Shown here: piece after piece, positions 1 through 64,000 of the stretch
How positions within the stretch are numbered: position 1 is the stretch's first letter
Layout: each line of letters starts with the position of its first letter
Assembly (NCBI GenBank): GCA_947630625.1
Contig: CANRIL010000010.1
Span: 1 to 64,000 of the forward strand
DNA: 64,000 nt
Reading direction: 5' to 3'
DNA from: an uncultured Clostridia bacterium
GTDB lineage: Bacteria > Bacillota > Clostridia > Oscillospirales > CAG-272
The notes under the pieces: generated by a model
Databases searched by the model: none
What the model was told of the DNA's origin: nothing
What the model saw: only the letters and a program-made list of their open reading frames with translations
Position numbers and translations under genes: made by a program

Positions 1-388
1 AGAGTTCGTAACTCTGCGAAAAATTATGCGGTAAATTAAGTTGGAAATTTTTACATTGGAAAAACGGGATAATTAAAGCTGGCTGCCTGTTTCGGGCTGC
101 CAGCTTTTGCGGTTCGGGGACTATATAATAATGTGGAAATTTAATTATATTATATCCTTGCGTCTGCATTTTATAAAATATTCTTATAAATTCAACGGGG
201 CTGCCGCACTTTGAATCGTGCGGCAGCCCCTGCGGTTGGATCCGGTTTGCTGCATGCGCATTTTTTTAAATTAAATCAAACTATATTCGCGCGCGGCAGA
301 ATTTTTTATAGATAAAATCGGCAGTGCGAATAAACTTCCGGCGGGGCGGCAAAAATCATGTTGAAAGCGATATGATCGGAGCTTTGAC
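1..388. other. Intergenic region with three hairpins
   Basis: No gene is visible in the first 388 bases. Bases 1-15 form a short hairpin (AGAGTT/AACTCT). Bases 75-108 form an imperfect GC-rich hairpin ending in TTTT and look like a rho-independent terminator for a gene left of the window. Bases 197-230 form a perfect 13-bp hairpin (GGGGCTGCCGCAC and its complement) with no T-tract. Both larger hairpins share the core GGCTGCC. The stretch between them is AT-rich. Confidence 0.6.
328..356 (+). promoter_or_regulatory. Candidate SigF-type promoter of spoIIR
   Basis: GAATA at 328-332 and GGCAAAAAT at 348-356 are 15 bases apart. The second element fits the SigF -10 pattern GGnnAnAnT and the first differs by one base from GYATA. 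The inferred start near 364 leaves a leader of about 25 bases before the spoIIR start. SigF control of spoIIR is established in Bacillus; here it is inferred from the motif. Confidence 0.5.
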
Positions 389-994
389 ATGAAAAAAATA
401 CTTATTTTATCCGTTGCGGTGCTGCTCGCCGCTTCCCTTTCCTCGTTTTTCCCCACGAAAAACGAGATGTCCTTATATGACAACTTCATCAGGCTGCACG
501 TCATCGCAAATTCGGACAGCGAAGACGACCAGGCTTTGAAGCTGCTCGTGCGCGACCGCGTTCTTGAGACGGCGGCGGCTCGGCTCACTGGTACTGAAAG
601 CAAAGAAGAAGCGGAGGCGGCGCTCGGCGAGATTTTGCCGGAGCTTGAGGCTGCCGCCGCTGAGGTGATCGACGGGGCGGGTGCCGATTATTCCGTAAAG
701 GCGACGCTGACGGAGGAAAAATATCCTCGCCGGTCGTACAGCGGCGTCACGCTGCCTGCCGGAAAATACACGTCTTTGCGGATCATGATAGGCGAGGCGA
801 AGGGACACAACTGGTGGTGTGTTTTATTCCCGCGGCTGTGTACACAGCCAGCCGTTTCCGAAGATGCGCGCGAGGAAGAATTCATTGAATCGGGATTCAC
901 GCCTTCGCAATACAGGATCATCACCGACAGCGAGAACACGCGTTACGTTGTGAAATTCCGCCTCATCGAAATAATAAAGAGTTTTTTTGACTAA
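389..994 (+). CDS. spoIIR: Stage II sporulation protein R
   Basis: This 201-residue protein matches SpoIIR, the forespore-made secreted signal that triggers SpoIIGA to process pro-SigE in the mother cell. The visible family marks are an N-terminal hydrophobic signal segment (about residues 3-20), the block IRLHVIANSDS followed by DQALKLLVRD (about 34-56), and the GHNWWCVLFPRLC segment (about 138-150). The length is normal. The ATG at 389 has CGGAG seven bases upstream. The stop overlaps the stop of the convergent acyltransferase gene by four bases (991-994). A SigF-like promoter lies just upstream, in keeping with forespore expression. Identification is strong; secretion and the SpoIIGA partner are family knowledge. 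Confidence 0.93.
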   Translation: MKKILILSVAVLLAASLSSFFPTKNEMSLYDNFIRLHVIANSDSEDDQALKLLVRDRVLETAAARLTGTESKEEAEAALGEILPELEAAAAEVIDGAGADYSVKATLTEEKYPRRSYSGVTLPAGKYTSLRIMIGEAKGHNWWCVLFPRLCTQPAVSEDAREEEFIESGFTPSQYRIITDSENTRYVVKFRLIEIIKSFFD

Positions 995-2073
995 TCCTTC
1001 GGTTCCGGCTCGCGCGTTCCAAGCTTGTCAACGGCTTTGTCGAGCGCGTCAAGCGCGCGGCGTACGCCGCACAGCTCAAACAATTTTATCCGGCACACGT
1101 CGATAAGCGAACCGGCGACATATATCACGAGCGCTGACGCGAACACGAGTCCGACAAAGCGAAGCGCTCCGCCGCCGCCGAATTTTGTTGCGAAATTATA
1201 TATATAGAGCCGCCAGATGAAATAATTTACGTGGATTATATAGACGCCGAGCGTCGCGGGCGCGAACGTTTTAATGAGCCACACCGGGACTTTGGCGCGA
1301 ATTTTCATTCTCGAAAAGATGATGAGCAGCAACGCCGACGAGGCGAACACGGTCGGCGAAATATAGTTGAGCAGCCATGAAGCGCTGAACCAGACACATC
1401 CCGCCCACGTTAAACCGGTGGAGGCGACATATAAGAGCGCGAGCACCCAGACCGGCTCGCGTTCCCCGATGCGGAACCGCTTGATGAACGCGCCTATCAT
1501 ATATAATATCATGAGCCATATCATACTGTATCCGTTCGAAAGCGTGAACACGGGCGTTCCGAACGCGCACGGGACGAGCATAAACAGGACGACGGAGGCG
1601 CCGGTGAATATCGCGGCGTCCCTTCCGCTGACGGACTGCACCGCGCGATTCAGAAACGGGATGAACAGCGTCATGCCGATATATGAGGTGATATACCAAT
1701 AGTGATTATGAAAAATCGGCGAGATCGAATATGAAAGCGCCTCATCTGTCAACTCCCATCTGCCCGTTCCGATAAAGAAGAGCGCCGCGAGCAGTGTATA
1801 GAAAAGCACCTGTAACCACACGTAAAGCGCGCGGGAATATTTATGTTTTCTTCCGTAACAGACGTAACCGCTGATGAGCGCGTAGCAGTCAACGGAGCCG
1901 TAGCAGATAGTCTCGAGCAACCACGCCGTCTGCCGCTCTCCCCCCGTATTGGCGGACGCGTTGAACGCGCCGCCGCGGTTGAGCACATGAAGCGTCACGA
2001 CCATCAGCATCGACACGATGCGGAACATGTCGACTCCGTAATTGCGGCCTCCGTCACCTGTTTTCGTCTGCAT
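991..2073 (-). CDS. Acyltransferase family 3 membrane protein
   Basis: A 360-residue integral membrane protein with about ten hydrophobic segments. The N-terminus, YGVDMFRIVSMLMVVTLHV, is the family 3 acyltransferase (OafA/WecH type) signature in which Arg and the following His are important. Such enzymes usually O-acetylate surface polysaccharides or peptidoglycan; the substrate cannot be told from sequence. The HNHYWYITSYIGMTLFIPFLN stretch is typical of the clostridial branch. It is the last gene of the folT-folC-lipoprotein series, three bases downstream of the lipoprotein gene, with a GGGGGA ribosome-binding site. The C-terminal tail after the last segment is charged and cytoplasmic. Confidence 0.85.
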   Translation of the reverse strand: MQTKTGDGGRNYGVDMFRIVSMLMVVTLHVLNRGGAFNASANTGGERQTAWLLETICYGSVDCYALISGYVCYGRKHKYSRALYVWLQVLFYTLLAALFFIGTGRWELTDEALSYSISPIFHNHYWYITSYIGMTLFIPFLNRAVQSVSGRDAAIFTGASVVLFMLVPCAFGTPVFTLSNGYSMIWLMILYMIGAFIKRFRIGEREPVWVLALLYVASTGLTWAGCVWFSASWLLNYISPTVFASSALLLIIFSRMKIRAKVPVWLIKTFAPATLGVYIIHVNYFIWRLYIYNFATKFGGGGALRFVGLVFASALVIYVAGSLIDVCRIKLFELCGVRRALDALDKAVDKLGTREPEPKD

Positions 2074-2076
2074 AGT

Positions 2077-2763
2077 TTATTCCCCCACGCGCAAGTAACG
2101 CATATATATAGTTTCGTCCTCGCGCTTCATTATCATTGACGTATATGATTCGGTATCGCCCGACTCGTCAGTCAGCGTAAAGCTGACGCGGTATGTATTT
2201 TCCGTTTCGACGCAGTTGTTTATCTTGACCGAGACGGTCACGGGGAGCGGCTGTCCCGTTGAGGTATACGCGCTGACGCGCGACAGGTATATATATCTGA
2301 CAGTGCTCTCGTGCTTGACGCTCGAATTGCCGCCGAACCAGCGATAAACGGTACTTTCGAAGTCGCCCTCGGGGACAAGCGTTGTGATATTATATTGCGG
2401 ATATTCGCGCGAGGCTTCTTCAAGCAGTTCGGAATTTCCGCTGTACGCGGCATAGCTCGTATTTATCATGTAATTGAGGATCGCGTCGCGATTGCCCGCC
2501 GCCGCGTCTCTCGGATTCTCGAACGGCGCTATATGCGCGCTGTCGAGCGTCAGTATGCCTATCACTTTTACGATATCGTCATATCCTTCGTCGTCGGGGT
2601 TGAGGACGCGGATGACGGTTTCCGCCTCGTAATCGTTCATATCGAAGCCGAAGGCGGACATGATGCTGTTATAAAGCTTCCCTCCCCCGGAGCAGGAGAG
2701 CAGCGACGACGCCGATATCATGAGCGCCGCCGCAAATATGATAAGCCTATACCGTTTTTTCAC
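2077..2763 (-). CDS. Hypothetical lipoprotein
   Basis: This 228-residue protein begins with a lysine/arginine N-region, a hydrophobic segment and a lipobox ending LLSC (Cys about residue 24), so it should be a lipid-anchored extracytoplasmic protein. The rest is soluble, acidic and rich in Tyr, Ser and Thr, with no motif I recognise. The start is GTG at 2763, directly next to the folC stop, and its ribosome-binding site GGAGG lies inside the last folC codons, so translation is probably coupled. Function is unknown; position in the folate operon need not mean a folate role. Confidence 0.75.
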   Translation of the reverse strand: MKKRYRLIIFAAALMISASSLLSCSGGGKLYNSIMSAFGFDMNDYEAETVIRVLNPDDEGYDDIVKVIGILTLDSAHIAPFENPRDAAAGNRDAILNYMINTSYAAYSGNSELLEEASREYPQYNITTLVPEGDFESTVYRWFGGNSSVKHESTVRYIYLSRVSAYTSTGQPLPVTVSVKINNCVETENTYRVSFTLTDESGDTESYTSMIMKREDETIYMRYLRVGE

Positions 2764-4044
2764 TTATATTCCTCCAAGCGCTGAGACGGCTTTTGCCGCC
2801 TCGGCGTACATATAGAGTGACCCGAATATGAAGAGCGGTCGATCGTTTTCCCTGGCGTCCCGCGCCGCCGCGATCACGCCGTCGGCGACGGATGCGCACG
2901 GGTGAGCCTCGACGCCTTCATTCTCAAACGCGGCGGCATAATCCTCCGCCGAAAGCGCGCGCGGGTTATCGGGCACGACAGTATACACCCGCGCGAGCGC
3001 GCGCGACGCGATATTGACGGTTTCGCGGTAGTCTTTATCCGCCATCACGCCGGTGAGCGCCGTGACCTTTTTGCCCGGAAAATATGATTCTATGCTGTCG
3101 ATCGCCGCGGCGACGCCCTGCGGGTTGTGGCCGCCGTCATAAATTATCACGGGGTCGCGCCGCAAAAGCTCGAACCGCGCGTGCCACACGGTCGAGATGA
3201 GCGAGGCGCGGATGTTTTCTTCATTTATATTATATCCGAGCTCACGCATTGTATTTGCCGCCTCGATCACGGCCGCCGCGTTTCTCGGCTGATATATTCC
3301 GGCGAGCTTTGTTTCGTATTCGCGCCCTTTGTAAGTAAACCGGCTGCCGTCGACGGATGAGGCAGACACATTAAGTGATCCGTAATCCGGCGCAAAGACG
3401 GAACAGCCGAGGCTGGCGGCAGTATCCGCGACGACCTTTGCCGCCGCCGCGTTCGTCCCCGTGAACATCACGGGGACGGTTTTTTTTATTATTCCCGCCT
3501 TTTCGGCGGCGATTTTTTCAACGGTGTCGCCGAGGATCGCGGTATGATCAAGCGATATCTCAGTTATCACGGAAAGGGTCGGGGTTTTTATGACATTTGT
3601 GGCGTCGAGCCTTCCGCCCATCCCGACCTCGAGCACGACGATATCACATTCGGCGCGTCTGAAATATTCAAATGCGATCGCCGCTATGAGTTCGAATTCT
3701 GTCGGCGGGTCGTCCATTTTGTCCGCTTCCCTGCGGACAAAATCTGTCACCTCTGCGAGCTCGTCCTTGCCGATGTCGCGCCCCATGACGCGTATCCTTT
3801 CGCAAAACGAGAGCACAAACGGAGATGTGAACAGTCCCGTTTTATATCCGGCGTCGCGAAGGACGCCTTCGAGCATGGCGCAGAAGGAGCCTTTGCCGTT
3901 CGTTCCCGCGACATGGACGAATTTGAGCTTGTCCTGCGGGTCGCCGAGCCTCCGGCAGAGCTCTGTTATTCTTGAAAGTCCCGGGCGGCTTCCGCGCCAC
4001 GAGACTGAATGTATATAAGATACGGCCTCATCATAAGTCATCAT
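2764..4044 (-). CDS. folC: Folylpolyglutamate synthase / dihydrofolate synthase
   Basis: FolC (426 residues) is an ATP-dependent ligase that adds glutamate to dihydropteroate and to reduced folates. The Mur-ligase-type P-loop GTNGKGS is at residues 47-53, followed by the TSPFVLSFCERIRV block, the EVGMGGRLDATN motif and SLDHTAILGDT. The C-terminal domain carries YDGGHNPQG. Length is usual. Two ATG codons open the frame; the start overlaps the end of folT by 14 bases, indicating one transcript. Because folT lies under a THF riboswitch, folC expression is probably linked to folate supply, although the riboswitch helix acts directly only on folT translation. Confidence 0.95.
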   Translation of the reverse strand: MMTYDEAVSYIHSVSWRGSRPGLSRITELCRRLGDPQDKLKFVHVAGTNGKGSFCAMLEGVLRDAGYKTGLFTSPFVLSFCERIRVMGRDIGKDELAEVTDFVRREADKMDDPPTEFELIAAIAFEYFRRAECDIVVLEVGMGGRLDATNVIKTPTLSVITEISLDHTAILGDTVEKIAAEKAGIIKKTVPVMFTGTNAAAAKVVADTAASLGCSVFAPDYGSLNVSASSVDGSRFTYKGREYETKLAGIYQPRNAAAVIEAANTMRELGYNINEENIRASLISTVWHARFELLRRDPVIIYDGGHNPQGVAAAIDSIESYFPGKKVTALTGVMADKDYRETVNIASRALARVYTVVPDNPRALSAEDYAAAFENEGVEAHPCASVADGVIAAARDARENDRPLFIFGSLYMYAEAAKAVSALGGI

Positions 4045-4582
4045 TCTTATTCAAAAACCTCATGATCTGCTTGTTTTTTACGAGCGCCAGGATGACGCAT
4101 GTCTCTATCACGACGGCGACCGCGGAAAATCCCGCGCCGATAAACACGCCGTACCACGGCATTTTGTACATTATCATCTTGGCGAACTGTTTTATTATAA
4201 CCTGTCCCAAAAGGTGCGCCGACGCGGCGGCGAGAAAATAGCTGCCCTTTCCGGGAATCCGCCGGTGCACGGCGCGGAACACGAGTCCCGCCGTTGCCCC
4301 GACGCACGCCGCCCCCACGGTAATAAGAGGATTGACGGCGGGATTCGTTGACAAAAGGCAGCTTATCACGTCGACAGCGACGCCGACGGCGGCTCCCGAC
4401 AGCGGTCCGACGAATATCCCGGCCATTATGACGCCGAGATTTTCGAGCGTAAACCTATAGAGAACGCCGATGGTGAAGAGGTTCTTGCAGATTATTCCGA
4501 GAACGACGCTCACCGCCGTCATCATCGCAAGCGCGGTGATTTTTTTTGCCGCTGTGCGGCCTGATCTTACGTTTTGTTTCAT
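4031..4582 (-). CDS. folT: ECF transporter S component, folate-specific
   Basis: A 183-residue membrane protein with about six hydrophobic segments that matches the folate family of ECF S components, the substrate-binding subunit used with a shared EcfA/EcfA'/EcfT module (not in this window). Family marks include the N-terminal ITALAMMTAVSVVLG segment and LYRFTLENLGVIMAGIFVGP. I chose the ATG at 4582 because AGGAGGG lies nine bases ahead; a longer frame from 4642 would run into the riboswitch aptamer. The riboswitch upstream supports folate as substrate. folC follows with a 14-base overlap. Confidence 0.9.
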   Translation of the reverse strand: MKQNVRSGRTAAKKITALAMMTAVSVVLGIICKNLFTIGVLYRFTLENLGVIMAGIFVGPLSGAAVGVAVDVISCLLSTNPAVNPLITVGAACVGATAGLVFRAVHRRIPGKGSYFLAAASAHLLGQVIIKQFAKMIMYKMPWYGVFIGAGFSAVAVVIETCVILALVKNKQIMRFLNKNDDL

Positions 4583-4584
4583 TT

Positions 4585-4629
4585 GTATTGCCCTCCTTTG
4601 CCCACAGATTGCAGCCGGGAAGACAATAC
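4585..4629 (-). promoter_or_regulatory. Shine-Dalgarno-sequestering helix before folT
   Basis: On the minus strand, bases 4629-4618 (GTATTGTCTTCC) pair with 4596-4585 (GGAGGGCAATAC) over 12 continuous base pairs, two of them G-U. The right arm contains the whole folT ribosome-binding site and ends two bases before the ATG. This is the expected expression platform of a translational riboswitch: folate binding upstream should favour this hairpin and block folT translation. Pairing is read directly; the mechanism is inferred. Confidence 0.7.
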
Positions 4630-4638
4630 TCCCTTGTT

Positions 4639-4736
4639 GCAACAGCGGGATGCGGCATGCGCACCGCGATCTCTCTTCGTTCCCGGAGCAACTCCCCGTC
4701 CCCGGGACACTTTACGCGCGCACGCCTACTCTGTGC
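4639..4736 (-). ncRNA. Tetrahydrofolate (THF) riboswitch
   Basis: The minus-strand leader of folT matches the THF-I aptamer. The conserved 3' strand ACGAAG-GAGA-CGCGGTG and the following GCATCC are present, as is the 5' AGAGTAG and the GTAAAGTG segment. The helices are clear: a 9-bp P2 (GGCGTGCGC with GCGCATGCC, one G-U) and a 6-bp P3 (TCCCGG/CCGGGA) with a 15-base loop able to make the known pseudoknot; P1 (GCACAG with CTGTTGC) is short with one bulge. THF riboswitches repress folate uptake genes when reduced folate is abundant, and the gene here is folT. Confidence 0.9.
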
Positions 4737-4778
4737 TTATTTTTTATTTTTATATAAACCGCCGGGATGCGGATATTT

Positions 4779-5726
4779 TCAGACGCCCGGCGTCACGCCG
4801 CCGTAGACCTCCATGAGCTTTTTGTTGAATTCCTCAGCTGTATTGTAGCCCATCTTCTTCTGGCGGTTGTTCATCGCGGCGATCTCTATTACGACGGCGA
4901 GGTTTCTGCCCGGGCGGACAGGGATCGTCGTTGTCGGCACGTCGATGCCGAGGATGTTCGTATATTCGGTTTCGAGGCCGAAACGGTCATACGTTTTGCC
5001 CTTCTCCCACGTTTCGAGCTTGATTATCATATTGACGCGCTCAGTCTCCTTGATCGAGCCCATACCGAATATCCGGCGAACGTCGATTATTCCGATGCCG
5101 CGCAGTTCTATGTAATATCTTATAAGCTCGGGCGAGGTTCCCACAAGCGAAACTGCGGAAACGCGCTTGATCTCAACGGCGTCGTCCGCTATGAAGCGGT
5201 GTCCGCGCTTGACAAGCTCGATCGCCGTTTCGCTCTTGCCGATCCCGCTGTCGCCGAGGATGAGGACGCCCTCGCCGTAAACTTCGACGAGCACGCCGTG
5301 TATCGTGATGCGCGGGGCGAGATGCAGATTCAGTGAGGCGATGAGCGCGGCAAGGAATTCGCTCGTAAGCTGGTCTGTCAAAAGCAATGGCACCTCGTAA
5401 TATTCCGCCATCTCCGTCATTTCGTCCGACGGCTTATTGCCGCTGGTGATAATTACCGCGACAGGACGCCGCGATAAATAGTCCGCCAGCATGCGCTTGC
5501 GCACGTCAGGTTCCATCGATTCAAGATAAGCATGCTCGACGATGCCGACAAGCTGGATGCGCGCAGGTTCAAATCTGTTGAAATATCCGGAAAACGCAAG
5601 TCCCGGGCGGTTTACCTCCGCTATCGTGATCTCACGTTCACGCCCGTCTTCGGGCATATATACAGGCTGGAGCGAAAATTCGTCTACGATTTTTCCGAGC
5701 TCCACCGTCGGTTTGTTAAGTCCCAT
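4779..5726 (-). CDS. hprK: HPr kinase/phosphorylase
   Basis: A 315-residue HprK, the bifunctional sensor that phosphorylates and dephosphorylates Ser46 of the PTS protein HPr and so drives catabolite repression in Firmicutes. The N-terminal domain covers about residues 1-130; the kinase domain holds HGVLVEVYGEGVLILGDSGIGKSE with the P-loop GDSGIGKS at 158-165, RFIADDAVEI (178-187) and the capping segment near the C-terminus. Length is normal. AAGGAAGG precedes the ATG. It has its own SigA-type promoter and no strong terminator, so transcription may continue into the folT leader 40 bases downstream. ptsH is not in the window. Confidence 0.96.
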   Translation of the reverse strand: MGLNKPTVELGKIVDEFSLQPVYMPEDGREREITIAEVNRPGLAFSGYFNRFEPARIQLVGIVEHAYLESMEPDVRKRMLADYLSRRPVAVIITSGNKPSDEMTEMAEYYEVPLLLTDQLTSEFLAALIASLNLHLAPRITIHGVLVEVYGEGVLILGDSGIGKSETAIELVKRGHRFIADDAVEIKRVSAVSLVGTSPELIRYYIELRGIGIIDVRRIFGMGSIKETERVNMIIKLETWEKGKTYDRFGLETEYTNILGIDVPTTTIPVRPGRNLAVVIEIAAMNNRQKKMGYNTAEEFNKKLMEVYGGVTPGV

Positions 5727-5764
5727 TTGTCCGCCTTCCTTATTCCGTTATTTCGTACAATTGC

Positions 5765-5793
5765 ATTGTACCATACGTGCGTCCGCTTTTCAA
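5765..5793 (-). promoter_or_regulatory. SigA-type promoter of hprK
   Basis: On the minus strand TTGAAA (5793-5788) and TACAAT (5770-5765) are separated by 17 bases, followed by a leader of about 35 bases to the hprK ATG. Confidence 0.75.
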
Positions 5794-5886
5794 GTAGACG
5801 CGGCAAATTTTATTATCATATGCCGAGGGCGTAAAGCGCCGTCTGCCGAAACTTCGCACCCGCAGGCTTTTTCGGCGCGAAAGCGG

Positions 5887-5916
5887 TTGACTTTGCACGT
5901 GCTTTCGATATATAAT
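5887..5916 (+). promoter_or_regulatory. SigA-type promoter of the parvulin lipoprotein gene
   Basis: TTGACT at 5887-5892 and TATAAT at 5911-5916, 18 bases apart. The inferred start near 5923 rules out the ATG at 5921 as the translation start and supports the one at 5960. Confidence 0.75.
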
Positions 5917-5959
5917 AAAGATGATTTCATATTTGACGATGAAGGACTTTTTTATCGTT

Positions 5960-6982
5960 ATGAGAAAAAAATTTGTTCAGTTCATATCGTTTGCCGCGGC
6001 GCTTTTCATTATTGCCTCATCGCTTGTCTCATGCGGCGACAAATACGATTTCCCGGCGAGCACCGAGGAAGAGGCGGACACCGTTCTGACTATCGGGGAT
6101 TACGAGGTCCCGTTTGAGCAGTACCGCTATTTCTTCATGAATTTCAAAGCCGAATACGACGACGGGCTCGACAGCTATTGGCGGACGCACGACAAAGACG
6201 AGGCTTTCGCCGAGATCGACGCCCTCGCCCGCGATTCGCTGCTCCGCTGCTACGCGACGTTTTCACTCGCCCTCGACTACGATATCGACTATAAAAGCGG
6301 CGCCATCCAGAAGGACGTGATGGAGTCGATAAACAATTCCGTCGAGAATACATACGGCGGGCTTGAAAAATATCTTGAGGCGCTGTCTGCCGCGCATATG
6401 AATCATTCCGTTTACCGCTTCGCTATGTCCGAGCTTGAAGTCGAAAGGCAGCTCTTTTCGCTGCTGAAGGATAACGGCGACATAAAATCAGACGAGGACA
6501 CGGTGCGCGCCGCGATAAAGGACGGCGAATTTTGCCGCGCCAAGCAGGTTCTGATCATGAACAACGACGGCGACGACCCGGAGGAAAACCGCAAGAAGGC
6601 GGAAAATGTCCTCGCGCTCGCGCAGCTCGGTTCCAATTTTGACAAGCTCGTCGCCGATTACGGCGAGGACCCGGAGATGATAACGAATCCGACCGGCTAT
6701 TATTTCACGCACGGCGAGCTCATTGAGGAATTCGAAGACGCCGCTTTCGCGCTCGAGATCGGAGAGCTGTCAGATATCGTCGAGTCGCCGCTCGGATATC
6801 ACATCATTTTAAGACTTGAGCCGGACGAGGGCTACATCAATGAAAATATAGCTTCGCTCGCCGAGGCATATGCGGCGAACAGATTTCACGCGCTCGTCGA
6901 CAAGCGCGCGGAAACGATGAAAATTTCCGACACCGAACTCTCGCGCTCGCTGTCGCTCGACGATTTCTTCTACGACAACTAA
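5960..6982 (+). CDS. Parvulin-type peptidyl-prolyl isomerase lipoprotein (PrsA/SurA-like)
   Basis: A 340-residue exported protein. From the ATG at 5960 (GAAGGA 13 bases ahead) there is a signal peptide ending in the lipobox LVSC (Cys 25), so it should be anchored outside the membrane. The middle is helical and acidic. About residues 180-285 form a parvulin domain: AKQVLI in place of the usual ARHIL, the NFDKLVADYGEDP segment, GYYFTHGELIEEFEDAAFAL and LSDIVESPLGYHII. Such proteins fold secreted proteins after Sec export. The longer frame from 5921 starts at the inferred transcript start and is unlikely. It is the first gene of a set with the two downstream membrane or signalling-like genes. 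Confidence 0.85.
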   Translation: MRKKFVQFISFAAALFIIASSLVSCGDKYDFPASTEEEADTVLTIGDYEVPFEQYRYFFMNFKAEYDDGLDSYWRTHDKDEAFAEIDALARDSLLRCYATFSLALDYDIDYKSGAIQKDVMESINNSVENTYGGLEKYLEALSAAHMNHSVYRFAMSELEVERQLFSLLKDNGDIKSDEDTVRAAIKDGEFCRAKQVLIMNNDGDDPEENRKKAENVLALAQLGSNFDKLVADYGEDPEMITNPTGYYFTHGELIEEFEDAAFALEIGELSDIVESPLGYHIILRLEPDEGYINENIASLAEAYAANRFHALVDKRAETMKISDTELSRSLSLDDFFYDN

Positions 6983-7030
6983 TAAAGGCGCGAAATTTCC
7001 GGACAATTTTCGAAAGGAGGGCGGCTTTAT

Positions 7031-8491
7031 TTGAACAACAACTACCATGCACCGATACAGTTCAAGCATTACAAAAGCAAACGTCGTTACGGCAAGCGTA
7101 AGATAAAGATCAACCTGACCGTTGTCGGGATAATAATATTCGCCGTCGCGTGCGTCGTTGGGACAGTTTGTCTCGGCAACTACCTGCGCGGCAAAGTCGA
7201 CGCCGGAGACGGCGTCGGCTATTCGGGCAGCATCGGCTCAGGTTCGGGCAATGATGCTGTCGGTCCTAACGTCGGAGACGCGGCGCAAACACACGAAAGC
7301 ATGAGATCGGGATGTTTTGATCTTGCGACCGGCAGCGCCGACCGCCTGTTTGACGCCGGTTACGACGCCGTGACCGTTCCGCTCACGGACGAAGACGGCG
7401 TTCTGCTCTACGATTCGGACGCCGCGAAGGCGCTTTCGCGTCAGCCGACTGAGACGGAACTTCCGAAGCTCGACGAAAAGCTGGCAGAGATCCGCGCCGC
7501 CGCAAGCGCGCGCGGCATCAAGGCGAAAATTACCGTATATTACGATATGAGATATTCGCAGAACGCCGACCCCGTCATTTCCGAGGCGACGCTGCTTTAC
7601 GAAACGGCTGTAATCGCGGAGGCATACTCTCTCGGCGCTGACGAGGCGCTGATAACTGGTATTCCCGTCGAAAAGGACGCAGCGTCCGCGCTCGAGATCA
7701 TAGATAAGCTGCGCGCGTCAGCCCCCGGAATAAGGCTCCGGCTCGCGCTTCCCTATGAGATATTCGGGGACGCCGCGATGTCACAGACGCTTGACGCCGT
7801 CGCGGACGCGGCGGGCGCGCTCGCAGTCGATGCGCGCTCGCTTGACTGGTCTTACAGCGAGACAAACGACTCGCCGGAGACTGATCCGGGCACGGAAACG
7901 GGCACGCCCGCGACGCCTGAAAGAAGTGAGCGGCACTCGAACATATTTGACGAGCTTGACCGCGCCGCCTCGTCGATCCGCAGCAGCGTGTCACTTTACA
8001 GTCTCGGCTTCGTTCTGCTCGGCGACAATATGTATCTCGAATCTGAAGCTGTCGACGCGCTGATAAAGAACGGCATTTACAGCTATTATACAGTCACGTC
8101 CCCTGAGGATACGTCGGCGCCGTCGACCGGCGACACGGAGCCCCCGGTCACGGATGACACGGGCACATCGACCGACCCCGATCCCAAGCCAAAGCCGAAA
8201 CCGAAGCCCGAAACAGACCAAAAGCCCGAAACCGATCCCGCGCCGGACACCGAACCGACACCGGGCACAGACCCGACGCCGGGCACCGATCCTGTGCCTG
8301 ATACCGACCCCGCACCGGATACAGACCCCTCCCCTGACACCGACCCCGCGCCGGGCACCGATCCGGGCACGGAAACCGGGCCGGACACAGACCCCGGCAC
8401 CGAAACAACACCGGGCACCGAAACCGAGCCGGAACCTGAACCGGAGCCGGGACCCGGCGATGAAACAGAATCACCGGCGCCGGAGGAATGA
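7031..8491 (+). CDS. Membrane-anchored extracellular protein with Thr-Asp-Pro repeat tail
   Basis: This 486-residue protein starts with TTG at 7031; AGGAGG lies ten bases upstream and no better start exists. A basic cytoplasmic end (about 1-27) precedes one membrane segment (about 28-48), so the rest is outside the cell. Residues 90-260 look folded and alternate predicted helices and strands (LFDAGYDAVTVPL, GIKAKITVYYDMRY, GIRLRLALPYEIFG), loosely like a glycoside-hydrolase-type barrel, but I cannot assign a family. From about residue 340 the chain becomes a Pro/Thr/Asp/Glu tail with TDP-x-P-x repeats followed by an EPEPEP stretch, probably a wall-spanning linker. No sorting motif is seen at the end. 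Confidence 0.7.
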   Translation: MNNNYHAPIQFKHYKSKRRYGKRKIKINLTVVGIIIFAVACVVGTVCLGNYLRGKVDAGDGVGYSGSIGSGSGNDAVGPNVGDAAQTHESMRSGCFDLATGSADRLFDAGYDAVTVPLTDEDGVLLYDSDAAKALSRQPTETELPKLDEKLAEIRAAASARGIKAKITVYYDMRYSQNADPVISEATLLYETAVIAEAYSLGADEALITGIPVEKDAASALEIIDKLRASAPGIRLRLALPYEIFGDAAMSQTLDAVADAAGALAVDARSLDWSYSETNDSPETDPGTETGTPATPERSERHSNIFDELDRAASSIRSSVSLYSLGFVLLGDNMYLESEAVDALIKNGIYSYYTVTSPEDTSAPSTGDTEPPVTDDTGTSTDPDPKPKPKPKPETDQKPETDPAPDTEPTPGTDPTPGTDPVPDTDPAPDTDPSPDTDPAPGTDPGTETGPDTDPGTETTPGTETEPEPEPEPGPGDETESPAPEE

Positions 8492-8551
8492 AAGCTTTCG
8501 GTCGGGCACATCCTTACAGCTTAAAAAACATAAAAACGGGAGAACGTCTCT

Positions 8552-9508
8552 ATGAACGACAAATTTGACATGTCCCACCTGATCTCGGAGAATCCCGCGT
8601 CCGGTCCGCTTGTAATCGCAAAGAACACCGGCGAAATCATCTACTGCAACGACGCGGCGCACATGATCTGCGCCGCGATCGTATGCGGGGCGGACGCTTT
8701 TACGCTGTTCCCGCCGCTGAAAGACGCGTACCGCGCTGCCCGCGCGAACGGGGAGCGCTCATTCAGGCTGCGCGAGCCGGGAGCGCTCGTCGGCTGGCTT
8801 ATCGCCGACCTCACATTTGACGACACGGAAAACATTATCAAGCTGTTCCCGATGCAGAGTCGCGAGGTATTGCACGTCGATTATGCGGAGGCAGCCCGCG
8901 AATTTGCCGACCTTTCAAAAACCGACCCCAACCCGCGCCGCGTCTCAGAGCTTTATGAAGTGCTCACTTCGTCCGACGGCGTATTTTTGCGCGGTCATGA
9001 GGTCGCGCCGCGCGATTTTGCCGAACTAATCAACGGCTTTTTCAATTCGGCTCTGCCAAAAATGCGCACGATAGGTCAGACGCTCGTCCTCAATATCGAC
9101 GATTCCGTCCTCCCCGGCGCGCTCATCTGCAGCGACATATACACTTTCGAGCTGATCCTTTCGGCGCTTGCGTCAGCGCTCGGATACACGACAAAAACGG
9201 GCGTCACCGTTACGGCTTCGCACACGGAGGACTTCGCCGTCGTGACGATGTGCGCCGAGAAAAGAGACGCCGTTGACATAAGAGACGCCGCCTCGTTCGG
9301 TCCGCATTCGTCCGACGTGCTCTTTGCCGAAACGCTTGCCCGCGTTACCGGAAGCGAGCTCACCCTCTCCTCAGACGGCAAGCTCGTCACTTTTACGCTC
9401 CGCGTTCCGGCACGCAATTATTATCCGGAATGGCTCAAGAACGGCGCGTGGGACGTTTTCTTCATCGAAACGTCCGCGAACGTCGCCGCCCACCTGATAA
9501 TAGAGTGA
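8552..9508 (+). CDS. PAS-like protein with degenerate GHKL ATPase fold
   Basis: A 318-residue soluble protein. Residues about 15-75 resemble a PAS domain (GPLVIAKNTGEIIYCNDAAHMI). The second half (about 165-295) has the layout of a histidine-kinase ATPase domain: IGQTLVLNIDDSVLPGALICSDIYTFELILSALASALG in the place of the N box, then strands and SELTLSSDGKLVTFTLRVP. The catalytic N, G1 and G2 residues are not recognisable and no phospho-acceptor His stands out, so this may be an inactive or scaffold homologue. GGGAG precedes the ATG by nine bases. It follows two exported proteins in the same direction. The assignment is tentative. Confidence 0.5.
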   Translation: MNDKFDMSHLISENPASGPLVIAKNTGEIIYCNDAAHMICAAIVCGADAFTLFPPLKDAYRAARANGERSFRLREPGALVGWLIADLTFDDTENIIKLFPMQSREVLHVDYAEAAREFADLSKTDPNPRRVSELYEVLTSSDGVFLRGHEVAPRDFAELINGFFNSALPKMRTIGQTLVLNIDDSVLPGALICSDIYTFELILSALASALGYTTKTGVTVTASHTEDFAVVTMCAEKRDAVDIRDAASFGPHSSDVLFAETLARVTGSELTLSSDGKLVTFTLRVPARNYYPEWLKNGAWDVFFIETSANVAAHLIIE

Positions 9509-9520
9509 CGATGACCACCG

Positions 9521-10063
9521 TCAGCAAAACAGCAGTATCACGAGCATTATCAGAAGCTCGTCGTCAGACCCGTTAAGCGCGAGGATCAGCGCTATTGAGC
9601 CGATAAGTATGTCTTCTGTCGTGATCCTTTGAAGAATCCCTGCCAGAATGCCGCCCGGCTGCTCCCTTGGACGAGCCGCAGCCGGGATCGCTTTAGTTGA
9701 TCCTTCCGGCGGCGCTGACATCGTATCCGATGTCGCCGGAGTCGGCGTTTTCGGCTGTTCGCCGAATTTCGGCGGCTCTATGTAGTCTTCCCTTGCGGGC
9801 GCGCGGACTTCGCTTTCGTCCGAGGGCGCTGAGGTGTCAGCCTCCGCGGCGGACTCGACCGCCGGCGTGCTCTCCTTGATCTCATCAAATACATACCCGC
9901 GCCGAAAAAGCTCCTCGGCGTGGCGCAGCGCTTCCCCGTCAGGATCGTATGACCGGCGGGCTCCGTCCGCAAAAAAAGCGTTACCGCTGTAACGCGGCGG
10001 AACTCTCATGCCGCCGTCGTCCTCACGAGGCGTCTCTTCCCCCCTTTTCCCGACATATACCAT
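9521..10063 (-). CDS. Hypothetical protein, probable spore-associated
   Basis: 180 residues. The N-terminal half contains aromatic and charged patches (RVPPRYSGNAFF, EELFRRGYVFDEI), the middle is Pro/Ala/Ser/Glu-rich and disordered, and the last 35 residues are strongly hydrophobic (EDILIGSIALILALNG then DDELLIMLVILLFC). The terminal GSDDELL motif between two hydrophobic runs resembles short hydrophobic proteins common in sporulating Clostridia. It is the last of three co-directed genes. The spore link is inference from resemblance and from the sporulation-type promoter ahead of the first gene. Confidence 0.55.
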   Translation of the reverse strand: MVYVGKRGEETPREDDGGMRVPPRYSGNAFFADGARRSYDPDGEALRHAEELFRRGYVFDEIKESTPAVESAAEADTSAPSDESEVRAPAREDYIEPPKFGEQPKTPTPATSDTMSAPPEGSTKAIPAAARPREQPGGILAGILQRITTEDILIGSIALILALNGSDDELLIMLVILLFC

Positions 10064-10109
10064 GTTCCATCACCTTTCTCATATATATCGTCTATGTATC
10101 GTCACTTTT

Positions 10110-10721
10110 TCAGCTCTGTCTGAACAGTCCAGAAAGCCTGTTGACCTGTACCATGGCGTCCGCCGCCGAGCGGCGCGAATCGGACAGAAACGGCCTTATC
10201 GCCAAGAGCAGATTTTCTCTTTGTGACTCGCGGCTTTCGTTTCTCACGTCAACGCCCGAACCTGTTTTATCCGTAAAATCGAATGCGCCCGCCGACGAAT
10301 CCCCGCCATTGTCCGCACCGAACAGCAGCGCGGCAGTATCGTCGTCGCCGCCTGTTTCCGCCCCGCCCGCAGCGGCGCTTACAATGCCGCCGTCGCTCAC
10401 GTCGGCAGTTGCGGCAGCTATATCGGCGGCAGGGTCTTCAAGCGGGGCTGAAACCTGTGCCGGCGGCTCTGATACGCTGGCGGTGTTATCTGCTCCCGTG
10501 CCTGTCATGACCGACAGCAGCGGCAGGATCCCCGGCAAAAGGTCGAGCAGCCCGCCTGTCGAAAGTATGCCGCCCCCTGACTGAGTCCCATTTTCCTTCG
10601 CACGGCGGGAGGCGCTGAACGCGGATATTCCCGCGATCAGCCCCTCGAGAATGACCGGATTTGACAGGAGCGCTCCGAGCGAATCAAATATAGGACGCAG
10701 ACTTCCGCGTTCCTCCGTCAT
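10110..10721 (-). CDS. Hypothetical protein, probable spore-associated
   Basis: 203 residues with folded ends and a long Ala/Gly/Ser/Asp-rich centre (about 85-155). The N-terminus contains LGALLSNPVILEGLIAGI and LLDLLPGILPLLSVM, short hydrophobic helices. The C-terminus, ENLLLAIRPFLSDSRRSAADAMVQVNRLSG, resembles the Leu-Leu-x-Ala-x-x-Pro-[FY]-Leu ending of small clostridial spore-surface proteins. Its start overlaps the end of the upstream gene by four bases, so the genes are translationally coupled. Function unknown. Confidence 0.55.
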   Translation of the reverse strand: MTEERGSLRPIFDSLGALLSNPVILEGLIAGISAFSASRRAKENGTQSGGGILSTGGLLDLLPGILPLLSVMTGTGADNTASVSEPPAQVSAPLEDPAADIAAATADVSDGGIVSAAAGGAETGGDDDTAALLFGADNGGDSSAGAFDFTDKTGSGVDVRNESRESQRENLLLAIRPFLSDSRRSAADAMVQVNRLSGLFRQS

Positions 10722-10939
10722 TTTCCGTTCCTTTTATATGATTCGATGATCTCCGTCGCGCGCCTTATATCCCCGTCCGTCAGAGACGAGAGCGCGGAAC
10801 GCAGCTTCGAAAGATCCTGCGGACGCTTTACGCCGGAAAGGTTGACGCCGCTTTGACCTGCGATCATCTGCACTGTCCGCCAGAGCTGATCGTCGTTCTG
10901 CTTCAACAGTCTGTCTACAGTTGCCTTATCAATTTTCAT
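10718..10939 (-). CDS. Small hypothetical protein, first gene of coat-like operon
   Basis: A 73-residue basic, helical protein starting at the ATG at 10939, preceded by GAGG eight bases upstream; the frame extends further but without a ribosome-binding site. The sequence runs KIDKATVDRLLKQNDDQLW, then SGVNLSGVKRPQDLSKLRSAL and a final helix ITEIIESYKRNGK-like. The repeated L/I spacing suggests a three-helix bundle. No function is recognised. It overlaps the next gene by four bases. Confidence 0.6.
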   Translation of the reverse strand: MKIDKATVDRLLKQNDDQLWRTVQMIAGQSGVNLSGVKRPQDLSKLRSALSSLTDGDIRRATEIIESYKRNGK

Positions 10940-10956
10940 ATAAGAACCTCGCTTTT

Positions 10957-11014
10957 TATACTTGTTCGGCAGCGCCTGACGGCGATGCCTTTTGGTTTCC
11001 CGATAACAAGTATA
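10957..11014 (-). repeat. Inverted repeat in the leader of the coat-like operon
   Basis: TATACTTGTT (10957-10966) and AACAAGTATA (11005-11014) are perfect complements over 10 bases. Between them lies a second hairpin, GGCA-GCC-tgac-GGC-TGCC (10968-10990). On the minus strand the left arm overlaps the SigK-like -10 and the right arm ends just before the ribosome-binding site of the first gene. Confidence 0.65.
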
Positions 11015-11034
11015 TGCTGAACAATTCATAATGT
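11008..11034 (-). promoter_or_regulatory. Candidate SigK-type promoter
   Basis: On the minus strand AC (11034-11033), exactly 16 bases, then CATATACTT (11016-11008) fits the SigK pattern AC-N16-CATAnnnTA except for the last base. Short sporulation promoters are easy to match by chance; the support is the spore-like character of the three genes below it. Confidence 0.4.
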
Positions 11035-11058
11035 ACCCGAAAACAGGAGTTTTTTAAA

Positions 11059-11544
11059 ATGAAGCTGCTCGTCTTTTCCGACTCGCACGGCTCGACTTTC
11101 GCGATGAGAGAAGCGCTGAGACGCGTCCGCGATGTCGATTACGTCATACACGCCGGCGACGGCGCGCCCGATTTATTCCCGATCGCTCAGGAATTCAGCG
11201 TCACGCCCACCGCCGTCCGCGGAAACTGCGACCTCGCCGCCTCCCTCCCGCTCGAAGAGACGCTGACGGTCGAGGGCACGCGTGTCCTCATCGTGCACGG
11301 TCACAGATACGGCGTAAAATTTTCATTCGCGCAGCTGATCGCAGATGCAAGGCGGCGCTCATTCGACCTCGTCATTTTCGGGCATACGCACGAACGGTGC
11401 GAGCAGTACGTCCCGGCGGAAAACGGCCTTCCCGCCGTGTATCTCTTCAATCCGGGTACGGCGCGCGCCGGAGATTTCGGCGTCATAGATATCAGGGGCA
11501 AAAATATTCTTATGAGCCACGGCTCAGTTTACGATATAGGGTGA
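11059..11544 (+). CDS. YfcE/MJ0936-type metallophosphoesterase
   Basis: A 161-residue calcineurin-like phosphodiesterase. All metal-binding motifs are present: FSDSHG (residues 6-11), HAGDG (33-37), GNCD (56-59), VHGHRYG (about 76-82) and FGHTHE (about 106-111), ending with a typical FNPGTAR. The family hydrolyses phosphodiester bonds in small substrates with Mn2+ or Ni2+; the physiological substrate is unknown. AGGAG lies upstream of the ATG. The stop overlaps the ribosome-binding site of the next gene. Confidence 0.9.
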   Translation: MKLLVFSDSHGSTFAMREALRRVRDVDYVIHAGDGAPDLFPIAQEFSVTPTAVRGNCDLAASLPLEETLTVEGTRVLIVHGHRYGVKFSFAQLIADARRRSFDLVIFGHTHERCEQYVPAENGLPAVYLFNPGTARAGDFGVIDIRGKNILMSHGSVYDIG

Positions 11545-11550
11545 TTTGAT

Positions 11551-12582
11551 TTGACTGTTTACGAAGCGCTCAGGTACCACATGGGAAAGTACCGCAAAAT
11601 GACGCCGCAGGATACGGTGAAATTGCTGTATCAAAGCGAATTCGGCGGCGGACACATGATATCGGATAAAGAAAGTGCGCGGCAGTATCTCTTGCGTGAG
11701 CTCGCCGATCTACAAAAGACCGAAAAACCGCCGACGACGGAACAGCTCGGCGACGGCGCGGCGCGCATCAACCTCGCCTCCCTCCCCGCCGGGCTCTCGG
11801 CAGACACGCTCTTCTCGATCTTCTTCGAAAGCGTGCCGCTTTTCCGCAAACGGGAGGACATGTTCGAAAAAAAGCTCGCGCTTCCGCTCTCCCTGATCGA
11901 GGACGGGACGGCGCCCTTCACGCTTTATGAATATAACGCGTATCTCGAACGTTACTTTCGCGCAGGCGGCGGAGCCGTGCATCATTCGCTCGCCTATTCG
12001 TCCGCGTACCGTCCTTCATACCGCGTCGTCCATAAAACGTTTTCAGACGCGATAGATGTCTTCTCCCGCATCGACAGCCTGCTCGCGGGCGGCATGCGCG
12101 GCTTTGCCGTCTCTGTTGACGGGCGGTGCGGCTCAGGTAAATCAACGCTTGCCTCGCGCCTTGCCGCCGTTTACGGCTGCGGAGTCGTCCACGCGGACGA
12201 TTATTATCTTCCGTTTTCCGAGCGGCATGGTCAGCTCGGAAATCTCGACGCCGAGCGGATGCGGCGCGAGCTTTCGCCCGACGGCGGCAAAATCATATCG
12301 CGCGCATACGACCCGCACACCGGCGCGTTTGTCCGCGAAACCGAAATTGCGACAGAACCGTTTTTCGTAGTCGAGGGCTCATATTCTACATTTGCCGATC
12401 ACAATATATCATTCGCGCTCCGCATATTTGTCACCACAGACAAGGACGAGCAGAAAAGGCGCATATCGGCGCGGTGTCCCGACAAGGCGTCCGATTATTC
12501 GCGGATATGGATCCCGGCGGAAGAAGAGTATTTCAAAAAATACAGCGTCGAGACGAACGCGGATATAGTCGTCGCCACATAA
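11551..12582 (+). CDS. Uridine-kinase-like P-loop kinase with N-terminal domain
   Basis: 343 residues starting with TTG at 11551, with GGTGAT seven bases upstream overlapping the stop of the preceding gene. Residues 1-150 form a separate domain with a conserved-looking opening (YHMGKYRKMTPQDTVKLLYQSEFGGGH) and no recognised family. Residues 180-343 are a P-loop kinase: Walker A DGRCGSGKSTLA, then VVHADDYYLPF in the position of the substrate-binding Asp of uridine kinases, RAYDPHTG, EGSYST and the lid RISARCPDK. Substrate is unknown and need not be a nucleoside. A strong terminator follows. Confidence 0.75.
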   Translation: MTVYEALRYHMGKYRKMTPQDTVKLLYQSEFGGGHMISDKESARQYLLRELADLQKTEKPPTTEQLGDGAARINLASLPAGLSADTLFSIFFESVPLFRKREDMFEKKLALPLSLIEDGTAPFTLYEYNAYLERYFRAGGGAVHHSLAYSSAYRPSYRVVHKTFSDAIDVFSRIDSLLAGGMRGFAVSVDGRCGSGKSTLASRLAAVYGCGVVHADDYYLPFSERHGQLGNLDAERMRRELSPDGGKIISRAYDPHTGAFVRETEIATEPFFVVEGSYSTFADHNISFALRIFVTTDKDEQKRRISARCPDKASDYSRIWIPAEEEYFKKYSVETNADIVVAT

Positions 12583-12605
12583 AAAAGCAGCCGATATAAA
12601 AAAGT

Positions 12606-12645
12606 CCGTGCCGAAACTTTTCCAAAAAAGTTTCGGCACGGTTTT
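12606..12645 (+). terminator. Rho-independent terminator
   Basis: CCGTGCCGAAACTTTT (12606-12621) pairs perfectly with AAAAGTTTCGGCACGG (12626-12641), followed by TTTT. It ends the phosphodiesterase-kinase transcript. Confidence 0.9.
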
Positions 12646-12726
12646 ATATCATATTCTTTTCATGTTTGCCGCGCGGTTTTTTGAGACAGAATATGTACAG
12701 AAAATAAAATGAAAGGCAGCGAAAAC

Positions 12727-13539
12727 ATGAACGGAAATTTCAGCAGAACGGCAGCGGCGGCGCTTCTCGCCGCGATGATGCTGTTCTCTCTTCTCGCCCT
12801 CTCCCCGCGCGCAAGCGCCGCATACGACGACCTGCGCCCCTATAATTGGTATGTCGTCCGCAAAAAAGACCATACCCAGCCGCCCGCCGACCCGAATATG
12901 GCATTCATCGAAAAGCTCGGCGGCATCTACGTCGACAAAAAGCACGGCGACGACAACGCCGAGAAAGTCCTCTATCTCACATTCGATGCAGGTTACGAAA
13001 ACGGAAACGTCGCCCGCATTCTCGACACGCTGAAGGAAAAGGACGTTCACGGCGCGTTCTTCATCCTCGGCAACATGATCGAACGCTTCCCCGACCTCGT
13101 GCTACGCATGCGCGATGAGGGACATCTTGTGTGCAACCACACATACACCCACAACGACATGTCCACAGTCGCGGACGAGGCAGAATTTTCAGCCGAGCTC
13201 TGCCGTCTCTCGGACGCATATCACACGCTGACCGGCGACGAGATGCCGAAATATTACCGACCGCCCGAAGGCAGATTCTGTGAACGCAACCTTAAGTTTG
13301 CGCAGTCGATGGGATACAAGACCGTGTTTTGGAGCTTCGCATACGCGGACTGGGACAACAATAAGCAGCCCTCGCGCGAATACGCGATAGGCAAAATCTG
13401 CGACAACCTTCATAACGGCGCCGTAATACTTCTGCACCCCACGTCTAAGACAAACGCCGATATTCTCGGCGAGATAATAGACAAATGCCGTGCAGAGGGA
13501 TACCGCTTCGGCACCCTCGATGAGATATGTTCCGGCTGA
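12727..13539 (+). CDS. pdaA: Delta-lactam-biosynthetic de-N-acetylase
   Basis: A 270-residue secreted polysaccharide deacetylase closest to PdaA, which with CwlD makes muramic delta-lactam in the spore cortex. The signal peptide runs to about residue 31 (SPRASAA). The mature part begins YNWYVVRKKD as in PdaA, and the catalytic region reads YLTFDAGYENGN; PdaA proteins carry a changed residue at the second Asp of the usual TFDDG, here Ala. GHLVCNHTYTH gives the metal His pair, and YYRPPEGRFCERN, VFWSFAYADW and ILLHPTSK complete the fold. Start chosen at 12727 with AAAGG upstream; an ATG six codons earlier is possible. cwlD is in the same window. The end overlaps the next deacetylase gene by 13 bases. 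Confidence 0.9.
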   Translation: MNGNFSRTAAAALLAAMMLFSLLALSPRASAAYDDLRPYNWYVVRKKDHTQPPADPNMAFIEKLGGIYVDKKHGDDNAEKVLYLTFDAGYENGNVARILDTLKEKDVHGAFFILGNMIERFPDLVLRMRDEGHLVCNHTYTHNDMSTVADEAEFSAELCRLSDAYHTLTGDEMPKYYRPPEGRFCERNLKFAQSMGYKTVFWSFAYADWDNNKQPSREYAIGKICDNLHNGAVILLHPTSKTNADILGEIIDKCRAEGYRFGTLDEICSG

Positions 13540-14387
13540 AGCTGACGGCGGTAATCGCCGCCGTCATTGCAGTATGCTCAACATTTTCCCCCGCAAGCGG
13601 CGCGCCAAGCGCGGTAAATGCTCCGGCGACTCAGTGTTTTTCAAACGCGGCAACCGCCCCGGCAGTGCCATACTTTTCAAATGCGTCGTGCGGTTCATGC
13701 GTTTCGTCGGCGTGCGGCGGAGCCTGCGCATATGTCTCTTCATCCTCCGCGTCCGTCTGGCGTGGGGGAGATGTCTTCGCCGGATGCGGAGAAAAAGCCG
13801 TCGCGCTCACATTTGACGACGGACCGCACCCGCACATCACAGACAAAATTTTAGCCGTACTCGAAAAGTACGGCGTCAAGGCGACTTTTTTTGAGATCGG
13901 GCGAAACGTGCGCCTCTATCCGGAGGTGACATCGCGCGTCATCGCCGCCGGGCACGAGGTCGGCAACCACACGGATTCGCACGCGTTTCTGCGCGGATTT
14001 TCGACGGAACACGTCGAAAACGAGATAATGTCCGCAGACGACGCGATATCAGATGTCTGCGAATATGAAACGCATTTCCTCCGCCCGCCGGGAGGCATAT
14101 ATGACAGCGCCGTCGTCGAGGCGTCATCAGACGAAGAAAAGGTCATCGCACTCTGGACGATAGACACGCTCGACTGGAACCATCGAAGCTGCAAAGGCAT
14201 AACCGACGAAGTCCTGACCCACGTCAAGGGTGGGGACATCATCCTCATGCACGACTATGTTTCCGGCGAATCACATACCGTGGAGGCGCTTGAAATAATA
14301 ATCCCGGAGCTTTTGTCGCGCGGATATACGTTTGTGACGCTCTCCGATATGTACCTCAACTGGCAGACTGCCGGCTCCGGCGGCTGA
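13527..14387 (+). CDS. Secreted polysaccharide deacetylase (NodB domain)
   Basis: 286 residues: signal peptide (about 1-25), a linker rich in Ala, Ser and Cys (six cysteines between about 35 and 75), then a NodB domain. Catalytic motifs are intact: LTFDDGPHPH, GHEVGNHTDSH, LRPPGGIYD, LDWN and ILMHD. It should remove N-acetyl groups from peptidoglycan or another amino-sugar polymer. The ATG lies 13 bases inside the end of pdaA in another frame, so the two deacetylases are translationally coupled. The Cys-rich linker is unusual and could form disulfides. Confidence 0.88.
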   Translation: MFRLKLTAVIAAVIAVCSTFSPASGAPSAVNAPATQCFSNAATAPAVPYFSNASCGSCVSSACGGACAYVSSSSASVWRGGDVFAGCGEKAVALTFDDGPHPHITDKILAVLEKYGVKATFFEIGRNVRLYPEVTSRVIAAGHEVGNHTDSHAFLRGFSTEHVENEIMSADDAISDVCEYETHFLRPPGGIYDSAVVEASSDEEKVIALWTIDTLDWNHRSCKGITDEVLTHVKGGDIILMHDYVSGESHTVEALEIIIPELLSRGYTFVTLSDMYLNWQTAGSGG

Positions 14388-14397
14388 CATTACCGCG

Positions 14398-14988
14398 TCA
14401 CCGCGGGGGAGCTTGCAGCATTTTCATGAAATCCGAATCGATTATCGCGCATACGCCGACCGTTTTATATTCATCGCCGAGCAGCAGCGAATCGCGATAT
14501 GTGCCCTCATACGTCATACCGACTTTCTCCATAACGCGGCGGCTCCTGTCGTTGCCTATCATATATCTGCACTCGATCCTGTGCAGTCCGAGGCGGAGAA
14601 ATCCGAAACGCATGACCTCAAAAAGCGCCTCGGCGGCGATCCCGCGCCCCCAGTACGCGGGGTTGAGCACGTAACCGCATTCGGCGGAATTGTTCTCCTC
14701 CGAAAACCGCGTAAATCCGCACGTCCCTATCATCTTTGCATCCGGGCGGTATACGACGCCCCAGTCGTAAAACGTCCCCTCGTCATATTTGCGCGACAAA
14801 TACGAGAGATAGCGCGCTGTATATCGCTTATCCGGATGCGGCGACCACGTCAGGAATCTTGTGACACTCGTCAGCTTCGAATACTCAAACATGTCGTCAA
14901 CGTCCGTGCGGAACATGCGCCGCAGCATAAGTCTGTCCGTGTAAAGAACGGGCATGCGTCTGAAAACGCGCCGTATATCTTCCCTCAC
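14398..14988 (-). CDS. GNAT N-acetyltransferase, RimJ/RimL type
   Basis: 196 residues with the order typical of RimJ-like enzymes: LYTDRLMLRRMFRTDVDDMFEY at the N-terminus, IGTCGFTRF (core strand), AECGYVLNPAYWGRGIAAEAL carrying the acetyl-CoA loop (RGIA, a variant of R/Q-x-x-G-x-A), LHRIECRYMIGNDRSRRVMEKVGM and a short C-terminal strand. Substrate unknown: ribosomal protein, amino acid or antibiotic are all possible. It is convergent with the deacetylase gene with only ten bases between stops. Confidence 0.85.
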   Translation of the reverse strand: MREDIRRVFRRMPVLYTDRLMLRRMFRTDVDDMFEYSKLTSVTRFLTWSPHPDKRYTARYLSYLSRKYDEGTFYDWGVVYRPDAKMIGTCGFTRFSEENNSAECGYVLNPAYWGRGIAAEALFEVMRFGFLRLGLHRIECRYMIGNDRSRRVMEKVGMTYEGTYRDSLLLGDEYKTVGVCAIIDSDFMKMLQAPPR

Positions 14989-15082
14989 ATAATCACCCCC
15001 GAACCGTCTCTACAATTATATATTCGCAGGGCAGCGAAATCAACCCCAAAAGGCAGTTTTTTTCGTTTTTTCGCTTTTCCCG

Positions 15083-15111
15083 TTGATATGTCGGGCTTTT
15101 TGTGGTAAAAT
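15083..15111 (+). promoter_or_regulatory. SigA-type promoter
   Basis: TTGATA at 15083-15088 and TAAAAT at 15106-15111 with a 17-base spacer, upstream of the small membrane protein and the DUF624 gene. Confidence 0.7.
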
Positions 15112-15193
15112 CATAAAAACGGTTCCGCGAATAGACAAAGAAGATGCGTCATATACTCGGTTATGGAAAATGTTTTTTCTGAGGATGATGTTT

Positions 15194-15754
15194 ATGACCG
15201 CGGACAATATAGCAGCAAAGCCACGTTTTTCCGTTCCCGCGCCAATAATGAGCGCACTTTTGGTGATCCTGCCGACAATTCTCGGCATAGGAGCCGGAGT
15301 CGCTGTGCTCACGCATTACGGGGAACTCCCCGGCGCGCTCGCGAACGCGTCTGCCGGATACGGCGAGCTTTTCCATCGTACATATTCTCTCGCTGACGCG
15401 TTTCTGACGGCGACCGCCATATCCCGCGCCGACATCGCGATTCTCTTTGTCTCGATGCTGTTCCGGTATATGGACGGGACGTGCGCCCTCACCGCCGCCG
15501 CTCTCTTTTTGCGAAGTGCGGCTGTATGCCTCGCGGTTTCGGCGTCGCTTTCGTCGCCGCTTGCGTCGTCGTCGCTTTTGGCGGGGGCTGCCGCTTTGAT
15601 GATCTTGCTTTTTTGCGCTCTGCTCTCGCGCGGGCGCGATCTGAAACCCACACTGAAGGACCGCCTGACATCTGTCGCCGGGACATCCGTCGCTGCCGGA
15701 GCCGTCATCGCGGTCAGAACTGCGCTTCTGCTTGCGGGAGCGCTTCTTGCCTGA
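15194..15754 (+). CDS. Hypothetical membrane protein
   Basis: 186 residues from the ATG at 15194 (GAGG nine bases ahead; ATG codons at 15185 and 15188 are alternatives). Five hydrophobic segments are visible, starting with IMSALLVILPTILGIGAGVAVL, then a loop with Tyr and His residues, and a C-terminal hairpin. Size and topology recall SpoIIM, but I see no specific SpoIIM motif and do not claim it. It lies 26 bases before the DUF624 gene and probably shares its transcript. Confidence 0.6.
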   Translation: MTADNIAAKPRFSVPAPIMSALLVILPTILGIGAGVAVLTHYGELPGALANASAGYGELFHRTYSLADAFLTATAISRADIAILFVSMLFRYMDGTCALTAAALFLRSAAVCLAVSASLSSPLASSSLLAGAAALMILLFCALLSRGRDLKPTLKDRLTSVAGTSVAAGAVIAVRTALLLAGALLA

Positions 15755-15780
15755 TTCAAATAAAAAAAGGAAGTCCGGAT

Positions 15781-16794
15781 ATGGCTGAAAAAAAGGAAAA
15801 GAAAAAAAAGAAATTCAATTGGTTCGGCATGTACAACCTTGAGGGCAAGGGAGTCGACAAAGATGAGCCCGATTTTATATCGGAGCCGACGTTTGGAAAC
15901 TTCTTTCGCCTGCTCGGTAGAAAGTGGAATACGCTCATCACGGTCAACCTGATGATGGTGTTCGGCAATTTTCCCATCTTCTTTTACTTCATATACCGCG
16001 CCGGTTATTTCGGGATAACGACATCAGCGCCGTATTTCCAGCAGTTTATCCCGCTCTACGGCGCCGCGATGTTTGAACATTCCCCCGTCGTCTCCGCGCT
16101 CTACGGGATTTTCGGCATACAGGTGCCGACGACGGTCAACACGCCGATGACGCTGCTCTTTTTGTGGCTGACGGCGCTTTTGTTCATCACATTCGGCCCC
16201 GTCAACGCCGGGATCACATACATCACGCGCGGAATGATGCGCGGCGAGCCTATCTTCCTCTGGTCTGATTTCTGGCACGCGATAAAGAAAAATTTCAAGC
16301 AGGCGCTCCCGATGGGGATCATCGACCTTGCGGGGCTGCTCCTTCTCGGCAACGACATCGTCTTTTTCTGGGGACATCTGACATCCTTCGGAATGTACAT
16401 GATGTTCTACGCGTCGATAATAATGTTCCTGCTCTTCTTCATTATGCGCTTTTACATGTACCACATAATGATAACGTTCGACCTGCCGCTTTATAAGATA
16501 TTCAAGAACTCAATTATTTTCACGCTTCTCGGCATAAAGCGCAACCTCATGGGGCTTCTCGGCTGCATAGTCGTGATCGCGCTGAACTACCTGATATTCG
16601 GAACGTATATTCCGGTCGGAATAGTCCTCCCGTTTGTGTTCACGCCAGCGCTCATGATGCTGATCGAGACTTACACCGCTTATCCGAAGATCAAGGAATA
16701 CATGATCGACCCGTATTACGGCGACTCTTCCGGCGGCTCGGACGAGGCGTCAGACGATGACAGCGAGGCGGACGAGGCTGAAACGTCCGAATAA
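15781..16794 (+). CDS. DUF624 (YesL-type) membrane protein
   Basis: 337 residues. The ATG at 15781 has AAGGAAG upstream; a longer open frame exists but has no ribosome-binding site. A Lys-rich N-terminus (KKEKKKKKFNWFGMYNLEGKGV) precedes about five to six membrane segments with the DUF624 signatures FFRLLGRKWNTLITVNLMMVFGNFP and GPVNAGITYITRGMMRGEPIFLWSDFW. The family is often near carbohydrate ABC transporters (YesL in Bacillus) but its role is unknown. The last 25 residues are an acidic Ser/Asp/Glu tail whose DNA also encodes, on the other strand, the tail of the convergent gene. Confidence 0.8.
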   Translation: MAEKKEKKKKKFNWFGMYNLEGKGVDKDEPDFISEPTFGNFFRLLGRKWNTLITVNLMMVFGNFPIFFYFIYRAGYFGITTSAPYFQQFIPLYGAAMFEHSPVVSALYGIFGIQVPTTVNTPMTLLFLWLTALLFITFGPVNAGITYITRGMMRGEPIFLWSDFWHAIKKNFKQALPMGIIDLAGLLLLGNDIVFFWGHLTSFGMYMMFYASIIMFLLFFIMRFYMYHIMITFDLPLYKIFKNSIIFTLLGIKRNLMGLLGCIVVIALNYLIFGTYIPVGIVLPFVFTPALMMLIETYTAYPKIKEYMIDPYYGDSSGGSDEASDDDSEADEAETSE

Positions 16795-17201
16795 GCACGC
16801 TTCACACCGAGCGCGCCGCGCAGCATACCGGCGCACATATACGCGGGTATAGATAAAAATCCCCACAGGACCGAGAATTGCAGGCATATCTGCCCCATCA
16901 GGTTCATTGAAAACCGGCTGTAATCCCAGACATCCCAGCCAAGCCAGATGTTGCAGATGCAGCCCGCGGCAAACTCCGCCGCCGTTATGAGCGCGGCTCC
17001 GCATAAAGCCCGGAACAAGAGCGAGCGGCGGCAATGCTTGTCGATCGCGTAAAGTCCGGCGAAACATATGCCGCCTGTAACGAGCATCGACGGGTGCGTG
17101 TATCCCCGAAACACCGTCTCGAGCGCGCCGTACATGACGCCGCCGAAAACGAAAGCCGACAGATATTCAAATACGGCAAGAAAACGTTTTGATATAGACA
17201 T
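16716..17201 (-). CDS. Putative ABC-transporter type IV (CmpB-like) membrane protein
   Basis: 161 residues from the ATG at 17201 with a full GGAGGTGAC ribosome-binding site. Four to five membrane segments carry the family pattern: FVFGGVMYGALETVFRGYTHPSMLVTGGICF and NIWLGWDVWDYSRFSMNLMGQICLQFSVLWGFLSIP, as in PF06541-type proteins. Despite the family name, no transport activity is established. The C-terminal 25 residues are Ser-rich and overlap the DUF624 coding sequence antisense over 79 bases (16716-16794). Confidence 0.78.
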   Translation of the reverse strand: MSISKRFLAVFEYLSAFVFGGVMYGALETVFRGYTHPSMLVTGGICFAGLYAIDKHCRRSLLFRALCGAALITAAEFAAGCICNIWLGWDVWDYSRFSMNLMGQICLQFSVLWGFLSIPAYMCAGMLRGALGVKRAYSDVSASSASLSSSDASSEPPEESP

Positions 17202-17439
17202 AAAAGTCACCTCCGGTTTGATTCTTGCCTCGGCGCGCGCCATTTATGCAGCGATATTCAGTTACTTTAAAACCGCCCTCATCGAAAGTGAAACGGGGCG
17301 GTTTTTGCATAGAGATCAAACGCCGCGCTTTACCGGCGCAAAAGAAATTTTCCCGCGCCGCTTTTTTGTGCGGGAATTTTCGTTCCGCTTTGCGCGTGTT
17401 TTATTTTAAAAAGGGGTTTATTTCGTGCGGCGTGTGTGG
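17202..17439. other. Intergenic region with two bidirectional hairpins
   Basis: AAAACCGCCC (17269-17278) pairs with GGGCGGTTTT (17296-17305) and is followed by T; it can terminate transcription in either direction. A second inverted repeat, AAATTTTCCCGC with GCGGGAATTTT, spans 17346-17381. No gene is seen between the CmpB-like gene and the RNA candidate at 17440. Confidence 0.6.
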
Positions 17440-17638
17440 TATAATTAATTCGTTATTCGACTGACTGAATTACCGCCGCAAATAAACTTTGTCCCCGCGA
17501 TTATGCGGGGCATGTCAAAAATAAAGCGTCCCCCCGTTAATTCCGCAAGGAATATCGGCACGCGCTATTGTTCTGCGGCGAAAATATAATAAAACCTCCG
17601 TGCGCAGAAGTTTTCTTCGCATGGCGCGTTTTTTTGAG
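17440..17638 (+). ncRNA. Candidate structured RNA or riboswitch before the racemase gene
   Basis: An extended -10 promoter (TGGTATAAT ending at 17445) is followed by a strongly structured 107-base element. P1 pairs CGCCGCA (17474-17480) with TGCGGCG (17574-17580). Inside are hairpin P2, CCCCGC/GCGGGG with a six-base loop (17493-17510), and P3, built from GCGT/ACGC, CCG/CGG and ATTCC/GGAAT closed by a GCAA tetraloop (17525-17563). An imperfect hairpin followed by TTTTTTT (about 17600-17637) looks like a terminator just before the racemase start. The arrangement fits an attenuating riboswitch or a small RNA. It does not match any riboswitch consensus that I can recall. Confidence 0.45.
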
Positions 17639-17649
17639 CGGTTTTACCC

Positions 17650-18408
17650 TTGAAAAAGAAAGGATGTGGTAATATTTCTGTCAGACCGAAAAAGACTCTC
17701 GGCATACTTGGCGGGATGGGACCTGCCGCGACAGTTCTGTTTTACCACCTCGTCACAAATCATACGCTCGCGCAGCGCGACAAGGACCATCTCAATATAA
17801 TCATCACGAGCCGCGCCGAAATTCCCGACCGCACGGATTTCATTCTCGGCAAAAGCGCTGACGACCCACTCCCGATGATGCTTGCCGACGCGCAGATGCT
17901 CGAACGCGCGGGCGTCGGCGTCATCGCCGTACCGTGCAATACGGCGCAGTTTTTCTGGGACAGGCTGACGGCCGGGATCAGCGTTCCGATTCTGAATATT
18001 GTCGACGAAACCGCCAACCACGCCGCGCGCCGGGGATTTCACCGTGCGGCGCTCCTTGGGACGGAAGGTACCGTTAAGGGCGAGCTTTACAAACGCGCGC
18101 TCGCCGAATACGACATCGAATGCCGCACGCCTGACCCCGAAGGACAGGCTCTCGTAAACTCAATAATATACGATTATGTCAAGGCAGGCGTCCCCGGCGG
18201 AGAGGTGCTGTTCTCCAAAGTCGCCGAAATGATGCTCGCGGACGGATGCGATTCAATAATACTCGGCTGCACCGAGCTGCCGCTCGCGTCCGTGCCCGAC
18301 CCGCGCATAATCGATTCGCTTGAAGTTCTCGCCTACCGCTCTATCGTCGAAGCGGGAGGCACGCCGAAGGGGTTTTCTCCCGAATTTATGTCTGCTTATG
18401 AAAAATAA
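17650..18408 (+). CDS. Aspartate/glutamate racemase family protein
   Basis: 252 residues of the Asp/Glu racemase superfamily. The pattern LGILGGMGPAATVLFYHLV is followed by the first catalytic cysteine in AVPCNTAQFF and the second in ILGCTELPL, so both halves of the two-Cys active site are intact and the protein is likely active. LGTEGTVKGELY between them is usual. Aspartate rather than glutamate racemase is more likely from the GGMGPAAT opening, but this is not certain. The start is unclear: TTG at 17650 keeps the frame, yet AAAGG lies inside the first codons. It directly precedes a DD-carboxypeptidase and a MurE-like ligase, pointing to D-amino acids for the wall. Confidence 0.85.
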   Translation: MKKKGCGNISVRPKKTLGILGGMGPAATVLFYHLVTNHTLAQRDKDHLNIIITSRAEIPDRTDFILGKSADDPLPMMLADAQMLERAGVGVIAVPCNTAQFFWDRLTAGISVPILNIVDETANHAARRGFHRAALLGTEGTVKGELYKRALAEYDIECRTPDPEGQALVNSIIYDYVKAGVPGGEVLFSKVAEMMLADGCDSIILGCTELPLASVPDPRIIDSLEVLAYRSIVEAGGTPKGFSPEFMSAYEK

Positions 18409-19414
18409 ATTAATTCAAATTATATCATTTATCATGTCCGCCCTCATCCTTTTCTCAGGCTGCACCTTAAGCAGGCGGCCTGTCGGAGACGAATCGCAGT
18501 CGCAGACAGTCAAAGAAAAGGAAACAAAGGCACCGCCTGAAACGGCAGCGGAAACGGGAACCGAAGCTCCGCCGGAGACGAAGGAACCGGAGGATGAATT
18601 AAGATTTTCAAAGGAACCGCTTGAGCTCGAATTGAACGCCACGCAGGCGTTCGTTTACGACACGAGCCGGGAGGAATTCCTCCTGCTCAAGGGACAAAGC
18701 GAGCCGCTATATCCCGCGAGCACGACAAAGCTTCTGACGATCCTTTACGCGATGACGCTTGTTGCGCCTGACGAGCTGATCACTCCCGGAGACGAGCTTT
18801 CGCTCGTCGGCGAATTCTCTACATACGCATACGTCAGGCCGAACCACACCCTGACGGCTGAAATGCTCGCTGAGGGCATGCTTCTCCCCTCCGGAAACGA
18901 TGCGGCGCACGTTCTCGCCGCTGCGGCAGGAAGAAAGCTCGCCGGGGACAGCGAGATGAACGGTGTCGACGCCGTAGGCGTCTTTATGGAGGGCATGAAC
19001 AAGTATGCCGCAGCGATTGGCATGAAGGGCAGCCACTTCGTCACGCCGGACGGATATCCGCACGACGACCACTATACAACCGCGGAGGATATGGCGATAG
19101 TCGCCTCGATGGCTGTCAAAAACAGCCTCATTATGAAATATGCCCGCATGCTTCGTGACGATGTCGTTTACGCGAGCGGTCACACGAACACATGGGTCAA
19201 CACGAATAAGCTGCTCGACCCTTACAGCGGATTTTATTCTCCCTACGCAACCGGACTTAAAACCGGCTCCGTCGGAGACGGAAACTACGCGCTCATAGCC
19301 ACAGCCGACATCGAAGGTGTGACTTACATCATAGGTCTTTTCACTGAGGAAGTCCCCAACAACCGCTATGTCGACGCGCTGGCAGTCATAAAAGCCCTGG
19401 AGGACAGGCTATGA
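18398..19414 (+). CDS. D-alanyl-D-alanine carboxypeptidase (S11) lipoprotein
   Basis: 338 residues from the ATG at 18398, overlapping the racemase gene by 11 bases. A lipobox (LFSGC, Cys 22) makes it a lipoprotein; residues 30-65 are a Glu/Thr/Pro linker. The penicillin-binding motifs are complete: SxxK as STTK (108-111), SGN (165-167) and KTG (288-290). It resembles DacF, trimming the terminal D-Ala from stem peptides. Most S11 enzymes use a signal peptide and a C-terminal amphipathic anchor; here the lipid anchor replaces the latter. It overlaps the MurE-like gene by four bases. Confidence 0.9.
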   Translation: MKNKLIQIISFIMSALILFSGCTLSRRPVGDESQSQTVKEKETKAPPETAAETGTEAPPETKEPEDELRFSKEPLELELNATQAFVYDTSREEFLLLKGQSEPLYPASTTKLLTILYAMTLVAPDELITPGDELSLVGEFSTYAYVRPNHTLTAEMLAEGMLLPSGNDAAHVLAAAAGRKLAGDSEMNGVDAVGVFMEGMNKYAAAIGMKGSHFVTPDGYPHDDHYTTAEDMAIVASMAVKNSLIMKYARMLRDDVVYASGHTNTWVNTNKLLDPYSGFYSPYATGLKTGSVGDGNYALIATADIEGVTYIIGLFTEEVPNNRYVDALAVIKALEDRL

Positions 19415-20892
19415 ATTTAGCAGACCTTTTTTACCCGCTTGGCATTTCAATTCCGGAAGGTCACTCAGAGCTTTTGATCGACAGTGTGGAGTACGACTCG
19501 CGCACGTGTACGGACGGCGCGCTTTTCGTCTGCCTGCGCGGCGCTTTCGAGGACGGGCACCGTTACGCGCGCGACGCATATGACAGAGGCTGCCGGGCAT
19601 TTGTCACAGAAGAACCTCTCGATCTGCCGGACGATGCCGCCGTTATCCTGACGGACAACACGCGCCGCATGCTCGCGCTCGCCTCGTCCGAGCTTTACGG
19701 CAGGCCTGCCGAAAAGCTGCACCTGATCGGGGTCACGGGCACAAAGGGGAAAACGACAACCTGTCACATGATATATACGGTCCTGAATGCTGCCGGTATT
19801 CCGACCGGCTACGTCGGCTCGACCGGGGTGATGTTTTCCGGCGTCCGCTCGTCAACTTTGCGGACGACTCCGGAATCGTCCGACCTGAATCTGTATTTTC
19901 ACAAGATGCTCGCGGCGGGGATAACGACGGTCGTCGTCGAGGTTTCCTCACAGGCGATCAAAAACGATCGCATTTACGGCTTGAAATTTGAGACTTGCGT
20001 CTATACGAACATCGCCCCTGACCATATCGGCGAGCATGAACACCCCACGTTCGAGGATTACCGCGCGTGCAAGGCGCGCCTTTTCTCGGATCACGAATGC
20101 GAGCTTATAATTTACAACGCCGACGACGAAAACGCCGCATATATGCTAGAAAACGCAGCTTCCCTCGCCGCTGCCGTCTCGATAAAGGACGAATCCGCCG
20201 AATACTACGGCTGCAACCTCGAAATGTGGCGCGACAGCGGCGCGCTCGGCGTAGATTTTTCGATGCGCTGCGGCGACTCCGAATATCATGTGCGGCTGAA
20301 AACGCCCGGAGATTTCAGCGTTTATAACGCGCTGCTCACGATCGGCGTCTGCCGCTGTTACAGCGTACCGTTTGAAAAGATAATCTCCGCTCTGGCGGAT
20401 GCCTCGCCTATCGGTCGATTCGAGGTCGTGGACGCGCTGCCGTATGCGACATTCATCATAGATTACGCGCACAACGAGCGCTCGCTGCGCGAAGCGCTGA
20501 CCGTTTTGCGCGGATACGGACCGTCGCGGCTTATAGTTCTTGTCGGCTGCGTCGGCGGGCGCACCTTCTCGCGCCGCGCCCCTGTCGGGAGCGCGATATC
20601 CGAGCTTGCCGACCTCTGCATACTCACCTCGGACGATCCGGGATTTGAAGACCCGATGGAGATCATACACGATATTTTAGAGGGCTTCGGCGACCGTGAT
20701 ACGCCGTTCGTCTGCATTCCGGACAGAGCAGAAGCGATAGAATACGCCGTGGAAGAGGCGCGCCCCGGCGACATTATCCTCTTTGCGGGAAAAGGACACG
20801 AAACATTCATTGTGATCGAAGGCGAGAACCGCCCGTTCTCCGAACGCGCCCTAATCCGTGCCGCCGCCTCAAAGCTGACCTCAAAAGCCTGA
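19411..20892 (+). CDS. MurE-like UDP-MurNAc-tripeptide ligase
   Basis: 493 residues, full length for MurE. The N-terminal domain has DSRTCTDGALFVCLRGAFEDGH; the ATPase domain has the P-loop GVTGTKGKTTT, TTPESSDLN, VEVSSQA and YTNIAPDHIGEHEH with the carbamylated-Lys region YRACKARLF; the C-terminal domain has IDYAHNERSLREAL and GKGHETF. The motif that selects the third amino acid, DNPR in diaminopimelate-adding enzymes, is here DDPG (TSDDPGFEDP), so the essential Arg is missing. The substrate could be another amino acid, or the enzyme could be a paralogue beside a standard MurE elsewhere. It is the third gene of a tightly overlapping set. Confidence 0.85.
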   Translation: MNLADLFYPLGISIPEGHSELLIDSVEYDSRTCTDGALFVCLRGAFEDGHRYARDAYDRGCRAFVTEEPLDLPDDAAVILTDNTRRMLALASSELYGRPAEKLHLIGVTGTKGKTTTCHMIYTVLNAAGIPTGYVGSTGVMFSGVRSSTLRTTPESSDLNLYFHKMLAAGITTVVVEVSSQAIKNDRIYGLKFETCVYTNIAPDHIGEHEHPTFEDYRACKARLFSDHECELIIYNADDENAAYMLENAASLAAAVSIKDESAEYYGCNLEMWRDSGALGVDFSMRCGDSEYHVRLKTPGDFSVYNALLTIGVCRCYSVPFEKIISALADASPIGRFEVVDALPYATFIIDYAHNERSLREALTVLRGYGPSRLIVLVGCVGGRTFSRRAPVGSAISELADLCILTSDDPGFEDPMEIIHDILEGFGDRDTPFVCIPDRAEAIEYAVEEARPGDIILFAGKGHETFIVIEGENRPFSERALIRAAASKLTSKA

Positions 20893-21051
20893 ACTTATGC
20901 CGCGCTTTGCGGTCACGTTTGTGGATCGCTTTTTCAGCGATAGTAAAATTTTGTTCTATCCAATTTTTGCGAAAATGCCTGACAGCACAGATTTTTGATC
21001 TCGCATAAATATCAAAAACCATGCGCGTCATGATGATTTGAATATAATAAT

Positions 21052-21084
21052 GACCGGAGCCGTGTGATCGACACAGCTCCGGTC
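21052..21084 (-). terminator. Terminator of the secE-rplA operon (possibly bidirectional)
   Basis: GACCGGAGC (21052-21060) pairs with GCTCCGGTC (21076-21084), extended inside by GTGT/ACAC. On the minus strand it follows the rplA stop by about 30 bases, with only a weak AT-rich tail; on the plus strand GCTTTT follows. The rest of 20893-21115 holds a short ATCGCT/AGCGAT hairpin (20925-20941) and no gene. Confidence 0.65.
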
Positions 21085-21115
21085 GCTTTTATATCGAACT
21101 ATTTTATCACCGATC

Positions 21116-21808
21116 TCAGCCGAGTCTTGCGGCGTTGATCTTGATGCCGGGACCCATCGTCGAAGCGATGACGCAGCTCTTGATGTACTGTCCCTTTGCA
21201 GCTGCCGGTTTAGCCTTTATTATGGCTTCCATAAGCGTCGAGAAGTTCTCTTCGAGCTTCTGGCTTCCGAAAGATGCCTTGCCTATCGGGCAGTGGATGA
21301 TGTTCGTCTTGTCAAGACGATACTCGATCTTACCTGCCTTGGCTTCCTTGATCGCTCTGCCGATATCCATCGTGACCGTGCCGGACTTCGGGTTCGGCAT
21401 GAGTCCCTTAGGACCGAGCACACGACCGAGACGACCGAGCATACCCATCATATTCGGCGTCGTTATAATAACGTCATAGTCAAACCAGTTCTCGCGCTGG
21501 ATCTTTTCGATCATGTCCTGGTCGCCGACGTAATCAGCGCCAGCCGCTCTTGCTTCGTCTGCCTTATCGTCTTTCGCGATAGCGAGAACGCGCACGGTCT
21601 TACCTGTGCCGTTCGGAAGGACGATGGCGCCTCTGACCTGCTGGTCAGCGTGACGGGAGTCAACACCGAGGCGAACGTGCAGTTCGATCGTTTCGTCAAA
21701 CTTTGACTTAGCGGTCTGGAGAACGAGATTTATAGCTTCGGACGCATCGTAAAGCTTCGAGGATTCGATCAGCTTTGCGCTTTCCTTATACTTCTTGCCC
21801 TTAAACAT
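21116..21808 (-). CDS. rplA: 50S ribosomal protein L1
   Basis: 230 residues, standard L1 length, with [24 protein letters not shown], the [29 protein letters not shown] segment and [32 protein letters not shown]1 binds 23S rRNA at the L1 stalk and can repress its own operon by binding the mRNA. It is the last gene of rpmG-secE-nusG-rplK-rplA, 16 bases after rplK; rplJ-rplL are not next to it. Confidence 0.98.
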
Positions 21809-21824
21809 TTCGTCTCACCTCCGC

Positions 21825-22250
21825 TCAGTCCTCGACAACGACGCCCATGCTGCGCGCCGTGCCGGCGATCATGCTCATGGCTGCCTCGATGGAGCCCGCG
21901 TTCAGATCCTTCATCTTTGTCTCAGCGATCTGTCTGACCTGCTCGCGCTTGATCTTCGCAACCTTATTCTTATTCGGAACGCCGGAACCGGACTCGATGC
22001 CGCACGCCTTCTTGATGAGGACGGGCGCCGGGGGCGTCTTTGTGATGAACGTGAAGGAACGGTCAGCGTAAACCGTGATAACTACAGGGATTATAAGACC
22101 GATGTCGTTCTTCGTTCTTTCATTGAATTCCTTCGTGAAGTTCGGTATCGGAACGCCGTACTGACCGAGCGCCGGACCTACGGGCGGCGCGGGAGTAGCT
22201 TTCCCTGCGGGAAGCTGAAGCTTTATATAGCCCGTTATTTTCTTTGCCAT
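21825..22250 (-). CDS. rplK: 50S ribosomal protein L11
   Basis: 141 residues matching L11 throughout: [29 protein letters not shown] at the N-terminus, [15 protein letters not shown] and the C-terminal [11 protein letters not shown]. It binds the GTPase-associated centre of 23S rRNA and is needed for RelA activation. The nusG-rplK gap holds a hairpin (GGGAGAA/TTCTCCC, 22281-22310). A GGAGG ribosome-binding site precedes the ATG. Confidence 0.98.
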
Positions 22251-22328
22251 TTCTAATTTACCTCCTGTGTGGTGACGTGCGGGAGAATCACAGATTTAAA
22301 ATTTTCTCCCTCCCACTTTAAAGAAACC

Positions 22329-22865
22329 TTATTTCTTCCTTATGTGCTTTGTCTCCATCATGACGGGCATGTCTCGACCCGCATTCGAAATGATGACGGT
22401 GACGCTCGCGCCGTCCGGCGTGAAGGACTGGACTCTGCCCGCAAAATTGACGAAAGGTCCGTCGATTATATCGACCTCGTCGCCGACCTCGATCATCGAG
22501 CGCTCCGTATGAGACTCAAGATTGATCGCCGCGACTTCCTCATCGGTCAGCGGAACAGGCTTTGATCCGGGACCGACAAACCCTGTCACGCCCGTGATAT
22601 TGCGCACGATGTGCCAGCTCTCGTCGGTCATTATCATTTTTATGAGCACATAGCTCGGAAATATTTTTGATTCCGTCGTTCTTGTCTCATCCCCGTTTGT
22701 TTCGGTGACAGTCTCCGTCGGAACCACGGACTCGAAGATAAGGTGACCGAGTCCTCGGTTTTCAACAATTTTGTCAAGGTTCGCCTTGACCCTGTTCTCG
22801 TACCCGGAATAAGTATGCGCCACATACCAGCGTGGTCCGAGATTCATTTCGTTTATATCGCTCAT
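22329..22865 (-). CDS. nusG: Transcription termination/antitermination factor NusG
   Basis: 178 residues: the NGN domain (WYVAHTYSGYENRVKANLDKIV, IFPSYVLIKMIMTDESWHIVRNITGVTGFVG) binds the clamp of RNA polymerase, and the KOW domain (GDEVDIIDGPFVNFAGRV) contacts S10 or Rho. Between the first strands there is a small insertion (about residues 47-62, ETVTETNGDETRTTESK), common in Clostridia. Gene order secE-nusG-rplK is the conserved one. Confidence 0.97.
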   Translation of the reverse strand: MSDINEMNLGPRWYVAHTYSGYENRVKANLDKIVENRGLGHLIFESVVPTETVTETNGDETRTTESKIFPSYVLIKMIMTDESWHIVRNITGVTGFVGPGSKPVPLTDEEVAAINLESHTERSMIEVGDEVDIIDGPFVNFAGRVQSFTPDGASVTVIISNAGRDMPVMMETKHIRKK

Positions 22866-22878
22866 GACAGGGAACGCA

Positions 22879-23394
22879 TCAAATCGCAGTACCGATCGCG
22901 ACGATCAGGAGCGACAACAGATAATCTATAACTCCGAGAACTGCTGCGAACAGGACTATCGCAATTACGACGAGTATCGAATTCTTCAGCGTTTCGTGCG
23001 GGTTTGCCCAGACTATCTTTTTGAACTCGCTCTTGAATGATCTCCAAGTCTTCGCGGACTTCTCGCGATCACGCAGTGCCCAGATCGCAAATCCTATGAG
23101 GATAACGGCGACGATGATTATCGTTGCTATGCCGAAATGCGTTTTGTTCGTGCTGCTCGTGCTCGAACTGCTTGAGCCCGCTGCGGCAGTCGTTTCGGCT
23201 TCCGTTACAGCAGCGGTTCCGGTTTCTGTACCGGCATCCGTTCCGGCGTCTGTCCCGGCGTCAGTCGCAGCATCGGTGACCGCCTCGGTCCCCGTCTCCT
23301 CCGGCGTGTCCGCCAAAACGGTGACGAGCGAGAAGGAAAGCATTACCGCAAGCGAGATGACCGCCGCGAGTATCTTCCAAACGTTTTTCTTCAT
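22879..23394 (-). CDS. secE: Preprotein translocase subunit SecE with long N-terminal extension
   Basis: 171 residues, more than twice the usual Gram-positive SecE. The true SecE core is residues about 108-171: WRSFKSEFKKIVWANPHETLKNSILVVIAIVLFAAVLGVIDYLLSLLI, with the amphipathic helix and essential membrane segment. Ahead of it sit a signal-peptide-like segment (1-29), a low-complexity Thr/Ala/Glu/Ser stretch (30-85) with TDAGTDAG repeats, and an additional membrane segment (about 87-105). If the first segment is cleaved or inserted, the linker lies outside and the extra segment returns the chain to the cytoplasm. SecE stabilises SecY; what the extension does is unknown. It lies between rpmG and nusG. 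Confidence 0.92.
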   Translation of the reverse strand: MKKNVWKILAAVISLAVMLSFSLVTVLADTPEETGTEAVTDAATDAGTDAGTDAGTETGTAAVTEAETTAAAGSSSSSTSSTNKTHFGIATIIIVAVILIGFAIWALRDREKSAKTWRSFKSEFKKIVWANPHETLKNSILVVIAIVLFAAVLGVIDYLLSLLIVAIGTAI

Positions 23395-23412
23395 TTCCGT
23401 AATTCTCCCCGC

Positions 23413-23562
23413 TTACTTAGTTTCCCTGTGGAGAGTGTGCTTACGGCAGAAGCGGCAGTACTTGTTCATCTCAAGTCTGTCGGGAGTGTTTTTCTTGTTT
23501 TTCTTCGTGTCGTAGTTGCGCTGCTTGCATTCGGAGCAGGCGAGTGTTACTTTGACTCTCAT
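23413..23562 (-). CDS. rpmG: 50S ribosomal protein L33
   Basis: 49 residues, too short for many gene finders. The translation begins [17 protein letters not shown], keeps the ends YDTKKNKKN and [13 protein letters not shown], and has both CxxC pairs, so this is the zinc-binding (C+) form of L33. AGGAGGTG lies nine bases before the ATG at 23562. It is the first gene of the secE-nusG operon, the usual position in Firmicutes. Confidence 0.95.
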
Positions 23563-23689
23563 TCTTAGTCGGCACCTCCTGGTTTTTAGATATGTTTCGT
23601 ACCTCCCTCAAGCGGGGCGCGCCTTTATTCCCCGCTGCCGTGGCGCGGCATGCAGGCGCAAAAAAAGAGCCCTCCGCAGAGGTAGTGAA

Positions 23690-23719
23690 AGTATACCATA
23701 CGAAAGGAGCCCTTGTCAA
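23690..23719 (-). promoter_or_regulatory. SigA-type promoter of the rpmG-secE-nusG-rplK-rplA operon
   Basis: On the minus strand TTGACA (23719-23714) and TATACT (23695-23690) are 18 bases apart. The leader to rpmG is about 120 bases and starts with a small CCTC/GAGG hairpin followed by a run of T, which could act as an early attenuator. Confidence 0.8.
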
Positions 23720-23757
23720 GTATTATTTTGAAAAAAATCAGAGATATCCTGAAAAAT

Positions 23758-23993
23758 TGAGCAATCGCGCGGCTTTTTGCGCGCGGGCTTTGGTTGCGCC
23801 CTTGAAAAACAAGAAAAAATGAGGCAAGTCCGCGCGGCTTTTTGCATATTGGCTTGAGTCGCGCCTTTGAAAAAACAGGCAAGAATGCGGCACGCTCGTG
23901 CGGCTTTTTACGCAGACTTGAGTTACGCCTTATAAAAACAAGTAAGAATGAAGCACAATCGCGCTTATTTTGCGCGTGGGCTTTAGTTTTACG
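23758..23993. repeat. Four imperfect tandem repeats of 62-66 bases
   Basis: Copies begin at 23758, 23820, 23886 and 23949 (the last is partial). Each unit opens TG-(a/c)-GC(A/G), contains CGCGCGGCTTTTT or close variants, then a GGCTTTGGTTGCGCC-like segment, and ends in an A-rich run (AAACAAG-AAGAA). In copies 1 and 2 the GC-rich parts can pair as hairpins. No reading frame spans them. They fill the gap between the rpmG promoter and the aspS end. Confidence 0.75.
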
Positions 23994-24021
23994 TCGGGGG
24001 AGCCAACAATAGACTCCCCCG
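23992..24021 (-). terminator. Hairpin after aspS, probable terminator
   Basis: CGTCGGGGGAG and CTCCCCCGAC form a strong stem of about 10 bp just after the aspS stop on the minus strand. There is no T-tract, so termination efficiency is uncertain. Confidence 0.55.
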
Positions 24022-24030
24022 ACATATCCG

Positions 24031-25818
24031 TCAATTTTCTTTTTTCTGCGGTTTTATCGCGAGCCCAAGCTCGTCAAGGCTTGCCGCGTCCGCCTCGGAC
24101 GGGCACTTTGACATCGGCTCAGACGCGTTCTGCGCCTTCGGGAACGGGATTATCTCGCGTATATCCTCGTATCCGAGCAGAAGCGCCACAAGGCGGTCAA
24201 ACCCGAACGCGAGGCCTCCGTGCGGCGGAATGCCGTATTTGAGCGCCTCCATCAAGAAGCCGAACTTCGCCGCCGCCTCTTCTTCTCCTATCCCGAGCTT
24301 TTCAAACATCATGGACTGCATCTCCGGCGTGCTGATCCTGATCGAACCGCCGCCAAGCTCCGTGCCGTTCAGGACTATATCATAAGCGCGTGCGCGCATA
24401 GCGCCGGGGTCCTTGTCAAAGAGCGGTATATCCTCCTCCATCGGGGCTGTGAAAGGATGGTGCATCGCGTAGAACCTGCCGTCCTCCTCACTGTATTCGA
24501 ACAGCGGGAACTCCGTTACCCAGAGGAATTTGAAATCCTTCGGATCGAGCAGTCCGAGCTTTTTCGCGCACTCGCGGCGAAGCGCGCCGAGCGCGTCAAG
24601 CACGACCTTGTTTTTGTCGGCGACGATGAGGATGAGGTCGCCTTCCTCAAAGTTCATCTTTTCATATATAGCCGCGTTTTCAGCGTCCGTGAGGAACTTG
24701 GCGTACGAGGACGATATCTCCCCGCCCGCCTTCTTTGCCCATGCAAGTCCCTTCGCCCTGTATGATTTGACGAAATCGGTGAGCCCGTCTATTTCTCTGC
24801 GCGTGAACTTTGCTCCGCCCTTCACGTTGATCGCGCGGACGCTGCCGCCGTCGGCGATCGCGCCTGCGAACACGCGAAAGCTCGTGCCGGAAAGCGTCTC
24901 TGTCAGGTTGCAGAGCTCGAAACCGAATCTGAGGTCGGGTTTATCTGAACCGAATCTTTCCATCGCCTCGCGCCATGTCATGCGCTGAAACTTTTCCTCA
25001 AGCTCAACGCCGAAGAGGTTGCGGAACAGGTACTTGATGAAGCCCTCGTTTACATCCATAATATCGTCTTCGGTAGAGAACGACATCTCAAGGTCTATCT
25101 GTGTGAATTCAGGCTGTCTGTCTGCGCGCAGATCCTCGTCGCGGAAGCAGCGGGCGAGCTGGATATAGCGGTCAAATCCGGCATACATCAGAAGCTGCTT
25201 ATAAAGCTGCGGCGACTGCGGGAGCGCGTAAAATTTTCCGGGATAGACGCGGCTCGGGACGAGATAGTCACGCGCGCCCTCCGGCGTCGGCCTTATAAGG
25301 TCAGGCGTCTCGATGTAGAGAAAACCGTGATCATGGAAATAATCGAGCGTGAGCTTCGTGATCTTCGAGCGCATGATGACGTTCTGCGTCATTGTCGGGC
25401 GGCGCAGGTCGAGATAGCGGTACTGCATGCGCAAGTCTCCGCGTATATTTTTGTCGTCGGCGATCTCAAACGGAGTCGTCTCAGACGTGCAGAGTATCTT
25501 TATCGCGTCGACGTAAATCTCGATTTTGCCCGTCGCGCGGTTGACGTTGACATCGGCTCCGCGGGAACGTACGACGCCGGACGCGGACAGAACGTACTCG
25601 CTCCTGACTGTTGCCGCCGTCTCAAACACGTCGTGCGCCGTGTTTTCGTCAAACGCAAGCTGAACGATCCCGGAGCGGTCGCGCAGGTCGATAAATATCA
25701 GGCTGCCGAGGTTGCGCTGCTTCGCGCACCAGCCGTTCACCGTAACGCGGCTGCCAATATCAGCCTCGGTCAGTTCCGTGCAGTAATGTGTTCTTTTGTC
25801 TTCCTTTAAAAATGCCAT
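24031..25818 (-). CDS. aspS: Aspartyl-tRNA synthetase
   Basis: 595 residues, bacterial-type AspRS. The anticodon-binding OB fold covers about 1-110 (VTVNGWCAKQRNLGSLIFIDLRDRSG); class II motif 1 and motif 2 (ARCFRDEDLRADRQPEFTQIDLEMSF) follow; a GAD insertion domain covers about 300-420; motif 3 is GLAFGFDRLVALLLG. The end reads IIPFPKAQNASEPMSKCPS, unlike the LMTGAPS ending of proteobacterial AspRS but common in Clostridia. Whether it also charges tRNA-Asn cannot be judged. It has its own promoter and a leader of about 155 bases. Confidence 0.97.
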   Translation of the reverse strand: MAFLKEDKRTHYCTELTEADIGSRVTVNGWCAKQRNLGSLIFIDLRDRSGIVQLAFDENTAHDVFETAATVRSEYVLSASGVVRSRGADVNVNRATGKIEIYVDAIKILCTSETTPFEIADDKNIRGDLRMQYRYLDLRRPTMTQNVIMRSKITKLTLDYFHDHGFLYIETPDLIRPTPEGARDYLVPSRVYPGKFYALPQSPQLYKQLLMYAGFDRYIQLARCFRDEDLRADRQPEFTQIDLEMSFSTEDDIMDVNEGFIKYLFRNLFGVELEEKFQRMTWREAMERFGSDKPDLRFGFELCNLTETLSGTSFRVFAGAIADGGSVRAINVKGGAKFTRREIDGLTDFVKSYRAKGLAWAKKAGGEISSSYAKFLTDAENAAIYEKMNFEEGDLILIVADKNKVVLDALGALRRECAKKLGLLDPKDFKFLWVTEFPLFEYSEEDGRFYAMHHPFTAPMEEDIPLFDKDPGAMRARAYDIVLNGTELGGGSIRISTPEMQSMMFEKLGIGEEEAAAKFGFLMEALKYGIPPHGGLAFGFDRLVALLLGYEDIREIIPFPKAQNASEPMSKCPSEADAASLDELGLAIKPQKKEN

Positions 25819-25980
25819 TTTGTATTTCTCCCAGCCGTAAAAAATATGTTGTTTACCTTTAATTTATTTTCCGCGAACGGCGTGCGCCGCTTCCGTCCCC
25901 GCGCCGCGCGGACGGCGCACGGGATCAATATCAGTTCGGTTCAGCATGACTGTCTCCAAACCATGTTTTTTTCGCGTATT

Positions 25981-26008
25981 ATTTTACCACAAATCGCACC
26001 GATGTCAA
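25981..26008 (-). promoter_or_regulatory. SigA-type promoter of aspS
   Basis: On the minus strand TTGACA (26008-26003) and TAAAAT (25986-25981) are 16 bases apart. The leader 25974-25819 contains a GC-rich hairpin (GTGCGCCGTCC with GGACGG...GCGCAC) but no T-box sequence. The divergent DUF951 promoter lies 80 bases away; nothing else is seen in 25819-26169. Confidence 0.75.
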
Positions 26009-26088
26009 GAGGTGTCAGCGTATCGCGCATAATTTCCCCGACGGCAAAGGAATATTCGCGCATATCGAGGCTGTTTTCGCTCAAGGGG

Positions 26089-26118
26089 TTTACAAACGCA
26101 CAGAATCCATGATATAAT
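26089..26118 (+). promoter_or_regulatory. SigA-type promoter of the DUF951-yfhO genes
   Basis: TTTACA at 26089-26094 and TATAAT at 26113-26118 with an 18-base spacer; the leader is about 45 bases. Confidence 0.7.
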
Positions 26119-26169
26119 ATCATATATAATTATGCAATATAATCTAAAAGCATTTATTTCGGAGGGCAA

Positions 26170-26379
26170 ATGGCTGAAAAACGCGTCCTGCCGCTTCGCC
26201 CGGGAGACACCGTGACGTTGCGCAAGAAGCACCCTTGCGGGTGCGACCGGTTCCGCGTCGTGCGCGCGGGGACCGATGTGCGCGTCATATGTCTCGGCTG
26301 CGGCAGAGATATGATGCTTCCGCGCGACAAGTTTGAGCGCGCCGTGCGCAAGCATGAGCATCAACCGGAAGAAGTATAA
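26170..26379 (+). CDS. DUF951 family protein
   Basis: 69 residues with the family pattern LRPGDTVTLRKKHPCGCDRF followed by VICLGCGRDMMLPRDKFERAVRK. The conserved Cys residues (HPCG and CLGCG) suggest a small zinc or nucleic-acid-binding domain, but the role is unknown; in other Firmicutes it lies near rpsF-ychF genes. CGGAGGG precedes the ATG. It is followed 22 bases later by the yfhO gene, so they share a transcript. Confidence 0.88.
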   Translation: MAEKRVLPLRPGDTVTLRKKHPCGCDRFRVVRAGTDVRVICLGCGRDMMLPRDKFERAVRKHEHQPEEV

Positions 26380-26401
26380 GCTTAATTTAAGGAAGATCTA
26401 A

Positions 26402-29400
26402 ATGGAAAACAAGGAAACGATAATGAACGGCGGAGAAGACGGCGCTGTCGGTGAACCCGAGGTGAGCTCCGCCGAAAATAGCAGCGCCGTTGAAACTGAC
26501 GCTGAAAAATCTGAAAACGCCGCCGACAGTTCCGTCTCGGACGAGCGCGCGGATGACAAGAGCACGGGCGGCGACGACACCGAGGAGCTCGACATTTACG
26601 ACGAGCTCGGATTTGACGAATTTGACTTGCCGGATGACGAGGAGGAATTCTCCGATGACGGCGAAAAACGGGATAACGGCTCAAAAAAGCCGCGCAAAAA
26701 CCGCAAGCTGCCGGGTTTTCTCGGCGACGAGCGCTTTTTGAACAACAGTTATCTCGGCTTATGCTTTCTCGTCCCTGCACTTACGATGTGGCTCATCTAC
26801 ATCGCGATGGGAACGTATCCTTTCGGCAACGGCAGCGTGCTCGTCCTCGACTTAAACGGGCAGTACATATATTTCTTTGAGCAGCTGCGCGATATCGTAC
26901 TCGGTGACGGCAGCTTTCTTTACTGCTTTGGGCGTGCGCTCGGCGGAGAATTCATGGGTATTTACGCATATTATCTCGCCTCGCCGTTCTCGTTCCTCGT
27001 ATGCCTGTTCCCGAAGACGATGATAACGGAAGCGCTTCTGCTTATGTTCCTCCTGAAGACGGGACTTTGCGGACTTACCTTCGGTATATTCCTTAGATAT
27101 AAGACGCAGGCGCATAAAGAGAACCGCACCGCCATCGTCATTTTCTCGACGATCTACGCGCTCACGGCTTACGCCGTCGTTCAGCAGCACAATACGATGT
27201 GGATCGACAATCTGATCTTTCTGCCGCTGATCGTCATGGGCATCGAGCGCATGATAAAATATCACCGTTTCCGCCTGTTCGTGATCTCGCTGACGATCGC
27301 CGTCATGTCCAATTTCTATATCGGCTACATGATGTGCATCTTCGTGTTCTTCTATTTCTTCGTCGCGTATGCTACGATGGAACCGGAAGAGCGCAATCCG
27401 AGCGGCGAGAGCGCGCACTTTGGCAAATCCCTGCTCCGCATGGCAGGATCGTCCGCGCTTGTGCTCTCGATGTCATGCGTGATACTCTGGAGCGCATATT
27501 ACTCGCTCACGTTCGGAAAGACGACGTTCTCCAACCCGACATGGACGCTCGACCAAAAATTTGACCTTCTTGACCTCATCTCGAAGCTCTTTATCGGCAG
27601 TTACGACACCGTGCGCCCGGAGGGGCTGCCGTTTGTGTACTGCGGCTCGCTCGTGCTCATCCTTCTGCCGATCTACTTCATAATAAAAAAGATACCCTTC
27701 CGCGAAAAGCTCTGCGTTTTTATCATGTCTGTATTCTTCGTGCTCTCGTTCACGATTTCGGCAGTCGATCTCGTGTGGCACGGATTCCAGCGCCCGAACT
27801 GGCTCAACTACCGCTACAGCTTTATCCTCTGCTTCTTCATGATATACGCCGCGTACCGCGCGTTCATACATATAAAGGAAGTGGATATCAAGACGGTCGT
27901 CGCCGTCGTCGCCGCATGGGCTGCGGTGCTTTTGATAATACAAAAGCTCGACACGTATACGTGGATCTCCGATTACGGCACGGTATGGCTTTCGTTTGCG
28001 TTCTTCGCCGCTTATCTTATACTTCTGCGGTTCCATATTTCATCCGAACTGCCGGAGGGGGTGGCGCTCGCGGTCGCCTCTATCGTCGTGCTTGAATCGT
28101 TCGTCGGCGGGCTCTTAAACCTTGTCGCCCTCGACAACGACGTTGTGTATTCATCGAGAACATCATACCGCTCGTTCATCGACCGCGTGCAGCCGATCGT
28201 AGATATGGTACAGGAAAAAGACGACTCCTTCTACCGAATGGAAAAGACGATACACAGGAAAACAAACGATCCGCTCGCGCTCGGCTTCCGCGGAATGTCA
28301 AATTCCACCTCAACGCTCAACGCCGACACGATCAAACTGCTCGCAAGGCTCGGACTTGCATCAAAGTCGCACTGGTCGAAATATCTCGGCAGCACGCCCG
28401 TCGTCGATTCGCTGTTCGGCATCAAATATCTGATCGGCGAGGTCGGTGACCGCATCCCTTCACTGTATGAAAAACAGTTCACATATTTAAGCGATCAGTC
28501 GAAGCCGAAGCTCGAGGCGTACTATAATCCCTACGCGCTGCCTATCGCATACGGCGTCAACCCGATGCTGCTTGACTACAGGTTCACAGAGACGCACACG
28601 GATTCCGACGGTCAGGAGATCAAGAAAGAGATCGCGCGTTCACCGTTTTTGCGCATGAACGATATCGTCACCGACATGCTCGGAGGCGAGAAAACTGATA
28701 TATTTGTTCCGATCGACATCGAAGAGGAGAAGAACAGCTACTGCACGCTCGCGTATACGACCGGGCACAAGGCCTACACAAACGACTCGAGCGAGCCGAA
28801 GGGGCGCGTCACATACACGATAACGGCTCCGAAGGACGGCGAGATCTACTGCTTCTTCCCAAGCGACTACATCCGTGAATCCGACCTTTACGTCAACAGC
28901 CGCAGAATTTCGACATACTACGGAAACGAAACTTACCGCATCGTCGACATGGGCAATTTCGTGAAGGATTCCGTCATCCACATCGAGCTGCGCATGACGG
29001 AAAGCGAAAAGCTCTATATAAGAAACGATCCGACGTATTTCTTCTATTTCGACGAAGAAACATTCAAAAACGCCATGACGGAGCTTGCCGAAAGTCCGTT
29101 CAAAATCGACCGCTACACAGAGGACAGCTTCTACGGTTCAATAAATATAAAAGAAGGAGACGAGCTCGTCTTTACTTCGATCCCATACGATAAAGGCTGG
29201 GTCGTCAAGCTCGACGGCGTCAAGGTTGAAACGGTTGAGGTGCTTGAATCGCTCATCGCGTTCAGGGCTCCGTCGGGAGAACACACGCTCTCGATCGAAT
29301 ACCGTCCCGCATGCGTCATTTACGGCGGCATTATCTCGATCGTCGGCGTCGCCGCGTTCGGAACGACGTGTGCCGTCGACTATGTGAAGAGACGCAAAAG

Positions 29401-29410
29401 GAAAGCGTGA
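26402..29410 (+). CDS. YfhO family membrane protein
   Basis: 1002 residues. The first 105 are acidic and cytoplasmic (Glu/Asp/Ser-rich); then about 12 membrane segments begin at YLGLCFLVPALTMWLIYIAMGTYPFGNGSVLVLDLNGQY, the conserved YfhO opening. A large extracytoplasmic C-terminal region (about 570-975) follows, ending in a last membrane segment and a basic tail. YfhO proteins are GT-C-like membrane enzymes; in Bacillus and Listeria they glycosylate teichoic acids with a CsbB/GtlB partner. No such partner is next to it. AAGGAAG lies before the ATG. Confidence 0.88.
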   Translation: MENKETIMNGGEDGAVGEPEVSSAENSSAVETDAEKSENAADSSVSDERADDKSTGGDDTEELDIYDELGFDEFDLPDDEEEFSDDGEKRDNGSKKPRKNRKLPGFLGDERFLNNSYLGLCFLVPALTMWLIYIAMGTYPFGNGSVLVLDLNGQYIYFFEQLRDIVLGDGSFLYCFGRALGGEFMGIYAYYLASPFSFLVCLFPKTMITEALLLMFLLKTGLCGLTFGIFLRYKTQAHKENRTAIVIFSTIYALTAYAVVQQHNTMWIDNLIFLPLIVMGIERMIKYHRFRLFVISLTIAVMSNFYIGYMMCIFVFFYFFVAYATMEPEERNPSGESAHFGKSLLRMAGSSALVLSMSCVILWSAYYSLTFGKTTFSNPTWTLDQKFDLLDLISKLFIGSYDTVRPEGLPFVYCGSLVLILLPIYFIIKKIPFREKLCVFIMSVFFVLSFTISAVDLVWHGFQRPNWLNYRYSFILCFFMIYAAYRAFIHIKEVDIKTVVAVVAAWAAVLLIIQKLDTYTWISDYGTVWLSFAFFAAYLILLRFHISSELPEGVALAVASIVVLESFVGGLLNLVALDNDVVYSSRTSYRSFIDRVQPIVDMVQEKDDSFYRMEKTIHRKTNDPLALGFRGMSNSTSTLNADTIKLLARLGLASKSHWSKYLGSTPVVDSLFGIKYLIGEVGDRIPSLYEKQFTYLSDQSKPKLEAYYNPYALPIAYGVNPMLLDYRFTETHTDSDGQEIKKEIARSPFLRMNDIVTDMLGGEKTDIFVPIDIEEEKNSYCTLAYTTGHKAYTNDSSEPKGRVTYTITAPKDGEIYCFFPSDYIRESDLYVNSRRISTYYGNETYRIVDMGNFVKDSVIHIELRMTESEKLYIRNDPTYFFYFDEETFKNAMTELAESPFKIDRYTEDSFYGSINIKEGDELVFTSIPYDKGWVVKLDGVKVETVEVLESLIAFRAPSGEHTLSIEYRPACVIYGGIISIVGVAAFGTTCAVDYVKRRKRKA

Positions 29411-29450
29411 CACGGGAGCTTATGCCAATTGAAATCCGGAGGATAAAAAA

Positions 29451-30044
29451 ATGTTTTACTACCTGAGGGGGACGCTCGCCTATTCAGGCGACGGGTTTGC
29501 CGTCGTTGACTGCGGAGGCGTCGGCTACAAGCTGAACGTCAGCATGACGACGCTCGCCTCGCTCTCCGGCTCAAAGGATCGCGAGGTGCTGCTCTACACT
29601 TATTTTGCCGTCCGCGAGGACTCGGCAGAGCTTTACGGCTTTTATACGACGGAGGAGCTCGACACATTCAAGCTTCTCATTGATATTTCCGGCGTCGGTC
29701 CGAAGGCGGCGATGTCTGTACTGTCGCTTTATTCCCCGTCGGCGCTCGCCGCCGCGGTCGCGGAGCAGAACGTAAAGCTGATCTCCCGCGCGCCGGGCGT
29801 CGGCGCAAAGACGGCGCAGAGGATCATACTTGAACTCTCCGGCAAGCTCGCCGTAGGAGAACCGGGCGCCGCCGCACACGCGCAGGCGAAAAAGCGCTCG
29901 CCCGCTATGGCTGAGGCGCAGGAGGCGTTAATCGTGCTCGGATATTCGCGTGCGGAGGCGCAGTCCGCGCTTTCGTCAATCGAAAGCGCCGAAAGCAAAA
30001 CGACGGAGGAGCTGATCAGGCTCGCGCTGTCGAATATGATCTGA
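29451..30044 (+). CDS. ruvA: Holliday junction branch migration subunit RuvA
   Basis: 197 residues with the three RuvA domains: the N-terminal OB fold (YYLRGTLAYSGDGFAVVDCGGVGYKL), helix-hairpin-helix motifs (LLIDISGVGPKAAMSVL and RAPGVGAKTAQRIILELSGKL) and the C-terminal three-helix domain after a short Ala-rich linker (about 140-197) that binds RuvB. A GGAGG site precedes the ATG. ruvB follows after 238 bases with no gene between. Confidence 0.97.
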   Translation: MFYYLRGTLAYSGDGFAVVDCGGVGYKLNVSMTTLASLSGSKDREVLLYTYFAVREDSAELYGFYTTEELDTFKLLIDISGVGPKAAMSVLSLYSPSALAAAVAEQNVKLISRAPGVGAKTAQRIILELSGKLAVGEPGAAAHAQAKKRSPAMAEAQEALIVLGYSRAEAQSALSSIESAESKTTEELIRLALSNMI

Positions 30045-30282
30045 CACGCCGCAGCTGCGGATACTCTTTGATTTTTCGCTCACATAAAAAAGGTGCCGCG
30101 CATCATGTAAACGAGCTTGATTTTAAAATTTTTCCCCCGCGATTTGAGTGTTTCGTGCTGACTAAACGATCTGCGCATTTAGGATTATCCGGCTATGTGA
30201 GTCAATTCGCGTGCACAGCCGTAAACGTTTGCCGGCACAGTTTGCGCCAAAGCGACGGCGCGGCAATATGAATGGTGATATA

Positions 30283-31368
30283 ATGGATTTTGACGGAATT
30301 AACTTTGATGAATTTGATTTTGAAAACAGGATCGTTGATTCGGGCGTGACGCCGAACGACCTTGACGAAAAGGAAAGCGAAAATTCCCTTCGCCCCAAGA
30401 CGCTCTCCGATTACACGGGACAGCGGCGGGCGAAGGAAGAACTCGGAATTTACATCGACGCCGCGAAGCTGCGCGGCGAGCCGCTTGATCACGTTCTGCT
30501 CTACGGTCCTCCGGGACTTGGCAAGACGACGCTTGCCGGTATCATCGCCGCCGAGCTCGGCGTAAATTTCCGCATAACGAGCGGTCCCGCGATCGAAAAG
30601 AAAGGCGACCTCGTTGCCCTTCTGACGAACCTTGAAGCCGGAGACGTGCTTTTCATCGACGAGATACACAGGCTGTCGCATCAGATAGAGGAGATCCTTT
30701 ATCCCGCGATGGAGGATTACGCGATCGACTTTATCATCGGCAAGGGACCCGCCGCGAGAAGCATACACCTCGCGCTGCGCCCGTTCACGCTGATCGGCGC
30801 GACGACGAGAGCCGGTCAGATGACGACGCCGCTGCGCGACAGATTCGGAGTCGTTCTGCGCCTGGAGCTTTACACTCCGGACGAGCTCGCCTCGATAATC
30901 ATGCGCAGCGCCGGCATACTCGGCATCGAAATAGACAGCGAAAGCGCATACGAGATCGCGTCCCGCTCGCGCGGAACGCCGCGTATCGCCAACAGGCTGC
31001 TGAAGCGCGTGCGCGATTACGCGCAGGTCAAATGCTCCGGACATATCGACCGCGCCGTCGCCTGTGACGCGCTCGCGATGCTTGAGATAGACGAGCTCGG
31101 TCTTGACAACACTGACCGCAGAATGCTCGCCTCCATGATCCGTTTCTATGGCGGAGGTCCCGTCGGGCTTGAGACGCTTGCGGCAACGATAGGCGAGGAG
31201 GCCGTCACTATAGAGGACGTTTACGAGCCGTATCTGCTTCAGATCGGTTATATTGCGCGCACGCCGCGCGGCAGAGTTGTGACGCGCATGGCGTATGAAC
31301 ACCTCGGCATACCGTATACTCAGCCGGACGAACCGTCAGGCGGCCAGATAAAGATCACAAACGACTGA
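30283..31368 (+). CDS. ruvB: Holliday junction branch migration ATPase RuvB
   Basis: 361 residues from the ATG at 30283, chosen because GGTGAT lies five bases ahead; ATG codons at 30268 and 30211 are alternatives. The AAA+ core has [13 protein letters not shown], Walker [13 protein letters not shown], Walker B FIDEIHRL, sensor [18 protein letters not shown] and the arginine finger region, then the winged-helix domain ending [24 protein letters not shown]. The first 20 residues are acidic and Phe/Asp-rich, slightly longer than usual. The region 30045-30282 shows no promoter or terminator I can support. Confidence 0.95.
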
Positions 31369-31404
31369 AATATCACAACTTATTTATAAGGAGGAAGATT
31401 TTTC

Positions 31405-34065
31405 ATGAAAAAACGTGCGTCGGCAGCGCTTTTGGCGCTTCTTCTGTTCGCTTCCGCATGTTTTCCCGGCTGCGAGCCGAAAGATGACGGCGGAGGCAGC
31501 GAGACGGGGGACTCCCCCACAGAAACGACTGGCAGCGTCATCACGCCGATCGAGGAAACGGAGCCGTATGACGGTTACGTGCTGAAAACGTCCGCCGAGG
31601 GCGGCTATGACATCAGCGACAACCTCTTCGGCATATTCCTCGAGGACATCAACTTTGCGGTGGACGGCGGACTTTACGCAGAGCTTGTCTGCAACCGCAG
31701 CTTTGAATACGGCCCGATAGCTCAGGGCGCCGGAAAGTTCTCGTGGGGAAACGATGCGGGAGTCTCATGGAACGTCGTCGGCAAAACCAGCGGCGAACCG
31801 CTCAACGCAAACAACCCGCAGTTCGCCCGCGTCATCAGCAGCGGCGGGAACACGGGAATTTACAACACCGGCTTTTTCAATGAAATGCGCATAGACGAGG
31901 GCGCGGATTACAAGTTCTCCGTCTACGCGAGAGCCGTGTCGGGGTATTCAGGCGGTCTTGATATTTCAATTGAATCGTCAAACGGCACAGTTCTTGCGTC
32001 CGAAACGATTACATCTCTGACTGACGACTGGCACAAATATTCCTTCACGCTGACCGCGGAAAGAACGTGTCTTACAAATGCCCGCGTCGCCGTTCGGCTA
32101 AGCGAAGCAGGTACGGTCGACATCGACATGGTATCATTATTCCCCGCCGACACGTATAAGGGACGCGAAAACGGCATACGCCGAGAGCTTGGTGAAAAGC
32201 TCGAAGCGCTGAAGCCGAGCTTTTTCCGCTTCCCCGGCGGCTGCATAATCGAGGGTTCCACGCTTGCGGGTGCCTATGACTGGAAGGATTCGATCGGCAA
32301 CGCGCTTGAATTTAGTGTAAACGGCGAGATGACCGTCGGCGATGTTGCGGCTCGCCCGATCGGAAACAACATCTGGTCGTGGAACTGGCAGCCCTACTAT
32401 ATGTCATACGGGCTCGGCTTCTACGAATATTTCCTGCTCTGCGAAGACCTTGACTGCGAACCTGTTCCGGTCGTCAACTGCGGAATGTCCTGCCAGGGAC
32501 AGCCGGGACCAAACGGAGTCGAGGCGCTGCCGACGAACAGCGCCGAGTTCCAGCAGTACATAGATGACGCGCTCGACCTCGTTGAATTCTGCATGGGCGA
32601 CGAAACGACCGAATGGGGCAGCGTCCGCGCCGCGATGGGGCACCCCGAAAAGTTCGAGCTGCACTATATCGGGATCGGAAACGAGCAGTGGGGCGAGGAT
32701 TACAACACGCGCTATGCGCTGTTCCGCGAAGCGTTCCTTGACGCGGCGGAAAGCGATCCCGAACTTTACGGAGATGTCAAGCTTATAATGGCAAACGGAC
32801 CTCTCTCGTCGTCCAAGGACGGCTGGAACGTCGTCGCCTCCAAGGGCAACGACATTGCCGACCTGCTCGATGAGCATTACTATAACGACCCCGACTGGTT
32901 TCTCACGTCGAGCGGCCGCTATGATCAGTACGACCGCGAGGGTCCGACCGTGTTCGTCGGCGAGTTCGCCGCAAAGTCAAACACGTCCGAGGCGGCGATT
33001 GCTGAAGCGGCATATATGACCTCGCTCGAACGCAACGGCGACATCGTTGAGCTCGCGGCATACGCCCCGCTCTTCGCATACAACAATCACACGCAGTGGG
33101 TCCCCGATCTTATCTGGTTCAACGGAAATCAGGTATGGTGCTCCATAAACTATTACGTACAGAAAATATTCTCCGCCAACCAGCCCGACCGCATTGTAGC
33201 CTCGACGACAGACACGAGCGGCTACAAGGGAAACGAAGGGCTGAGAGGCAGATTCGGACTCGGCACATGGCAGACGGCAGCTGTATTCAGCAACGTCGTC
33301 ATGACCGACAACAAGACCGGCTCGGTCATCTTCACCGAGGACTTCACAGACTCTAAAGTCTCCGATTTTGAAGTCGCCGGAGGCAGCTTCGGCATAAGGG
33401 ACGGGCAGCTGATCCAGATCAACACGGGCGCGCCTGTCAACGGCGTGACGGGAGATGTGCTCTACATGGGCCCCGACGACACATCCGACTATACTCTGAC
33501 GTTCAACGCGCGCAAGACGGGCGGCGCCGAGGGCTTCATTATTCCGTTTGCAGTCGGCGACAAAGAAAACTTCTGGCACTGGAACATCGGCGGATGGGGC
33601 AACACCTCGTCATGTCTGCAATACTGCGTCGGCAACGTCAAAACAGTCGAGATCGAAGGAACCGTCAAGCCGTTCGCGGTCGAGACGGGCAAAGATTACG
33701 AGATCAAGATCGTGGTTGAAGGCTATCGCGTCAAATGCTACATCGACGGCGAGCTCATGATAGATTACGACACGCTCCCTGCCGTAAGCAAGGTTTATTC
33801 CGTCGTCGGCGAAGACAGCGACGACATCATAATCAAAATAGTCAACGCGTCTGACAAAGCGGCTCCCTTCCACATCAATATTTCCACAGTGACCGCATAT
33901 TCCGGCGAAGCGGAGGTCGAATCGATCAATTTCATCAACAAAGACACCACAAATTCGCCGAAGGAAGAAACAGTCACGATAGAGGAAAGCTCGATTTCAG
34001 TATCGCCCGTATTCAATTACGAGGTCGCGGCGTATTCCATGGTCGTGATACGCGTTCCCAAATGA
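31405..34065 (+). CDS. GH51-type alpha-L-arabinofuranosidase lipoprotein, copy 1
   Basis: 886 residues. Signal peptide and lipobox (FPGC, Cys about 23), a Thr/Ser/Glu linker, then ISDNLFGIFLEDINFAVDGGLYAELVCNRSFEYG, the GH51 opening. A carbohydrate-binding-like beta domain (about 125-260) precedes the barrel (FFRFPGGCIIEG). The acid/base is Glu427 (GIGNEQ) and the nucleophile probably Glu520 (VGEF). Residues about 620-790 form a laminin-G/concanavalin-like insert (GGAEGFIIPFAVGDKENFWHWNIGGWGN), and the chain ends with the usual C-terminal beta domain. It should release arabinofuranosyl side chains outside the cell. AAGGAGG precedes the ATG, 36 bases after ruvB. A paralogue follows directly. 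Confidence 0.9.
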   Translation: MKKRASAALLALLLFASACFPGCEPKDDGGGSETGDSPTETTGSVITPIEETEPYDGYVLKTSAEGGYDISDNLFGIFLEDINFAVDGGLYAELVCNRSFEYGPIAQGAGKFSWGNDAGVSWNVVGKTSGEPLNANNPQFARVISSGGNTGIYNTGFFNEMRIDEGADYKFSVYARAVSGYSGGLDISIESSNGTVLASETITSLTDDWHKYSFTLTAERTCLTNARVAVRLSEAGTVDIDMVSLFPADTYKGRENGIRRELGEKLEALKPSFFRFPGGCIIEGSTLAGAYDWKDSIGNALEFSVNGEMTVGDVAARPIGNNIWSWNWQPYYMSYGLGFYEYFLLCEDLDCEPVPVVNCGMSCQGQPGPNGVEALPTNSAEFQQYIDDALDLVEFCMGDETTEWGSVRAAMGHPEKFELHYIGIGNEQWGEDYNTRYALFREAFLDAAESDPELYGDVKLIMANGPLSSSKDGWNVVASKGNDIADLLDEHYYNDPDWFLTSSGRYDQYDREGPTVFVGEFAAKSNTSEAAIAEAAYMTSLERNGDIVELAAYAPLFAYNNHTQWVPDLIWFNGNQVWCSINYYVQKIFSANQPDRIVASTTDTSGYKGNEGLRGRFGLGTWQTAAVFSNVVMTDNKTGSVIFTEDFTDSKVSDFEVAGGSFGIRDGQLIQINTGAPVNGVTGDVLYMGPDDTSDYTLTFNARKTGGAEGFIIPFAVGDKENFWHWNIGGWGNTSSCLQYCVGNVKTVEIEGTVKPFAVETGKDYEIKIVVEGYRVKCYIDGELMIDYDTLPAVSKVYSVVGEDSDDIIIKIVNASDKAAPFHINISTVTAYSGEAEVESINFINKDTTNSPKEETVTIEESSISVSPVFNYEVAAYSMVVIRVPK

Positions 34066-34103
34066 TCCGGTATTCAAATTAATCAAATACAACGGAGGAC
34101 GAC

Positions 34104-36821
34104 ATGAAGAAAAGAATTTTTGCGATGCTGCTCGCTCTCGCGATGCTGCTGCCCGCCGTGTTCACAGCGTGTGACCCGGCAAACCCCGGCGAAGACGGCA
34201 CGGGAACATCTGCCGAGAGCGGGACTGCAGCCGGCACAGAAGGCCCGGGCAGCGAAGGAAAGCCCCCCATAAGCGACGGTCCGTATAACGGATTCGTTCT
34301 CAAAGCGTCGGCTGACGACTCTTATGAGATCAGCGACAACCTGTTTGGGATATTCCTTGAGGATATCAACCACGCCGTTGACGGCGGTCTTTATGCCGAA
34401 CAGATCTACAACCGCAGCTTCGAATTCGGCGACCTCGCCATAAGCGGACCAAAGCAGGGCTGGACGGCGGACAAACCGGCAGATGTCAGCTGGGACGTGA
34501 TCGACGGCGGAGCGGACGGAAGCGCGCTGAACAAAAACAACACGCATTACGCACGCGTCACAAACAATTCCGACGACACGCGCGGCATCTACAACCGCGG
34601 CTTCTACGAAGACATAAACGTCAGCAAAAAGAGCAAATATGACTTCTCCGTCTATGCGCGCGGAGTCGACGGATACTCCGGAAAGATATATGTCTCCCTT
34701 GAATCGTCAGGCGGCGTCGTATACGCGAGCGGCATGATCGATTCCATCACCGGTGACTGGCACAAATACAGCATTACGATTGAGCCGACCGAGTCAATGA
34801 CGACAGGCGTCCGTTTAGTCGTCAGGATCGACAAGGGCACCGTCGACCTCGACATGGTCTCCTTCATGACACAGGACACATACGAGGGCAGCAAGAACGG
34901 CAAATACGGCTTGCGCCGCGACCTTGCGGAAATGCTCGAAGACCTGCATCCCAACTTCTTCCGCTTCCCCGGCGGCTGCATCATCGAAGGTATGACGCTT
35001 GAGTCGGCGTATAACTGGAAGGATTCGGTTGGAGACGGACTCGAATTCACAATAAACGGCGAAAAGACTATCGGCGATGTTGCGACGCGTCCGCTGTGCG
35101 CCAACATCTGGGCGGACTTCAACAACAAGCAGTCCGACGCGTATTACATGACATACGGCATCGGATTCTATGAATATTTCCTCTTCTGCGAGGATATCGG
35201 CTGCGAGCCGATCCCGGTGCTCAACTGCGGTCTTTCCTGCCAGGGCAGACCGAACCCGTCAGGTCCTCAGCCCGGCACGCCCGAATTCCAGGAGTACGTG
35301 CAGGACGCGCTCGATCTCGTTGAGTTCTGCCGCGGCGGCACGGATACATACTGGGGCGGCATTCGCGCCGCGATGGGTCATCCGGAACCCTTCCATCTCA
35401 CCTATATCGCAATAGGCAATGAGCAGTACGGCGACGAATACAACAAGCGTTACGCGAAATTCCGCGAAGCGTTCAACGAAGCCGAAAAGAACGACCCCGA
35501 ACTTTACGGCGACCTCAAGCTCATCATGGCGAACGGACTCACCTCCGGCTCGCGCGACGGATGGGATGCAGTCGCTAAATACGGCAACGACCTTGCCGAC
35601 TCCCTTGACGAGCATTACTACAACCCGCCGACATGGTTCCTCGTGAACGAGCAGCGTTACGATCTCTATGACCGCAACGCCCCGACGGCATTCATCGGCG
35701 AATATGCGTCACAGTCAAATCTCGCCGTTTCAGCGATTGCAGAAGCAGCATACCTCACCTCCGTTGAGCGCAACGGCGATGTCGTCGAACTTGCGACATA
35801 CGCGCCGCTTCTCGCATACGACAGGCATACTCAGTGGGCACCGAACCTCGTCTGGTACAACAGCACCAACGTCTGGGGTTCGACTAACTACTACGTGCAG
35901 AAGATATACGCCGATAACCAGTCTGCACGCATAATCAAGTCAACGCTTGACGGTTCGGACTACGAAGACAAGGGGACGCTTTCCGGCAGGATCGGACTTG
36001 GATCATGGGTAACATCTGCAAAGTTTGACGACGTTGTTGTGACCGACACCGCAACAGGCGAGGTGCTCTTCGAAGAAGACTTCACAACGGACAATCTTTC
36101 AAGCTACAACGTTATCTCCGGAAGCTTCGGCATCAAAGACGGAGCGCTTGTACAGAGCAACACCGCTTACCCGCAGAACGCGACGACCGGAGATGTCATA
36201 TACATGGGCAGCAAGACAATGTCAAACTACACCATGACGTTCAAGGCAACAAAGATCGGCGGCGCAGAAGGCTTCATTATCCCGTTCGCAGTCAACAACT
36301 CGAAGGATTTCTGGCACTGGAACATCGGCGGCTGGGGCAACACTGTTTCAACGCTCGAATACGTCTTCCCCAACGGAGAAGGCGAGTATAAGACCGGACA
36401 GGTTCCCGGAACGGTCAAGAAATTCGCTGTCGAGACAAATCACGAATATGAGATCAAGATAGTGCTTGACGGCTACAACATCAAGGGCTACATCGACGGC
36501 GAGCTGATGATCGACTTTGACGTTCCGCAGGTTCGCGCCGTATATTCCGTTATCGGCGAAGACGACGACGATATCATTGTGAAGCTCGTGAACGTGGACG
36601 AAAAGAAATCGATCCCCGTGAAGATCGACCTCTCCGCCATAAGCAGCTATGAGGGCGAGGCAAAGATCCAGTATATCAAGTTCCTCACCCCCGACACAAA
36701 CAACATAAACGGAAATCAGCCTATCAAAATCAAGGACGGCACGATCGAAGTATCAAGCGTATTTGAATATGAGCTTGAAAAATACTCGATGGTAGTTATC
36801 CGCATTCCGAAGGATAAGTGA
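34104..36821 (+). CDS. GH51-type alpha-L-arabinofuranosidase lipoprotein, copy 2
   Basis: 905 residues with the same domain order as the gene before it: lipobox (FTAC), linker, ISDNLFGIFLEDINHAVDGGLYAEQ, binding-type beta domain, barrel with acid/base Glu440 (AIGNEQ) and probable nucleophile Glu533 (IGEY), a laminin-G-like insert and a C-terminal beta domain. The two proteins align along their whole length with many identical blocks, so they arose by tandem duplication and then diverged, perhaps toward different linkages. Only 38 bases separate them; a strong terminator follows, ending the transcript. Confidence 0.9.
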   Translation: MKKRIFAMLLALAMLLPAVFTACDPANPGEDGTGTSAESGTAAGTEGPGSEGKPPISDGPYNGFVLKASADDSYEISDNLFGIFLEDINHAVDGGLYAEQIYNRSFEFGDLAISGPKQGWTADKPADVSWDVIDGGADGSALNKNNTHYARVTNNSDDTRGIYNRGFYEDINVSKKSKYDFSVYARGVDGYSGKIYVSLESSGGVVYASGMIDSITGDWHKYSITIEPTESMTTGVRLVVRIDKGTVDLDMVSFMTQDTYEGSKNGKYGLRRDLAEMLEDLHPNFFRFPGGCIIEGMTLESAYNWKDSVGDGLEFTINGEKTIGDVATRPLCANIWADFNNKQSDAYYMTYGIGFYEYFLFCEDIGCEPIPVLNCGLSCQGRPNPSGPQPGTPEFQEYVQDALDLVEFCRGGTDTYWGGIRAAMGHPEPFHLTYIAIGNEQYGDEYNKRYAKFREAFNEAEKNDPELYGDLKLIMANGLTSGSRDGWDAVAKYGNDLADSLDEHYYNPPTWFLVNEQRYDLYDRNAPTAFIGEYASQSNLAVSAIAEAAYLTSVERNGDVVELATYAPLLAYDRHTQWAPNLVWYNSTNVWGSTNYYVQKIYADNQSARIIKSTLDGSDYEDKGTLSGRIGLGSWVTSAKFDDVVVTDTATGEVLFEEDFTTDNLSSYNVISGSFGIKDGALVQSNTAYPQNATTGDVIYMGSKTMSNYTMTFKATKIGGAEGFIIPFAVNNSKDFWHWNIGGWGNTVSTLEYVFPNGEGEYKTGQVPGTVKKFAVETNHEYEIKIVLDGYNIKGYIDGELMIDFDVPQVRAVYSVIGEDDDDIIVKLVNVDEKKSIPVKIDLSAISSYEGEAKIQYIKFLTPDTNNINGNQPIKIKDGTIEVSSVFEYELEKYSMVVIRIPKDK

Positions 36822-36835
36822 TCCTCTGATACCAT

Positions 36836-36873
36836 AAAGCTCCCTGCCCGTTTTAAAGGCAGGGAGCTTTTTT
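36836..36873 (+). terminator. Rho-independent terminator after the GH51 pair
   Basis: AGCTCCCTGCC and GGCAGGGAGCT form an 11-bp stem with a nine-base loop, followed by TTTTTT. Confidence 0.92.
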
Positions 36874-37020
36874 GCCGCGGTTTTTTATGTTGTTCATTGT
36901 GGGCGCGGACAATAACAAAAGTTCGAGCGCCATTTCCGATGCTTGAAGCGCTGTTATATGTGCAAAAACCTGCATCTGCAAGCCTCGCACAGTGGTTTGC
37001 CGCCATCATATCGGCGGCAT

Positions 37021-37202
37021 ATGCGTGCAAGCGCCCACACCCGCACACGTCAAGGCATGATGGACTATTGCGGCATAACATCAGTGCGTATGCGTGTAAG
37101 AGCCCGCATCCGCACGTCAGCGCATGATGGACTATTGCGGCATAACATCAGCCCGAATGCGTGCGAGCGCCCACGGCTGTACATCAGCGCATGATGATGA
37201 GC
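37021..37202. repeat. Imperfect direct repeats of about 68 bases
   Basis: Copies start at 37021 (69 bases), 37090 (67 bases) and 37157 (partial). Each begins ATGCGTG(C/T), continues with AGCGCCCAC or a variant, and the first two share the block GCATGATGGACTATTGCG and CATAACATCAG. A worn trace may precede them at 36980-37020. No gene is visible in 36874-37320; the units do not encode a convincing peptide. Confidence 0.75.
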
Positions 37203-37320
37203 TGTCTGCTGTCTGCTATTTGCGCATTTGAGCGTGAGCAGATTTTCATCGCGCCGCGCATGAACACACCTTTCCCCTGCCCTCGCTTTCAGCGCCGAAA
37301 CTTTCATATATAATAAACTT

Positions 37321-37348
37321 GGCGGCTGCCGCAAAAGCGACAGCCGCC
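37321..37348 (-). terminator. Hairpin after the discoidin lipoprotein gene
   Basis: GGCGGCTG (37321-37328) pairs with CAGCCGCC (37341-37348); on the minus strand a weak AAGTTTATT tail follows. It is the likely end of the transcript of the gene at 37399. Confidence 0.6.
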
Positions 37349-37398
37349 AAATCTTATTCATTTACCTGAGATGAATGCTCGATATGTCCCGTCAAGCA

Positions 37399-40152
37399 TC
37401 AGTCGCCGGAATTGCTGTAGCTCGGGTCTTTGCCGTATACCTTTACTTCGTAGAGAGTAGGCGTATACCAGCCGAGCGCTTCTCCGTAGACGCTGTTGTT
37501 GTCCCATGAGGAATCCTTCCAGCGGTACGGTGTCGAAACGTCGATCTTGATGTAACGATATGAGCCCTTGATCGCCTGTGACGTAAATCCGACTGCCTTC
37601 GTTACGACAGTGTCGCTCAGCTTCGAATTGTCGCGGAGGAGGTCCCAGCTGCTGCCGTCAACGCTTCCGTAGATCTTATGTACGTAGAACGCCTCGGAGC
37701 CCTTCACGATCATCCACGAGATCTGGATGTTCGAAACTTCGCATTCGCGGCCGAGGTCGATCGTCACGGAGTACGGCCACGTTGCGGAATTGGCGACGTA
37801 TGCCGAATAGTAGTCACCGTCAACGATCTTGGACGGATCGCCGTCAGCCGTGCTCGGCAGCGTTGCGGTCACTTCTGCATCCTGCGAGAGCAGCATGCCT
37901 TCGGTCACGGGGATCATGTCGCCCGTCTCGCTGTTGTAGAGTATATACGGGAAGTAATCGTAATAAGCGACGCCGTGCGAGAACGTTATAGGCGCTATCA
38001 TCGTGCCGCTCACGCCGCTGCCCTGTGCGGGACCCCAACGGTAAGCGTGCATCAGATAATGGGCGTTCTCGCCCTCACCAAGCTGGAGTATCCAGCTCGA
38101 CTGCGAACCGAATGTGGACGAGTTGCCTATCGTGCGGAGCTCGCTCCAGCTGTTCGGGTCAGTTATGTCCGTAGAAACGGCATATGCGCCGGCGCTCGGA
38201 GCCCATCCGGATGTCTGGGAGACGAAGAAGTAATAGATACCGTCGATCTTGACGATATTAGGCATCTCGCGGTACATCTCGGGGAACAGTCTCGCCGTCA
38301 CCTTTTCGATGCCCGTATAGTCGTCCTTGAATTTGAAGACGTATGTCGTCGCATTCGCGCCGCTGTCAACGCCCGGCTTGTTCGCCGCTGCGAGCAGGTA
38401 CGCGGTGTCGTCATCGTCGACGAAGATGGACATATCGCGGACTTCAACATCAAGCGGTCTTGCGATGCAGCGGAGCTCAAATTCGCCGCCCGGCGTACCG
38501 GTGACGAGGAAGAGCTTGCCGTCCGCGTATCCGTTCGGTTTCTCCCAGTGAGCCGCTATAATGACTGTGTTCTTGGATTTGACATATGCGACCTTCGTGC
38601 TCTCGATCTTGCAGCTCTTCATATCGGGATGCGCCGTCGAAGGAACGATTACGTGGCTGTTGCCGTAGCTGTAGCCGTCCGTGGAGGTCGACTCGCTGAC
38701 TGAAGCGACGCCGCCGCTTACATTTACAGAATAGCTGTAGTAGAGGTTTCCGTCAAAGATGCCGCCCCTCGTTCTGAGGCTCGTGCCGCTCTGGTTGTTC
38801 ATGTTATAAAGCATGAGCTCATCCCTTGACGGCATAGCGTAGCATTCAGCTTCGACCGGATCGCTCTTGAGGACCGTATCGCCGTACTTCATGTGGACTT
38901 CATACGTGTATTTGCCGAGCGGAAGCTCGTAGTCCTGCCATGAATTGCCGCTGCCTGTGTAGACGAGTTTGAATTCGCCGTCCTCGCGCTTACGGTAGAT
39001 CTCGTATTTTTCCGCATTGAGTGCGGGCGAGCCCCAGTTCAGCGCGACGCAGTTGATGTCTTCCTTCATGTTCATCGTGAACGGAAGCGCAGTCAGCGGA
39101 ACGACGGTCGAAGTATTCATTGAATAAATCGCAACTTCGGCGAGGTTGTAGTTGCCCTTCTGCTCGAAAACGACCTTCGTATATTCGCCTGTCGTCAAGA
39201 GCTTGCCGTATATGATCGCGTTCATGAAACGCGCCTTAGGCTCGTTGTCGCTCGTGATCTCCCAGAGCAGGTCGCGGTCGCCGTTTTCCTTGACGCCGTA
39301 GAACTTGCCGCCGACGCCGGAGCTGTCGCTCATGAACGCGACGCAGCCGACCGTCTTTACTCCGCCGAGGTCAAACGTGTGCTCGCTCTTGCTCTCGGCA
39401 AGTGTGGACGGGTTGTTGTCCGTGAGCGCGCTGTCGCTCGCTGTAACCTCGAGTTTTGTCATTCCCTGAGTCACGGGGTTGACATCGATCTCGACTGCCG
39501 TGCCGTCCGCGTAAAGCTCGCGCTCAGGCTCAACGATCACGTCAAGCGGGATGTTGACCGCCGAATAGAGCTCAATCTCGGAGATATTCGCGCATTCGGT
39601 GTTGTTCATGTACTTTATGTATCTGAACGCTGCGACAGTCTTGAATTTGTCGTATGTCACCTTCGTCATCGACTGGGGCGAATTCGTGATGCCGTAAATC
39701 GGCGACCACTTGATGCCGTCGACGCTTCCGTAGAAGAGTCCGCCGTTAAGTCTTCCCTCGTATCCGCTTCTCGGAGCGAATGCGATCTGCCCGATAAGGA
39801 CTCTTTCGCCGAGGTCGATCTGGATCCAGCCGTTTTCAACGCCGTCGAAGAACGTGTTGATGTCTCCGTCAAACGCCTTTGATGCGACATCGCCGCCGTT
39901 GTTCCACGGGGTCGAACCGGTCACCATATCCTCGGTGATCTCTATCTTTGTGTAAGCCACGTCTCCTGTCGGTTCAGGAAACTCCATCGGCTTCACAGGC
40001 TCGGCGTCAGGCCAAGCAGGCGCGGGACCGTAATTTTCCGCTTCGTCGCCGGCGCCGGTATCGTCGCCCTCGCGATCGGGGCCGCATGCCGCAAGCGAAA
40101 GCAGCATTGAAGCCGCAAGCAGCGCGGAAATGATTTTACGCAGTTTTTTCAT
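37399..40152 (-). CDS. Large lipoprotein with discoidin domains and GH43-like propeller
   Basis: 917 residues from the ATG at 40152 (GAGG seven bases ahead). A lipobox (SLAAC, Cys about 22) anchors it outside. Domain order: F5/8-type C (discoidin) domain (about 60-195, NGWIQIDLGERVLIGQIAFAP), a second beta-rich domain (about 215-345), a fibronectin-III-like module (about 350-440), a five-bladed-propeller-like region (about 445-760) with EMPNIVKIDGIYYFFVSQTSGWAPSAG as in GH43-related enzymes, and a C-terminal discoidin domain (about 780-905, VTIDLGRECEVSNIQISWM). Catalytic acids could not be assigned. It probably binds or cleaves polysaccharide and fits with the GH51 neighbours. Confidence 0.78.
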   Translation of the reverse strand: MKKLRKIISALLAASMLLSLAACGPDREGDDTGAGDEAENYGPAPAWPDAEPVKPMEFPEPTGDVAYTKIEITEDMVTGSTPWNNGGDVASKAFDGDINTFFDGVENGWIQIDLGERVLIGQIAFAPRSGYEGRLNGGLFYGSVDGIKWSPIYGITNSPQSMTKVTYDKFKTVAAFRYIKYMNNTECANISEIELYSAVNIPLDVIVEPERELYADGTAVEIDVNPVTQGMTKLEVTASDSALTDNNPSTLAESKSEHTFDLGGVKTVGCVAFMSDSSGVGGKFYGVKENGDRDLLWEITSDNEPKARFMNAIIYGKLLTTGEYTKVVFEQKGNYNLAEVAIYSMNTSTVVPLTALPFTMNMKEDINCVALNWGSPALNAEKYEIYRKREDGEFKLVYTGSGNSWQDYELPLGKYTYEVHMKYGDTVLKSDPVEAECYAMPSRDELMLYNMNNQSGTSLRTRGGIFDGNLYYSYSVNVSGGVASVSESTSTDGYSYGNSHVIVPSTAHPDMKSCKIESTKVAYVKSKNTVIIAAHWEKPNGYADGKLFLVTGTPGGEFELRCIARPLDVEVRDMSIFVDDDDTAYLLAAANKPGVDSGANATTYVFKFKDDYTGIEKVTARLFPEMYREMPNIVKIDGIYYFFVSQTSGWAPSAGAYAVSTDITDPNSWSELRTIGNSSTFGSQSSWILQLGEGENAHYLMHAYRWGPAQGSGVSGTMIAPITFSHGVAYYDYFPYILYNSETGDMIPVTEGMLLSQDAEVTATLPSTADGDPSKIVDGDYYSAYVANSATWPYSVTIDLGRECEVSNIQISWMIVKGSEAFYVHKIYGSVDGSSWDLLRDNSKLSDTVVTKAVGFTSQAIKGSYRYIKIDVSTPYRWKDSSWDNNSVYGEALGWYTPTLYEVKVYGKDPSYSNSGD

Positions 40153-40174
40153 GTTCTGCCTCTCTTTTTTTATG

Positions 40175-40189
40175 TGTGCACCATGCACA
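40175..40189. promoter_or_regulatory. Palindrome TGTGCA-CCA-TGCACA, candidate operator
   Basis: A perfect 6-bp inverted repeat with a three-base centre lies between the -10 and the start of the discoidin lipoprotein gene. A 12-base direct repeat, CAACTTTCTTAT, occurs at 40188-40199 and again at 40245-40256, on both sides of the promoter. Both suggest regulator binding; the regulator is not identifiable. Confidence 0.45.
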
Positions 40190-40203
40190 ACTTTCTTATA
40201 CTT

Positions 40204-40232
40204 AATATACCATCAAGCAACCATTTTGTCAA
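40204..40232 (-). promoter_or_regulatory. SigA-type promoter of the discoidin lipoprotein gene
   Basis: On the minus strand TTGACA (40232-40227) and TATATT (40209-40204) with a 17-base spacer. Confidence 0.8.
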
Positions 40233-40318
40233 CACGTTTTTTATCAACTTTCTTATTAATATGTAGTATTCGCTTAAGCAAGCCGCTCGCTTTTTCTCGA
40301 AATTGTACCGTTGTCCGA

Positions 40319-40347
40319 TTGCATTCCTCATTTTTTTGTGCTATACT
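40319..40347 (+). promoter_or_regulatory. SigA-type promoter of the MATE transporter gene
   Basis: TTGCAT at 40319-40324 and TATACT at 40342-40347 with a 17-base spacer. Confidence 0.7.
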
Positions 40348-40392
40348 CTATTCTGTTTGAACATACGTTACGTATCGAGGCGAAAAAAGCAA

Positions 40393-41820
40393 ATGGCAGA
40401 TGCTGCCGTAAGACAACGCCACAGTCATGACATTGACATGACTGTGGGAAACATCCCTTCGCTGCTGATAAGATTTGCGATCCCGATGCTCATCGGGAAC
40501 CTTTTCCAGCAGCTTTATAACACCGTCGACTCATGGGTCGTCGGAAACTATGTCGGGCAGTCGGCGTTCGCCGCAGTCGGCAGCGTAGGACCTATCCTGA
40601 ACACCGCGATCGGTTTCTTCTCCGGCTTCGCGACAGGCGCGGGCGTCGTCATCGGGCAATACGCCGGCGCCAAGGACAACAAGCGCCTTTCCGAAACAGT
40701 CAGCACAACGATGCTCGTGTCGCTCATCCTCTGCGTCGTGTTTACCGTCATCTGCTCGCTTACCGCCCCGTTCATGGTTTCGCTGATGGAGACGCCGGAG
40801 CCTGTCGTGCCGGACGCGACGACGTATCTGACGATATACTTCTACGGAATGGCAGGGCTCATGCTATATAACATCGGCTCCGGTATCCTGCGCGCGATCG
40901 GAAATTCCGTGCTTCCGCTCATCGCGCTCGTGATCTCCGCCGTCACCAACATCGTGCTCGATCTGTGGTTTGTCATCGGCTTCGGCATGGGAACGGAAGG
41001 GGTCGCGCTCGCGACGATCATATCTCAGGCGCTCTCGGCGCTGTTCATCCTCGGCTCGCTCACGTTCACGAACGCCGCGTACCGCATAGTCTGGACGCGC
41101 CTGCGCATCAACGGCTCGATCCTCGCCCGGATCATAAAAATCGGCATCCCGACGGCGCTTCAGCTCGCAATCACGGCGTTTTCAAATGTGTTCGTTCAGT
41201 CGTACATAAACGCCTTCGACGAAGTCGGCGACTGCATGGCAGGCTGGTCTGCATATAACAAAATCGACGCGTTTGCGATGCTTCCGATGCAGTCCGTGTC
41301 GCTCGCGGTCACAACGTTTGTCTCGCAGAATTACGGCGCGGGGCAGCCGGAACGTTCCCGCCGCGGCGCGCTCGCCGGTATCATTATTTCAACGATAATC
41401 ACCGTGATCCTCGTCATCCCGATCATGATCTTTGCGGGGAATCTCGTCACGTTCCTGAATACGGACGGGACGGAGCTTTATATGTACTACGGGACGCTGT
41501 TCCTCCGCTACATTTCCCCGTTCTACATCCTCTGCATCATAAACCAGATACTCGCCGGCATACTGCGCGGCGCGGGGGAATCACGTGCTCCGATGCTCAT
41601 CATGCTCGGCTCGTTCGTTGCGTTCCGTCAGCTCTATCTCTTCACGCTGACGCGCCTTTCCTCGTCCGTCATGGTAATAACGTTCGCGTACCCGGCGGGA
41701 TGGGCGGTATGCTCGCTTGCAATGTACATCTATTATAAAGTCGCCCCGTGGGAGCGGCATTATCTCGAGGCTGCAAAAGCTGACAAAGCAGCTGATGCGG
41801 CAGCCGTCAGCGGAGAATGA
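40393..41820 (+). CDS. MATE family efflux transporter
   Basis: 475 residues with 12 membrane segments in two six-helix halves. The N-terminus, VGNIPSLLIRFAIPMLIGNLFQQLYNTVDSWVVGNYVG, and the repeat start in the second half, IKIGIPTALQLAITAFSNVFVQSYIN, are typical of the NorM/DinF-like clostridial MATE group. It should export organic cations or drugs in exchange for Na+ or H+; the substrate is unknown. The ATG at 40393 has GAGG upstream and follows its own promoter; a terminator follows the gene, so it is monocistronic. Confidence 0.92.
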   Translation: MADAAVRQRHSHDIDMTVGNIPSLLIRFAIPMLIGNLFQQLYNTVDSWVVGNYVGQSAFAAVGSVGPILNTAIGFFSGFATGAGVVIGQYAGAKDNKRLSETVSTTMLVSLILCVVFTVICSLTAPFMVSLMETPEPVVPDATTYLTIYFYGMAGLMLYNIGSGILRAIGNSVLPLIALVISAVTNIVLDLWFVIGFGMGTEGVALATIISQALSALFILGSLTFTNAAYRIVWTRLRINGSILARIIKIGIPTALQLAITAFSNVFVQSYINAFDEVGDCMAGWSAYNKIDAFAMLPMQSVSLAVTTFVSQNYGAGQPERSRRGALAGIIISTIITVILVIPIMIFAGNLVTFLNTDGTELYMYYGTLFLRYISPFYILCIINQILAGILRGAGESRAPMLIMLGSFVAFRQLYLFTLTRLSSSVMVITFAYPAGWAVCSLAMYIYYKVAPWERHYLEAAKADKAADAAAVSGE

Positions 41821-41923
41821 TCCGCTGCAGATCGGGTCCCGATATATCTTTCCCATGGCTTGGTTCACCTTGTTTTCTGACTTGGTGAAAAGAGGTTTGT
41901 TGGGACGGGATGTGTGGTAATAT

Positions 41924-41968
41924 AAAAGTGCGAAGCATGGGGCCTCTCCTCATGCTTCGTGCTTTTTT
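41924..41968 (+). terminator. Rho-independent terminator of the MATE gene
   Basis: GCGAAGCATG pairs with CATGCTTCGTGC across an 11-base loop, ending in TTTTTT. The rest of 41821-42140 holds no supported gene; a 32-codon open stretch on the minus strand (41972-42070) looks slightly protein-like but is not called. Confidence 0.85.
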
Positions 41969-42142
41969 GCTTCAATTGTCTGATATACGGTAAATATTTT
42001 CGCAGCCCCGTACTGCCCCCGCCTTTGCGTATGCCATCGCAACGACATCTTCCCTCTCGAAACGATCCGCTCAATTTTATCTTGCCGGAATAACAAGAAT
42101 GCCGGCACAGAATAATATTACTGAGAAAGAGCAAAAAAATGC

Positions 42143-42201
42143 TTGACAAATACCCCATATGGGTATATACTATCAATGAAATGAATACCCCATGAGGGTA
42201 T
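42143..42201 (+). promoter_or_regulatory. csoR-copA promoter with two CsoR-type operators
   Basis: TTGACA (42143-42148) and TATACT (42166-42171) are exactly 17 bases apart. Operator 1, TACCCCATATGGGTA (42151-42165), fills the spacer; operator 2, ATACCCCATGAGGGTAT (42185-42201), lies just past the start site. These palindromes match the C/G-tract operators of CsoR repressors. The repressor without copper should block both polymerase binding and escape, giving autoregulated, copper-inducible expression. Confidence 0.85.
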
Positions 42202-42223
42202 ATTTTAAGCGGAGGATCGAAAA

Positions 42224-42628
42224 ATGAACGACGAACCCGTTCGCACAGGAGTGTCTGCCGATCCGTGCAGCGAACCCGACATCATTTGCAATATCTCCCC
42301 GGCAGCGTGCGAAGAAAATACGGACGCCTGCTGTGAGACTGCCTGCGGCTGCAAGACGACGGCGAGAAGCGACGACGAGCGGCGCAGGCTGAAAAACCGC
42401 CTTTCAAGGATCGAGGGGCAGATACGCGGCATAATCGGTATGATAGAGCGGGACGCGTACTGCAACGATATTCTGATCCAATCCGCCGCCGTATCCGCCG
42501 CCGTTGACGCTTTCAACCGCGAGCTTGTTGCCGCGCACATCAGAAACTGTGTCGCGCGCGACATACGCGCAGGTGACGACAGCGTCATCGACGAGCTTAT
42601 AAATACACTCGGAAAGCTGATAAAGTAA
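42224..42628 (+). CDS. csoR: CsoR-family copper-sensing repressor with Cys-rich extension
   Basis: 134 residues. The CsoR core (about 50-134) is all-helical: LKNRLSRIEGQIRGIIGMIERDAYCNDILIQSAAVSAAVDAF with the first copper Cys, then AAHIRNCVARDI with the His and second Cys, giving the Cys-His-Cys copper site. The first 46 residues are an unusual extension with seven cysteines (CSEPDIIC, ACEENTDACC, ACGCK), about 40 residues more than a typical CsoR; it may bind copper itself. The ATG at 42224 has GGAGG upstream. Its stop codon overlaps the copA start, so the two are coupled. Confidence 0.92.
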   Translation: MNDEPVRTGVSADPCSEPDIICNISPAACEENTDACCETACGCKTTARSDDERRRLKNRLSRIEGQIRGIIGMIERDAYCNDILIQSAAVSAAVDAFNRELVAAHIRNCVARDIRAGDDSVIDELINTLGKLIK

Positions 42629-45303
42629 TGACACAGTATAGTGTAACTGGAATGAGCTGCGCCGCCTGCTCGGCGCGCGTCGAGCGCGCCGTCTCCGCCG
42701 TCCCCGGCGTGACATCCGTGGCGGTCAGCCTGCTCACAAATTCAATGGGCGTCGAGGGCGCCGCCGACCCCGCCGCCGTGATCAAGGCGGTAAAGGACGC
42801 GGGCTACGGCGCGTCGCTTAAATCAAACAGGGGCAGTTCAGAAAAGGCAGCCCAAACAGGTGCGGACAGCGCAGAATATGATGAGCTGCGCGACACCGAA
42901 ACGCCGCGCCTTGTCCGCCGCCTTTTGATATCGCTCTGTTTTCTCGCCGTTCTGATGTACGTTTCGATGGGACACATGATGTGGAACTGGTACCTCCCCC
43001 CGTTTCTCGACGGGAACCACATCGGGATCGGCTTATTTGAGCTGCTTTTGACGATAATCATTATGATCATCAACCGCAAATTCTTTGTGAGCGGTATAAC
43101 GGCGATTCGGCACGGAGCACCTAATATGGACACGCTCGTCGCGCTCGGCGCGTCGGCGGCGTTCGCGTACAGTACGGTCGCGCTGTTTGCGATGACATCC
43201 GCGCAGGTCACGGGCGGGAACGAAGCCGCGATGCCATTCATGAACGAATTCTACTTTGAGTCCGCGGCGACGATCCTCACGCTTATAACGCTCGGCAAGA
43301 CGCTTGAGGCGCGTTCAAAGGGCAAGACAACGGACGCGCTGCGCGGTCTTTACTCGCTTGCCCCGAAGACGGCGACAGTCATAAGGGACGGCACGGAGGT
43401 GACGATCCCCGCGGCAGAGCTGCGCGTCGGCGACGTATTCATCGTTCGCCCGGGCGAGCAGATCCCGACTGACGGCGTCGTCACCGACGGCGCGACGGCA
43501 ATCGACGAATCCTCGCTGACCGGCGAGAGCGTTCCCGTCGACAAAGCTTCCGGCGACGCCGTATTCGCCGGAACTATCAACCGCTCAGGGTTTATCACAT
43601 GCACCGCAAGCCGTGTCGGCGAGGACACAACGCTTTCGCAGATAATAAAGATGGTGGGCGACGCCGCGGCAACGAAAGCGCCTATCGCGAAGCTGGCGGA
43701 CAGAGTCGCCGCCGTCTTCGTGCCGACCGTGATTGCGATTGCCGCCGTCACGACCGCGATATGGCTGATCTTCGGCGGCGATTCCGGCTGGAGCCACGTC
43801 GGATACGCGCTCGCGCGCGGCATTTCGGTGCTCGTCATAAGCTGTCCGTGCGCGCTCGGGCTTGCGACACCGGTCGCAATAATGGTCGGCAGCGGAGTCG
43901 GCGCAAAAAACGGAATTCTTTATAAAACCGCGTCCGCGCTCGAGGCGATGGGCAGAGTTGAGATCGTCGCGCTCGACAAAACGGGAACGATCACGGCGGG
44001 AGAACCGCGCGTTACCGACATCTTCCCCGCCGACGGCGTCACGGAAGCTGAGCTTTTGCGCCTCGCATACTCGCTTGAGAAAAAAAGCGAGCACCCGCTC
44101 GCGCGCGCCATTATTGAATGTGCGGAGGGGCGCGGGATCGAGGCTGCGGTCACGGATAATTTTGAAGCCCTTCCCGGAAACGGCGTCACGGCCGTTGTCC
44201 ATGACGAAATTGACAAGAGCTGCACGTCGGATTCGTGTCCTATCCCGACTTTGACGGAAAAACCGCGCGATCCCATAGAAGGCACAAAGCTGACCGGCGG
44301 CAGCGTCGCGTTTGTATCGACGCAAATCACCGTGCCCGACTCACTTCGCGAGCGCGCCGCATCGCTCGCGGAATCGGGCAAAACGCCGCTCTGCTTCGCG
44401 CGGGGTGACGAATGCCTTGGGCTGATCGCAGTCGCCGACGTTATCAAGCCGTCGAGCCCACGCGCAGTTTCTGAGCTGCGCCGCATGGGAATTCGCGTCG
44501 TGATGCTGACCGGCGACAACGAAAGGACCGCGCGCGCTATCGGCAAATCCGCCGGGATCGACACCGACAGTGGCGACGGGAGCAACGTTATTGCCGGAGT
44601 TTTGCCGGACGGCAAAGAAACCGTCATCCGCAAACTGAAAAAGAGCGGCAAAACGGCGATGGTCGGAGACGGCGTAAACGACGCGCCCGCGCTCACGAGC
44701 GCCGATGTCGGCATCGCGATAGGCGCCGGCGCCGATGTCGCGATCGACGCGGCGGAGGTCGTTTTAATGAAATCAGATCTCGCTGACGTGCCCGCAGCAA
44801 TACGCCTTGGGCGCGCGACGCTGCGCAATATCAGGGAAAATCTCTTCTGGGCGTTCATTTACAACATCATCGGTATACCGCTCGCAGCGGGCGTCTTTAT
44901 CCCCATGTTCAACTGGCGTCTCGATCCGATGTACGGCGCGCTCGCCATGAGCTTATCGAGCTTCTGCGTCGTGACGAACGCGCTGCGGCTGAATTTCGTC
45001 CGTCCGCACGACGCGCGGCATGATCACAATCACAGGAAAAAATCCAAATCAAATAAAACCACAACGGAGGAAGAAGAAATGAAGATCACATTCAAAAAGG
45101 ACAGCTCCGCCACAACGCTCAAAATAAACGGCATGATGTGCGGACACTGCGAGGCGCGCGTAAAGGCGGCGCTTGAGGCTGTAAAAGGCGTCACTTCCGC
45201 GGAGGTAAGCCACGAAAAGGGCACCGCCGTCGTGAACGGAACCGCCGACCGTGACGCGCTCGTCGCGGCTGTAACGGCGGCCGGATATGAGGTAGTCGGC
45301 TGA
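42628..45303 (+). CDS. copA: Copper P1B-type ATPase fused to C-terminal CopZ-like domain
   Basis: 891 residues. An N-terminal metal-binding domain (GMSCAAC, Cys11 and Cys14) is followed by eight membrane segments; the transport motif Cys-Pro-Cys is at 406-408, the phosphorylated Asp450 is in DKTGT, then SEHPLARA, MLTGDNERTA and GDGVNDAPAL. This is a Cu(I) exporter. The nucleotide-binding domain has a short Cys-containing insert (SCTSDSCP). After the last segment a His-rich, then Lys/Glu linker (about 793-817) leads into a full CopZ-like domain (818-891, GMMCGHC). The fusion joint contains an A6 run (45037-45042) and an intact ribosome-binding site for copZ. Confidence 0.93.
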   Translation: MTQYSVTGMSCAACSARVERAVSAVPGVTSVAVSLLTNSMGVEGAADPAAVIKAVKDAGYGASLKSNRGSSEKAAQTGADSAEYDELRDTETPRLVRRLLISLCFLAVLMYVSMGHMMWNWYLPPFLDGNHIGIGLFELLLTIIIMIINRKFFVSGITAIRHGAPNMDTLVALGASAAFAYSTVALFAMTSAQVTGGNEAAMPFMNEFYFESAATILTLITLGKTLEARSKGKTTDALRGLYSLAPKTATVIRDGTEVTIPAAELRVGDVFIVRPGEQIPTDGVVTDGATAIDESSLTGESVPVDKASGDAVFAGTINRSGFITCTASRVGEDTTLSQIIKMVGDAAATKAPIAKLADRVAAVFVPTVIAIAAVTTAIWLIFGGDSGWSHVGYALARGISVLVISCPCALGLATPVAIMVGSGVGAKNGILYKTASALEAMGRVEIVALDKTGTITAGEPRVTDIFPADGVTEAELLRLAYSLEKKSEHPLARAIIECAEGRGIEAAVTDNFEALPGNGVTAVVHDEIDKSCTSDSCPIPTLTEKPRDPIEGTKLTGGSVAFVSTQITVPDSLRERAASLAESGKTPLCFARGDECLGLIAVADVIKPSSPRAVSELRRMGIRVVMLTGDNERTARAIGKSAGIDTDSGDGSNVIAGVLPDGKETVIRKLKKSGKTAMVGDGVNDAPALTSADVGIAIGAGADVAIDAAEVVLMKSDLADVPAAIRLGRATLRNIRENLFWAFIYNIIGIPLAAGVFIPMFNWRLDPMYGALAMSLSSFCVVTNALRLNFVRPHDARHDHNHRKKSKSNKTTTEEEEMKITFKKDSSATTLKINGMMCGHCEARVKAALEAVKGVTSAEVSHEKGTAVVNGTADRDALVAAVTAAGYEVVG
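45079..45303 (+). CDS. copZ: Internal copZ reading frame (copper chaperone), in frame with copA
   Basis: The last 74 codons of copA form a complete CopZ-like chaperone: ATG at 45079, the beta-alpha-beta-beta-alpha-beta fold and the Cu(I) motif MMCGHC. CGGAGG (45065-45070) lies eight bases before this ATG, which is ideal spacing, and the codons between the ATPase and the ATG (KSNKTTTEEEE) read like an intergenic ribosome-binding region that happens to be open. Independent initiation here would give a free chaperone as well as the fusion. Independent translation is inferred. Confidence 0.65.
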   Translation: MKITFKKDSSATTLKINGMMCGHCEARVKAALEAVKGVTSAEVSHEKGTAVVNGTADRDALVAAVTAAGYEVVG

Positions 45304-45362
45304 GAAATTCTGCCGTAACCGGCGCAAAAAACAGCGATAGAACCTCCCAAAAAAGCGTGAGG

Positions 45363-45390
45363 CGGCTTTCATCGGAAAGCCGTCTTGCTT
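45363..45390. terminator. Terminator between copA and cwlD
   Basis: CGGCTTTC (45363-45370) pairs with GAAAGCCG (45375-45382) over a four-base loop, with a T-rich tail on the plus strand (CTTGCTTTTTATT). It sits between convergent genes and ends the copper operon. Confidence 0.75.
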
Positions 45391-45463
45391 TTTATTGTAT
45401 AATATGCGCAGAAGCGTTTCATTGTCGGGAAATCGCTTGACTCATGCCCATCCGGTTTACGAC

Positions 45464-46336
45464 TCAAGACTGCTCAGTTCCAGCGAGGAATTCCATAACG
45501 CCGGAAGCGATCGCCAACGCCAGCGACTGACGGTAGGCGGGATCGTTGAGATGCTGACATTCGACCACGTTTGAAAGGAACCCGCACTCGACAAGAATTC
45601 CCGGAGATTTGAGCCTGTTCAGCAGATATATGGAGCTGCCCGCCCGCTTTGTTTCCCTGTCGTTGTCGGGCTGCACGTACCGGCGCACCGTCGACTGCAC
45701 GAGCCCCGCCAAAGTCGAGGAGGAAGCATCGTTCGGCGAATAATACACCTGAAGCCCCGAATACTGCTTCCCCGAAAACGCGTTCATATGTATGCTCAGA
45801 AGCACGGCATCCGGATGCTCTTCCGCAATTCTCAAACGGTTGCGCAGATCGTAGACCTTTTTCTTTCCTTTATAATCGGAAAGATCGCCGTATGCGTCGT
45901 AGAGCAGCCTGTCGTCGTTGCGCGTCATTATAACGCCGACGCCGGAGGCGGAGAGAATATCGCGTATGCTGCGCGAGAGCTCAAGATTTATATCCTTTTC
46001 GAGCGTTCCGTCCGCGCCGGAAGCGCCGCCATCCTCGCCGCCGTGCCCCGCGTCTATAACGACGAGCACACGGCTGCCGCCCGGCGCGGCGTCCGCGTCC
46101 CTGCCCCACTCCCCCAGCAGAATGGCAAGCCTTCCGAGCGAAAAACAGAGGATCGCGGAGAGGACCGCGATCAAAAAATATCGCAGAACTGCGGAGGCAG
46201 CCGCGTTTTTCCCGCGCTTCCCACGACCGGAGAAGTTCACAGCGGGATCGGCCTGACTCCCCGCTCGCTTGCCAACGGACACACCCGCGGGATCGCCGCC
46301 TTCAACGTGAAATCTTCCGTCGTTTCCGCCTTCCAT
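45464..46336 (-). CDS. cwlD: N-acetylmuramoyl-L-alanine amidase
   Basis: 290 residues. A 50-residue basic N-terminus precedes one membrane segment (about 50-72), placing the amidase_3 domain outside. Zinc ligands and catalytic residues are visible: VIDAGHGGEDGGASG, EKDINLELS, LLSIHMNAF and ILVECGFLSN. It matches CwlD, which removes stem peptides so that PdaA can form muramic delta-lactam in the spore cortex; pdaA is also in this window. A SigE-like promoter upstream supports the sporulation role. The basic N-terminal extension is longer than in Bacillus CwlD. Confidence 0.88.
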   Translation of the reverse strand: MEGGNDGRFHVEGGDPAGVSVGKRAGSQADPAVNFSGRGKRGKNAAASAVLRYFLIAVLSAILCFSLGRLAILLGEWGRDADAAPGGSRVLVVIDAGHGGEDGGASGADGTLEKDINLELSRSIRDILSASGVGVIMTRNDDRLLYDAYGDLSDYKGKKKVYDLRNRLRIAEEHPDAVLLSIHMNAFSGKQYSGLQVYYSPNDASSSTLAGLVQSTVRRYVQPDNDRETKRAGSSIYLLNRLKSPGILVECGFLSNVVECQHLNDPAYRQSLALAIASGVMEFLAGTEQS

Positions 46337-46368
46337 AACGCGCCGCCTTTCGTCCTTCGTTCAGAAAA

Positions 46369-46397
46369 AATATATGACGCACAGCAGGCGAATATGC
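46369..46397 (-). promoter_or_regulatory. Candidate SigE-type promoter of cwlD
   Basis: On the minus strand GCATATT (46397-46391), 14 bases, then CATATATT (46376-46369). The -35 is a full match to the SigE pattern and the -10 matches CATACAAT at six of eight positions. The inferred start is about 25-30 bases before the cwlD ATG. Confidence 0.55.
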
Positions 46398-46530
46398 CGG
46401 CGATAAAGATTTTTTTGTCCTCACCTCTGCTTTGACTGGGCTTTTAATTGAAATAAACCTTGCAAGAATTTTCCCGCCGTCAGGCTCTTGCGTAGAAATA
46501 TCTGCTGTACGTGGCATAAGTCGAAAACCG

Positions 46531-46574
46531 AAAAAACCGGGGAAAGCGCCCTTCGAAAAGGGAGCTTTCCCCGG
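46531..46574 (-). terminator. Rho-independent terminator of adhE
   Basis: On the minus strand CCGGGGAAAGC...GCTTTCCCCGG forms a stem with an inner CCC/GGG extension, followed by TTTTTT, 24 bases after the adhE stop. Confidence 0.92.
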
Positions 46575-46597
46575 AAATAATTTATCTTTTCAGGCTA

Positions 46598-49216
46598 TCA
46601 GACCTTGCGCTTGTCGCCGTAGTAAGCCGAGAGATACATCTCGCGAATTTCGGATATCCTCGGATATCTCGGATTCGCGCCAGTGCACTGGTCGTCAAAC
46701 GCGAGCTCGGACATCTCATCGAGCGTCGAAAGGAACGTCTCCTCGTCAATGCCGTAGTCACGTATCGTCTTCTTGATGCCGACACGCTCTTTCAGCGCGT
46801 CGACCGCGGCGATCAGCTTTTCAAGCTTTTCTTCGTCCGTGTCGCCCTCGATGCCGAGCGCGGTCGCGACTTCGGCGTAACGGTGCAGCGTGTGAGGATG
46901 ATCGTACTGCGGGAACGTACCCATTTTAGCCGGAGCTTCAACCGCGTTGAAGCGGAGGACCTCATCTATCATGAGCGCGTTCGCAACGCCGTGAGCGATG
47001 TGGTGCATAGCGCCGAGCTTGTGCGCCATTGAATGGCAGACGCCGAGGAACGCGTTCGCAAACGCCATGCCCGCCATCGTCGCCGCCTCTGCCATCTTCT
47101 CTCTAGCGACGGGGTCCTGCTGACCGTTGTCGTATGCCTCCGGCAGATACTTGAATATATTCTGCAGCGCCTTGATTGCAAGACCGTCCGTGAAGTCCGT
47201 CGCCATCATCGAAGCGTACGCTTCGAGCGCATGCGTCACGGCGTCTATACCGGAAGCGGCCGTCAACCCCTTCGGCGCCGTCATGTGCATGTCGGCGTCG
47301 ATGATTGCCATTTTCGGCATGAGCTCATAGTCTGCGAGAGGATACTTGATCCCCGTCTTTTCATCCGTTATAACGGCAAACGGCGTGACCTCGGAGCCCG
47401 TTCCGGCAGAGGTCGGGATCGCGATGAAGTACGCGCGCTCGCCCATGTGCGGGAACGTATAGACGCGCTTTCTGATATCCATAAAGCGCATTGCCATATC
47501 GGTGAAATCGACTTCCGGATGTTCATAAAGCACCCACATTATCTTCGCCGCGTCCATTGCGGAGCCGCCTCCGAGGGCGATTATGCAGTCAGGCTCAAAC
47601 GAGAGCATTTCCTGCGCTCCCGCCTTGGCGCACGCGAGCGTCGGGTCGGGTTCGACATTGAAGAACGTGATGTGAGGGATGCCCATTTCGTTGAGCTTCG
47701 TCGTGATCGGGCGTGTATGACCGTTTCTGTAAAGGAAGCTGTCAGTTACTATGACTACCTTCTTTACGTGGAGCGTGCTGCCGAGCTCGGAAAGAGCGAC
47801 GGGCAGGCAGCCCTTTTTCATGTAAACCTTTTCGGGGCATCTGAACCAGAGCATGTTTTCCCTTCTTTCGGCGACAGTCTTGATATTCAGCAGGTGCTTG
47901 ACACCAACGTTCTCGGAAACGGAGTTTCCGCCCCATGAGCCGCACCCGAGCGTGAGCGACGGGGTCAGCGCAAAGTTGTATATATCGCCGATGCCGCCGA
48001 AGGAGGAAGGCGTGTTGACGAGGATACGTCCCGTCTTCATGCGGCGGTTGAAGCGTGCGAGCTTGTCTCGCTCCTTGATCTCGTCAATGTAAATAGACGA
48101 CGTGTGACCGTAGCCGCCGTCGGCGATGAGCCGTTCCGCGTAGTCAAACGCCTGGTTCAGCGTCTTGACGCGGTACATGGCGAGGACGGGCGAGAGCTTT
48201 TCGTGCGCGAACGGCTCCGTGATCTCAACGGATTTGATCTCGCCGATAAGTATCTTCGTTCCTGCCGGAACCTCGATCCCGGCAAGCTTGGCGATCGACT
48301 CGGCAGGCTGACCAACGATCTTCGCGTTTGCGGAACCGTTGACAAGGAGGATCGCGCGAACCTTTTCAATTTCGTCTTCCTTCAGGAAATAGCAGTTTCG
48401 TGCGGCAAATTCCGCTTTCACAGCGTCATATACCGCGTCGTGGACGATGACGGACTGCTCGGACGCGCAGATCATCCCGTTGTCAAACGTCTTTGAATGT
48501 ATGATCGAATTGACGGCAAGCGTAACATTCGCGCTCTCGTCTATGATCGCGGGCGTATTGCCGGGGCCGACGCCGACGGCGGGCTTGCCGCTCGAATACG
48601 CCGCCTTGACCATTCCGGGGCCGCCCGTTGCCAAAATCAGGTCTGATTCGCGCATGAGCGTGCTCGTCATTTCGAGCGTCGGAGTGTCGATCCACGCGAT
48701 GATATCCTCGGGCGCGCCGGCTGCGACGGCGGCCTCAAGCACTATGCGCGCCGCCTCAACGGTCGATTTCTTGGCGCGGGGATGCGGGCTGATGATGATG
48801 CCGTTGCGTGTTTTGAGCGTCAGCAGCGTCTTGAATATTACTGTCGAGGTCGGGTTCGTCGTCGGGATGACGGCGGAAACGAGTCCGACAGGCTCCGCGA
48901 TGCGCTTTACGCCGTACGCGCGGTCTTCCTCGATGACGCCGCACGTCTTGACATTGCGGTATGCGTTATATATATATTCGGCGGCGTAATTGTTCTTTAT
49001 TACCTTGTCTTCGACGACGCCCATTCCGGTCTCCTCGACCGCCATCTTCGCAAGCGGGACGCGCGCCCTGTTTGCGGCGGATGCCGCCGCGGCAAAAATG
49101 CGGTCAACGGCGTCCTGGTCGTATTCGTCAAATTTTTTCTGTGCCCGGCGAACCTTCGCGATCGTTTCGTTAAGGGCTTCGAGCGTGTCAACTGGCGTAT
49201 AAACTTTCTTTTTCAT
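46598..49216 (-). CDS. adhE: Bifunctional acetaldehyde-CoA/alcohol dehydrogenase
   Basis: 872 residues, the usual AdhE size. Residues 1-440 are the CoA-acylating aldehyde dehydrogenase (TNPTSTVIFKTLLTLKTRN, GGPGMVKAAYSSGKPAVGVGPGN, active-site Cys in NGMICASEQS). Residues about 450-872 are the iron-type alcohol dehydrogenase (ALGGGSAMDAAKIMWV, IPTSAGTGSEVTPFAVI and the metal His in HSMAHKLGAMHHIAHG). It reduces acetyl-CoA to ethanol with two NADH and re-oxidises NADH during fermentation; the family forms filaments (spirosomes). The gene has its own promoter and terminator. Confidence 0.97.
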   Translation of the reverse strand: MKKKVYTPVDTLEALNETIAKVRRAQKKFDEYDQDAVDRIFAAAASAANRARVPLAKMAVEETGMGVVEDKVIKNNYAAEYIYNAYRNVKTCGVIEEDRAYGVKRIAEPVGLVSAVIPTTNPTSTVIFKTLLTLKTRNGIIISPHPRAKKSTVEAARIVLEAAVAAGAPEDIIAWIDTPTLEMTSTLMRESDLILATGGPGMVKAAYSSGKPAVGVGPGNTPAIIDESANVTLAVNSIIHSKTFDNGMICASEQSVIVHDAVYDAVKAEFAARNCYFLKEDEIEKVRAILLVNGSANAKIVGQPAESIAKLAGIEVPAGTKILIGEIKSVEITEPFAHEKLSPVLAMYRVKTLNQAFDYAERLIADGGYGHTSSIYIDEIKERDKLARFNRRMKTGRILVNTPSSFGGIGDIYNFALTPSLTLGCGSWGGNSVSENVGVKHLLNIKTVAERRENMLWFRCPEKVYMKKGCLPVALSELGSTLHVKKVVIVTDSFLYRNGHTRPITTKLNEMGIPHITFFNVEPDPTLACAKAGAQEMLSFEPDCIIALGGGSAMDAAKIMWVLYEHPEVDFTDMAMRFMDIRKRVYTFPHMGERAYFIAIPTSAGTGSEVTPFAVITDEKTGIKYPLADYELMPKMAIIDADMHMTAPKGLTAASGIDAVTHALEAYASMMATDFTDGLAIKALQNIFKYLPEAYDNGQQDPVAREKMAEAATMAGMAFANAFLGVCHSMAHKLGAMHHIAHGVANALMIDEVLRFNAVEAPAKMGTFPQYDHPHTLHRYAEVATALGIEGDTDEEKLEKLIAAVDALKERVGIKKTIRDYGIDEETFLSTLDEMSELAFDDQCTGANPRYPRISEIREMYLSAYYGDKRKV

Positions 49217-49386
49217 CCGGCACCTCTTTATTTTACCTACAATTTTTCACGGTATGTTTATGCTCGGGAATTTGCGGCGCCCCGCTCTCCCTCTTTCATG
49301 ATATGTCCGCGGAATCGCTGCCGCGAATACATGAAATATCGATTATTTTGCGGTACTGCGCCGTTTTTGACTCGACTCCGAGTGTA

Positions 49387-49415
49387 ACTATATCAAAACG
49401 CAAACAATTTTTCAA
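49387..49415 (-). promoter_or_regulatory. SigA-type promoter of adhE
   Basis: On the minus strand TTGAAA (49415-49410) and TATAGT (49392-49387) with a 17-base spacer. The leader is about 165 bases long. I do not see a clear Rex operator. The rest of 49217-49618 shows no gene. Confidence 0.65.
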
Positions 49416-49551
49416 GCATCAAAGATATCCAACAGAAAAAATCGTATGTTTGCACATAAAATTGTTTTTATCCCGCGCTCACACTGTTGAAAAATGACGA
49501 CAATTCTGATCGCGATTTAAGGTTCACTTTTCGCCGAACGCTCGCGGGCGG

Positions 49552-49580
49552 TTGATTTTTGCGCGCGGATGTGATACAAT
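49552..49580 (+). promoter_or_regulatory. SigA-type promoter of tsaE-tsaB
   Basis: TTGATT at 49552-49557 and TACAAT at 49575-49580 with a 17-base spacer; the leader is about 30 bases. Confidence 0.7.
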
Positions 49581-49618
49581 GAAGTCGCAAAACAAAAAAT
49601 CCGGGGAGACTTTTTTTC

Positions 49619-50065
49619 ATGGCGGTGAGCATACTTTCAGGCTGCGTGCGCGAAACGCGGTCAGAAGAGGAAACGGAAGCGGTCGGCGAGGAGCTTGGCC
49701 GCGCGCTTGCCGGTGAGACGAACGCGTTTATAGCGCTTTCCGGCGAGCTCGGCGCGGGCAAAACCTCGTTCGTGCGCGGGATGGCGCGCGTGCTCTCGCC
49801 CGGAAGCGTCGTCCGCTCGCCTACATACACCGTTGTAAACGAATACAACCGCGGCAAAGTGCCGGTCTATCACTTTGACCTATATAGGATCACGGACGCC
49901 GACGATTTGTGGTCTATCGGATATCATGAATACCTTGGCGCGGGCATCTGCGTCGCCGAATGGGCGGAGCGCGCCGGGGACGAGCTGCCGACTCCCCGAC
50001 TCGACGTAACGATTTCGAAGACGGGCGACAGCTCGCGCACCGTCACCGTCACCCCCGTCGCCTGA
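49619..50065 (+). CDS. tsaE: tRNA t6A biosynthesis ATPase TsaE
   Basis: 148 residues. The P-loop GELGAGKTSFVRGMAR is followed by VRSPTYTVVNEYNRG, FDLYRITDADDLWSIGYHEYL and VAEWAERAGDELP, the whole TsaE core. It energises the TsaB-TsaD complex that makes N6-threonylcarbamoyl-adenosine at position 37 of ANN-decoding tRNAs. GGGGAG precedes the ATG. tsaB follows after 88 bases; tsaD is not in the window. Confidence 0.95.
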   Translation: MAVSILSGCVRETRSEEETEAVGEELGRALAGETNAFIALSGELGAGKTSFVRGMARVLSPGSVVRSPTYTVVNEYNRGKVPVYHFDLYRITDADDLWSIGYHEYLGAGICVAEWAERAGDELPTPRLDVTISKTGDSSRTVTVTPVA

Positions 50066-50153
50066 CGCGAGCCGTTCCCGCGCATATCGTCCGCTATTTT
50101 CATTGGTGCGTTAAAACGGACGCGACTATATACTTTAAGGAAGAAATATTCAA

Positions 50154-50873
50154 ATGCTCATACTCGCAGTTGACTCAACAGCAAAAATATCATCCGCCGC
50201 GCTTGTGCGCGACGGTGTTACGCTCGGCGAGCTCACATTAAATACAGGCAACACCCACAGCGAGACGCTTTTGCCCTCGGTCGAATTCCTGCTGCACGCC
50301 GCGCGCCTCACCGCAGCCGATATAGATTTCTTTGCGTGCGCTGTAGGTCCCGGTTCGTTTACGGGCGTCCGCATAGGAGCCGCGACCGTAAAGGGACTCG
50401 CCTTCGGAAGGGGCGAATGCTGCATCCCGGTCGGAACGCTCTCCGCGCTCGCGGAACGGATCGCCGACCTCGGCGGGATATCGGTCCCCGTGATGGATGC
50501 CCGCCGCGACCAGGTTTACACCGCCGTTTTTGACTGTGAAGGCGGCGCCGTACGCCGCGTCACCGAGGATTCCGCAATGTCGGTCGGAGAACTCGGCGTA
50601 CTGCTCGCCGACCTCGCTCCGACTCGCCCGATATATTTTGTCGGCGACGGGTACCCCCTCGTATATGAAAGGTTGTCGGCATGCCTGCCGAATGTCGCCG
50701 TCACGCCATCTCCCCTTCGCGAGCATTCGGCGTCCGCCGTCGCTGAGGCCGCGCTCCGCCTGCTCGATTCCGGTTTTTCCCCGGTCGACGCCGCTTCCCT
50801 TGTGCCCACGTACCTCCGCCCGTCACAGGCTGAACGAGAATATAACGAAAAACATAAAGGCGACGTTAACTGA
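50154..50873 (+). CDS. tsaB: tRNA t6A biosynthesis protein TsaB
   Basis: 239 residues of the ASKHA fold. The opening LILAVDSTAKISSAALVRDG, the HSETLLPSVEFLL segment, DFFACAVGPGSFTGVRIGAATVKGLAFG and PVMDARRDQVYTAVF are the family marks. TsaB binds TsaD and supports t6A formation; it has no catalytic metal site itself. AAGGAAG precedes the ATG. The C-terminal 25 residues (VPTYLRPSQAERE) are typical. No rimI follows, unlike the common tsaE-tsaB-rimI order. Confidence 0.95.
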   Translation: MLILAVDSTAKISSAALVRDGVTLGELTLNTGNTHSETLLPSVEFLLHAARLTAADIDFFACAVGPGSFTGVRIGAATVKGLAFGRGECCIPVGTLSALAERIADLGGISVPVMDARRDQVYTAVFDCEGGAVRRVTEDSAMSVGELGVLLADLAPTRPIYFVGDGYPLVYERLSACLPNVAVTPSPLREHSASAVAEAALRLLDSGFSPVDAASLVPTYLRPSQAEREYNEKHKGDVN

Positions 50874-51043
50874 TACAATTCTGCCGCGTCATTTTGCGGC
50901 GCACGTGAAAAGCGGCTTTTCCCCCGAACATTTCAAAACCATCGCGCGGACTTTACAAACCTCGCTTAACGGCTGCAAAAAAACGTACAAATGCGGGAGG
51001 CGCTCCCGCACAAAAATAAACGTCTGAAAGGAAACAAACAAAA

Positions 51044-51490
51044 ATGAAAGTAGCGTTTGCCGCCGACCACGGCGGATACAAGCTCAAGGACGCCCTCGCC
51101 GCTCACCTTCGCGACAAAGGCGTCGAAGTCGTTGACTTCGGAACGAACACCGCCGACTCCTGCGATTACCCCGACTATGCTGACCCGCTCTGCCGCGCCG
51201 TCGCCGCAGGCGAATGCGATTTCGGCGTTCTCGTCTGCTCGACCGGACTCGGCATGTCGATGGCGGCGAACAAGCACCGCGGCATCCGCGCCGCGTGCTG
51301 CTCCGAGACAGTCAGCGTGGGGCTGACGCGCAGCCACAACGACGCGAACGTCCTCTGCCTCGGCGCATTTATCGTCGGCGAGCACACCGCATGCGAGATG
51401 GTAGACCTCTTTATTTCGACGCCGTTCTCCGGCGGCGAGCGCCACGTCCGCCGCATCGGAAAAGTCAACGCGCTCGACGACAGAGGATAA
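51044..51490 (+). CDS. rpiB: Ribose-5-phosphate isomerase B
   Basis: 148 residues matching RpiB: FAADHGGYKLKDAL at the start, DFGTNTADSCDYPDYA, then the catalytic Cys region LVCSTGLGMSMAANKHRGIRAA, the ARSHNDANVLCLGAF-like block and GGERHVRRIGKV. It interconverts ribose 5-phosphate and ribulose 5-phosphate in the pentose phosphate pathway; some members act on allose 6-phosphate. GAAAGG precedes the ATG. A strong terminator follows. Confidence 0.95.
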   Translation: MKVAFAADHGGYKLKDALAAHLRDKGVEVVDFGTNTADSCDYPDYADPLCRAVAAGECDFGVLVCSTGLGMSMAANKHRGIRAACCSETVSVGLTRSHNDANVLCLGAFIVGEHTACEMVDLFISTPFSGGERHVRRIGKVNALDDRG

Positions 51491-51535
51491 ATTTCACATA
51501 AAAAGCCTTATTTTAAGTAATTTCTACGCTTGATG

Positions 51536-51565
51536 AAAACGCTGCCCGTGTCGGGCAGCGTTTTT
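51536..51565 (+). terminator. Rho-independent terminator of rpiB
   Basis: AACGCTGCCCG pairs with CGGGCAGCGTT around a three-base loop, followed by TTTTT. Confidence 0.92.
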
Positions 51566-51609
51566 CTGCATTTGTATAAGATTTATCGACAATTGTAAAA
51601 AATGCTCGT

Positions 51610-52182
51610 TTACCTGCGATTTATGTCTATTACGGGCTCCGGCATGCCTGTTTTACGCAGGCGGGCGAGCTTCAATATCGCCGTATCCGTCTTAGCGTCA
51701 TGGAATCCTTCCCCGGCAGCTCTGTTGACCGCATCGGCGAAACTGATCTTCTCAACGTCCAAGAACTCGTCCGCGTCGAGCGACTGACCGGAAAACGTCA
51801 GCCCTTCGGCGGCGTATAAATACAGCTTCTCCGTCGTATATCCCGGAGAAACGTAAAACCAGCCGAGCTCATATACTCTCGCCGCTGTCGCCCCGGTTTC
51901 CTCACGCAGCTCACGGACAGCCGCCGGAAGCGGTTCTTCTCCGGCTTCGAGCTTTCCGGCGGGCAGCTCAAGCAAAAGCTCGCCCGACGGATATCTGAAC
52001 TGCCGCACGAACAAGAGCTCATCATTATCCGTCACCGCCGCTATCGTCACGCCGCCATGATGCTCGACGACCTCGCGCACCGCCGTTTGACCGTTCGGCA
52101 ACTCCGCCGTGTCGCGCCGCAGATTAAGTATTCTCCCCTTGTAAATGTATTCCTGCGTCAGAGTCTTTTCGAAAAGCTCCAT
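51610..52182 (-). CDS. NUDIX hydrolase, ADP-ribose pyrophosphatase type
   Basis: 190 residues. The N-terminus FEKTLTQEYIYKGRILNLRRDTAELPNGQTAVREVVEHHGGV is typical of ADP-ribose pyrophosphatases, and the NUDIX box is complete: GKLEAGEEPLPAAVRELREETG. It should cleave ADP-ribose or a related nucleoside diphosphate sugar to AMP and ribose 5-phosphate with Mg2+. The start is one base after the stop of the alpha-mannosidase gene, so the two are co-transcribed. Confidence 0.92.
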   Translation of the reverse strand: MELFEKTLTQEYIYKGRILNLRRDTAELPNGQTAVREVVEHHGGVTIAAVTDNDELLFVRQFRYPSGELLLELPAGKLEAGEEPLPAAVRELREETGATAARVYELGWFYVSPGYTTEKLYLYAAEGLTFSGQSLDADEFLDVEKISFADAVNRAAGEGFHDAKTDTAILKLARLRKTGMPEPVIDINRR

Positions 52183-52183
52183 C

Positions 52184-55100
52184 TCATTTTCTCCTTATTC
52201 TTATTGACACGATCTCAAACGCGCCCACATCGACCTCGACCGATCTTTGATCGTCCGTAAGCGGAAGCACCTCGCCCGCTCGTTCAAGCAGGTCGCATAT
52301 ATTCGCCTCAGCCGCCGGGAAACCGAACGTCACCTTCGTTTTCGACCTCTCACCAAACGCGTCGTAAAGCCTGATGATGACATCGTCGCTCCCCTCGGCA
52401 AGCTTCACCGACTCGATCACAATATTTTCGCGATCAGCCGCGGCGAGCGAAAATTTTTCAAGAGCGCCTTCCCCGCTGCCGGACGGCATAACGGAGACGA
52501 GCGGGCGATTCAGGATGTACGCCGCCCTGACGACGCCCGCCTCGCAGAAGTCGCCTTCGTGCGGAAGGATCGCATACGTGAACTCGTGGCGTCCCTGATC
52601 TGCCTCCTTGTTCGGGTGCGTCGCCGATTTAAGGAGCGTGAGCGAGAGCTCGGAGCCGCGGCAGCTGTGCCCGTATTTGCAATCGTTTATGAGCGCCATT
52701 CCGTATCCGTGTTCGGAAACGTCCGCATACTTGTGCGCGCATACCTCAAACTGTGCCGCGTCCCAGCTCGTGTTTTCATGCGTCGTCCGTGTGACGCTGC
52801 CGTACTGTATCTCATACGTGGCGCGGTCAGCGAGTACCGCGACCGGGAAATGCGCCTTCACGAGCGTGTGCCGCTCGTGCCAGTCGATGACCGTTTTGAA
52901 TTCCACCTTCTTATCATACGGCGTGACCGTGATCTCCTGCTCCACCGTTGACTCCATATATCTCCGCACAACGCGGAACCCGACGGACGCCCCGTGCTCG
53001 ATTGTATCAACAGATTCAACGTCGTTTATCGGATACGACTTCTCCGTATAATAATTCGTGATCTCCCATGCGTCGTAGGCGCGCGGAAAATCTTCATAAG
53101 CGACGAGCCTGTTGCCGACGCCGTCAAGCACTTCCCTCCCGGCGTCCTTGTCCCAGACGCGGGAAAGCTCGAATTTCTCATCAAATTCGACCCGGATGTG
53201 TTCGTTTTCGATCACGCGCGCGTCAAGCTCGGCGCGCGCTCCCTCGTGCCCGCGAACGTATGGCATATGCGCCCAGCCGAGCGGCGGTACGTCTTTGACA
53301 TATACAAGCTCGGCGCTCAATCTGTCCCCGTCGCGGCAAAGTGCCGCCACCGTGCCGGACGCCGTAAATCCGTTCGGGTTGAAGACGAGCGCGTACCCGT
53401 TTTTCGGGCGAACGCTGTCGGCGATCTCGCGCCGCGCGCGCTCAGTATATTCGCCGAGCTCGCCGCGCACGCGCGCGTAAATTTTATCCGTGTCGTCATA
53501 GACCTGCTTTATTGACGAACCGGGCAAAACGTCGTGGAACTGGCAGAGCATAACGCTCTCCCACGAGCGCCGCAGGACCTCGCGCGGGTAGTCAGCACCC
53601 GATATTATGGTGTGCGCCGTGCCAAGCGATTCTGCGTCAAGGCACATGTACTCGCACTGCCTGTTGTTTTTCTTGTTTTTCGCGTTCGACGTATACGTGC
53701 CGCGATGAAATTCAAGATACAGTTCGCCGACCCAGCGCGGCAGCTTGCCGGTCGCGGTCGCCCCGGCGCGCACACGGTCAAGAAAATCTCCCGCAAATTC
53801 AAATGAAACGGTCGGCAGCGTGCCGATTCCCCTCTCCATGCGGCGGCCGCGCTCGATCATCTCTTCTGTCGGTCCTCCGCCGCCGTCTCCGTAGCCGAAC
53901 GTGTCAAGCGCCTCGCGCGTCAGCTCCTTCTGCTGCATGCGCCGCCACGTGCCGTTTATCATCGACGGCGTGATGTCGCCGTTGTATGTGGTATACCTCG
54001 CCGGTTCGCGGTCTGTCGTCGTCTTTTGCGGCGTCAGAAAATACGTGAATACTTCGGAGCCGTCGATGCCGCGCCACATAAACATGTCGTAAGGCATTTT
54101 GTTCGTCTCGTTCCAGCTTATTTTTGACGTGACGAACGCGTCAACGCCGCTCTTTTTCAATATTTGCGGCAGCGCCGCCGAATAGCCGAACACATCAGGC
54201 AGCCACAGGATATGCGACTCGACCCCGAACTCGCGGCGGAAAAATTCCTTGCCGTATAGTATCTGCCTGACGAGCGCCTCAGCGCCCGTCAGATTGCAGT
54301 CGGCCTCGACCCACATCGCGCCCTCCGGTTCCCAGCGGCGCTCTGCGACAAGGCGTTTTATCTCGGAATACGTCTCCGGCTCGTCTTCCCTTATGTATTC
54401 GTAAAGCTGCGGCTGGCTCGACATGAATTTGTATTCCGGATATCTCTCCATCAGCCGGACAACGGTCGAAAAGCTGCGCGCGACCTTTTCCCGCGTCTGC
54501 GCAAACGTCCAGAGCCATGCCGTGTCAATATGCGTGTGCCCGATGCAGGCGACGTTCGGGCGGCCGCCCTCGCCTCTCGCCGGAAGCTTTGAATATAACT
54601 CCCGCTCAAGATATTCAGCCGCGTCACGGACAGAATCATAAAATTCGCGTGAGCCGGGCGCGCGCCAGTCGAGCAGATTAAGCGCGCCGTTCAGCGTGTC
54701 GCGCAGGCGAACGTATTGAAGCGAATCGGGCTCCATTACGGGGAGCGCGTCATACGGCGTCTTGATGTCGTGATAGAGCGACCACGCCGCCTCGTCCCGC
54801 AGGACGAGCGCCGGGGCAAATTTATAATCCTCCCGGTCATATCCCGTATAGACGTAAAACCATACCTCGTGCTCCCCGCCCTCGCGCGGAAGGACGACGG
54901 ACGGATGATTTTTGTCAGTTCCCTGCAAAAGATGCCCGTCTAAATAGACCATGTACTGCGGATTTTTTCCGTCGCCGTAATAATTCTCGAGAAGGCGCTG
55001 TGCGCCGTTCGGCGTCGGGGCGAGCGAGAGTCGCCCGCGGAACCATCCGTGAAACTCTTCCTCCCTGCCGAATCTGTCGTCCTCCTGCCATACGCGCCAC

Positions 55101-55240
55101 GAAAGCCCCTCGTCGGGCTCGCTTTTCGATTTGTATCCGCAGCGCGCGAATTCAAAGCCGGAAAGCGGGGTTCGCTCCCGCTCCGTAAACGGCAGAAGCC
55201 GCCGCAGCATCTCGCCTATACGCTCATATATGAAATTCAT
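52184..55240 (-). CDS. Alpha-mannosidase, glycoside hydrolase family 38
   Basis: 1018 residues, usual GH38 length, with no signal peptide, so probably cytoplasmic. The barrel carries the zinc motif GHTHIDTAWLW (His235, Asp239 region) and the nucleophile Asp314 in WVEADCN; IGTLPTVSFEFAGDFLDRV is followed by the helical bundle, and beta domains follow to the C-terminus. It trims alpha-mannosides released from yeast or plant glycans or host N-glycans. It has its own promoter, divergent from pepF, and a NUDIX gene directly after. The substrate linkage is not predictable. Confidence 0.93.
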   Translation of the reverse strand: MNFIYERIGEMLRRLLPFTERERTPLSGFEFARCGYKSKSEPDEGLSWRVWQEDDRFGREEEFHGWFRGRLSLAPTPNGAQRLLENYYGDGKNPQYMVYLDGHLLQGTDKNHPSVVLPREGGEHEVWFYVYTGYDREDYKFAPALVLRDEAAWSLYHDIKTPYDALPVMEPDSLQYVRLRDTLNGALNLLDWRAPGSREFYDSVRDAAEYLERELYSKLPARGEGGRPNVACIGHTHIDTAWLWTFAQTREKVARSFSTVVRLMERYPEYKFMSSQPQLYEYIREDEPETYSEIKRLVAERRWEPEGAMWVEADCNLTGAEALVRQILYGKEFFRREFGVESHILWLPDVFGYSAALPQILKKSGVDAFVTSKISWNETNKMPYDMFMWRGIDGSEVFTYFLTPQKTTTDREPARYTTYNGDITPSMINGTWRRMQQKELTREALDTFGYGDGGGGPTEEMIERGRRMERGIGTLPTVSFEFAGDFLDRVRAGATATGKLPRWVGELYLEFHRGTYTSNAKNKKNNRQCEYMCLDAESLGTAHTIISGADYPREVLRRSWESVMLCQFHDVLPGSSIKQVYDDTDKIYARVRGELGEYTERARREIADSVRPKNGYALVFNPNGFTASGTVAALCRDGDRLSAELVYVKDVPPLGWAHMPYVRGHEGARAELDARVIENEHIRVEFDEKFELSRVWDKDAGREVLDGVGNRLVAYEDFPRAYDAWEITNYYTEKSYPINDVESVDTIEHGASVGFRVVRRYMESTVEQEITVTPYDKKVEFKTVIDWHERHTLVKAHFPVAVLADRATYEIQYGSVTRTTHENTSWDAAQFEVCAHKYADVSEHGYGMALINDCKYGHSCRGSELSLTLLKSATHPNKEADQGRHEFTYAILPHEGDFCEAGVVRAAYILNRPLVSVMPSGSGEGALEKFSLAAADRENIVIESVKLAEGSDDVIIRLYDAFGERSKTKVTFGFPAAEANICDLLERAGEVLPLTDDQRSVEVDVGAFEIVSIRIRRK

Positions 55241-55305
55241 GTCAAAAACCGTCCTTTTCCCCCGGGCAGAAAATCACCGCTTCCGGAGGCGTTGTCATCA
55301 ACCTA

Positions 55306-55335
55306 ATTATACACTATCACGCCTCAGGATAACAA
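55306..55335 (-). promoter_or_regulatory. SigA-type promoter of the alpha-mannosidase gene
   Basis: On the minus strand TTGTTA (55335-55330) and TATAAT (55311-55306) with an 18-base spacer; divergent from the pepF promoter 22 bases away. Confidence 0.65.
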
Positions 55336-55357
55336 TAGTTTTTTGATGAATATTTCG

Positions 55358-55386
55358 TTGACATACAGGCGGGCACATGGTAAAAT
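55358..55386 (+). promoter_or_regulatory. SigA-type promoter of pepF
   Basis: TTGACA at 55358-55363 and TAAAAT at 55381-55386, 17-base spacer. Confidence 0.8.
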
Positions 55387-55423
55387 ACAAAAAAGGATAT
55401 TTTATTGAAAGGAAAAGACATAC

Positions 55424-57220
55424 ATGACAGACAACAGAGCCGACATTCCGGCAAAATACAAGTGGGACCTCACAGCGATCTATGCGGATTCCGCCGCGTT
55501 CGACGCCGACTTCGCCCGCGCGCAGGAGATGATCGCAAAATTTCCCGCACATGCGGAAACGATGACATCCTCAGCCGAAGCACTGCTTTCGACTCTTGAA
55601 GACGCCGTCGCGCTTGAGCGCGTGATCTCAAAGCTCTTCACGTTCGCTCACCTGAACTCCGACCTTGACACGTCCGACAATACGTATCTCGCCCTCTCCG
55701 GCAAGATGTCCGACCTCGCGAACGCCGCCGGCGCGGCTTCATATTTCGTCTCCCCGATGCTCATAAAGCTCGACGATGAAACGCTTTCGTGCTGGTACGA
55801 CGAATGCCCGGCGCTCCGCGCGTTTGAGCGCACGATCGAAGGCAGCCGCCGCTACAGAAAATACACGCTTACGGACGAAAACGAGCTGCTGCTCGCCCGT
55901 CTGCGCCGCGGCATGGGCGGTCACTCCGGTATTCGCTCCGTCTTTGCGAACGCCGACCTTGATTTCGGATACATCAACGGGGAGGACGGGAAAAAGACGC
56001 GCCTGACAGACACAAATTACGTGCCGTTTTTGATGAGCGCCAACCGCCGCGTCCGCCGCGCCGCGTTCAAAACGCTCTATAAAACGTATAAGCAGTTCGG
56101 GAACACGTTCGCTGCGCTCATGAACGCATATGTCAAGGAGCGCACGACAGTCTCACAGGTGCGCGGATACGATTCGAGCCTTCAGTGCTCCGTATTCGAC
56201 GACGAGGTCACGCCGGTCATATACAACACTCTGGTCGACACCGTGAACGAAAATCTCCCCGTACTGTACGATTACTACAAGCTGAAAAAAGAAGTCCTCG
56301 GGCTTCCCTCCCTGCACCTCTACGATATATACACCCCGCTGATCGCGTCCTGCACGAAGAAATACACGTATGAGGAAGCCGTCGAGGAAGTCCTTGACGC
56401 TGTCCGCGTGCTCGGACAGGAGTACCATGACGTGCTTGAAAAGGGCATAAAGGAGCACCGCTGGGTCGATGTATATCCGAACCGCGGCAAGCGCGGCGGC
56501 GCGTACAGCTCCGGCTGCTACGACACGGAGCCTTATATCCTGCTCAACTTCTGTCAGACGCTCGACAACGTCTCGACGCTCGCTCACGAGGCGGGACATT
56601 CGATGCACTCATACTATTCGAGAAAGGCGAACACGCCGCAGGATTCCGAATACACGATATTTGTCGCGGAAGTCGCCTCGACCGTGAATGAGCTGATCTT
56701 CTCGCACAAGAAGCTGCGCGAATCCGAGAGCCGCGAGGAAAAACTCGCGATACTCGATCAGATCCTCGAAACTTACAAGGGAACGCTCTTCCGTCAGACG
56801 ATGTTTGCCGAGTTCGAGCGCGACATACACGCCTCATCCGAGGCGGGCGAGACGCTGACGCAGGATCTTCTGTGCTCGAAGTATTACGAGATCGTGAAGC
56901 GCTATTTCGGCCCTGATGTAGTATGCGACCCCGAAATCGCATGCGAATGGATGCGCATACCGCACTTTTATATGTTCTTCTACGTGTACAAGTACGCGAC
57001 ATGTATATCCGCCGCGTCGAGCATCGTAAAGCGCATCGAGACGGAGGGAGACGCCTATATCCCGAAATACCTAGAATTTCTGCGCTGCGGCGGCTCGAAA
57101 TCCCCGCTTGACAGCCTGAAGGTCGCGGAGATAGACCTCTCCGACCCCGCCGTCATAAAGGACGCGATTTCGGACTTTGAAAACACAATAAAGCAGTTCA
57201 GAGAAATCTACAACGGCTAA
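55424..57220 (+). CDS. pepF: Oligoendopeptidase F
   Basis: 598 residues, family M3B. The zinc site HEAGH is at 388-392 (LAHEAGHSMHSYYS) with the third ligand in the FVAEVASTVNELIF helix. The N-terminal helical domain (about 1-200) and GGAYSSGCYDTEPYILLNF ahead of the zinc site fit PepF, as does the ending AASSIVKRIETEGDAYIPKYLEFLRCGGSKSPLD. A cytoplasmic enzyme that cuts peptides of about 7-17 residues. AAAGGA precedes the ATG. It has its own promoter and a strong terminator. Confidence 0.96.
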   Translation: MTDNRADIPAKYKWDLTAIYADSAAFDADFARAQEMIAKFPAHAETMTSSAEALLSTLEDAVALERVISKLFTFAHLNSDLDTSDNTYLALSGKMSDLANAAGAASYFVSPMLIKLDDETLSCWYDECPALRAFERTIEGSRRYRKYTLTDENELLLARLRRGMGGHSGIRSVFANADLDFGYINGEDGKKTRLTDTNYVPFLMSANRRVRRAAFKTLYKTYKQFGNTFAALMNAYVKERTTVSQVRGYDSSLQCSVFDDEVTPVIYNTLVDTVNENLPVLYDYYKLKKEVLGLPSLHLYDIYTPLIASCTKKYTYEEAVEEVLDAVRVLGQEYHDVLEKGIKEHRWVDVYPNRGKRGGAYSSGCYDTEPYILLNFCQTLDNVSTLAHEAGHSMHSYYSRKANTPQDSEYTIFVAEVASTVNELIFSHKKLRESESREEKLAILDQILETYKGTLFRQTMFAEFERDIHASSEAGETLTQDLLCSKYYEIVKRYFGPDVVCDPEIACEWMRIPHFYMFFYVYKYATCISAASSIVKRIETEGDAYIPKYLEFLRCGGSKSPLDSLKVAEIDLSDPAVIKDAISDFENTIKQFREIYNG

Positions 57221-57230
57221 AAATATTGTC

Positions 57231-57271
57231 GGGGAGAGCTTTTCAACCGAAAAGCTCTCCCCCGTTTTTTT
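57231..57271 (+). terminator. Rho-independent terminator of pepF
   Basis: GGGGAGAGCTTTTC and GAAAAGCTCTCCCC form a perfect 14-bp stem with a four-base loop, followed by CGTTTTTTT. Confidence 0.95.
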
Positions 57272-57318
57272 ATTATTTTTGTGCGAAAGCGTATCACCTC
57301 CGATTTGTCGCTTAAAAA

Positions 57319-58803
57319 TCAGAGGATTATGCAGATAAGCCCGCCGCTGCCTTCGTTGATGATCCTGCCGAGCGTGTCTGACAGCTTGGCGCGCGCATCC
57401 TCCGGCATATGTTCGAGCTTTGAATGCAGCCCGTCGTTTACAAGCTCATAAAGCGTCTTCCCGAACATATTTGACTGCCAGATAGCCTGACTGTCGTCCT
57501 CGAACTCGCGCATCAGGTAGCGCACCATTTCCTGAGACTGCTCTTCCGTACCGACGATAGGATTTATTTCCGTCTCGATAGTCGCCTTTATCATATGTAC
57601 GGAAGGCGCCGTCGCCCGCAGGCGCACGCCGTAACCGCCCTGCTGGCGGACAATTTCCGGCTCCGCAAGCGTCAGGTCTTCGACCTCAGGCATTACGATT
57701 CCGTACCCGCGCTCGTTTACGTCAGAAAGCGCCTCCGAAACCTTGTCGTACTCGCGCTTTACGGCTGCAAGCTCCGTCAGAAGCGCGATCAGTTCCTCCT
57801 CGTCGCGGATGTCAAATCCGGTCAGCTCGCCGATAGTGCGGTAGTAAACCTCGTCCGGCACCGCGACTGACAGCTCAGCGCGCCCCTGACCGAGGTCTGA
57901 ATCAAGATACCGAACCTCGGAAACGTATTCCTTTTCGCAGAGCCCCGTAAACGCGCCGCCGTCTATAACGTCGCCCATCTTCACGGTCTTTGACGCGCAT
58001 TCGCGCAGTCCGCCGACGAGCCCGGCGCGAAGCGGGTGATCTGCCGGGAGCGCGCGCAGCCATCCCGGCGCTTTGACGCTTATCTCGCGCACCGGAAATT
58101 CGTACAGCACGAGTTCGAGGATATGCGTGATGTCATCCGCGTTCATCGAAAGGCATGAGACGAGCGCGACGGGCGCGTGATATTTTTCCTCAAGCTCACC
58201 GGCGAGCGCCTGCGCCGCCTCTCCCTCCGGCTCGGCGGAATTGAGGATCACCGCAAACGGCTTCCCGATCTTGTGCATTTCCTCGGCAACGCGCGCCTCG
58301 GCCTCTACATAATCCTCGCGCGGGATGTCGCCGAAGCTTCCGTCCGTCGTCACGAGCATGCCTATTGTGGAGTGCTCGTTGATGACGCGGCGCGTCCCCA
58401 TCTCCGCCGCATCTGCAAACGGCATCGGCTCCGCCTGCCACGGCGTTGAAACCATCCTGACGCTGCCGTCCTCCGTGTCTCCGAGCGCGCCGGGAACAAG
58501 GTAGCCGACGCAGTCCACCATCCTCACGCGCAGATGAGATACGCCGCGCAGCGAGACTTCGACCGCCTCGTCCGGAATAAATTTCGGTTCCGTCGTCATG
58601 ACCGTGCGCCCTGCCGCCGACTGCGGCATTTCGTCGCGCGCACGCGTCCTGTCGTATTCGCCCTCGATATTCGGCATGACGAGCGCGTTCATAAACCGTT
58701 TTATGAACGTGCTCTTCCCCGTCCGTACCGGACCGACGACTCCGATATAGACATCGCCTCCGGTGCGCTCGGCAATGTCACGGTATATGTTTGTCTCCGT
58801 CAT
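57319..58803 (-). CDS. spoIVA: Stage IV sporulation protein A (coat-assembly ATPase)
   Basis: 494 residues matching SpoIVA over the full length. The TRAFAC-type P-loop GVVGPVRTGKST is at residues 21-32, then GRTVMTTEPKFIPDEAVEV, MVDCVGYLVPGALG and VTTDGSFGDIPREDYVEAE. The middle domain and the C-terminal assembly domain end in the conserved hydrophobic GLICIIL. SpoIVA polymerises on the forespore surface using ATP and is the base layer of the spore coat, recruited by SpoVM. The ATG is at 58803, with the ribosome-binding site GGGAGG inside an inverted repeat. Confidence 0.97.
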   Translation of the reverse strand: MTETNIYRDIAERTGGDVYIGVVGPVRTGKSTFIKRFMNALVMPNIEGEYDRTRARDEMPQSAAGRTVMTTEPKFIPDEAVEVSLRGVSHLRVRMVDCVGYLVPGALGDTEDGSVRMVSTPWQAEPMPFADAAEMGTRRVINEHSTIGMLVTTDGSFGDIPREDYVEAEARVAEEMHKIGKPFAVILNSAEPEGEAAQALAGELEEKYHAPVALVSCLSMNADDITHILELVLYEFPVREISVKAPGWLRALPADHPLRAGLVGGLRECASKTVKMGDVIDGGAFTGLCEKEYVSEVRYLDSDLGQGRAELSVAVPDEVYYRTIGELTGFDIRDEEELIALLTELAAVKREYDKVSEALSDVNERGYGIVMPEVEDLTLAEPEIVRQQGGYGVRLRATAPSVHMIKATIETEINPIVGTEEQSQEMVRYLMREFEDDSQAIWQSNMFGKTLYELVNDGLHSKLEHMPEDARAKLSDTLGRIINEGSGGLICIIL

Positions 58804-58811
58804 AAAAAAAT

Positions 58812-58864
58812 CCTCCCGTATAACAGCTTACGCTATTTATACGGGAGGCTCTTCATTTTTATGA
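58812..58864 (-). promoter_or_regulatory. SigE-like promoter of spoIVA nested in an inverted repeat
   Basis: On the minus strand TCATAAA (58864-58858), 14 bases, then CGTATAAAT (58843-58835) resembles a SigE promoter. The -10 lies in the left arm of a perfect 12-bp inverted repeat, CCTCCCGTATAA (58848-58837) with TTATACGGGAGG (58823-58812). The right arm contains the spoIVA ribosome-binding site and is followed by ATTTTTTTATG. A transcript begun at this promoter starts in the loop and leaves the ribosome-binding site free. A read-through transcript from the DUF362 gene would form the full hairpin, which with T7 also resembles a terminator. Confidence 0.6.
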
Positions 58865-58871
58865 CACCGGC

Positions 58872-59759
58872 TCAGAGCACGACGAGATCATATATGCGCG
58901 AACCTATGCCAAGGGAGGCTGCCGCCTCAACGGTGTGAATGCCGTTGCGGCTTTCGATGCGCTTTAAGAGATGTTCCTGTCCGGGATCGTCCGTCGCCTG
59001 ATATACGAGGTCAAGGCACGCCTGGTCGATCGCTACCGGGTCGGTCGAGGCGAGAATGCCGATATCCCTCATGCAGGGGTCTTCCGCCTCGGCGCAGCAG
59101 TCGCAGTCGACCGACATATTTTTCATAACGTTTATATATACCGCCCGGCCGTCAAACCTTCTGACGACAGAGAGCGCGGCGTCCGCCATTGATTCGAGGA
59201 ACTTGTCGTGATTTGCGCCCCAGAAATTGCCCTCCGGCCTGCCGGCGCCGTGTATGTTCTTCTTACCGTATGCGGACGCAATGCCGATCGAGAGCTGCTT
59301 GAGCGCGCCGCCGAAGCCGCCCATCGGGTGCCCCTTGAAATGCGACAGCACGAGCAGCGAATCGTAATTCGCCAGATTTTTGCCTACGTAGTTCTGTTTT
59401 ATAACGCGCCCGTCAGGGATCGGCAGTACGAGATCGGGTCCCTCGCCGTCGAGCAGATCGACCGGGAAACGACCTGACCAGCCGTGCTTTTCAAGCGTCT
59501 TCAAGTGCTTTTCCGTCGTGTCGCGCGCCCCGCCGTAAGCGGTGTTGCATTCGACGACGGCTCCGCCGTCCGCCTCGTTGAGCACGGCGTCGACCGTCGG
59601 CGCCCAGAAATCCGGGCGGAGGAAATTCTGATTTCCGACCTCCCCCGAATGCACCTTGACGGCGACCTTGCCGGTCAGCGGAACTCCGACCGCGCGGTAC
59701 AAATCAAGCACGCGCTCCGGCGTGATCTCCCGCGTAAAATAAACAGTTGCCTTTTCCAT
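58872..59759 (-). CDS. DUF362 domain protein
   Basis: 295 residues from the ATG at 59759 with GGGGGA ahead; an upstream ATG at 59837 is less likely. The DUF362 core is clear: VAVKVHSGEVGNQNFLRPDFWAPTVDAV, VVECNTAYGGARDTTEKHLKTLEKHGW, LVLSHFKGHPMGGFGGALKQLSIG and ILASTDPVAIDQACLDLVY. A Cys group (DCDCCAEAEDPC) may bind a metal or an iron-sulfur cluster. The family often carries ferredoxin domains and has unknown function. A hairpin with T7 right after the stop probably ends this transcript before spoIVA. Confidence 0.88.
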   Translation of the reverse strand: MEKATVYFTREITPERVLDLYRAVGVPLTGKVAVKVHSGEVGNQNFLRPDFWAPTVDAVLNEADGGAVVECNTAYGGARDTTEKHLKTLEKHGWSGRFPVDLLDGEGPDLVLPIPDGRVIKQNYVGKNLANYDSLLVLSHFKGHPMGGFGGALKQLSIGIASAYGKKNIHGAGRPEGNFWGANHDKFLESMADAALSVVRRFDGRAVYINVMKNMSVDCDCCAEAEDPCMRDIGILASTDPVAIDQACLDLVYQATDDPGQEHLLKRIESRNGIHTVEAAASLGIGSRIYDLVVL

Positions 59760-60345
59760 TTTTGTTCCCCCTTCAAGTTCTCCTGTTTTCTTTTTCGGCT
59801 TCCACAGTCTGAAGCTGAGTGTAAATCCGCGTCCCATAATATTATATCATACCTCCGATATCAAAAAATGTCGTCTCGTCCCCCGCCGCCGACAGGCGCG
59901 CGGCCAAAGTTTCAGTTTAGAGATTTGCGCACGAACGAAATAGAAGTACACGCCGCCGACGGGCACGCATCTAAAGTTTAAGGAAAAAAAGCGCCAAAGT
60001 TGAAAAAGAAAGCTCGCGCAAACCACCGCAAGCATGCGCGGCATGACTGCAAATCTGCCCGTCTTATTTATGTCTTCGGGAAATTCCAAGTTTATTTTAT
60101 CACCGCGCCCCCGCCGCGTCAACCCGAAAAACCGCATAATAAAATTATTTTCAAAAAGTTTCCGGAAAGGCGGCGCGGAGGACAAAACTTTTGAAGCTCT
60201 CTCCCCCGGCGTTTACTATTCTATTTCAATATCGACCTCAATAAATGACGGGCGGCTGTAAAACAGTTTTTGTCAATCAGAAAACTATCGCTCAAAGCGA
60301 TAATCCCAGAAGCCGTCATTTTCTTCAACGTCCGCGCAAACGGAA
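59760..60345. other. Intergenic region with spaced inverted repeat
   Basis: No gene is supported here. AAATGACGG (60243-60251) and CCGTCATTT (60313-60321) are perfect complements about 60 bases apart, and between them TATCGCT/AGCGATA (60286-60302) forms a 7-bp hairpin with a three-base loop; on the minus strand it is followed by GTTTTC and may be the terminator of the methyltransferase gene. The rest is of lower GC than the neighbouring genes. Confidence 0.5.
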
Positions 60346-60963
60346 TTATCGAGACAAAGTCAGTATCCCTGCGCAATACGAAACTTGCGTAAAAGAAAGA
60401 TTCGGGAACGCGCTTTTCAGTTCGTCGGCAACGAAATAGATTTCCTCATCATCCCATTCGTCCCCGGCGGCCTCGCGGCACCGAGCCAGCTTCTCACGCG
60501 TTTCAAAAGCAACGTCACCGATCAGAATTTGCCCGTTCTCTTTCAGACAGCCTTGCAGCGTGCGGAGAAATTCGATCTTTTGCTCGTCCGTCAGATGATG
60601 CAGGGAGTACGTCGCCACAATAAAATCATATCTTTGATGACGCAAAGGTTCAACAAGTCCCCGCGTAAAATCCCCCTGATAAAGGTGCGCGTCCGGCATT
60701 TTCTTGATTGCCAGCTCGATCATTCTGGGCGAGAAATCCTGTCCGTAAATAACGCAGCCGCGTTCATATAATTTTGTTGTAAGCGTACCCGTTCCAAATC
60801 CTATATCAAGCACGGTCGGATTTTGTTTTTTCACGATGATTTGAAAGATGCTCCCAAGCACATCCTTGTACCCGGCAAACGGATATGTTTTTTCTTCGTC
60901 GGAGATACCGACCGTTTTGTCGTAATCATCCGCCCACAAGTCAAAACCTCTTTTATCTAACAA
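60346..60963 (-). CDS. SAM-dependent methyltransferase
   Basis: 205 residues from a TTG at 60963, chosen because AGGAGG lies seven bases ahead; the open frame extends upstream without such a site. The class I fold is visible: FDLWADDYDKTV at the N-terminus, motif I VLDIGFGTGTLTTKLYERGC, acidic IYGQDFSPRMIELA, ATYSLHHLTDEQK (motif IV region) and GQILIGDVAFETREKL. The pattern is that of YrrT-like small-molecule methyltransferases; substrate unknown. The gene stands alone between lower-GC spacers, and its codon use looks less GC-rich than its neighbours, which may indicate transfer. Confidence 0.85.
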   Translation of the reverse strand: MLDKRGFDLWADDYDKTVGISDEEKTYPFAGYKDVLGSIFQIIVKKQNPTVLDIGFGTGTLTTKLYERGCVIYGQDFSPRMIELAIKKMPDAHLYQGDFTRGLVEPLRHQRYDFIVATYSLHHLTDEQKIEFLRTLQGCLKENGQILIGDVAFETREKLARCREAAGDEWDDEEIYFVADELKSAFPNLSFTQVSYCAGILTLSR

Positions 60964-61094
60964 ATCTATACCTCCTAATTTTCGTTTGTCGAGCAGTCGA
61001 ACACTCGACATTTATTATATCACCCAAACGTGAGGAAATCTACTGTCTGTTAAATCGGTTGACCCTTTTTCTCATCAAATTTCCGCCCATATTG

Positions 61095-61134
61095 AAAAAA
61101 CGCTCCGGCGATTTTGTCCTCGTCCGGAGCGTTT
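61095..61134 (-). terminator. Rho-independent terminator of pyrG
   Basis: AAACGCTCCGG (61098-61108) pairs with CCGGAGCGTTT (61124-61134); on the minus strand TTTTTTC follows. It lies about 170 bases after the pyrG stop. The space 61135-61303 shows only a loose repeat (AAGCGT/CGCTT) and no gene. Confidence 0.8.
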
Positions 61135-61303
61135 CTATTATGTCATAGTTCTTCCACATCAACCGTAGACAAGTCTGAACTTCACCGCCCGCGCACAGCA
61201 AGCGTTTACCGCTTTGTGCTGTAAGCGTGCTTTACACTGCAATCGAACTTTCAATGCCGGCGGCAGAAAGCTAAGATGGGATATCCCAAATGCTTATACT
61301 GTC

Positions 61304-63158
<1,855 letters not shown>

Positions 63159-63236
63159 TATTTTCATAAAAAGCGTTAGTTTTTCGTGCGAAATACGTCT
63201 TTATTAGTGAAAGCACAAAAAAGCGAGGTGTGAGAT

Positions 63237-63788
63237 ATGGAAGACGAAAAGATCGTCAGCCTGTTCTGGCAGAGGGACGAGGCAGCGATCAGGGAGACAT
63301 CATCGAAATACGGCAAGCTGTGTCACAGCATCGCCTTCGGCGTGCTCCGCTCGAAGGAGGACGCGGAGGAATGCGTCAACGACACTTATACGCGCGTCTG
63401 GAACTCGATCCCGCCCGATCAGCCCGAACACCTTGACGCTTACGTATCAAAGGTGACGCGCCGCATCGCCATCGACAGATACAGAAAGAACACGGCGGAC
63501 AAACGCTCCGCGTCAACTGTTCCGATCATAGATGAGCTCTCTGAAGCGCTGCCCGACGGCGCGGACGCAGCCCTCGACAAAATCACGATACGCGACACCG
63601 TTAACCGGTTCGTCATCTCATTATCGCCTTTGAACCGTATAATCTTCATGCGCAGATACTTTTACTGCGCCTCGGTGAGGGAGATCGCGTCGCTTTTGCG
63701 AATGACCGAAACAGGCGTCAACATGAGGCTCGGCAGGATGAGGAAGAAGCTCAAAGAAGCGCTCGCCTCGTCCGGCGTGGAGGTGTGA
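63237..63788 (+). CDS. ECF-type RNA polymerase sigma factor
   Basis: 183 residues with the two ECF domains. Sigma2 (about 20-90) contains AFGVLRSKEDAEECVNDTYTRVWNSIPPDQPEHLDAYVSKVTRRIAIDRYRK; sigma4 (about 120-178) contains LSPLNRIIFMRRYFYCASVREIASLLRMTETGVNMRLGRMRKKLKE, the helix-turn-helix for the -35 element. AGCGAGGTGTG precedes the ATG. The next gene starts four bases after its stop and is a membrane protein, the usual place of the anti-sigma partner. The signal is unknown. Confidence 0.93.
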   Translation: MEDEKIVSLFWQRDEAAIRETSSKYGKLCHSIAFGVLRSKEDAEECVNDTYTRVWNSIPPDQPEHLDAYVSKVTRRIAIDRYRKNTADKRSASTVPIIDELSEALPDGADAALDKITIRDTVNRFVISLSPLNRIIFMRRYFYCASVREIASLLRMTETGVNMRLGRMRKKLKEALASSGVEV

Positions 63789-63792
63789 CAGG

Positions 63793-64000
63793 ATGAACGA
63801 ATTTGATATTTTCGAAGCCGTCGGCGAGGTCAGCGATTACCTCGTCATTGAATCCCGCGAGGACAGCGCCGCCGTCCGTGAGCGCAAGGTGATCTACCGC
63901 GTCGTGACCGCTGCCGCCGTATTGTTTCTCGTCACTGCAATAGCGTTTATTGCCGTGCGCGTCGCCGGCAGCATCGTCACCGGCCGCCGTCCCGGCACGA
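63793..64000 (+). CDS. Membrane protein, probable anti-sigma partner (partial, runs off the window)
   Basis: The ATG at 63793 has GGTG-GACAGG upstream and lies four bases after the sigma stop. The 69 visible residues begin MNEFDIFEAVGEVSDYLV, carry a charged stretch (SREDSAAVRERK) and one membrane segment (about 39-60, VVTAAAVLFLVTAIAFIAV), then run off the end. A short cytoplasmic N-domain followed by one membrane span right after an ECF sigma gene is typical of membrane anti-sigma or sigma-regulating proteins in Clostridia. No zinc-binding HxxxCxxC motif is seen in the part present. Confidence 0.7.
   Translation, partial: MNEFDIFEAVGEVSDYLVIESREDSAAVRERKVIYRVVTAAAVLFLVTAIAFIAVRVAGSIVTGRRPGT

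Follow-up and report, generated by a model that had tools for sequence, protein, structure and literature searches.

A candidate read-through lock within the SigE-like promoter of spoIVA in uncultured Clostridia

What might a perfect inverted repeat do when one of its arms lies in a predicted sporulation promoter and the other carries the ribosome-binding site of the gene behind it? The question is raised by the minus strand of the window, the whole 64-kb stretch of DNA analysed here, in which two 12-bp arms with a 13-nt loop sit in the 68-nt gap between the stop codon of a DUF362 gene and the ATG of spoIVA (Table 1). The arms, the loop and all the coordinates proposed in an earlier sequence-only reading proved correct when the minus strand was read again, and the TCATAAA 14 nt ahead of the -10 element, the GGGAGG in the right arm, the T7 and the ATG are all present. 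We consider it probable, at roughly 0.7, that this arrangement is a lock against read-through expression, with an anti-Shine-Dalgarno (anti-SD) sequence embedded in the spacer and -10 element of a SigE-like promoter.

A repeat shared by a predicted promoter and a ribosome-binding site

The left arm consists of the end of the predicted promoter spacer and most of the SigE-like -10 element, all of whose bases except the last fall within the arm. On the other side of the loop, a single A at 58811 separates the right arm from the T7 tract. The exact repeat was found once in the 2.5-Mb genome, and the window holds six perfect inverted repeats with arms of at least 12 and loops of 3 to 20, compared with 0, 1 and 0 in three shuffles. 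The identification of spoIVA is firm (670 bits against the TIGR02836 cut-off of 460). The nearest relatives of the genome are uncultured Clostridia, and their isolate names (Lapin) suggest the rabbit gut. At the far end of the gene, positions 57231-57262 form a perfect 14-bp terminator-like hairpin with a T-run, between the end of a plus-strand gene that resembles oligoendopeptidase F, as judged from reading its sequence, and the end of spoIVA; it probably serves this convergent pair.

Table 1. Features of the spoIVA leader and the flanking genes
Feature	Position	Strand	Basis or remark
DUF362 gene	58872..59760	-	Open reading frame; PF04015, E 9.5e-48; start at 59760 picked by its SD; stop codon 58874-58872
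SigE-like -35, TCATAAA	58858..58864	-	Relatives carry GTCATAAA or GCATATT
Promoter spacer, 14 nt	58844..58857	-	Final 5 nt (58844-58848, CCTCC) are the anti-SD
SigE-like -10, CGTATAAA	58836..58843	-	CATATAAT in congeners G006 and G009
Left (5') arm, CCTCCCGTATAA	58837..58848	-	Inverted repeat
Loop, 13 nt	58824..58836	-	Read from sequence
Right (3') arm, TTATACGGGAGG	58812..58823	-	Holds the SD GGGAGG (58812-58817)
T7 tract between SD and ATG	58804..58810	-	Could serve as a terminator U-tract
spoIVA, 494 aa	57319..58803	-	TIGR02836, E 1.6e-201; three SpoIVA Pfam domains; ATG 58803-58801

The consensus -10 element of SigE promoters is CATACAAT. In TCATAAA-14-CGTATAAA the -35 element and the spacing fit the SigE pattern (a -35 with ATA, a spacer of 13-15 nt and a CATA-type -10), and the -10 element matches the consensus at only five of eight positions, with CG in place of CA. 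Congeners carry CATATAAT or CATATACA, which are CATA-type, at the same place. The spoIVA genes of B. subtilis (PMC517825) and C. difficile (PMC3789822) are SigE-dependent. From the position of the -10 element, transcription by SigE is predicted to start at about 58828 +/- 3, inside the loop. In some genera (leaders L048, L057, L060-L063, L065, L072, L098 and L155), a second form of the -35 element, GTTCTAAA-like with a 13-nt spacer, stands in place of GTCATAAA and its 14-nt spacer, and the kind of -10 element is unchanged.

RNA entering from upstream, for which the DUF362 gene on the same strand is the likely source, would contain both arms and fold into a hairpin of about -26 kcal/mol (-25.7 in the computed fold, z -6.9) that hides the spoIVA SD, and the U7 tract may halt a part of it. 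RNA made from the SigE-like promoter would start downstream of the left arm, could not form the hairpin and would be translated; SpoIVA would thereby be kept out of growing cells. In the predicted structures of the long RNA the SD is paired with the upstream arm, and its predicted openness is 0.001 in the read-through RNA and 0.48 in the RNA starting in the loop. Among 24 locked representatives from related genomes, the mean predicted openness was 0.085 in read-through RNA and 0.57 in short RNA, compared with 0.41 and 0.56, respectively, among 45 unlocked ones. These contrasts indicate that the predicted effect is that of a switch set by the promoter from which the RNA originates. A search with Rfam covariance models gave only a sub-threshold match, located elsewhere than the spoIVA leader.

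Co-change of the spacer and the SD among relatives

The sequence-only reading held that loss of the repeat in close relatives would refute such a lock, a test that the idea survives in the near congeners of the window genome. The repeat is identical to the last letter in G004 and G005 (93% protein identity). It is altered in G006 and G009 (CCTCTCATATAA or CCTCATATAA against TTATGCGGGAGG), where the pairing is kept at -12.9 and -11.1 kcal/mol. In G007 and G001 the anti-SD is shifted 5' in the spacer, and CCTCCCG directly after the -35 element pairs with CGGGAGG at -16.7 kcal/mol. Thus, the six nearest congeners retain the pairing, four of them with changed sequence, while it is weak or gone in the four that are most distant (71-73% protein identity).

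Beyond the genus, 214 distinct spoIVA leaders were collected, mostly from metagenome-assembled genomes, with promoters and starts assigned by simple in-house rules. Different letters pair in different leaders: CCTCCGCAT with ATGCGGAGG in L087 and L089, CTCCGCAT with ATGCGGAG in L069, CTCCGCC with GGCGGAG in L034, CCTCCGCA with TGCGGAGG in L035, and CCTCCCAT with GTGGGAGG in L051 and L096. The pairing was scored as the duplex energy between the SD region and a left window comprising the final 14 spacer nt and 4 nt of the -10 element, and in a swap test each leader's own spacer-SD pair was compared with spacers given the SDs of other leaders. In the first set of 50 representatives less than 70% alike, own pairs averaged -8.2 and swapped pairs -6.7 kcal/mol, a difference reached in 0 of 5000 permutations. 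With the statistic unchanged, 80 newly fetched leaders were reduced to 23 that were less than 70% alike, both mutually and to the earlier ones; this fresh set gave -8.6 for own and -6.6 kcal/mol for swapped pairs (p 0.0001), and z -6.3 against shuffled spacers. A swap test corrected for composition on 82 representatives was equally clear (0 of 10000). When the left window was slid along these 82 leaders, the pairing peaked at the spacer end and the -10 element, where 25 leaders reached -10 kcal/mol or lower compared with 2 in shuffles; a lesser rise was seen around the -35 element and none farther upstream.

With one leader per genus from 58 genera, the corrected z was about -7, with 0 of 1000 permutations as extreme in each of 100 draws; such draws lessen, and do not remove, the effect of shared ancestry among the leaders of one family. 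The covariation of the arms that the sequence-only reading had proposed to look for in related leaders is found, in that the leader's own SD beats swapped SDs across these genera, and of its interpretation the part that is supported is that the left-arm DNA is kept complementary to the SD, with the exception of the distant congeners described above. A strong spoIVA lock is present in 24 of the 58 genera, compared with 13 expected under swapping, so most genera manage without one. At a stricter identity cut of 62%, 12 leaders remained (p 0.036).

The signal could not be established for Clostridiaceae or for the phylum as a whole. Within Clostridiaceae alone the swap test gave p 0.20 despite a shuffle z of -2.8, and hence we claim no lock there. 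Of a phylum-wide sample of 39 leaders, six were usable after the SigE scan and three of these were strongly paired, too small a number to judge. The direction of the upstream gene, called by a noisy ORF caller, gave no clear separation (locks in 6 of 26 same-strand and 1 of 10 divergent cases). A genome-wide pattern, CTCCS..SGGAG..ATG, had 120 matches compared with 41 for the reversed pattern; many of these matches apparently lie within coding sequence, and the pattern was therefore dropped as evidence.

Alternative explanations and known systems

The most serious competitor, which we regard as unlikely, is that the hairpin serves the upstream gene as its intrinsic terminator, packed against spoIVA so closely that the 3' arm also supplies the spoIVA SD, and that hiding of the SD is a by-product. 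A GC-rich stem of -25.7 kcal/mol followed by A and U7 has the expected form, and a terminator scan of the 68-nt gap listed no other candidate; the scan had a loop limit of 8, so the hairpin itself, with its loop of 13, went unlisted. Of the 9 nt that follow the SD, at least five are T in 12 of 24 locked spoIVA leaders compared with 10 of 45 unlocked ones (p 0.03), and T-runs are also enriched in locked leaders of sigG (p 0.0008). However, the other 12 strongly locked spoIVA leaders have no T-run, G007 and G001 possess a distinct terminator-like hairpin upstream and yet retain the lock, and a terminator has no need of an SD or of a position in a promoter spacer. In view of the leaders without a T-run and of the separate hairpin in these two congeners, SD hiding is ranked first and termination second, and partial termination at the U7 tract remains likely for the spoIVA gene of the window. 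Considerably less probable is a C-rich spacer that serves as a promoter or repressor motif, reflecting a preference of SigE or an operator such as that of SpoIIID, with its complementarity to GGAGG incidental. Spacers do out-pair shuffles even against the SDs of other leaders, and spoIVA, yabPQ, ylbJ and yqfCD are all repressed by SpoIIID in B. subtilis (PMC517825). A motif of this kind fails to account for the advantage of the own SD over swapped ones after composition correction and in all genus-level draws, the anti-SD shifts within the spacer among congeners, and the signal at ylbJ and yqfC is weak (p 0.06 and 0.04).

A general hairpin at the ribosome-binding site that dampens every spoIVA transcript has a model in the small sigG hairpin of B. 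subtilis, which cuts translation 2-4 fold (PMC5942855) and likewise masks a sporulation gene's SD by base-pairing, but within the promoter's own transcript. At spoIVA the predicted spacer and -10 element supply the left arm, upstream of any plausible SigE start, and the short RNA cannot form the hairpin, which makes this explanation very improbable. Chance can be given almost no weight: about 13 of 58 genera would show strong pairs under swapping, and all the genus-level tests, the z of -6.9 of the hairpin and the pairing in the six nearest congeners, four with altered letters, stand against it. For the clade as a whole, the genus-level co-change makes a chance origin unlikely.

The principle behind a read-through lock is already known; it is established in phage T4 and has been proposed for sigG of B. 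subtilis. According to two T4 reports (PMC3014915, PMC2988022), the SDs of e, soc, 49 and I-TevI are hidden by a hairpin in early RNA, and late promoters located in the 5'-arm DNA of e and I-TevI yield RNA without that arm, with a 100-fold effect for lysozyme; segB and mobE of Aeh1 belong to the same kind of late-gene hairpin. Those systems concern phage genes and late phage promoters, and the passages describing them note no terminator tract, whereas the window holds a cellular sporulation gene. In B. subtilis, a large hairpin of at least 20 pairs at sigG (spoIIIG) has been proposed to keep transcripts that run in from spoIIGA-sigE from being translated; transcripts begun at sigG's own sporulation promoter cannot form it (PMC5942855, citing Masuda 1988 and Sun 1991). 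That gene encodes a sigma factor and has a forespore sigma F/G promoter, whereas spoIVA encodes a coat ATPase behind a mother-cell SigE-like promoter; its hairpin has 12 pairs and a U7 tract after it, and the spacer contributes part of the anti-SD. Searches of open papers for the hiding of an SD from read-through RNA at spoIVA or in sporulation found only the sigG report, and none for spoIVA or yabP.

Other sporulation genes and the meaning of a lock

Leaders of other sporulation genes were taken from 30 genomes chosen by a locked-looking spoIVA leader, a sample that is therefore not random; the swap test runs within each gene, and the choice of genomes does not bear on it directly. Own pairs were stronger than swapped pairs at sigG (-12.0 compared with -8.0, z -7.6) and at yabP (-12.5 compared with -9.9, z -5.4), and both genes surpass spoIVA in this respect. 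For spoIIIAA, a promoter-free test on 14 leaders gave z -2.8 (p 0.005), and the SigE-anchored test, with only seven leaders, gave no signal; starts of spoIIIAA and yabP were set from profile match positions. The signal was weak at yqfC (z -1.8) and ylbJ (z -1.6). In the same genomes recA gave none (z -0.5), and 155 background genes from the fetched stretches, one of them a spoIVA copy, had 8 strong pairs compared with 8.9 expected. Examples are ACCTCCAAACG with CGTTTGGAGGT in L404 and ATACTCCTGAC with GTCGGGAGTAT in L384 for sigG, and CTCCCGCATAT with ATATGCGGGAG in L277 and TCACCCTTTCGCA with TGCGAAAGGGTGA in L267 for yabP. By eye, the yabP and sigG leaders of the window's own genome show no SD lock. 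That the lock is a device of the whole regulon, with a co-evolving anti-SD in several sporulation promoters (spoIVA, yabP, sigG and perhaps spoIIIAA), is a tentative proposal to which we give slightly less than even odds.

Several features of these leaders were noted in passing. Very strong SD hairpins of sigG leaders in the range L383-L412 (e.g., L384, L389, L395, L400, L402 and L404) overlap a CAATACT-type -10 element; 16 reach -13 kcal/mol or lower, and several are followed by T-runs. They are a wide analogue of the read-through hairpin of B. subtilis sigG. Leaders of yabP in the range L263-L288 (e.g., L267, L275, L277, L283 and L284) have very strong locks of the SigE type, in several of which the right arm pairs with the -10 element as well (CGCATA with TATGCG). 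The leaders L293-L315 and L353-L372 show that a yqfC-like gene and ylbJ are divergently paired in many of the family's genomes, and in G130 their leaders share one region with CCTCC and GGAGG. On the minus strand of the window's own genome, L443 has CTCCGCATATAATGGGACAG...TATTTATGGGAGG before an ATG, about 50 nt before a 383-aa open reading frame that by eye resembles a cation efflux protein; it is possibly another SigE-type promoter with a lock.

If the spoIVA reading holds, what goes beyond the known cases is its recurrence at several sporulation genes and in many genera, which would turn a curiosity of T4 and sigG into a recurring and testable feature of sporulation promoters, and the sequence signature may aid the finding of such promoters in uncultured genomes. 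In compact genomes growth genes lie immediately upstream of sporulation genes, and RNA leaking through from them would cause growing cells to make spore proteins. A lock within the promoter itself would require no added factor, as each gene would itself check which promoter made its RNA. If the wider proposal is true, a broad group of uncultured Clostridia could translate such sporulation genes solely from transcripts made with the appropriate sporulation sigma factor.
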